Assembly: GCA_947629345.1 (NCBI GenBank)
Contig: CANRDK010000005.1
Coordinates: forward strand, 1-33,759
DNA from: an uncultured Clostridia bacterium
GTDB taxonomy: Bacteria > Bacillota > Clostridia > Christensenellales > Borkfalkiaceae
Length of the DNA stretch: 33,759 nt
Reading direction: 5' to 3'
The notes beneath the pieces were generated by a model. That model made no database searches and was not told the origin of the DNA. It saw nothing but the letters and a program-made list of their open reading frames with translations. Each line of letters starts with the position of its first letter. Positions within the stretch are counted from its first letter, which is position 1. Shown here piece by piece: positions 1-33,759 of the stretch. The translations under genes and the position numbers were made by a program.

Positions 1-84
1 CCTATCCCTCACGCATATAACTCTGTCATTTGAACCATCCACTTTTGTTTCAAAAAATTGCCCCAGTTTCGGGGAGTTGTACGA

Positions 85-486
85 AGTCAATGCCCCCTCC
101 CGAGGAGGGGGGTAGGGGGGTGGGCAACGACCGCAGTCTGTGTCCGCCCCGCGAGATTCTTCGAGTTAGTCTCCGTCCTTTCGTCCTTCTTGCGTTCTCA
201 GAATGACGCGGGGCTGCTCCGTAAGTTTACGAGATCCCCTCGCTACGCTCGGGATGAGGGAAGGGCGGGGAGCTTGCTTCCCCTTGTAGGGGAAGTACCC
301 GCGCAGCGGGGGATAGGGTTCCAAAACCCCTCAGCCACGGCAAGGGCAGCCGTGCCAGCTCCCCTAAGAGGGGAGCCGAGGAGAGCCCGAACGGAGTCCA
401 TGCCCCCTCCTTGGGGAGGGGGTAGGGGGCGGGGACGTTCTGAATCCCCCCACCTCAATTTTTAATTTTTAATTTTAAATTTTGAA
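85..486. repeat. Intergenic block of hairpin repeats plus A/T tract
   Basis: ccccctcccgaggagggggg; cttccccttgtaggggaag...gctcccctaagaggggagc; taatttttaatttttaatttt. Confidence 0.85.
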
Positions 487-519
487 TTCAAAAAAAGACG
501 CCGTGAGGCGTCTTTTTTT
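487..519. terminator. Rho-independent terminator (potentially bidirectional) after the M18 gene
   Basis: aaaaaaGACGCCgtgaGGCGTCttttttt. Confidence 0.85.
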
Positions 520-533
520 GCACATATGTTGCA

Positions 534-1934
534 TTATTTCATAAAGGCCAAGAAGGCTTTGTAGTTGCTGTAGAGGTCTGCCTTGGAGATGACTTCCCAC
601 GGCGCGTGCATCGAGACGACGGGCACACCCAAATCGACGGTGTCGATATTCAGATTGGCCACAAACTTTGCCACCGTGCCGCCGCCGCCGATGTCCACCT
701 TGCCGAGTTCTGCCGTCTGCCAGACGACGCCCTCCTCAGCAAACATCTTTCTGACTTCGCCGATGAATTCCGCATTTGCGTCGTTGCTGCCGCTCTTGCC
801 GCGTGCACCTGTGAACTTGCACATGGCCGTCCCGCAGGAGAGCATGGCCGCGTTCATCTTCTCGTACACGCCCGCAAAGTTGGGGTCGAATGCCGCCGTA
901 ACGTCAGAGGAGAGGCACTTCGATGCCGCTCTCACCCTTCTGAAATTGGCCCCGAGGGCAAGGGAGATCTCCTCCATGAGGTCCTCATAGACCTTGGACT
1001 GAATGCCCGTGTTGCCCTCGCTGCCGATCTCTTCCTTGTCCACAAGCATGGCAAGGACGGTGTGGGGAGTTTCGTTGTTGAGAACGGCCGTCAGCGCGGG
1101 ATAGGCACACACCCTGTCGTCATGGCCGTAGGCGCCGATGAGGGCCCTGTCGAACCCGACGTCGCGGGCGGGGAAAGCGGGCACGGCGGAGAGCTCCGCA
1201 GAGAGGAAATCTTCCTCCGTAATGCCGTATTTCTCGTGAAGAATGTTCAAGACGTTGAGCTTGATCTTGCCATCGACGTCCTCATCGGGATAGGGCATGC
1301 CGCCGACGAGCACGTTGAGCTGTTCCCCCTCGATGAGCTTATTGGCGCTGCCGCTCATCTGTTCGCCGCCGAGGTGGGGGAGAAGGTCGTTGATATAGAA
1401 CACGGGGTCCTTGGGATCCTCGCCGACCCTGACCGTGACCTTGGTGCCGTCCTTCAGAATGACGACGCCGTGAAGGGCAAGGGGAATTGCCGTCCACTGG
1501 TACTTTTTGATGCCGCCGTAGTAATGGGTCTTGAGAAAGGCCATGCCGCTGTCCTCATAGAGAGGATTTTGCTTGATATCCACGCGGGGGGCGTCGATAT
1601 GCGAGGCGATGATGCGCATGCCGTCCTCTTCGAGGGGAAGGGTCCCGACGCGGAACACGACAACGGATTTGCCGCGGTTGATAAAATATTTCTTGTCGCC
1701 TGCCTTGAGGGGATCGCCGAAATGATATTCGGAGAAGCCCGCCTTTTCGGCCGCCTGAACGGCGTAATCGGTGGCCTCGCGCTCCGTCTTTGCGGCGTCG
1801 AGGAAGGATTTGTAGCCCTCGGCATAGATGAAGATGGCCTTTTTCTCGGCCTTGTCGGCCTGTTCATAGTAATTTTGCTTCTTGTAGGAAAGCTCCTTTT
1901 GGAGAGCCTTGCCCTTGCTCTTTTTGTCTGACAT
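534..1934 (-). CDS. M18 family aminopeptidase (aspartyl aminopeptidase-like)
   Basis: 466-aa ORF with M18-like motifs (IIASHIDAPRVDIK, GAYGHDDRVCAYPAL, LVDKEEIGSEGNTG, SMHAPWEVISKAD); promoter upstream and hairpin terminator downstream. Confidence 0.93.
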   Translation of the reverse strand: MSDKKSKGKALQKELSYKKQNYYEQADKAEKKAIFIYAEGYKSFLDAAKTEREATDYAVQAAEKAGFSEYHFGDPLKAGDKKYFINRGKSVVVFRVGTLPLEEDGMRIIASHIDAPRVDIKQNPLYEDSGMAFLKTHYYGGIKKYQWTAIPLALHGVVILKDGTKVTVRVGEDPKDPVFYINDLLPHLGGEQMSGSANKLIEGEQLNVLVGGMPYPDEDVDGKIKLNVLNILHEKYGITEEDFLSAELSAVPAFPARDVGFDRALIGAYGHDDRVCAYPALTAVLNNETPHTVLAMLVDKEEIGSEGNTGIQSKVYEDLMEEISLALGANFRRVRAASKCLSSDVTAAFDPNFAGVYEKMNAAMLSCGTAMCKFTGARGKSGSNDANAEFIGEVRKMFAEEGVVWQTAELGKVDIGGGGTVAKFVANLNIDTVDLGVPVVSMHAPWEVISKADLYSNYKAFLAFMK

Positions 1935-1969
1935 ACTGAACCTCCGCGTTTTCTTTTTTTATACCACAG

Positions 1970-1998
1970 ATTATAGCACACAAAACGCTTGGAGGCAA
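1970..1998 (-). promoter_or_regulatory. Sigma-A-type promoter for the M18 aminopeptidase gene
   Basis: Minus strand TTGCCT-17 nt-TATAAT. Confidence 0.6.
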
Positions 1999-2044
1999 CA
2001 AAAAACCGCCGATTTTTGTCGGCAGGGGGTGGAATTGAAAATTG

Positions 2045-2250
2045 AGCTGGCGGCGCTCATCCTGAGCGTAGCGAAGGATCCCATTAGACCAACGGAGCAG
2101 GGTTTAACGGGATTCATCGCTTCGCTCTGAATGAACGGTCGGTGCGTTATCCTGCCCCGCAGTTCTGATCACGTCACCCTGAGCTCCGTCGAAGGGTCAC
2201 CGCATAATAAGGTGATGGTTCGACTGCGCTCACCATGACGTAATCAAAAC
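2045..2250. repeat. Intergenic repeats of the tcatcctgagcgtagcgaaggatc type and relatives
   Basis: ATCCTgagcgtagcgaAGGAT and gtcaccctgagctccgtcgaagggtcac. Confidence 0.75.
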
Positions 2251-2281
2251 GGCTGGGTCACTCAGTATCAGCCAAGGGGCC

Positions 2282-2638
2282 TCACACATTGGTGCCGTCG
2301 CCGAAGCCAAGACTGATGAGGATTGCGCGGTTGACGCGCGACATGGTGGAGGGGGGAAGTTCCCCGATCCGCGCCATCAACCTCTTTTTGTCGATGGTAC
2401 GGATCTGCTCCAAAAGAATAACGCTGTCCCGCGCGAGGCCGAATGCGGACGGCAGTTCGATATGGGTGGGGAGCCGCGCCTTGTGGATCTTGCTCGTCAC
2501 TGCGGCCGCGATCACGGTGGGGGAGTATTTGTTGCCCGTATCGTTCTGCACGACGAGCACGGGACGCACGCCGCCCTGTTCGCTGCCCACAACGGGACTC
2601 AGGTCCGCATAATAAAGTTCTCCGCGTTTGACGATCAT
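2282..2638 (-). CDS. MazF/PemK/NdoA-type endoribonuclease toxin
   Basis: 118 aa; [33 protein letters not shown]...[13 protein letters not shown] is typical of NdoA/MazF. Confidence 0.92.
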
Positions 2639-2754
2639 ATCTTACCTCTTTTGTGAGCGTCCTCCGCTATCATTGTATGTAACGGAAGGGCCTTGTGCTC
2701 ACCGTACCCCAATTTTTGACCTTTTCGGAGGAGATTATACGGGGGCGTGGTGTG

Positions 2755-2870
2755 AACGGAATCGTTGCCCACCCCCCTACCCCCTCCTCGGGAGGGGGCA
2801 TGACTAAGGGCTCCTCGGGAGGGGGGTAGGGGGTGGGCTCCTCGGAAGGGGGAGCCGAGGGGGCACCGCA
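2755..2870. repeat. ccccctcctcgggaggggg palindrome repeats upstream of plsX
   Basis: cacccccctaccccctcctcgggagggggcatga and a second copy. Confidence 0.8.
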
Positions 2871-2920
2871 GCATTCGGGAAGAAATGCGGGCATATATGG
2901 AAAGAAATGCCTGAAAAGAA

Positions 2921-2949
2921 TTGTGTTTTTTAAAAGAAAATGGTATAAT
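2921..2949 (+). promoter_or_regulatory. Sigma-A-type promoter upstream of plsX
   Basis: TTGTGT-17 nt-TATAAT. Confidence 0.6.
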
Positions 2950-2986
2950 AATTTCGTATCGATTTTTAAACAGGGAGATACAGATC

Positions 2987-4009
2987 ATGGCAAAAGTTAT
3001 CGTAGACGCGATGGGCGGCGACAACGCCCCCGCGGAGATCATAGAGGGTGCGCTCCTTGCGCTCCAAAGGAGAAAGGATTTCTCACTCATCTTTACGGGC
3101 GACGAGGCGCTTGTGGAGCGTGAACTCGAAAAACACAACTTCGATGCTTCCCGCGTCGAAGTCATCCCCTGCAAGGAGGTCATCACGGGGGACGATATTC
3201 CCACTTCCGCCGTCAGGACCAAGCGGGACAGTTCCCTCGTCGTGGGGCTAAGAATGCTCAAGGAGGAGCCCGACATTGCGGGGTTCCTCTCGGCGGGGAG
3301 CACGGGGGCCGTGCTCACGGGCGGCGTCATGCACATCGGCAGGATCAAGGGGATCATGCGTCCCGCCCTCTGCCCCGGGATCCCCAACGTGCACGGCGGG
3401 CAGACGCTTCTGTGCGACTGCGGGGCGAATGCCGAATGCAAGCCCCAATATCTTGTCCAATTCGCCCTCATGGCCACGGCGTACGCGCGGACACACGGCA
3501 TCGAAAATCCCAAGGTCGGGCTCCTCAACAACGGCACCGAGGAGCACAAGGGAGATCCTCTGCATCAGGAGGCATTCGTGCTCTTAAAGGAATTTGAGGG
3601 CATCGATTTCGTCGGCAACGTCGAGGGACGGGATATCATGTACGGCGATGTCGATATCGTCGTTGCGGACGGCTTTTCGGGCAATATCGCCCTGAAGTCT
3701 GCGGAGGGCTGCGGAAAGACGGTCTCCGCCGTCCTCAAGAGCGAATTCAAGAAAAATCTCGGCAGCAAGATCGCCTATCTCTTTGCGAGGAAGCAGATCA
3801 ACCGCCTCAGAGGCATGCTCGACTATGCCAAGCTCGGCGGAAGTCCCTTTTTGGGGCTCAAAAAGCTCGTCGTCAAGTGCCACGGTTCCTCCAAGGCAAA
3901 CAGCATTACGCCGGCAGTGTTCCAGATCCTCGACGCCTACGAGGGAGACCTCATCGGCAAGATCACGGAGATGCTGAAGGCCTCGGGCGTGGCGGCGGAG
4001 GAAGCATGA
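2987..4009 (+). CDS. plsX: Phosphate acyltransferase PlsX
   Basis: MAKVIVDAMGGDNAPAEIIEGALLAL...; the ATG at 2987 is preferred over the track start at 2921, which lies in the promoter; GGGAG upstream. Confidence 0.95.
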   Translation: MAKVIVDAMGGDNAPAEIIEGALLALQRRKDFSLIFTGDEALVERELEKHNFDASRVEVIPCKEVITGDDIPTSAVRTKRDSSLVVGLRMLKEEPDIAGFLSAGSTGAVLTGGVMHIGRIKGIMRPALCPGIPNVHGGQTLLCDCGANAECKPQYLVQFALMATAYARTHGIENPKVGLLNNGTEEHKGDPLHQEAFVLLKEFEGIDFVGNVEGRDIMYGDVDIVVADGFSGNIALKSAEGCGKTVSAVLKSEFKKNLGSKIAYLFARKQINRLRGMLDYAKLGGSPFLGLKKLVVKCHGSSKANSITPAVFQILDAYEGDLIGKITEMLKASGVAAEEA

Positions 4010-4680
4010 GAAACGGCGAGGACTGGACGGAGGAGACCTTTGAAGAGGTGCAATCCGCCCTCGGCTACACCTTCCGCGACAGGGAACTCTTAAAGACCTG
4101 CTTCACCCACTCCACCTACCGCAACAATGTCGCCCACGGCGGCGAGGACAACGAGCGGCTGGAATTTTTGGGGGACGCGGTGCTGCAGCTCATCGTCTCG
4201 GACTATCTCTTCCGCACTTCCAAGAAGGATGAGGGAAAACTGACCGAAAAGCGCAAGGGATATGTCTCCAAGGAGGCCCTTACGCCAGTTGCGGAAAAGC
4301 TCGGCCTCATGAAGTTTCTCCGCCATTCCAACCGCGAGGAGGACATGGGCGGCAAGGACGGGAAGATCAAGTCGAGCCTCTTCGAGGCCGTGACGGCGGG
4401 GATCTACCTCGACGGCGGCATGGGGGCGGCGGCCGAATTTTTGAAACGGAATCTGGAATATATGGACATGGAGAGCCCCATCTCCGCCCTGCAGATCTAT
4501 GTACAGGAGCGGGCAAAGATGACGCCCGACTATTTCGAACGGGCCGAAAACGGAGAATTCTCCGCCGAGGTCAGGGCGCTCGGAGAACGGGGAACGGGCA
4601 GGGGCAAGAGCAAGCAGGCGGCCAAGGAAGCGGCGGCCAAGGCGCTCCTTGAAAAACTCAAAGAGAGGGAAAAACATTGA
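4006..4680 (+). CDS. rnc: Ribonuclease III
   Basis: HSTYRNNVAHGGEDNERLEFLGDAVLQLIVSDYLF and C-terminal dsRBD; ATGA overlap with plsX. Confidence 0.95.
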   Translation: MRNGEDWTEETFEEVQSALGYTFRDRELLKTCFTHSTYRNNVAHGGEDNERLEFLGDAVLQLIVSDYLFRTSKKDEGKLTEKRKGYVSKEALTPVAEKLGLMKFLRHSNREEDMGGKDGKIKSSLFEAVTAGIYLDGGMGAAAEFLKRNLEYMDMESPISALQIYVQERAKMTPDYFERAENGEFSAEVRALGERGTGRGKSKQAAKEAAAKALLEKLKEREKH

Positions 4681-7600
4681 ATCTGAAGGAAATCAAAGTT
4701 GCGGGGTTCAAATCCTTTGCGGACAAGACCTCCATTAAGTTCGAGGACGGCGTCACCTGTATCGTCGGCCCCAACGGCTGCGGCAAGTCCAACGTCGCGG
4801 ACGCCGTGAGATGGGTGCTCGGCGAGCAATCGGCAAAGGTTTTGCGCGGCACTTCCATGCAGGACGTCATCTTCAACGGCACCGAGACGAGACGGCAGCT
4901 CAGCTACTGCGAGGTCACCCTCGTCTTTGACAATACCAACCGCCTCTTCGACGTGGACTACAGCGAGGTCGCCATGACCCGCCGTCTGTACCGCTCGGGC
5001 GAGAGCGAATACCTTCTCAACATGCAGCCGTGCAGGCTCAAAGAGATCGTCGCCCTCCTCCATGACGTCGGCATCGGCAAGGAGGGGTACTCCATCATCG
5101 GCCAGAACAGGGTAGACATCATCATGAACGCCAAGCCTGAGGAAAGGCGTGCCGTCTTTGAAGAGGCAACGGGCGTCATGAAGTTCAAGATCCAGCGCCG
5201 CGAGATCGAGAGCAAGCTCCAGAACGCACGGGACAACCTCACCGTCTTTGTCCAGAGAATGGACGAGGCAGAAAAACAGCTCCGTCCCCTCGAACAGCAG
5301 GCAGAGACGGCCAAGAAATATCGCGGCTACTACGAGGACCTCCGCCACGAGGAAGTGAATACATACCTTCTCCGCTATGAGAATTTCACAGAGGAGACGG
5401 GCAAGCACAGGAGAAAGATCGAGGAGGCGGAACAGGAGCTCGTCGGCGTGGAGGCAAGGCTCTCTCAAGTGGACGATGAGGAGACCTCCGCCCGTGAACA
5501 GATCGAGGGCGCAGACGCCGTCCTCCGCGACCTCAACGACAATCTCCGCCTCTATGAGGTGGGCATGGCGAACAAGACGGGGGAGGCCAAGGTGCTCTCC
5601 GCCCGTATTGAGAGCTACAAGCGCGAACTCGCCGCCGCATCCGAGACGGTGGACTATTCCATCCGCCGCACCAAGACCATCGACGGGCTCGTTGCGGAGG
5701 GGGAGAAAAAGACGGAGAAGATGCGCAGTCGTGCCGCCGAGATCGGCAAGGAGAGCGCAGAGCTCACGATGAAGCTGCGCGAGGCAGAGGCGAGGATCAT
5801 GGCGTATGAAAAGCTCTCCCTCGAACAGCGCGCCAGCGAGCTCTCCTCCGTGGAAAACCTCGCCGACCTCAGGGCGAACGCGGGGAGCCTTGCGGCCAAG
5901 CGCGATGCCGCGCAGGACCGTGCCGCAGAGGTGAGAGAGGCGATCGGAAAGGCGCAGACCCGCCGCACCGAATATCTCCGCCAGAAATCGGAATGCCTCG
6001 CGGAAAAGGCGGAGTGCGAGAACTTCCTCAACAAAAAGGAGAGAGAGGAGAGCGCGCTCGCGTCTGAAATTTCCGACCTCGCCAACAGCGAACGGCGCAT
6101 TTCACAGGAGATCGTCGAGGCGAATTCCTCCATTGCAAGCTATCAGAACAATCTCGAACTCTACAAGAGTTTAAAGAACCAATACGAGGGCTACCGCGAT
6201 TCCGTCCGCCGTCTCCAGCTCGAGGGACAGCGCAATCCCGACGTCGGCCGCCGTATCAAGGGGGCGATCGCAGATATCGTCCATACCGATAAAAAGTACG
6301 AAGTCGCCATCGAGACCTCCTTCGGCGCGGCCATGCAGAACCTTGTCACCGCCACGCAGGACGACGCGAGATGGCTCGTCGAATACCTCAAGCGCACAGG
6401 CTGGGGCATCGTCACCTTCCTCCCCGTGGACGGCATGCGCGCCCGTGTCAACTCGGCAGAAGTCCGCATGGCCCTCCGTGAGAGCGGGGCGGTGGGGCTC
6501 GCCGACGAACTCGTAAAGTACGACCCCTACTACAACAGCGTCGTCACCAACCTTCTCGGCAACACCCTCATCGTCGATACGATCGCGAGCGCGACAAGTA
6601 TCGCAAAACGCTATCCCCATGCCTTCCGCATCGTCACCTTGGACGGCGACACGATCGCAACTTCGGGCGCCATCACGGGCGGCTCGAGGAAGAAGGAGAG
6701 CGGACATCTCCTCGCGGGAGAACGCCGTATCAAGGAGTGCGAAGAGGAGATCGCCAAAAAGACTGCCACTGTCGGCAAGCTCAAGGGTGCGCTCGAATCG
6801 TGCGGCAGGGACCTCGACGAGGCAAGGGCAAAGTACGAGGCGTTCCGCGTCAAAGTACAGGAGCAGACGGCAAATCTCGCCGCCCTCGCGCAGAAGGAGC
6901 TTGCCATCGTCTCCCTCATTGCCGACGCCGATAAGGACATTGCAGACTTCACCGCCCTCCTCGCCCAGTTGACGAGAAAGGCAGACGAACTCGAGAGCGA
7001 AGTGCTCTCCTCTGCCGAAAATGAGGAACTTTTGAGCCGCATCCGCAGTGAGGCAGCCAAGGAAGCGGGGGAACGGGAGGCCGAGAGCGGCAAGCTCAAG
7101 GAGAACCGCGACGCCCTTTCCGAACAGCTCCATGCGCTCGAAGTCGAGGGGGCGACCCTCTCCACCACCCTTGCCTCGGAGGAGGACAATCTCCTTCGCC
7201 TCAAGGACGAAAAACGAGACTTATTGGAGAAAGTAGAGGAGACGAGGGCGTCCATCGCGGGCACCGAGCGGCAGATCGAGGCATTGAAGCGGGACGAAGA
7301 AAAGGCCTCTCTCACCGAGGAGGAACAGGAGGCCGTCGGCATTCTCAGAAAGAAACTTTCGGAGGCGGAGGAGCAGAAAAAGACGGTGTACCAGCGTCAG
7401 ACCCTGCTCGCCGAGGAGAAGCGGAAACTTCTCGCGCGGCAGATGACCCTCTCCGAAAAGAAGCACCAGTGCGAGCTCGAGATCTCCAAGGCGGAGACCC
7501 TTCTTGAGAACATGCAGCAGCGCATGGAGGAGGAATACCAGCTCACCTACGAGACTGCGCTCGAATTCCGCGATCCCGATTACGATATTTCGCAGGCGGC

Positions 7601-8273
7601 GGTCAATATTGCAAATCTCAAGCGGAAGATCACCGCGCTCGGGCCCGTCAACCCGCGTGCGGAGGAGGACTATGCCGCCCTCTTTGAACGGTACAGCGAC
7701 ATGCAGACGCAGAAGGACGACCTCGACAAGGGCATCGTTGACCTCACCACCGTGCTCGAGGACCTCAAGGCGGAGATGCAGAAGAAGTTCGACGATGGCT
7801 TCAACGAGATCAACACGAATTTCACCCAGATCTTCAAGGAGCTCTTCGGCGGCGGCAGGGCGGAAATGCAGCTCGACTACACCGACTGTATCGACCCCTT
7901 GGACGCAGGCGTCGAGATCATTGCCTGCCCTCCGGGGAAGAAGCTCGCCAAAATTTCCCTTCTCTCGGGCGGCGAGCGTGCGCTTACGGCTATCGCTATT
8001 CTGTTTGCCATTCTCAAGGCCAACCCCATGCCCTTCTGTATTCTCGACGAGATCGAGGCTGCGCTCGACGAGGCCAATGTCGATCGTTTTGCGAAATATC
8101 TCAAGAAATTTTCGCAGGATACGCAGTTCATCGTCATCACGCACAGAAAGCCGACGATGAATCAGGCAGACAGTTTGTTCGGCGTCACGATGGAGGAAAA
8201 GGGCGTTTCGAAGATCGTCTCCGTCAAGCTCTCCGAAGTCGAGGCGAAACTTGGCGGCGACACGGTCATGTAA
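4677..8273 (+). CDS. smc: Chromosome segregation protein SMC
   Basis: 1198 aa; Walker A GPNGCGKSNVADAVRWVLGEQSAK, coiled coils, hinge, LSGGERALTAIAILFAILKANPMPFCILDEIEAALDEANVDRF; TTG start overlapping the rnc stop (TTGA). Confidence 0.97.
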   Translation: MNLKEIKVAGFKSFADKTSIKFEDGVTCIVGPNGCGKSNVADAVRWVLGEQSAKVLRGTSMQDVIFNGTETRRQLSYCEVTLVFDNTNRLFDVDYSEVAMTRRLYRSGESEYLLNMQPCRLKEIVALLHDVGIGKEGYSIIGQNRVDIIMNAKPEERRAVFEEATGVMKFKIQRREIESKLQNARDNLTVFVQRMDEAEKQLRPLEQQAETAKKYRGYYEDLRHEEVNTYLLRYENFTEETGKHRRKIEEAEQELVGVEARLSQVDDEETSAREQIEGADAVLRDLNDNLRLYEVGMANKTGEAKVLSARIESYKRELAAASETVDYSIRRTKTIDGLVAEGEKKTEKMRSRAAEIGKESAELTMKLREAEARIMAYEKLSLEQRASELSSVENLADLRANAGSLAAKRDAAQDRAAEVREAIGKAQTRRTEYLRQKSECLAEKAECENFLNKKEREESALASEISDLANSERRISQEIVEANSSIASYQNNLELYKSLKNQYEGYRDSVRRLQLEGQRNPDVGRRIKGAIADIVHTDKKYEVAIETSFGAAMQNLVTATQDDARWLVEYLKRTGWGIVTFLPVDGMRARVNSAEVRMALRESGAVGLADELVKYDPYYNSVVTNLLGNTLIVDTIASATSIAKRYPHAFRIVTLDGDTIATSGAITGGSRKKESGHLLAGERRIKECEEEIAKKTATVGKLKGALESCGRDLDEARAKYEAFRVKVQEQTANLAALAQKELAIVSLIADADKDIADFTALLAQLTRKADELESEVLSSAENEELLSRIRSEAAKEAGEREAESGKLKENRDALSEQLHALEVEGATLSTTLASEEDNLLRLKDEKRDLLEKVEETRASIAGTERQIEALKRDEEKASLTEEEQEAVGILRKKLSEAEEQKKTVYQRQTLLAEEKRKLLARQMTLSEKKHQCELEISKAETLLENMQQRMEEEYQLTYETALEFRDPDYDISQAAVNIANLKRKITALGPVNPRAEEDYAALFERYSDMQTQKDDLDKGIVDLTTVLEDLKAEMQKKFDDGFNEINTNFTQIFKELFGGGRAEMQLDYTDCIDPLDAGVEIIACPPGKKLAKISLLSGGERALTAIAILFAILKANPMPFCILDEIEAALDEANVDRFAKYLKKFSQDTQFIVITHRKPTMNQADSLFGVTMEEKGVSKIVSVKLSEVEAKLGGDTVM

Positions 8274-8284
8274 TTTTCGCCCCC

Positions 8285-8757
8285 GCGCTCATTCCTCTTG
8301 CCCGCCCCCTGCGTAAGGGGGCGGGGTAGGGGTGGGGGTACGCCCTCGAACGCAGTCTGCACGGGAGCCTGTTCCCTCATTCCGAGCCCCGAAGGGGCGA
8401 GAGAATCTCGCTCTAAGAACGGAAGTCCGTAAGTTTACGAGATCCGCTCGCTTCGCTACTTCGCGCCAAGGACGGCGCTCGTGCCGCGCTTAGACACAAA
8501 TAGAACGCGCGCGGGGCGGGATGAGGGTGGGCGGCCCGAACGGAGTCCCCTTGCTTCCCCTTGTAGGGGAAGTACCCCGAACGGAGTCCCCTTGCTTCCC
8601 CTTGTAGGGGAAGTACCCCGAACGGAGTCCCCTTGCTTCCCCTTGTAGGGGAAGTACCCCGAAGGGGGGATAGGGTTCAAAAACCCCTCAGTCACTGTGT
8701 GACAGCTCCCCTAAGAGGGGAGCCAAGGGACCCCCGCCACAATTTTTAATTTTATTC
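8285..8757. repeat. Composite repeat block between smc and ftsY, with a 3 x 41-bp tandem array
   Basis: cttgcccgccccctgcgtaagggggcggggtagggg; 41-bp units starting at 8535, 8576 and 8617. Confidence 0.88.
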
Positions 8758-8784
8758 TAAATCGCAACATAAGTGTGAAATTTT

Positions 8785-9681
8785 ATGGGTTTTTTCAGTA
8801 AGATCAGGGACGCGCTCAAGAAAACGCGCGACACCGTTGCAACAAAACTGAGGCAGCTCTTCCTCAAAAATAAGCTCGGCGACGCCTTCTATGACGAGCT
8901 CGAGGAGATCCTCATCTCCTCCGACGTCGGCGTCAGAACGGCCGAGGACGTCGTGGAACAGGTCAAGGAGGAGGCCATCGGAAACAAGCTCAAGGATGAG
9001 CAGTTCGTCACAGACCTTCTCAAGGATATCCTCGAGGACACCCTCAACGAGGCACCCGTGCCCGCATTCAACTACCCCTGTGTCATCATGTTCGTGGGGG
9101 TGAACGGCGTCGGCAAGACGACCACCATCGGCAAAGTGGCCAACTATTTTGTGAAACAGCACAAGTCTGTCACCGTGGCGGCGGCGGATACCTTCAGGGC
9201 GGCGGCCACAGAACAGCTTGAGATCTGGGCGGAGCGGGCCAAGGTCCGCATTGTCAAGCACGAGGAGGGGAGCGACCCCTCTGCCGTCGTCTATGATGCC
9301 GTTTCCTCCATGAAAGCGAGAAAGACGGATGTGCTTCTCATCGACACGGCGGGGCGGCTCCACGTCAAGGAGAACCTCATGAAGGAGCTCTCCAAGATGA
9401 ACAGGGTCGTTGAGCGGGAGTTCCCCGAGGCGACATTCTATAAATTTTTGGTGCTCGACGCCACGACGGGGCAGAACGCCTTTTCGCAGGCGAGCGTGTT
9501 CAATGAAGCCGTGGACCTCGACGGCATCGTCCTCACCAAGCTCGACGGCACGGCCAAGGGCGGGTTTGTGTTCTCTCTCTGCGGCGAGCTGAAGGTCCCC
9601 GTCGTCTTTGCGGGCGTCGGCGAAAAAATCGACGACCTCGAACTCTTCGACGCGGAACAGTTCGTTGAGGGATTCTTCTAA
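8785..9681 (+). CDS. ftsY: Signal recognition particle receptor FtsY
   Basis: GVNGVGKTTTIGKVANYF, DTFRAAATEQLEIWAER, DTAGRLHVKENLMKEL, TKLDGTAKGG. Confidence 0.96.
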   Translation: MGFFSKIRDALKKTRDTVATKLRQLFLKNKLGDAFYDELEEILISSDVGVRTAEDVVEQVKEEAIGNKLKDEQFVTDLLKDILEDTLNEAPVPAFNYPCVIMFVGVNGVGKTTTIGKVANYFVKQHKSVTVAAADTFRAAATEQLEIWAERAKVRIVKHEEGSDPSAVVYDAVSSMKARKTDVLLIDTAGRLHVKENLMKELSKMNRVVEREFPEATFYKFLVLDATTGQNAFSQASVFNEAVDLDGIVLTKLDGTAKGGFVFSLCGELKVPVVFAGVGEKIDDLELFDAEQFVEGFF

Positions 9682-9689
9682 CTCCCCAC

Positions 9690-10255
9690 CCGCTCTGCAT
9701 GACCCGCGCGCTCATCCTGAGCGGTCGATGGCGTCATCCTACCCCGCGCGCTCATCCTGAGGCGTAGCCGAAGGATCCCGTTAAACGCACGGGGGCTTAT
9801 TCCCTCATTCCGAGCCCCGAAGGGGCGAGAGAATCTCGCTTTAAGAACGGAAGTCCGTAGGTTTACGAGATCCCCTCGCTTCGCAACTTCGCGCTACGCG
9901 CTCGTGCCGCGCTTAGTGCAACAAGAATGCGCGCGGGGCGGGATGAGGGGCTGGCCCGAACGGAGTCCCCCTCGCTTCCCCTTGTAGGGGAAGTACCCCG
10001 AAGGGGGGATAGGGTTCAAACCCCTCAGTCACTGCGTGACAGCTCCCCTAAGAGGGGAGCCAAGTCATTCCAATTACGCCCCCACCACAATTTTTAATTT
10101 TTAATTTTTAATTTTTAATTTTAAATTAAAGTCCGTTGGTCTAATGGGATCCTTCGCTACGCTCAGGATGAGCGCAGCGCGCTCAATTTTTAATTACTTC
10201 CGTTGGTTCAACGGGATGCTTCGCTGACGCTCAGCATGAGCGGGCTGCAAAAATT
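9690..10255. repeat. Composite repeat block between ftsY and ylxM
   Basis: Long similarity to 8360-8715; five-hairpin element 9974-10060; (AATTTTT)n; tcatcctgagc repeats. Confidence 0.88.
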
Positions 10256-10279
10256 TCTCTCCCCGTCAAGGAAAAATGC

Positions 10280-10308
10280 TTGACAGGGGGATTTTTCTTT
10301 GCTATAAT
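10280..10308 (+). promoter_or_regulatory. Consensus sigma-A promoter for ylxM-ffh
   Basis: TTGACA-17 nt-TATAAT, both hexamers perfect consensus. Confidence 0.85.
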
Positions 10309-10317
10309 GTCCATACG

Positions 10318-10695
10318 ATGAAAGATCTGAGATATTTGCAGCTGTGGGACGCCTATGGGCCGCTGCTCACCGACAGCCAGCGGGAGATCTGCGAAAAGTA
10401 CTATCTGTACGATCTCTCCCTCTCCGAGATCGCCGAGGAGAAGGGCATCACGAAGCAGGCCGTCTCCGACGCACTCAAGACGAGCCGCGAACTTCTCGAT
10501 TCTTACGAAGAAAAGCTGCACTTCAACGAACAGACGCAAAATTACTCGCTCGCCGTTTCCTTCATGATGACGGACGTGACGCGTGCGCTCGAGGCCTTTA
10601 AGCAAAAATATCCCACTTATGTGCGGGAAATCGACGAAATCATCGAAAAAGTCACGGTCGGCGAAACGGTCGATCTCGACAAAGAGGAGAATTGA
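10318..10695 (+). CDS. ylxM: YlxM-family SRP-associated helix-turn-helix protein
   Basis: MKDLRYLQLWDAYGPLLTDSQREICEKYYLYDLSLSEIAEEKGITKQAVSD; immediately upstream of ffh. Confidence 0.92.
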   Translation: MKDLRYLQLWDAYGPLLTDSQREICEKYYLYDLSLSEIAEEKGITKQAVSDALKTSRELLDSYEEKLHFNEQTQNYSLAVSFMMTDVTRALEAFKQKYPTYVREIDEIIEKVTVGETVDLDKEEN

Positions 10696-12006
10696 ATGGC
10701 GCTCTTTGCATCGCTCTCGGAGCGGCTCAACCATATCTTTTCAAAGCTCACCAAGCGCGGGAAACTCACCGAGCTCGAAATAAAGCAGGCCATGCGCGAG
10801 GTCCGCGTCGCCCTTTTGGAGGCGGATGTCAACCTCAAGGTCGCCAAGGACTTCATCGCAGAGGTCAGCGAAAAGGCGGTGGGCCAGCAGGTTCTGCAGT
10901 CCCTCAACCCCGCCCAGCAGGTCATCAAGATCGTCAACGAGGAGCTCATTGCCCTCATGGGTGCGGGGAATGCCAAGCTCGAAGTGAGCCCCAAGCCCCC
11001 GACCGTCATCATGATGTGCGGTCTGCAGGGCGCAGGTAAGACGACGATGTGTGCAAAACTCGCCGTCCAGCTCAAAAAACAAGGCAAAAAGCCCCTCCTC
11101 GTCGCCTGCGATATCTACCGTCCCGCCGCCATCGACCAGCTCAAAGTCGTTGCAAGCAAGGCGGGTGCGGAGGTGTTCGAAAAGGGCACGCAGGCTCCCC
11201 CCAAAACGGCCAAACAGGCCGTGGAATACGCTCTCAAGATGGGGTTTGACACCGTCGTCATCGACACGGCCGGGCGGCTCCATATCGACGAAAAGCTCAT
11301 GCAGGAGCTTGAGGATATCAAGAAGGAAGTTTCCGTCACCGAGATCCTTCTCACCGTCGACGCCATGACGGGGCAGGACGCTGTGAACGTTGCCGAAACT
11401 TTCAACTCCCGTCTCGACGTCACGGGCGTCATTCTGACCAAACTCGACGGCGATACCCGCGGCGGCGCATGCCTTTCGATCAAGGCCGTCACGGGGAAAC
11501 CCATCAAGTTCATCGGCGTGGGGGAGAAGATCACCGACCTCGAGCCCTTCTATCCCGACCGCATGGCCTCAAGAATTTTGGGCATGGGGGACGTTCTCTC
11601 CCTCATCGAAAAGGCGCAGGAGGCCGTCACCGAACAGCAGGCCAAGGAAATGGAGCGCAAGATGCGCGAAAATTCCTTCACCCTTGCCGATTATCTCACG
11701 CAGTTTGAAACGCTCAAGAAGATGGGCGGCGCGGGGGCCCTCCTCAACATGCTCCCCGGGGCGAACAAGATGAAGCTCAAGGACGGGGACATTGACGAGA
11801 GCAAGATCGAGCGGATCCGCGCCATCATTCTCTCAATGACCCCCAAGGAGAGGGATAACCCCAATATCATCAACTCCTCGCGCAAACGCCGCATTGCCTT
11901 GGGCTCGGGAACGACCGTGCAGGACGTCAACCAGCTTTTAAAGCAATTCGAGCAGACCAAGGAAATGATGAAACGCTTCCGCGGGAAGAAGAGACTGCCG
12001 TTTTAA
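10696..12006 (+). CDS. ffh: Signal recognition particle protein Ffh
   Basis: GLQGAGKTTMCAKLA, DIYRPAAIDQLKV, DTAGRLHIDEKLMQEL, TKLDGDTRGGACLS, C-terminal M domain. Confidence 0.97.
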   Translation: MALFASLSERLNHIFSKLTKRGKLTELEIKQAMREVRVALLEADVNLKVAKDFIAEVSEKAVGQQVLQSLNPAQQVIKIVNEELIALMGAGNAKLEVSPKPPTVIMMCGLQGAGKTTMCAKLAVQLKKQGKKPLLVACDIYRPAAIDQLKVVASKAGAEVFEKGTQAPPKTAKQAVEYALKMGFDTVVIDTAGRLHIDEKLMQELEDIKKEVSVTEILLTVDAMTGQDAVNVAETFNSRLDVTGVILTKLDGDTRGGACLSIKAVTGKPIKFIGVGEKITDLEPFYPDRMASRILGMGDVLSLIEKAQEAVTEQQAKEMERKMRENSFTLADYLTQFETLKKMGGAGALLNMLPGANKMKLKDGDIDESKIERIRAIILSMTPKERDNPNIINSSRKRRIALGSGTTVQDVNQLLKQFEQTKEMMKRFRGKKRLPF

Positions 12007-12186
12007 TGACACCCCCTCAGTCGTCTGTGACGACAGCTCCCCCTCGAGGGGGAGCCGAGGCGCGGCCTGGACGAAGTCACCTTGCCCACCCCTCGAGGGG
12101 TGGGTGCCCCGTAGGGGCGGGAGGGGTGTCGTTCCAATTATGCCCCACCACAATTTTTAATTTTTAATTTTAAATTTTCAATTAGA
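12007..12186. repeat. Hairpin repeat block between ffh and rpsP
   Basis: gctccccctcgagggggagc; cccacccctcgaggggtggg; aatttttaatttttaatttt. Confidence 0.85.
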
Positions 12187-12294
12187 ATGAGCGTCCGTAG
12201 GTTCAATGAGATGCTTACGCTCCCCCCCAAAATCGCAACATATGTTGCAAAAAATCAGTCAAAAATAAAAAATTATCATAGAGAGGTAACAACA

Positions 12295-12588
12295 ATGGTC
12301 AAAATGAGATTGGTCAGAATGGGCGACAAGAAGTCTCCCGTCTACAGGATCGTCGTCGTCGACGCGCGCAAGGCCGCAACAGGTGAGTACATCGAGAAAG
12401 TCGGTTTCTACGATCCCAAGTCCAACCCCGTGACGCTCACGGTGGACGTCGAAAAGGCGAAGGATTGGCTCAGCAAGGGCGTGCAGCCCACCGAAACGGT
12501 GAAGAGCCTCCTCGTGCAGGCGGGCGCCATGGAGAAGCCCACAAAGCTCTCCGCTCCCAAGACCAAGGGAAAGAAAAAGAAGAAGTAA
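12295..12588 (+). CDS. rpsP: 30S ribosomal protein S16
   Basis: [27 protein letters not shown]...; start at 12295 (after gagaggtaacaaca) rather than the track start. Confidence 0.95.
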
Positions 12589-12596
12589 AATGAATT

Positions 12597-12632
12597 CGAT
12601 GAATTCTTTTCAAGGGCGAAAAGAATTCATCG
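12597..12632 (+). other. Perfect 15-bp stem hairpin downstream of rpsP, no T-tract
   Basis: CGATGAATTCTTTTC-aagggc-GAAAAGAATTCATCG. Confidence 0.8.
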
Positions 12633-12789
12633 AGGGGTTAAGTGCCGTATTCCACAATTGCTTTAACGGCCGACAGCTCCGTTTTTCACAGGGGCAGGAA
12701 GCCGCAGGTATGCGGCAAATTGAGTGCGCTGCCGCAAAAGCGTGGTTTTGCTTCGCGCAGTGATTTGGAACGGTCCGTTGAAGCACGGG

Positions 12790-12995
12790 GTCCCCTCGGC
12801 TCCCCTTGTAGGGGAGCTGGCGAGCGAAGCGAGACTGAGGGGTTGGAACCCTATCCCCCGCTGCGCGGGTACTTCCCCTACAAGGGGAAGCAAGGGGGGC
12901 TGCGCGGGTACTTCCCCTACAAGGGGAAGCAAGGGGGCTTCGTTTATGGGATCCTTCGTTGCGCTCTGAATGACGCGGCGGGGACACAGACTTCA
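12790..12995. repeat. Hairpin repeat block between rpsP and khpA, with a 2 x 39-bp tandem
   Basis: ctgcgcgggtacttcccctacaaggggaagcaaggggg starting at 12861 and 12900. Confidence 0.85.
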
Positions 12996-13007
12996 TAAGG
13001 AGAAATT

Positions 13008-13247
13008 ATGTTAGATTTAATCAAGTACATCGTCGATCAGTTCGCCGAGGACAAGGAACATGTCGATTATGTCGTGGAGGAGACGGACGACCGTATCAAC
13101 GTCACCATTCTTCTCTCCGATTCCGACATGGGGAAGGTCATCGGCAGGCAGGGGAAGATCGCCAAGGCGCTCAGGACGCTCGTCCGCGCCGCGACCCCCA
13201 AAAATTCCAAGAAATACAGCATTGAGATCAAGGAACGTGAGGAATGA
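13008..13247 (+). CDS. khpA: KH-domain RNA-binding protein KhpA (YlqC family)
   Basis: 79 aa; DRINVTILLSDSDMGKVIGRQGKIAKALRTLVRAA KH motif; preceded by aaggag. Confidence 0.93.
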   Translation: MLDLIKYIVDQFAEDKEHVDYVVEETDDRINVTILLSDSDMGKVIGRQGKIAKALRTLVRAATPKNSKKYSIEIKEREE

Positions 13248-13255
13248 CAAGATCG

Positions 13256-13285
13256 CCCTGCGGCAGCGGCCGCAGGGTATTTTAT
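13256..13285 (+). terminator. Hairpin/probable terminator after khpA
   Basis: CCCTGCGG-cagcgg-CCGCAGGG followed by tatttta. Confidence 0.6.
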
Positions 13286-13314
13286 AGACCTCCCTTTTCC
13301 GTTCTCTAAAAGTA

Positions 13315-13343
13315 TTGCTTTTTTGTAAGAAATGTGGTATACT
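13315..13343 (+). promoter_or_regulatory. Sigma-A-type promoter upstream of pyrH
   Basis: TTGCTT-17 nt-TATACT. Confidence 0.5.
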
Positions 13344-13369
13344 GGAAAAAATTACATGCGGGGATACTT

Positions 13370-14077
13370 ATGGTTCCGAAATACAAACGCGTTCTTTTAA
13401 AACTTTCGGGCGAGGCGCTTGCGGGGGAACAGAGATTCGGCCTCAACGCAGACGTCATCGCAAAGGTCGTCGATCAGCTCGTCAAAGTCCACGAAATGGG
13501 GGTGGAAATTGCCCTCGTCATCGGCGGCGGCAACTTCTGGCGGGGCAGGCAGGGCACCAATATGGACCGCACCACGGCCGACCAGATGGGCATGCTCGCA
13601 ACCGTGATGAATTCCCTTGCCATGATGGACGCCATCGAGAAGCGGGGGATCCCCACGCGCGTACAGACGGCCCTCAACATGGTCTCCGTCGCAGAACCGT
13701 ATGTGCTGAGAAGGACGCTCCGCCACTTTGAAAAGGGACGGATCGTCATCATCGCCTGCGGTACGGGGAATCCGTATTGCTCCACCGATACGGCGGCAGC
13801 CCAACGCTCCTGCGAGATCGGCGCGGACGTCCTGCTCATGGCGAAGAATGTGGACGGCATTTACGATTCCGACCCCGCCAAGAATCCCAACGCGAAGAAG
13901 TACGACACGCTGACCTTTGAGGAGATCATCGAGAAGCGGCTCAAAGCGATGGACGTCACCGCCGCCACCATGTGCATGGAGAACAACATTCCCGTGCTTG
14001 CCTTTGCGCTCGGCGAGGAGGACGCCATTCTCCGCGCCGTCTGCGGGGAACATTTGGGAACGATGATAACGAACTGA
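13370..14077 (+). CDS. pyrH: UMP kinase
   Basis: MVPKYKRVLLKLSGEALAG...GGGNFWRGRQGTNMDRTTADQMGMLATVMN; start at 13370 preferred. Confidence 0.96.
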   Translation: MVPKYKRVLLKLSGEALAGEQRFGLNADVIAKVVDQLVKVHEMGVEIALVIGGGNFWRGRQGTNMDRTTADQMGMLATVMNSLAMMDAIEKRGIPTRVQTALNMVSVAEPYVLRRTLRHFEKGRIVIIACGTGNPYCSTDTAAAQRSCEIGADVLLMAKNVDGIYDSDPAKNPNAKKYDTLTFEEIIEKRLKAMDVTAATMCMENNIPVLAFALGEEDAILRAVCGEHLGTMITN

Positions 14078-14084
14078 GCGCGAT

Positions 14085-14330
14085 GGCCCTTGGCTCCCCT
14101 TGTAGGGGAGCTGGCGAGCAAAGCGAGACTGAGGGGTTCTGAAACCCTATCCCCCGCTGCGCGGGTACTTCCCCTAAGAGGGGAAGCAAGGGGGGACTGC
14201 GTAACGCTCCCGTTCTCAGCATGACGCCGCATCGGCCCCTTGCCCACCCCTTGAGGGGTGGGTGCCCCGTAGGGGCGGGAGGGGTGTCATACGAACACGC
14301 CACAACTTTTAATTTTCAATTTCAAAAAAA
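14085..14330. repeat. Hairpin repeat block between pyrH and frr
   Basis: gctccccttgtaggggagc...cttcccctaagaggggaag; cccaccccttgaggggtggg. Confidence 0.85.
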
Positions 14331-14340
14331 GGAGAATGAT

Positions 14341-14913
14341 ATGATCGACAACGAAAAAGTGGAAGAGATCTTTTTGAATCTCGAAGACAAGCTCGACAAG
14401 ACGGTGCAGGTCCTGCAGGACGACTATGCGGCGATCCGCGCCGGCCGCGCCAATCCCCACATTCTCGACAAGTTACAGGTGGAGGCCTACGGCGCCATGA
14501 GCCCGCTCCAGCAGCTCGGCAATGTCTCCGTCGCCGACGCAAGATGCCTTGTCATCTCCCCGTGGGATAAGTCCCTCTTAAAGGCCATCGAAAAGGCCAT
14601 TCTTGCCTCCAATATCGGCATTACGCCCACCAACGACGGCACCGTCATCCGCCTCGTGTTCCCCATGCTCACCGAGGAGCGCAGGAAGGAGCTCGTGAAG
14701 CAGGTCCGCAAGATGGGTGAAGACGCCAAGATCGCGGCCCGCAACGTCCGCCGCGAGGCCATGGAGGCCCTCAAGAAGATGAAGACGAACAAGGAACTCT
14801 CCGAGGACGAGAGCAAAAACTGCGAGCAGGACGTGGAAGATGCGGTCGGCAAGTGCATGACCAAGATCGACGGCGTCGTTGCAGGCAAGGAAAAGGAGCT
14901 CATGACCGTCTGA
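14341..14913 (+). CDS. frr: Ribosome recycling factor
   Basis: IRAGRANPHILDKLQVEAYGAMSPLQQLGNVSVADARCLVI...EERRKELVKQVRKMGEDAKIAARNVRREAM; preceded by aaaggag. Confidence 0.96.
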   Translation: MIDNEKVEEIFLNLEDKLDKTVQVLQDDYAAIRAGRANPHILDKLQVEAYGAMSPLQQLGNVSVADARCLVISPWDKSLLKAIEKAILASNIGITPTNDGTVIRLVFPMLTEERRKELVKQVRKMGEDAKIAARNVRREAMEALKKMKTNKELSEDESKNCEQDVEDAVGKCMTKIDGVVAGKEKELMTV

Positions 14914-15587
14914 TGACAGCAAGCCATGTTGCGATCATCATGGACGGAAACGGCCGCTGGGCAAAGAAGCGGCTGCTTCCGCGCGCCGCGGGACATCGGG
15001 CGGGCTTCAAGCGCATGCTCGCCCTGATCGACCATGCCTTTTCGTGCGGGGTCACATGCCTCACCCTCTTTGCGCTCTCAATGGAGAACCTGAGCCGCCC
15101 CAAGGAGGAGCTCGACGGGCTCTTCGGCATCTTCCGCGACTATTTCCCCGCCCAGTCGAGACGGCTGAAGGAGAAGGGGATCGTGCTCCGCGTCATCGGC
15201 AACACCTCCCTCCTCCCCGCCGACATTCAGGAGATGATCTCGGATGCCGAACGTCTGACAGCGGGAGGGGAGAACGGCGCGCTCGTCCTCGCCATTGCCT
15301 ATGGGTCCATGCAGGAGATCGTGGGCGCCGCAAACAGGGCGGTGAGAGAGGGAAAGGAGGTCACCGAGGAGGAATTTTCCGCCCTTCTCGGCACGGCGGG
15401 ACTGCCGCCCCTCGACCTTCTCATCCGCACGGGCGGCGAGGTGCGCCTCTCCAACTTTTTGCTCTATCAGGCGGCGTATGCCGAACTGTATTTCTCAAAA
15501 AAACTCTTCCCCGACTTCTCGAACGGGGATTTTGACAGGGTGATGGAGGCATATTCCCTGCGGGACAGGCGGTTCGGCAGGATCTGA
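14913..15587 (+). CDS. uppS: Isoprenyl (undecaprenyl) diphosphate synthase
   Basis: HVAIIMDGNGRWAKKRLLPRAAGHRAGFKRM...LIRTGGEVRLSNFLLYQAAYAELYF; TGATG overlap with frr. Confidence 0.95.
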   Translation: MTASHVAIIMDGNGRWAKKRLLPRAAGHRAGFKRMLALIDHAFSCGVTCLTLFALSMENLSRPKEELDGLFGIFRDYFPAQSRRLKEKGIVLRVIGNTSLLPADIQEMISDAERLTAGGENGALVLAIAYGSMQEIVGAANRAVREGKEVTEEEFSALLGTAGLPPLDLLIRTGGEVRLSNFLLYQAAYAELYFSKKLFPDFSNGDFDRVMEAYSLRDRRFGRI

Positions 15588-15599
15588 AAGGTAGGTTGT

Positions 15600-16613
15600 A
15601 TGGAGAACGAACAGATCGGCGCACCCGCGCCGAAAAAACTTGACGAATTTTGGGTAAGGCTCATCACGGGCATCGTCTACTGCGCCGTTCTTCTTGCCTT
15701 TTTTGCCCTGAAACTCTTTGTCAGCTACCTCTTTTTCGATGCGCTCCTTTTGGCGTTCACCGTCATCGGGACGTATGAGATGTTGCGTGCGTTTCACGAC
15801 AAGACGACAAAGTCGCAGAAAGTCATCGTCATGCTCTTTGCGACGCTGCTCGTCTTGACCTATGCCATCAGCGATTTCATCTTTGCGGACATTCTCGAGA
15901 TCGCCTTTCCGCTCCCCGGTGCAGACCCCTCCACGACGCCCGGCAGAAACTACTCCGTGTTTATCACGAGCGGCGTGTTCATTGCGGGACTCTCCATTCT
16001 CCTCGCCCTTCTCGTGTTCCGCCACGAGGAGACGACGCTCGAATCGACGGGTTATGCGCTGCTTTCCCTCGTGTATCCCTCCAATCTCATCGTCGTGCTT
16101 GCCGTCTGCAACCACTTCGAAAGTTACTCCGCCCTCGCGCTTCTCTTTGTGTTTGTGCTCTGTCCCTTTGCCGATTCCTTTGCGCTCGTGTTCGGGAGAT
16201 GGCTCGGCAAGAGGTTCCCGAAGAAAATGGCCCCGCACGTCTCCCCCAAAAAGACGGTGGTCGGGGGGCTCGGCGGGCTGTTCGGCGGAGCGCTCGGCGG
16301 CGCAGTCATCTTCTTCTGTTACTACGGCTTAACGCTCATCCCCGCCGACATCCTTGCCCTCTCCCTCGCGCGGGAGGAATTCACCTTCAACCTGCCCGAA
16401 GCCCTCTTCTTCATCGGCCTCGGCGTTCTCACGGCGGTGTTTTCTACCTTTGGCGACCTCGTCGAGAGCGCGATCAAGCGCAAGGCGGGCATCAAGGACA
16501 TGGGCAAACTCCTGCCGGGGCACGGCGGGATCCTCGACAGGATCGATTCCTCCCTCTATGCGGGGCTCATCGTCTGCCTCGTCATGGTCATCAGGATCAT
16601 GATCTTCGGCTGA
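15600..16613 (+). CDS. cdsA: Phosphatidate cytidylyltransferase
   Basis: Multi-TM protein with DSFALVFGRWLGKRFPKKMAPHVSPKKTVVGGLGG and DMGKLLPGHGGILDRIDS signature. Confidence 0.95.
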   Translation: MENEQIGAPAPKKLDEFWVRLITGIVYCAVLLAFFALKLFVSYLFFDALLLAFTVIGTYEMLRAFHDKTTKSQKVIVMLFATLLVLTYAISDFIFADILEIAFPLPGADPSTTPGRNYSVFITSGVFIAGLSILLALLVFRHEETTLESTGYALLSLVYPSNLIVVLAVCNHFESYSALALLFVFVLCPFADSFALVFGRWLGKRFPKKMAPHVSPKKTVVGGLGGLFGGALGGAVIFFCYYGLTLIPADILALSLAREEFTFNLPEALFFIGLGVLTAVFSTFGDLVESAIKRKAGIKDMGKLLPGHGGILDRIDSSLYAGLIVCLVMVIRIMIFG

Positions 16614-16668
16614 GAAGCATATCATATCTTGTATACGGCGTCCGCGAAGGCGGGCGTTTTCAATCCCT

Positions 16669-17751
16669 ATGAAAAAAATCGCACTCATCGGCTGCACGGG
16701 CAGCATCGGGCGGCAGACGGTGGAAGTCGTCCGCTCTCACAGGTCAGAATTTTGTTTTACGACGCTCGTCGCGGGAAGCGACAGGGCGGCGCTTTCCGCG
16801 CTTGCGGCTGAATTCAAGCCCAAGATTGCCTGCCTCGCCGCGGAAATTCCCTCGCACTCCGCCCTCTTTGCGGATGCCGACGTCGCCCTCATCGCCGCGG
16901 GCGGCTTTGCGGGACTTCGCTACACCCTCGCCGCCATCGAGGAGGGAAAGACGGTCGCCCTCGCCAACAAGGAGAGCTTGGTGTGCGGCGGCGAACTCGT
17001 CATGAGCGCGGCAAAGCGCAAGGGCGTGGATATCATTCCCGTGGACAGCGAGCATTCCGCCCTCTTCCAGTGCCTCGGCATGCGAAGGGATACCCCCTTC
17101 AAAAAGCTCATTCTCACGGCGAGCGGGGGCCCGTTTTTGCGCTATAACCCTGAAATTTTGGGGAATGTGACCGCCGCCGACGCCCTCCGCCATCCCACAT
17201 GGAAGATGGGGGCAAAGATCACGATCGACTGTGCGACCCTCCTCAACAAGGGGTACGAAGTCATCGAGGCGAAATGGCTGTACGGGGCGGACTTTTCGCA
17301 GATTCAAGCCGTTGTGCACCCCGAGAGCATTGTCCATTCCCTCGTTCTCTTCGAGGACGGCGCCATGCTCGCCCAACTTGGCTATCCCGATATGAAGCTC
17401 CCCATTCAGCTTGCCCTCACCTACCCCAAGCGGCTCCCCTGCTGCGAAGAGGTGGACCTTGCCAAAGTGGGAACGCTGCACTTTGAGCGGCTGCCCGAGG
17501 AAAAATTCCCCTGCTTCGGCCTCGCAGTTCAGGCGGGAAGGGAAGGGGGGACGGCTCCCACCCTCCTCAACGGGGCGGCGGAGGTCGCCGTGCAGGCCTT
17601 TCTGCAGGGGAGAATAGGATTTTTGAACATTGCGAAGACTATTGAAGATGTTCTCAGCCGCATTCCAACCGAAAAGGCAGAGAGCTACGGAACGCTTTCC
17701 CGTGCGGATGCGCGGGCGCGGGAGGAGGCGCGGCGCTTGATCGATGGATAA
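16669..17751 (+). CDS. dxr: 1-deoxy-D-xylulose-5-phosphate reductoisomerase
   Basis: IALIGCTGSIGRQTVEVVRSH, ANKESLVCGGELVM, DSEHSALFQCL, LTASGGPF. Confidence 0.96.
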   Translation: MKKIALIGCTGSIGRQTVEVVRSHRSEFCFTTLVAGSDRAALSALAAEFKPKIACLAAEIPSHSALFADADVALIAAGGFAGLRYTLAAIEEGKTVALANKESLVCGGELVMSAAKRKGVDIIPVDSEHSALFQCLGMRRDTPFKKLILTASGGPFLRYNPEILGNVTAADALRHPTWKMGAKITIDCATLLNKGYEVIEAKWLYGADFSQIQAVVHPESIVHSLVLFEDGAMLAQLGYPDMKLPIQLALTYPKRLPCCEEVDLAKVGTLHFERLPEEKFPCFGLAVQAGREGGTAPTLLNGAAEVAVQAFLQGRIGFLNIAKTIEDVLSRIPTEKAESYGTLSRADARAREEARRLIDG

Positions 17752-19171
17752 TCTCATGAGCGTGTGGAGCACGATCGGCTCGGTCGCGCTCGCCATTCTG
17801 ATCCTCCTCGTCATGATCACCATTCATGAACTCGGACACTTTATCGCGGGGAAGATCTTAAAATTCAAGATCGATGAGTTCTCGATCGGCTTCGGCCCCC
17901 CGCTCGTCAAGCTCGAGTGGAAGGAAACGGGGCAGATCTTTGCCGTGCGGCTCATTCCGCTCGGCGGCTACTGCGCTTTCCACGGCGAGGACGGCTTGGA
18001 AGAGGAGCCCACCCCCCTACCCCCCTCCACAGGAGGGGGCGAAGAAGGGGACCTCAACGGAGGGGGCGAAGAAGGGGACCTCGATGTTTCTTGCCCTCCC
18101 CCTGCGTCAGGGGAGCCCGATGTTTCTTGCCCTCCCCCTGCGTCAGGGGAGACGCCGTCTTCTTGCCCTCCCCCTGCGTCAGGGGAGACGCCGTCTTCTT
18201 GCCCTCCCCCTGCGTCAGGGGGAGGGGTAGGGGAGGGGGTCCGCCCCGAGCCTCAACCTGAGCCCAAGCGTCACTGGACGGACGACGGCGACTTCACCAA
18301 CATGAAGCCGTGGAAGCGCATCATCGTGCTCGTCGCAGGCGCAACGATGAACTATCTTTTGGCCCTCCTTCTCATTCTCATCGAATTTTTTTCATACGGG
18401 CAGACCATGCTCGCCGTGTATGAGACCGAGGAGGCGACGGGCGAATACGCCGCCTACAGTTTACAGGATTTCGACATTTTCCTGCAGGCGGAGGGAAAGG
18501 ATCTCTACCTCACGACGGACATTGCACAGGCCCTCAACGGCAAAAAGAGGGGGGATCTCGTTGAAATGCGCGTCTCACGCGCCATCGGCCTCACATGGGT
18601 CGAGGACAAGGAGGGAAACCTCGTCCGCGACTACGACCATCGTGAGGACATGGACATTCAGGTCATGCTGCGCGAGGACGTGACCGTCAAAAACAGCGCC
18701 GATTTGGACTGCGTATGGCGTGCGCTCGGCATCAAATACAGCGAGACGGACGAGACTTACATGCTTGCGAACGGCCTGCATCACCTCTCCTTCTTTGAGA
18801 CGATCGGAAAGTCCTTTGTCTATTCCTTCAAGCAGGCGGGGTCCATTTTCAGAGTCCTCGGGGAGCTCCTTACGGGGCGGCTGGGGATCAATGCCATCGG
18901 CGGGCCCGTGACGACGATCACGATGACGTCGCAGATCGCATCGCAGGGATTCCGACAGTTTTTGGAAATTTCCTCCCTCATCGGCGTGAATTTGGCCGTG
19001 TTCAATCTATTGCCCATTCCCGCCCTCGACGGCAGCAAGGTGGTTTTCACCGCCATCGAGTGGATACGCGGAAAGCCCATTTCCCGCAAGATCGAGGCGA
19101 TCATCCACGCCGTGGGATTTGTCCTTCTCATCGGTTTTGCGATCTTGGTGGACATTTTGCAATTCGTATAA
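17744..19171 (+). CDS. rseP: RseP-family site-2 metalloprotease with an in-frame repeat-derived insert
   Basis: TIHELGHFIAGKI, FGPPLVKLEW, MKPWKRIIVLVAGATMNYLLALLL, NLAVFNLLPIPALDGSKVVF; about 80 aa Pro/Gly/Cys-rich insert at about 18007-18247; 8-bp overlap with dxr. Confidence 0.95.
   Translation: MDNLMSVWSTIGSVALAILILLVMITIHELGHFIAGKILKFKIDEFSIGFGPPLVKLEWKETGQIFAVRLIPLGGYCAFHGEDGLEEEPTPLPPSTGGGEEGDLNGGGEEGDLDVSCPPPASGEPDVSCPPPASGETPSSCPPPASGETPSSCPPPASGGGVGEGVRPEPQPEPKRHWTDDGDFTNMKPWKRIIVLVAGATMNYLLALLLILIEFFSYGQTMLAVYETEEATGEYAAYSLQDFDIFLQAEGKDLYLTTDIAQALNGKKRGDLVEMRVSRAIGLTWVEDKEGNLVRDYDHREDMDIQVMLREDVTVKNSADLDCVWRALGIKYSETDETYMLANGLHHLSFFETIGKSFVYSFKQAGSIFRVLGELLTGRLGINAIGGPVTTITMTSQIASQGFRQFLEISSLIGVNLAVFNLLPIPALDGSKVVFTAIEWIRGKPISRKIEAIIHAVGFVLLIGFAILVDILQFV
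18007..18247 (+). repeat. Palindromic repeat material within rseP: 2 x 27-bp and about 4 x 36-bp tandem units
   Basis: 27-bp units at 18032-18058 and 18059-18085; 36-bp units from 18083, 18119, 18155, 18191 (ttgccctccccctgcgtcagggg); flanks match intergenic families (acccccctaccccctcc; agggggaggggtagggg). Confidence 0.92.
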
Positions 19172-19199
19172 ATTTGAAAAATTTGCAACTTATGTAACG

Positions 19200-19226
19200 A
19201 AAAAGCGCCTCTCGGCGCTTTTTTGA
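19200..19226 (+). terminator. Rho-independent terminator after rseP
   Basis: aaaaaGCGCCtctcGGCGCtttttt. Confidence 0.88.
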
Positions 19227-19598
19227 AATTAAAAATTGAAAATTAAAAATGAAAAATTGCGGTGAAGCGTCATGCTGAGAACGGGAGAATAACGCAGTCC
19301 ATGCCCCCTCCCGAGGAGGGGGGTAGGGGGGTGGGCAACGACCGCAATAGTATACGCCCCGCGAGATTCTTCGGGTCAAGTCATCGGACTTCGTTCAACG
19401 TCCGTTTCTCAGAATGACGCGGGGCTACTTCCGTCGGTCTACGAGATCCGCTCGCTACGCTCGGGATGAGGAGAGCCCGAACGGAGTCTCCCTCGGCTCC
19501 CCTCTTAGGGGAGCTGTCACGCAGTGACTGAGGGGTTTTTGAACCCTATCCCCCCTTCGGGGTACTTCCCCTACAAGGGGAAGCAAGGTGGGGTAGCC
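19226..19598. repeat. Repeat block between rseP and thiT
   Basis: A/T tract, ccccctcccgaggagggggg, full five-hairpin element in reverse orientation at about 19494-19588. Confidence 0.87.
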
Positions 19599-19599
19599 C

Positions 19600-20691
19600 T
19601 CACTCCTCTTCCTTCTTTTCGGCGGGGCGGAACTTTCTCGCCTGTTTCACAAAGGCCTTGGAGCTGAACACGACGATCCCGACCGCGATCGCAATGGCGA
19701 TGTCAACGAACACGAAGGAGTTATAGGTCAAACTGTACACCCACGCTCCCACGGGGTCTGCGCCGAGGTCGGCAAAGGCAAATACGCCCGAGAGAATGTG
19801 CGCAAGGTAGCGGAAAGCGCTTCCGACGACGGCGCCGAGCGCAAATTGCACCTGCGGGAGCTTTTCAAGCGGTTTGAAGTCCGCAAACATGCCCGCAACG
19901 CCGATGCCCGCAAAGGCGATGGGATAGTCCAAGAGGAACTGTGCGGGATGGATAATGTAGGGGTCCTGCACCGCCTGCAAAACGCCGTAGATGAGCCCCG
20001 CAAACACGCCCTTTCTCGTGCCGAACATGTAGGAATAGATCATGAGGGGGAGAAGGGACGCGAGGGTCACCGAACCGCCCTCGGGGAGCTTGAAAAATCT
20101 CACATAGGAGAGTGCAAAGCTCATGGCAATGCAGACGCCCGCGTAGGAAATGGACTTGCTGTCGAATCCCTTTTTGTCCTTTTTTCCGAAGAAGAGAGCA
20201 AAGAGGGCGATCACAACGATGAGCACGGCGGCGCAGACGTACAAAAGAGCGTTGTCCGTAGCCGTAATGCCGCTGTCCTGCCCCGCGCCATAGACGCCGA
20301 AGCAGACGAGAGTGGCAACTGCCGCGGCCCCGACGATACATGCAAGCACGGTGACGACCGTTTTGGAGCGGTTGAAGAAGAGGGTGACTGCGCTTCCCGC
20401 GATCGCAATGATGAGAATGAGGATGGGCACGAAGAGCATGGTCACGATCCCGTCGTCAACAAAGGTCCAGATGAGGAAAAGCATGGCGACCGCACAGGCG
20501 TATGCAACTGCGGAAATCGAAGCATATCTGAGGAATTTTTGCCGCTGTTCACCCTTCAGCAGCAGTGCGCCGAGCACAAAACCGATGGCGAGCAGGACGG
20601 TCAGCCAAAACGCAACGCCCCGCGCAATGTTGAGGGGGGAGTCGAACAGGACGGGATACCAAACGGTATCCAAGATGGAATTGAGAAACAT
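19600..20691 (-). CDS. thiT: ThiT-type ECF thiamine transporter substrate-binding subunit with extra N-terminal membrane region
   Basis: C-terminal half SYAGVCIAMSFALSYVRFFKLPEGGSVTLASLLPLMIYSYMFGTRKGVFAGLIYGVLQAVQDPYIIHPAQFLLDYPIAFAGIG; ATG at 20691 with GGAGG upstream; TPP riboswitch upstream. Confidence 0.9.
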   Translation of the reverse strand: MFLNSILDTVWYPVLFDSPLNIARGVAFWLTVLLAIGFVLGALLLKGEQRQKFLRYASISAVAYACAVAMLFLIWTFVDDGIVTMLFVPILILIIAIAGSAVTLFFNRSKTVVTVLACIVGAAAVATLVCFGVYGAGQDSGITATDNALLYVCAAVLIVVIALFALFFGKKDKKGFDSKSISYAGVCIAMSFALSYVRFFKLPEGGSVTLASLLPLMIYSYMFGTRKGVFAGLIYGVLQAVQDPYIIHPAQFLLDYPIAFAGIGVAGMFADFKPLEKLPQVQFALGAVVGSAFRYLAHILSGVFAFADLGADPVGAWVYSLTYNSFVFVDIAIAIAVGIVVFSSKAFVKQARKFRPAEKKEEE

Positions 20692-20735
20692 AAAAAACCT
20701 CCGTAAAATGTGTGTTTGAATTTCCGCGACGGAGA

Positions 20736-20763
20736 AAAATCCGCCCGCAAAAAAAGCGGGCGG
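20736..20763 (-). terminator. Intrinsic terminator in the thiT leader (riboswitch expression platform)
   Basis: Minus strand CCGCCCGC-ttttttt-GCGGGCGG-attttt. Confidence 0.85.
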
Positions 20764-20789
20764 AATAAATTTCCTGATGTCCTTCCGTT

Positions 20790-20860
20790 TCTTTCGTGCA
20801 AGCATTACCTTGTCCGATTCCAATGGTATCATCTCAGCCCCGCGGGGCACCCACGACGGA
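20790..20860 (-). ncRNA. TPP (THI-box) riboswitch aptamer
   Basis: Minus strand TCGTGGGTGCCCCGCGGGGCTGAGATGATACCATTGGAATCGGACAAGGTAATGCTTGCACGAAAG: conserved CTGAGAT, GGTAATGC, and closing P1 TCGTG/CACGA. Confidence 0.9.
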
Positions 20861-20949
20861 TATTCAAATTGTGACCCTATTATATCACGTCGCCGCGGCA
20901 TTGTAAATTGTTTTTTCGCCGATTTTGTGATATCATGAAAAAAAGGTGT

Positions 20950-21170
20950 TGTATCCCCGCCCCCCCTACCCCCCTCCCCAAGGAGGGGGCAAAGGCTCCC
21001 CCCTCGGGGGGAGCTGTCACGCAGTGACTGAGGAGGGGCATGTGCTCCCGTTGGTTTAATGGGATCCTTCGCTACGCTCAGGATGAGCGCGCGGGGCGGG
21101 ATGAGAGGACGGGGCAAAGGCTCCCCCCTCGGGGGGAGCTGTCACGCAGTGACTGAGGAGGGGAATCGCG
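20950..21170. repeat. Repeat block between the thiT leader and yqfC
   Basis: Two copies of ggctcccccctcggggggagctgtcacgcagtgactgaggagggg flanking a gatccttcgctacgctcaggatga element. Confidence 0.87.
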
Positions 21171-21220
21171 TTCGATCCCACAGTAGTAAAACGCACATAA
21201 GTCGCATAAAATAAGCACAT

Positions 21221-21466
21221 ATGAGTGTTTTTCGGGCGGCGGAAGGGAACGAACTCAGAGCAGACAGAATTCAATACACGGTGCAGGACGGCAGGGGCGG
21301 ATACTTTCAGAATGTCAAACGGATCCTCGAATTCTCAGAGGAAAAGATCGTCCTCGCGGGGAAGAAGGGCTCCGTCACGGTGGAGGGAAAGGGGCTCTCC
21401 CTCGGCAAATGCTACTTGGGCGACGTCAGCGTCATGGGGGACATTTTCAAGGTGGAACGCGCATGA
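21221..21466 (+). CDS. yqfC: YabP/YqfC-family sporulation protein
   Basis: 81 aa with NVKRILEFSEEKIVLAGKKGSVTVEGKGLSLGKCYLGDVSVMGDI; located directly before yqfD and phoH as in Firmicutes. Confidence 0.82.
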   Translation: MSVFRAAEGNELRADRIQYTVQDGRGGYFQNVKRILEFSEEKIVLAGKKGSVTVEGKGLSLGKCYLGDVSVMGDIFKVERA

Positions 21467-22323
21467 CTGGGCTATATTATGCCTTTGAAGTGGAGGGCAT
21501 CTCCTCATTTCGTGCCGTCAACTGCCTCCTCAGAGAGGGGATCCCGATCGTATCCGCCAAAAAAACCGCTAAAAATAGTTTAAAAATCGTTGTTTCCGCA
21601 AACGAACGAAAAAAAACCTTTGCAATTCTGCAAGGGTCGTGTTATAATATAAAAAAGTCTCACCCATTGGGGCTCATGCGCGCTGCCGAAAGCGCCCGCC
21701 GTGCGGTGGGGCTCCTCATCGGCGCCGTGCTCGCCCTTGCGTGCGTCCTGTTCGTGCAGAGCAGGGTACTCAAGATCGAAGTCACGGGCAGCGGAGCCTA
21801 TCTCGAGCCGCAGATCCGCGCCGTCCTCAGCGGGCAGGGCGTGGGGTACTTTTCCGCCATGCCGCAGCCCAACGAGGTCATCCCCGAGATCTTGTCCCTT
21901 CCCCGTGTGCACTTTTGCTCTGTGAAGGGGAAAGGGGGGATCCTGACCGTCAACGTGGAGGTCGGCGACGAGAGGGAAACGCTTCGGGCGGAGCCCCTTC
22001 TTTCCCCCGCGGCAGGGCAGGTGGAGGAGCTCGTCGTGCTCCGCGGCACACCCCTCGTCTCCGTGGGGGACAGCGTGGAATTTGGACAGGAACTTGTGGG
22101 GGCCTATGCGCTGCATGGGGAGAAAAAAGAGGACTGTATCGTCGTCGCCCTTGTGAAGGTTGCATTCCCCGTCTCGAGGGAGTACATGCTCGACGAGGAG
22201 GGGGCGAGATTGCAGGCCCTCTTGGACTTTGGAGAAATTTCCGAGATACATACGACAAAGACGGCGCAGGGCTGGCTGGTCGAAGGTACGGGCCATGCCG
22301 AAGCATCCAAAAACTTCGGCTGA
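21463..22323 (+). CDS. yqfD: YqfD-like sporulation protein (short, divergent)
   Basis: 286 aa; TM segment then VLKIEVTGSGAYLEPQIRAVLSGQGVGYFSAMPQPNEVIPEILSLPRVHFCSVKGKGGILTVNVE; ATGA overlap with yqfC. Confidence 0.8.
   Translation: MTGLYYAFEVEGISSFRAVNCLLREGIPIVSAKKTAKNSLKIVVSANERKKTFAILQGSCYNIKKSHPLGLMRAAESARRAVGLLIGAVLALACVLFVQSRVLKIEVTGSGAYLEPQIRAVLSGQGVGYFSAMPQPNEVIPEILSLPRVHFCSVKGKGGILTVNVEVGDERETLRAEPLLSPAAGQVEELVVLRGTPLVSVGDSVEFGQELVGAYALHGEKKEDCIVVALVKVAFPVSREYMLDEEGARLQALLDFGEISEIHTTKTAQGWLVEGTGHAEASKNFG
21620..21648 (+). promoter_or_regulatory. Possible internal sigma-A promoter within yqfD
   Basis: TTGCAA-17 nt-TATAAT inside the CDS. Confidence 0.35.
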
Positions 22324-22331
22324 GGAGGAAC

Positions 22332-23303
22332 ATGGAAAAAGTTACAGCGGTCGATACGGGGAACCTTCCCTCCCTGAGTGCAGTTCTCGGCGTGTTTGAT
22401 GAAAATTTGACACTTATCGCACGGGAACTGGGTCTCATGACGCACGTCGAGGGGACGGTCATCAAGCTCGAGGGCGAGGCGGCCGATATCGGCGCGGAGG
22501 TCATCAAGAGCCTTCTTGCCACCGTTGAAGCGGGCGGGAATATCGACAAGAGCAGTCTCTTGTACTGCATTTCCCTCGCGCAGGAGGGACATGCCTCCGA
22601 CATTCTCGGCGTGATGCAGGGCGTTGTGGCCGTCTCCGCAAAGGGAAAACCCGTCAAGTGCAAGACGGTGGGGCAGAAGGAGTATGTGGAGGCGATCAAG
22701 AAGAACACCATCACCTTCGGCGTCGGCCCCGCCGGCACGGGAAAGACCTACCTTGCCGTCTGTTTGGCCGTCTCCGCCTACAAGGGGAAGCAGGTCGAAA
22801 AGATCATTCTCACCCGTCCCGCCGTGGAAGCGGGCGAAAAGCTCGGCTTTCTTCCCGGGGACCTGCAGACAAAGGTCGATCCGTACCTCCGTCCCCTCTA
22901 TGACGCACTGCAGGAGATGTTCGGGCTCGAAACTTACCAAAAACTCATGGAAAAGGGGGCCATCGAGGTCGCACCCCTTGCCTATATGCGCGGGAGAACG
23001 CTCTCCAATGCCTTTGTCATTTTGGACGAGGCGCAGAACGCCACCCGTGAACAGATGAAGATGTTTTTGACCCGTCTCGGCGACGGGAGCAAGATGGTCG
23101 TCACGGGGGATCTGACGCAGACGGATCTCCCCGATGGAAAGACGAGCGGGCTCAAGCAGGCCGTCACCATTCTCAAGAGGGTGGAGGACATTGCCGTCTG
23201 CCGCCTGACGGAGAAGGACGTCGTGCGCCATCCGCTCGTTGCAAAGATCGTCCGCGCCTATGAGGCCACGGAGACGAAACGGAAGAAGGAGGAAAGGAAA
23301 TGA
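22332..23303 (+). CDS. phoH: PhoH-family ATPase
   Basis: FGVGPAGTGKTYLAVCLAVSA, LTRPAVEAGEKLGFLPGDLQTKVDPYLRPLYDAL, FVILDEAQNATREQMKMFLTRLG; start at 22332 preferred. Confidence 0.95.
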   Translation: MEKVTAVDTGNLPSLSAVLGVFDENLTLIARELGLMTHVEGTVIKLEGEAADIGAEVIKSLLATVEAGGNIDKSSLLYCISLAQEGHASDILGVMQGVVAVSAKGKPVKCKTVGQKEYVEAIKKNTITFGVGPAGTGKTYLAVCLAVSAYKGKQVEKIILTRPAVEAGEKLGFLPGDLQTKVDPYLRPLYDALQEMFGLETYQKLMEKGAIEVAPLAYMRGRTLSNAFVILDEAQNATREQMKMFLTRLGDGSKMVVTGDLTQTDLPDGKTSGLKQAVTILKRVEDIAVCRLTEKDVVRHPLVAKIVRAYEATETKRKKEERK

Positions 23304-24895
23304 GTAAACGGAAACGGGACGACAGTCCCGATCTCGGTCAGATGACGACGCAGCAAAAAATGCAATATATGCACGATAATACGGACGTCAGAAAGCCTCC
23401 GAGAGCCAAAAAGGATCCGCGGAAAAAACACAGGATGATCGCGAGCATCGGCATCTATGTCCTCAGCTATCTGCTTCTCCTCGCGGAAATTTTCATCATG
23501 GTCGTTTTGAATCAGCCCGTCGGCTGGGACATTTGGTTCAAAGAGAATGTTCCCTCCGTGCTCTTTCTCATCGTCAGCGTTTTCCTGCTCTTCGTCATCA
23601 TCTTTTTCTATTTCTTCTTCGAGGACAGGGAGACCCTGCTGAGCATTTCAAACACCTTCCTCATCTTTGCCCTGACGCTCCTCTGCTCGGCGGTGTGCTA
23701 TCTCTTCGGCAGATATGTCTCCCCCTATATCCGTCCGTTTGCGCTCTTTTCGCTGCTCATCCTGTTCCTTTTCAACAGGCGGAAGGCAATCTTTTTGAAC
23801 TTTATTTTCACTTTCTTGACGTTCGTCATCGATATGTACACGAACAACAACGTGGGTGCGGCGAACGAGGTCTACTCCACGCTCATGCTCAGTTTTGCGA
23901 GCGGGACGCTCGCCGTATTCTTTGCGGGGAACGTCAAAACGAGGTCGGGCCTTGTGTTTACGGGGGTCATTCTTGCCCTTCCCACGAGCATCGTCGTCGC
24001 CCTCCTCAACGTCGCCTCCATGGGAGACCCGTGGCTGTACCTCACGAATATCGGCTACGGCATGCTCGGGAGTATCATTTCGGCCGTGCTTGCCCTTGCC
24101 CTTCTCCCCGTATTTGAGGCCATCTTCAACAAATTGACGGTGTTCCGCCTCAGGGAACTCACGAGCACCAATGCTCCCCTTCTCAACAGGCTCAAGAAGG
24201 AGGCCCCGGGCACCTTCAACCATTCGCTCATCGTTGCCCAGCTCTCCGAGGCATGCGCCGTTGCCATCGGCGAAAATGCGGAACTCGCCCGTGCCGCGGC
24301 CTACTATCACGACGTCGGCAAACTCAAGGACCCGCAGTGCTTCACCGAGAACCAGTCCGATTACAACGTTCACAACGAACTCACCCCCGAGCTCTCGGCA
24401 GACATCATCCGCTCCCATGCGCAGGACGGGTATCAACTTCTCATCTATAATCATCTGCCCAAGGCCATTGCGGACGTCGCCCTCGAGCACCACGGCACCC
24501 TTCCCATCAAGTACTTCTTCAACAAGGCCTTCCGCATCACGGGCGGCGAGGCGAAGATCGCGAACTATTCCTACTTCGGGCCCACGCCGCAGACAAAGAT
24601 CTCCGCGATCGTCATGATCGCAGACGGCGCAGAGGCCGCCACCCGTGCCCTGAAAGACCATTCCCCCGAAAACGTTGAAAAGACCGTCCGCACCATCATC
24701 GAGGAGAGAATGGACCTCGGGCAGTTTGCGGCGTGCGATATCACGATGCGGGACCTCACCACCATCAAGCAGACCTTGGTCGAAACGCTCTCGGGCGTTC
24801 ACCATCACCGCGTGGAATACCCTTCCATCCGCATCAAGCGGGACATGTCCGTCGATGAAAAGGCAGAAAAACAGGACAAGCAGGACAAGAAATGA
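23300..24895 (+). CDS. 7TM-HD family (PgpH/YqfF-like) putative c-di-AMP phosphodiesterase lacking the N-terminal extracellular domain
   Basis: Multi-TM region followed by HD domain PGTFNHSLIVAQLSEACA...AAAYYHDVGKL...HAQDGYQLL...ALEHHGT; between phoH and ybeY. Confidence 0.9.
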   Translation: MSKRKRDDSPDLGQMTTQQKMQYMHDNTDVRKPPRAKKDPRKKHRMIASIGIYVLSYLLLLAEIFIMVVLNQPVGWDIWFKENVPSVLFLIVSVFLLFVIIFFYFFFEDRETLLSISNTFLIFALTLLCSAVCYLFGRYVSPYIRPFALFSLLILFLFNRRKAIFLNFIFTFLTFVIDMYTNNNVGAANEVYSTLMLSFASGTLAVFFAGNVKTRSGLVFTGVILALPTSIVVALLNVASMGDPWLYLTNIGYGMLGSIISAVLALALLPVFEAIFNKLTVFRLRELTSTNAPLLNRLKKEAPGTFNHSLIVAQLSEACAVAIGENAELARAAAYYHDVGKLKDPQCFTENQSDYNVHNELTPELSADIIRSHAQDGYQLLIYNHLPKAIADVALEHHGTLPIKYFFNKAFRITGGEAKIANYSYFGPTPQTKISAIVMIADGAEAATRALKDHSPENVEKTVRTIIEERMDLGQFAACDITMRDLTTIKQTLVETLSGVHHHRVEYPSIRIKRDMSVDEKAEKQDKQDKK

Positions 24896-25401
24896 AACTT
24901 GTGATCGAGGGCGGGCTTCCCGCCGCTGACAGAAAAAAGATCGCCGCCGCGATCTCGGAGGAATTTGAGACGGACACCCTCCTCGTCTTGGAACTCAGCA
25001 TCGTCTCCGAAGAGGAGATCCGTGCGCTCAACAGCCGAGAGAGGGGGGTGGACGCCGTCACGGACGTGCTCTCCTTCCCCGCCTCGGACTATGTGTGCGG
25101 AAAGCCCATTCTCGCAGAAGAACATGCCGACTGCATCGAGCCCGTCATGGGCATGCGGAAGGGGGAATGGGTCCAAAAGGGGGAACGGCTCTATCTCGGC
25201 TCCGTTGCCGTCTGCAAAAAGAGGGCGGAGGAGCAGGCCGAGGAGTACGGCCATTCCTTAGAAAGGGAGATGTGCTATCTCATCGTGCACGGGGCGCTTC
25301 ACTGCCTCGGCTACGACCACGAGAGGGAAGAGGACAAGCGCATCATGCGCGGGAAGGAAGAACAGATCATGGCAAGGCTGAATTTGAGGAGAGAGGCATG
25401 A
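24892..25401 (+). CDS. ybeY: Endoribonuclease YbeY (rRNA maturation)
   Basis: RGVDAVTDVLSFP and zinc motif HGALHCLGYDHE; ATGA overlap. Confidence 0.95.
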   Translation: MKLVIEGGLPAADRKKIAAAISEEFETDTLLVLELSIVSEEEIRALNSRERGVDAVTDVLSFPASDYVCGKPILAEEHADCIEPVMGMRKGEWVQKGERLYLGSVAVCKKRAEEQAEEYGHSLEREMCYLIVHGALHCLGYDHEREEDKRIMRGKEEQIMARLNLRREA

Positions 25402-26285
25402 GAAGCGGAACAGTCGCCGTCATCGGCAGGGCAAATGCGGGGAAATCGACGCTCGTCAACGTGTTGGTGGGGGAAAAGGTCGCCATCGTCTCCCCCAAAC
25501 CGCAGACGACGCGGGACCGTATCATGGGCATTCTCACGCGGGAGGAGTATCAGATCGTATTTGCGGATACGCCGGGGCTCTATCGCCAGCGCAACGAACT
25601 CACCGACCGCATGATGCACACCACCGAGAATACATCCAAGGAAGTGGACGCCATTCTGTTCGTTCACGACGGCCATGCGGGGATCAAGGAGGAGGATATT
25701 TCGCTCATGAAGAAATATTCCGCCCTCGGCGTCCCCATGCTCATCGCCTATACCAAGACGGACATCATGCCCAAAGAGAACATTCCGCGGGACGCAAAAA
25801 TTTTGTATGAGGCGGGGATCGAAACTGACGTCGTGCCCGTTTCGGCGCGGAAGGGGAGGAATATTCATCTCCTCGAACAGGAGCTCGTAAAACTTCTGCC
25901 CGAACAGGAAAAGCTCTTCCCCGACGACGTCGTCTCGGACAGGAGCGAAAGGTTCATGATCTCGGAGCTCATGCGGGAGAAGATCCTCTTGAAGTACGAC
26001 AAGGAGATCCCGCACGGCGTTGCGATCGTCATCAACAAGTTTGAACGGCAGGAAAACGGCACATATGTGATAGATTTGGACATCGTCTGCGAGAAGAAGA
26101 ACCACAAGGCCATTCTCATCGGCAAGCAGGGGAAAGCGCTCAAGGAGACGGCGTCCTTTGCGCGGCAGGACATGGAAAAGTTCCTCGGCGCAAAGGTATT
26201 TTTGACGGTATTCGTCAAGGTCCGCGAGGACTGGCGGGACAGAGCCGGGCTCCTCAAAGAGTTCGGATATGATGAGAATAATTAA
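25398..26285 (+). CDS. era: GTPase Era
   Basis: VAVIGRANAGKSTLVNVLVGEKVAIVSPKPQTTRDRIMGIL, DTPGLYRQRNELTDRM, KH domain with IGKQGKALKETASFARQDMEKFLGAKVFLTVFVKV. Confidence 0.96.
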   Translation: MRSGTVAVIGRANAGKSTLVNVLVGEKVAIVSPKPQTTRDRIMGILTREEYQIVFADTPGLYRQRNELTDRMMHTTENTSKEVDAILFVHDGHAGIKEEDISLMKKYSALGVPMLIAYTKTDIMPKENIPRDAKILYEAGIETDVVPVSARKGRNIHLLEQELVKLLPEQEKLFPDDVVSDRSERFMISELMREKILLKYDKEIPHGVAIVINKFERQENGTYVIDLDIVCEKKNHKAILIGKQGKALKETASFARQDMEKFLGAKVFLTVFVKVREDWRDRAGLLKEFGYDENN

Positions 26286-26700
26286 AAATTTAAAATTAAA
26301 AATTAAAAATTAAAAATCGAGGTAGGATTTAGAACGGCCCTACCCGTTCCTCTTGTCTGCCCCTCCCGAGGAGGTTCTGTTCATGCCCCCTCCCGAGGAG
26401 GTTCTGTCCATGCCCCCTCCCGAGGAGGTTCTGTCCATGCCCCCTCCCGAGGAGGGGGGTAGGGGGGTGTGCAACGATTCCAATCATACAACACCCCTTC
26501 CGTCTCGCCGCTACGCGCCGAGCCACCCACCCCTCGAGGGGTGGGCAAGGGGACTTCGTACAGCCGTTCCTCGACTCCCCCCAACCGCTCATCCTGTCCC
26601 CGCGCTCATCCTGAGCGTAGCGAAGGATCCCATTAAACGCACGGGAGTCCGTTGGTTCAAAGGGATTCTTCGGTCGCTGACGCTCCCTCTGAATGAGCGG
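26283..26700. repeat. Repeat block between era and the yqzL-like ORF, with a 4 x 27-bp tandem
   Basis: (attaaaa)n tract; cccctcccgaggaggttctgtncatgc starting at 26360, 26387, 26414 and 26441. Confidence 0.87.
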
Positions 26701-26747
26701 CGCATAACTCTCATGTTTTTCCGCATACTGCAAGCGGGAGGAATGGC

Positions 26748-26843
26748 ATGAAAGAGAACAAAAAGGCGGCGGATATCGCGTGGGAACTCTTTGAAAAGAC
26801 GGGCAATTTAAGCTACTATATGCTCTATAAAAGGCTCAAATAG
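26748..26843 (+). CDS. yqzL: YqzL-like small protein (31 aa)
   Basis: MKENKKAADIAWELFEKTGNLSYYMLYKRLK*; GGGAGG upstream; sits between era and recO and abuts recO (TAGATG); not in the supplied ORF track. Confidence 0.75.
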   Translation: MKENKKAADIAWELFEKTGNLSYYMLYKRLK

Positions 26844-27557
26844 ATGGAATTCAAGACGGACGCGCTCGTCCTTCGTAGCGCGGATTATAAGGAAAACGAC
26901 AGGATCGTCACCCTTCTGACGGCGGAGCGGGGCAAACTCACCGCCGCGCTGCGGGGCGTAAAAAAGGCGGGCGCCAAGCTGAATTTTGCGTCCCAGCCTT
27001 TTTGTTTTGCCGAATACGTCATCGCCGAAAAGGGCGGGCGGAACACCGTGACGGGAGCGAGCCTGCACGACGGATTCTTTGCCCTCCGCGAGGACATTTC
27101 CTCCCTCTATGCGGCCGTCTGCGTCACGCAGGTCTGCGATCTGCTTCTCTACGAGGGCATGACGGGCGGGGCGCTCCTCGTTGCCGCCGTGCGCGCATTG
27201 GAGCGGCTCTCCTCGGGGGAAGGGGCGGGGGCGCTCGTGGAATTTCTCCTGAGAGCGTTGGAGCTTGCAGGCTATCCCGTGGAGGCAAAATGCTGCCCTA
27301 TGTGCGGAAAAACGCCCGTCGGCCGCATGCGGTTCGACATGGACCGCGGCGTCTTCACCTGCTACGACCACTCCGACGGCGTTCCCGCGAGTGAGGCGAC
27401 CTTCCGCGCCGTCCGCGCTGCACGGGGGGAGGGGGAGGCGACCGACGACGGGAACCTGCGCGCCCTCCGTCTCCTCGGGGCATATCTCCGCGAAAAGACG
27501 GATGCGGAACCCGCAGCCCTCGGCGATTATCTCGCTCTTTTGCACCCTCTGCACTGA
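26844..27557 (+). CDS. recO: DNA repair protein RecO
   Basis: TDALVLRSADYKENDRIVTLLTAERGKLTAALRGVKKAGAKL; Cys pairs CCPMCGKT...TCYDH. Confidence 0.94.
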   Translation: MEFKTDALVLRSADYKENDRIVTLLTAERGKLTAALRGVKKAGAKLNFASQPFCFAEYVIAEKGGRNTVTGASLHDGFFALREDISSLYAAVCVTQVCDLLLYEGMTGGALLVAAVRALERLSSGEGAGALVEFLLRALELAGYPVEAKCCPMCGKTPVGRMRFDMDRGVFTCYDHSDGVPASEATFRAVRAARGEGEATDDGNLRALRLLGAYLREKTDAEPAALGDYLALLHPLH

Positions 27558-27562
27558 AACCC

Positions 27563-27591
27563 TTGACGGGAAGAGGGAAAAAAGTTATAAT
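27563..27591 (+). promoter_or_regulatory. Sigma-A-type promoter upstream of the 176-aa hypothetical gene
   Basis: TTGACG-17 nt-TATAAT. Confidence 0.65.
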
Positions 27592-27650
27592 ATAGCACGA
27601 AAAAGGACCGTGCACTTCAGCCACGGCGAAAAGCACAAAAGGAGCATACA

Positions 27651-28181
27651 ATGGACCTTTTTGCCGCACTGCGGTTTACAGAGGATGAGAATCTTACGGG
27701 GCGCGTGTATTGGTATCTCGCGCCCTTTTCCGTAAAGGAGGGGGAGAGGGTGCTCGCGCCCGTCGGCCCGCACGACAAGCTCCAATGTGCCCGCGTGGAG
27801 CGGGTGGAGAACTTTTCGGAGGCGGAGGCGCCCTATCCGCCCGTCCTCTGCAAGAGCGTGCTCTTAAGGTACGGCGACAGAGAGGTGAAAGAGGGCGTTT
27901 TCGACCTCGGCGGCGTGCGCTACGACGACAGACATTACACGCGGCCGCGGCGCATTCTCATCGCAAAGAGCGAGGCGGCGGCAGAGGGCCTTTCCATCAA
28001 AAAATGCAACATATGTGACGAAAACTGGCTCTATGAAGCGGCGGAGAAGGGAACTTGCATCCTGCTTTTCGGCGAAGATGTGAGGGAGGCGGGCGAGCTG
28101 ATTTTGCGCATCGTGCGCGGGGAGGACCCCGACGACGTCCCGCCCTCCGTTCTCCTCGCCCTGCGTGAAAAACTGCGGTAG
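27651..28181 (+). CDS. Hypothetical protein (N-terminus faintly resembles the PriA N-terminal domain)
   Basis: 176-aa ORF with its own promoter; aaaggag then ATG at 27651; GRVYWYLAPFSVKEGERVLAPVG. Confidence 0.75.
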   Translation: MDLFAALRFTEDENLTGRVYWYLAPFSVKEGERVLAPVGPHDKLQCARVERVENFSEAEAPYPPVLCKSVLLRYGDREVKEGVFDLGGVRYDDRHYTRPRRILIAKSEAAAEGLSIKKCNICDENWLYEAAEKGTCILLFGEDVREAGELILRIVRGEDPDDVPPSVLLALREKLR

Positions 28182-28189
28182 GGGGACAG

Positions 28190-28440
28190 TCAGAACTCGT
28201 TGCCCACCCCCCTACCCCCTCCTCGGGAGGGGGCATGACTGCGTTCGGGCGAGGACGGACTCTTGGCTCCCCCTTTGGAGGGGGAGCTGTCACGCCGCCC
28301 TTGGCGTGACTGAGGGGGTGTCGTATCATTCAGGGCGTACCCCCACCCCTACCCCGCCCCCTTACGCAGGGGGCGGGCAAGAGGAGCGCACGAGGCGGAA
28401 TGACGCGGCGCAGGGGGCGGGCAAGAGGAACACTCAAAAC
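28190..28440. repeat. Repeat block upstream of ansA
   Basis: ccccctcctcgggaggggg; gctccccctttggagggggagc; gtcacgccgcccttggcgtgac; ccgcccccttacgcagggggcggg. Confidence 0.87.
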
Positions 28441-28475
28441 CAACAACATAAAATCCGATGACGGAGGCATACAGC

Positions 28476-29465
28476 ATGAAAAAACACATCCTATTGATCG
28501 CAACGGGCGGGACGATCGCCTCAAAGAACGAGGGGAACGGCCTCGCGCCCGCCATTTCCTCCGAGGGCATTCTCTCCGAGGTGCCCGAAGTCAGGGAGAT
28601 CTGCAACGTTGACGCCGTCCAGCTCTTCAATCTCGACAGCACCAACGTCTACGCCCGCCACTGGCTCGAGATCGCCGCTCTCATCCAAAAAAATTACAAC
28701 TTATATGACGGTTTCGTCATTACACACGGCACAGACACCCTTGCCTACACGGCCGCCGCGCTCTCCTATCTCATACAGGATTCCCCCAAGCCCATCGTGC
28801 TGACGGGGTCGCAGAAGTCGGTGTATCTGCGCGATACGGACGCGAGGCAGAACCTGCTCGACGCCTTTTGCTACTGTGCCGACGGCGGGTCGTTCGGCGT
28901 GGAGGTCGTGTTCGACGGCAAGGTCATCTTGGGCACCCGCGCCAAAAAGACGCGGACGCGCAGCTACAATGCCTTTGCGAGCATCGACTATCCCGAGATC
29001 GCCATCATCCGCGAGGGCATTCCATATTATTATATAAGGGAGGAAAAGCCCGCCGCGCCGAAGTTCTATATAAAGCTCGAGGAACGGGTATTTGTGCTGA
29101 AGATGACCCCCGGGCTCTCCGCCGATATCTTCGACTACTGCGATACGCACACCGAGGGGCTCATCATCGAATCCTTCGGCTCGGGCGGCCTGCCGAGATA
29201 TGAGGACGACATGTTTTTCACGCGGCTCAAGCGGTATTTGGACGCGGGGAAGGTGGCCGTGCTCACCACGCAGGTGGAACGGGAGGGCAGCGCGCTCGAC
29301 AAGTACGAGGTGGGAAGGCGGCTGCTCGCGTGCGGCAATGTGCTCGAGGCGCGGAGCATGACCCTCGAGGCGACGCTCACCAAGCTCATGTGGCTGCTCG
29401 GGAATTTCCCGCGGGAGGAGATCCCCACGCTCTTCTCCCGCCCCATCCGCAAGGATATTTTTTGA
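28476..29465 (+). CDS. ansA: Type I L-asparaginase
   Basis: MKKHILLIATGGTIASKNEGNGLAPA..., VITHGTDTLAYTAAALSYLIQDSPKPIVLTGSQ; acggagg upstream of the start. Confidence 0.95.
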   Translation: MKKHILLIATGGTIASKNEGNGLAPAISSEGILSEVPEVREICNVDAVQLFNLDSTNVYARHWLEIAALIQKNYNLYDGFVITHGTDTLAYTAAALSYLIQDSPKPIVLTGSQKSVYLRDTDARQNLLDAFCYCADGGSFGVEVVFDGKVILGTRAKKTRTRSYNAFASIDYPEIAIIREGIPYYYIREEKPAAPKFYIKLEERVFVLKMTPGLSADIFDYCDTHTEGLIIESFGSGGLPRYEDDMFFTRLKRYLDAGKVAVLTTQVEREGSALDKYEVGRRLLACGNVLEARSMTLEATLTKLMWLLGNFPREEIPTLFSRPIRKDIF

Positions 29466-29780
29466 GGGGGCGCTCATCCTGCCCGTGCTCATCCTGAGCG
29501 TAGCGAAGGATCCCGTTAAACGCACGGGGGCAATTAAAAATTGTGGTGGGGCATATTTAGAACAACACCCCCTCAGTCAGCCGCCCTTGGCGTGACTGAG
29601 GGGGTGTCGTATCATTCAGGGCGTACCCCACCCCTACCTCCCTTACGCAGGGGGCAGGCAAGAGGAAGGGCAGAATGACGCGGCGGCACTTGCTTCCGTT
29701 GGTTCAATGGGATTCTTCGCTGCGCTCAGAATGAGCGGTTGAGCGCGTGGGGCAGAACGACGCGGCGGGCGGGGTGGATA
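29466..29780. repeat. Repeat block downstream of ansA
   Basis: tcatcctgagcgtagcgaaggatc; 15-bp-stem hairpin 29565-29607; cccttacgcaggg. Confidence 0.85.
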
Positions 29781-29903
29781 CGGACTGCCTCGTGGGTGGC
29801 TAAAATGGCATAAATTTACAAAAAGTGCTCAAATCTAATAGAAAGAGGGGCGGGATACGGAAAGTTATAAAAATTCCGTATAAAATTTTTTTCAGCAAAG
29901 CTG

Positions 29904-29932
29904 TTGACATGATAAAAAATTTGTTGTAGAAT
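29904..29932 (+). promoter_or_regulatory. Strong sigma-A promoter for the large lipoprotein
   Basis: TTGACA-17 nt-TAGAAT, followed by aagggggaaagac before the ATG. Confidence 0.8.
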
Positions 29933-29990
29933 AAGTACGCCATTCATAAGGTGGCAAAGAATAAATATCAATTTCATAAGGGGGAAAGAC

Positions 29991-32900
29991 ATGAAAAAGC
30001 TCAAAACAGCTTTGATCCTGCTGTTTGCTCTCGTGATGTCGCTCTGCTTGTTTGCATGCGGCGGCGAGGGCGACAATCCCGGGCCCGATCCCGGTCCCGG
30101 TCCTGATCCCGGCCCCGGTCCCGATCCGGGTCCCGGCGGTCCCGAGGACAGCGAATATGCCGGGCTCTCGCTCAGCCAGAACTTGATCCAACTGACCGAT
30201 TCCGACGGGGAAGAACAGCTTCTTGCGGAATTCGAGAAGATCACCGTGACGGCAACAGAGTACGACGGGTTCACGACGAAAGATTTCAAACTTACGGAAT
30301 GTGAGTATGATACTTCCGTCGTGCAGTTCCACACTGTCGGCGAATATTCCATCACGGTCGACCTCGATCCGTCGGTCGAGGAGCCCGAAGTCCTCACTGT
30401 TTCCATCGAACACGATTGGAAAGAAGAGGGCGGCGTCAAGGTCTGCCAGTACGACAATGCGCGCATGGAGGAGACCACGGAGGACGTCACCGTCCACTTC
30501 GGTACCTTCCATGAGGGCATCTATCCGAGCAACTATGCAACAGCCAAGGCGGCGGCAGGTTGGGCGGAGACCGATGCCTACACCAACAAGAACGTTGCCA
30601 CTTCCAAGATCCAGCCCTTCGGCGAGGTCAACGGCTTGGAAGTTCCGTCTCTGACCGCGGGCCAGCTCGAACCCGGTATGACCATTACCATTTATGGTAC
30701 TGCAAAGACGCAGGTCGCATCCGATCCCACCAACAGCCCTTGGGGCGCAGAGCAACAGTATTGGAACTCTCCTTCCCTCGGCATTGCCGACAGGAACAAC
30801 ACCACGATGAGGAACCCCGCTCACCCCACCTATGAGGGCGCGAACGGCGTCTCTGTCATCGTCAGACAGGAAGGTTGGGTGCTCTACAACGGCGTCGGCA
30901 CGACCGCAACGAACCGTCTCGGCGGTATCATGGGCGGCTTCTTCGAAACGACGAACGAATGGCGCAACTACGGTTCCCACTCCTCCGAAAACGACACGCC
31001 TTCTCCCAGCCGCGGCGCAGAGGACAAGGGCTATTCCAACAAGTCTCTTCCCACCGATTGGTCGGCGGTCGAGGATTGGTGGGTCTGGTCCACGGGCGAC
31101 GGCATGGATTCCGGTACATGCTACGGCGACAGCACCGAATATGTCTATTCGTGGTACTACCGCATGGACGGCGTCATCGAGATCACCTATCTCTACAAGG
31201 GCACGACCGAAAAGACCCTCAAGGCCTATATCAAGGTGCCCGACGGCGCTCTCGGTTACTACGACACCCTCATTCAGGGCGACTACAACGACATGACGAT
31301 CACCAAGACGGAGATCATCACGACGAGCACCCCGAAGGAGAACGGCTTCAAGTACAACGGCGTGAAGAGCGGCGCACAGACCGTTTACGCCGAGAACATG
31401 AACTACGACGCTTCTGCACTCAACATCACCGTTGAATATGTGCAGGATCCCGGCAAGCAGAACACCGTCAACGTGACGAGGAATCAGGTCTATCGCTATA
31501 TCGGCGAATTGGACCGTGCAGCTCTTGCTGCGAACAGCGATGAACTCTACGACAACAGCAAGTGGGAGTCCCTCGGCACTCGGAAACTTCAGCTCAAACC
31601 CGACGGCACCGACTATATCTATAAGGTACAGGTCGCCAAGGGCGGCGTGAGCTTCGCAACTCTCCTCGGCGAAAACGACCTCAAGGTCAAACCCAACAGC
31701 GTGGATTCCGCTCTCGGGTCCGACGTCACTATCGGGGAAGAGACCTTTAAGAACAACGGCAAGGCGGGCGATCTCGCATTCTCCTTCGACGGGACCAACG
31801 TTGTGCTCACTCTCAACGGCGGCTACGCGCAGAAGATGACCGCAGCCCAGAAGACAGCCATGGGCATCACCGACAATGGTGATTATGCCTACGTTGCACT
31901 CCGCCTGAACAAGGCAGACGGCATCGGCGAAGCGTTCTCGGCCGAAGTTTCGGCAGATAACGCCACCGTCAAGGCGAATGTGTCCGACGCAGGCGACCTC
32001 TATCTCGTCGTCGCGTTCAAGGCGGCCGCAAAGGTCACCCTCACGGGCGCACAGGATACGCCCATCCTTCTCGACCTCAGCGGGTTGAAGGGCTTCAGCC
32101 TGACCTCTTCCGTCACGTCCCAGCTCACGCTCAACGGCGGCGGCGAAGTCACCCTGACCTACACCGTCCCCGCAGGCACCGAAGCGAAGGACATCAAGTG
32201 GACGCGCTCAGGCAACAGCATTGAAGAGCTTCAGGGAGAACTCGAATACGGCTCCTTCGAAGACGGCGACTACACCATCACGGCGATCACATTCAGCAAC
32301 AACACCCTCACCATTAAATTGACGGTGAAGGGCCTTGCAGACCTCTCCAACTATGTGCCTTACACCTTCGGTATCTCCATCGAAGAGAACGGCGCAGAGG
32401 TCGATTCCGTGTCCGATACGGTGGAATTCAACATGGCCCTCGAAGCCAACGAGAAATTCATCCAATCCGCACAGAACAACTACTTTGCCTTTGTCACCGA
32501 AGAGGGCGAGCTCAATATCGTCAAGGCATTCCCGTCCGAGGACCTTCAGAACGGCACGGTAGAGGGTCTCTTGACGCTCAACCTCAACAACGGCGACTAT
32601 GACGCATTTGCGGCGAACGGACTTCTCACCATCGACTATGCTCTGACCGACGGCGAGCTCGTCCTCAAGAACGTGCCCGACTATGTCACAGGGTATGTTG
32701 TGATCCGCGGCACCTTCGGCGACGACCGCGACACCGATATCGGCGCATACGTCGTCATCACCATCGACGTTGCGGATGAAGACGGCCTCGCCATCACCGG
32801 CGATTACTACTTTGAAGTCACTGATGGCGGCGCATTCGACGAAACCGCAAAGCCCACCTCTCTCAACAAGGTTTCCGGCACGCAGATCTCCTCCGTCACG

Positions 32901-33759
32901 GTCGGAGAGAATGACTCTACCGTTGTGATCATTATCGAGGGTACCTGCCAGCAGCAAGGCCTCTATGCTTGGGAAGTCAAGCAGAACGGCAACGTTATCT
33001 ATTACGCGAAAGCGGCTGTAGCCGGCGGCGTCCATGTGAACGAGGACGGAGACGGCAACTGCGACCTCTGCGGCGCGGCAATGAGCACCGTTCATCTTAC
33101 CGACAATGAAGAGAATCAGGAAAATATCCTGAATGACGGTGAATTTGTCGAAATCAGCGGCACATACAGCGATGTCGCGCACAAGGGCGTATTCAACGGC
33201 ATTGAGACCAATGTCCGCAACAACGGCGGCTCCGCATTCTACGTCCGCGTCCGTAACGACGGCTATTACGCCAGAGAGACCGGTGGAGATGATCTCATCA
33301 CGCTCGATTACAACTCCACCTCCGAAACGCACGGCGTTGAACTCGGCACCTGCAACGGCGTTCCCAACGGGATCGACGGCACGCCGATCGACGAAGCTTC
33401 CTACCTTGCGGCGAAGAGGAACGGCACATTCAAGGTCTATGCTTCCTATGTCAACGGTGTTGTGACGGTCGTCACAAAACTCTGGACGGCAGAACAGAGC
33501 ACCTCCAATACGCCTTACTTCGAGTACACCGTCAGAATGACAGTCGTCTCGAAAGCTCCTTCGATCAAGGTCAGATTCCGTATCGACAGTTATCAGAACG
33601 GCAGCACGATCACGACGGTCGAGGATTGCCAGTACGCCAAGGGCGAAGCCAGCCACAGCACGGTCAGCGGTGTGGAATTTGCGGCAGTGGGCAGCCATGC
33701 GGCTCCTACGGAAATGCAGATCTCCAACAAGGGCAACTATATCACCCTCAGCGGCAATG
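29991..33759 (+). CDS. Very large predicted surface lipoprotein, partial (3' end outside the window)
   Basis: ATG at 29991 followed by an apparently stop-free frame to the window end (about 1256 codons, read by eye); MKKLKTALILLFALVMSLCLFACGG signal peptide/lipobox; (DPGPGP)n linker; not in the ORF track because no stop lies in the window. Confidence 0.88.
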   Translation, partial: MKKLKTALILLFALVMSLCLFACGGEGDNPGPDPGPGPDPGPGPDPGPGGPEDSEYAGLSLSQNLIQLTDSDGEEQLLAEFEKITVTATEYDGFTTKDFKLTECEYDTSVVQFHTVGEYSITVDLDPSVEEPEVLTVSIEHDWKEEGGVKVCQYDNARMEETTEDVTVHFGTFHEGIYPSNYATAKAAAGWAETDAYTNKNVATSKIQPFGEVNGLEVPSLTAGQLEPGMTITIYGTAKTQVASDPTNSPWGAEQQYWNSPSLGIADRNNTTMRNPAHPTYEGANGVSVIVRQEGWVLYNGVGTTATNRLGGIMGGFFETTNEWRNYGSHSSENDTPSPSRGAEDKGYSNKSLPTDWSAVEDWWVWSTGDGMDSGTCYGDSTEYVYSWYYRMDGVIEITYLYKGTTEKTLKAYIKVPDGALGYYDTLIQGDYNDMTITKTEIITTSTPKENGFKYNGVKSGAQTVYAENMNYDASALNITVEYVQDPGKQNTVNVTRNQVYRYIGELDRAALAANSDELYDNSKWESLGTRKLQLKPDGTDYIYKVQVAKGGVSFATLLGENDLKVKPNSVDSALGSDVTIGEETFKNNGKAGDLAFSFDGTNVVLTLNGGYAQKMTAAQKTAMGITDNGDYAYVALRLNKADGIGEAFSAEVSADNATVKANVSDAGDLYLVVAFKAAAKVTLTGAQDTPILLDLSGLKGFSLTSSVTSQLTLNGGGEVTLTYTVPAGTEAKDIKWTRSGNSIEELQGELEYGSFEDGDYTITAITFSNNTLTIKLTVKGLADLSNYVPYTFGISIEENGAEVDSVSDTVEFNMALEANEKFIQSAQNNYFAFVTEEGELNIVKAFPSEDLQNGTVEGLLTLNLNNGDYDAFAANGLLTIDYALTDGELVLKNVPDYVTGYVVIRGTFGDDRDTDIGAYVVITIDVADEDGLAITGDYYFEVTDGGAFDETAKPTSLNKVSGTQISSVTVGENDSTVVIIIEGTCQQQGLYAWEVKQNGNVIYYAKAAVAGGVHVNEDGDGNCDLCGAAMSTVHLTDNEENQENILNDGEFVEISGTYSDVAHKGVFNGIETNVRNNGGSAFYVRVRNDGYYARETGGDDLITLDYNSTSETHGVELGTCNGVPNGIDGTPIDEASYLAAKRNGTFKVYASYVNGVVTVVTKLWTAEQSTSNTPYFEYTVRMTVVSKAPSIKVRFRIDSYQNGSTITTVEDCQYAKGEASHSTVSGVEFAAVGSHAAPTEMQISNKGNYITLSGN

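Follow-up and report, generated by a model that had tools for sequence, protein, structure and literature searches.

Which function lies behind the short palindrome-like motif that recurs along this stretch of an uncultured Clostridia genome? The window (the whole stretch of 33,759 nucleotides that was analysed) is contig C5 of the source draft genome G000 (1.92 Mb, 171 contigs). An earlier note on this DNA had listed six copies, and all of them were found in the window at the positions and on the strands claimed. With up to two mismatches allowed, the window contains 10 matches to the motif, compared with a mean of 1.83 in shuffled sequences; none of 100 shuffles reached 10. In the whole genome, 60 matches with at most one mismatch (19 exact, 41 with one mismatch) stand against 12 for the reversed pattern. 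The recurring motif is thus real, and its genome-wide frequency lies above the expectation from composition. An Rfam search of the window gave no match. A profile search added five weaker sites; a symmetrised profile was dropped because it drifted into A/T-rich sequence. The sites are listed with their profile scores and, where applicable, their counterparts in a related genome (G031):

12227-12255, forward strand: site in the rpsP leader; core GCAACATATGTTGC at 12235-12248, a perfect palindrome; 35.9 bits; G031 homologue at C8:15471 (32.5 bits)
512-540, reverse strand: site between the stop codon of the M18 aminopeptidase gene and its terminator; core GCAACATATGTG at 521-532; 33.3 bits; not conserved in G031
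8756-8784, forward strand: site directly 5' of the ftsY start codon; core GCAACATAAGTG at 8764-8775; 32.2 bits; G031 homologue at C8:19012 (29.7 bits)
19177-19205, forward strand: site between the rseP stop codon and the terminator; core GCAACTTATGTA at 19185-19196; 32.4 bits; near-identical site in G031 at C8:7595
21185-21213, reverse strand: site before yqfC; core GCGACTTATGTG at 21194-21205; 23.6 bits; same 12-mer in the sister genome G043 (C5:3298), absent in G031
27998-28026, forward strand: site within the gene for a 176-aa hypothetical protein; core GCAACATATGTG at 28006-28017; 37.9 bits
26050-26078, forward strand: weaker site within era; 21.0 bits; G031 counterpart at C8:321 (24.3 bits)
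23354-23382, forward strand: weaker site, close to the 5' end of a 531-aa gene; 22.7 bits; G031 counterpart position scores 13.5 bits
10604-10632, forward strand: weak candidate within a ylxM-like gene; 22.4 bits; not conserved in G031, may be chance
20511-20539, forward strand: weak candidate within a thiamine-transporter-like gene; 20.5 bits; not conserved in G031, may be chance
28688-28716, forward strand: weak candidate within the asparaginase gene; 25.7 bits; by codon comparison, coding constraint may explain it

The window also carries a MazF/PemK-type toxin gene near plsX (2282-2638, reverse strand).

In full, the element measures about 27-29 bp and consists of an A/T tract, the near-palindrome GCAACATATGTKGC and a second A/T tract. 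In an alignment of 60 sites, A/T tracts of 5-6 bp flank the core on both sides, intragenic copies included; the central TpA of the dyad is invariant. The dyad can be written as GCAACAT and ATGTKGC on the two sides of its centre, and the full form as about AAAAWTYGCAACWTATGTKNCRAWTTTT. The 14-bp palindrome at 12235-12248 is the symmetrical variant, and a more frequent variant, GCAACATATGTGCGA, is one T shorter in its right half. The core GCAACATATGTTGC in the rpsP leader is a perfect palindrome, as the earlier note stated; the conserved element itself is longer and includes the A/T flanks. Sites are used in both orientations.

To follow the sites between species, those of G000 were transferred to G031 via protein alignments, and a site counted as recurring if the corresponding place in G031 had a site scoring 15 bits or more. 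Twenty-four of 47 placeable sites recur in this way, compared with 1 of 187 control windows. Recurrence was found for 14 of 29 intragenic sites, 7 of 12 sites past stop codons and 3 of 6 sites before starts. The ftsY, rpsP-leader and rseP sites are among those that recur. The site within the 176-aa gene is conserved at the codon level in G043 and G032; in G026 one core nucleotide is changed, and in G045, G052 and G031 the site is replaced. Recurrence at homologous positions within and between genes, together with the codon-level identity of an intragenic site across diverged species, indicates that selection acts on the DNA rather than on the protein. A methyltransferase or a restriction system could account for a motif that is long, specific and limited to one clade. 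Restriction sites, however, are usually avoided and not conserved, and about 29 bp with A/T flanks far exceeds the length of such sites; we regard this explanation as hardly credible.

The earlier note had suggested a protein-binding, methylation or RNA-processing site. Protein binding is the best reading of the imperfect dyad, the A/T flanks, the use of both orientations and the interspecies conservation even inside genes. An element acting at the RNA level, i.e. a part of bidirectional terminators or a processing site, is suggested by some copies past stop codons, e.g. AAAAAATCGGCACATATGTGCCGATTTTT, that form perfect hairpins and carry tracts of A and T. Yet most copies are intragenic, in both orientations, and are conserved there, and many copies precede a separate terminator. 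An RNA-level role is therefore disfavoured and seems very improbable to us.

With a coding-potential gene caller, 49 of the 75 sites that scored 20 bits or more in G000 were intragenic, 17 lay nearest a gene 3' end, mostly 9-20 nt past the stop codon, and 8 lay nearest a start; the coding fraction of this genome is 0.83. In G031 the corresponding numbers were 34, 19 and 5. According to these counts, noncoding DNA, chiefly the stretch past stop codons, is about two-fold enriched in sites, yet most sites are intragenic; the ratios are approximate since part of the site set came from one core pattern. The term "boundary motif", by which most copies were held to sit at gene starts or between stop codon and terminator, is thus only partly apt: the excess past stop codons is there, but about two thirds of the sites are intragenic and few precede starts. 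Likewise, a position bias exists, past stop codons, but it differs from the one proposed, and the main effect is found on the scale of the chromosome (see below).

These numbers also bear on the possibility that the motif serves as the operator for a transcription factor controlling many genes, LexA-like or another global regulator. Its dyad symmetry would fit an operator, as would the conservation of the sites upstream of ftsY and in the rpsP leader, and the perfect-palindrome form has AACATATGTT in common with the Bacillus LexA-type box, CGAACATATGTTCG. Against this, only 8 sites are nearest a start, conservation is equally good inside genes and past stop codons as before starts, and avoidance of the terminus would not be expected. 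A large regulon is accordingly an unlikely explanation.

The motif is expanded in one clade within a single genus. Seven species of this genus gave 126, 123, 120, 92, 71, 49 and 40 profile matches; as the best 150 candidates per genome were scored, the highest of these counts may be at least the values given, and palindromic sites can count on both strands. The next relative, G051, gave 7 matches and ten other congeners 1-3 each, and most other congeners are near chance level. A search for the exact 12-mer across 121 genomes indicated the same clade. A few sites are shared at the same places by G051 and G121, and several of these loci also bear sites in the clade; a sparse older set of sites thus probably predates the expansion. 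The host group consists of uncultured Clostridia from the gut, and Candidatus Gallimonas merdae is moderately close (68% identity in SMC). The limitation to a clade means that the origin of such a system could be traced among close relatives.

A clade-limited expansion would also be expected of a selfish or recombination-related short element, such as an uptake sequence, an iterated palindrome of the HIP1 type or a very small spreading repeat that persists. The placement past stop codons and within terminator stems is reminiscent of DNA uptake sequences, and avoidance of the terminus is common to other intergenic repeats. However, DNA uptake sequences should be present in very many, mostly exact copies, whereas the motif has broadly spread variants with few exact copies (19, against 41 with one mismatch) and amounts to only about 100 copies. 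Moreover, single intragenic sites are conserved between diverged species. On balance a selfish element appears rather unlikely.

The regional pattern was first noticed in G000 and then tested in G031. In G000, contigs C4, C5, C9 and C11 are rich in sites, and C1, C2, C3, C6, C8 and C10 contain about as many as the controls; reversed-sequence controls were near zero. Contamination of the bin by the site-free contigs was ruled out by the core genes that C1, C2 and C8 carry (polA, dxs, leuS and thrS are among those on site-free contigs); polA on C1 is single-copy and shows the expected kinship. When mapped onto G031 and the 20-contig genome G070, C1, C2 and C8 correspond to a low-GC region around the flip from positive to negative GC skew (G070 C4, about 94 kb; G031 C6, about 10 kb), i. 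e. the terminus. The opposite flip adjoins parB and a perfect parS (G070 C1, G031 C10). Origin and terminus were thus placed by parS beside parB, GC-skew flips and gene strand in two relatives with rearranged gene order, and the genomes are drafts.

In G031, only 2 of 58 sites fall into the terminus-linked contigs C1, C5, C6 and C7, which make up 416 of the 1189 kb read, and 56 lie outside (binomial p 7.4e-9). A Mann-Whitney test on 20-kb bins gave the much weaker p of 1.7e-4, because the sites cluster. C5 is tied to the terminus with less certainty than the other three; C1, C6 and C7 alone contain 1 of 58 sites (p 3.7e-7).

The motif is not alone in avoiding the terminus, since other intergenic repeats of G031 are likewise rare in the terminus contigs. 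Abundant intergenic repeats of the CCCCTCAGTC, CAGGATGAGC and GGGGAAGTAC families occur on G000 C4 and C5, in the window for example at 12610-12996 and 8456-8760, and hardly any are found on the site-free contigs of that genome.

GC skew, gene strand and parS agree on a replication origin beside parB in G070 and G031. dnaA was given up as an origin marker, as GC skew and parS put the origin about 170 kb away from it in G070 (dnaA at C1:175502, parS at C1:4748). In G031, dnaA (C4:42152) is on another contig than parS (C10:17637).

The simplest reading of a dyad with conserved A/T flanks that is conserved within and between genes, is present in about 100 copies and is missing around the terminus is that the motif provides sites for a dimeric, domain-marking protein. 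Probably it marks a chromosome domain, like the cell-division or chromosome-organising sites of other bacteria. A possible mechanism is as follows. A dimeric protein would bind the double-stranded site of about 27-29 bp, consisting of A/T tract, dyad and A/T tract. Some 100 or more such sites would be spread over the origin-side chromosome, inside genes and past stop codons, where their cost is lowest, with the terminus region kept free of them. The bound protein would then mark the origin-side DNA as a single domain and thereby tie the organisation or segregation of the chromosome or the positioning of the septum to it, in a manner resembling Noc and its binding sites (NBS) in Bacillus. We consider the chances of this complete scheme, including an organising or occlusion function, to be about even.

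As for the binder, a candidate was a 142-aa protein with two XRE domains, in whose gene a site lies over the start codon in G051. It was rejected: orthologues lack the site, the repeat in its own promoter is another one, and the protein is distributed differently from the motif. The protein belongs to a small family with two tandem XRE-type helix-turn-helix domains (L369:1514-1942 in G051; L378, C3:38753 in G000; L380, C1:32459 in G031). Many of the double-XRE genes are preceded by a conserved repeat, AAACAGGACATAAT, and mobility of the family is suggested by interspecies identities that do not follow kinship. Genes with several sites are ordinary or uncharacterised, none with signs of DNA binding, and the proteins near parB include no obvious binder. 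In a rough consensus scan of G031, none of the TetR proteins could be tied to the motif; a 358-aa protein of this genome (L241:7919-8995, contig C14) is a DUF1893 domain fused to a TetR-type regulator. A conserved, well-defined and domain-restricted site would be a direct bait for finding its protein.

A search for other repeats of the terminus contigs brought up a second palindrome, CATAGTACTATG followed by TCAGACATAATA. In G031 the terminus contigs have 25 copies of it and the remaining contigs one (overlaps merged; reversed controls 2 and 1), and the two motifs jointly split the contigs of this genome almost completely (Fisher p 6e-18). In G000 there are 11 copies on C1, C2, C6 and C8 (e.g. 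L170/L171) and none elsewhere; the intergenic ones are mostly directly past stop codons. G070, with copies on C4 and C6, shows only a weak contrast (8 against 2, with 5 control matches). Most genomes of the genus, as well as G100 and G101 from other families, contain many copies of its core.

The motif may bear on how Clostridia that have neither Noc nor MatP organise and protect their chromosomes during division. Among known systems, the binding motifs of RacA (ram) and RefZ in Bacillus are dispersed inverted repeats of the origin region that serve chromosome capture in sporulation; the sites described here extend over far more of the chromosome. ParB/parS shares with them palindromic segregation sites on the origin side, but the canonical parS, TGTTTCACGTGAAACA, differs in sequence and was found separately beside parB (G031 C10:17637, G070 C1:4748).

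The closest parallel in layout is Noc of B. subtilis, with about 70 palindromic sites dispersed over most of the chromosome and absent from the terminus region (PMC4331003); SlmA-binding sites in Escherichia coli are dispersed in an NBS-like distribution (PMC4331003). The motif likewise forms dispersed palindromic putative binding sites that are missing from the terminus as inferred from draft relatives. It differs in that the NBS sequence is unlike it, and each of the seven site-bearing genomes has one ParB_N protein and no second ParB-family protein. This single protein, together with the canonical parS beside parB in the relatives read, argues against a Noc paralogue, and Noc was thereby ruled out as the binder.

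MatP/matS of E. coli is similar in using domain-specific dispersed palindromes, but matS is confined to the terminus, which the motif avoids, and a search for MatP (PF06303) in eight genomes of relatives gave no match over the cut-off. MatP/matS was thus ruled out for the motif. The second palindrome, CATAGTACTATG, does have a matS-like terminus distribution and is possibly a matS analogue. Tentatively, and with more doubt than for the origin-side motif, one may imagine that two complementary sets of palindromes share out the chromosome, with GCAACATATGTKGC serving the origin side in a single clade and CATAGTACTATGTCAGACATAATA serving the terminus region across most of the genus. With a separate DNA-binding protein for each set, the palindromes would act as an address code of two letters that labels chromosome domains in the absence of Noc and MatP; thanks to the reciprocal terminus palindrome, Hi-C could put this notion of two marked domains to the test.
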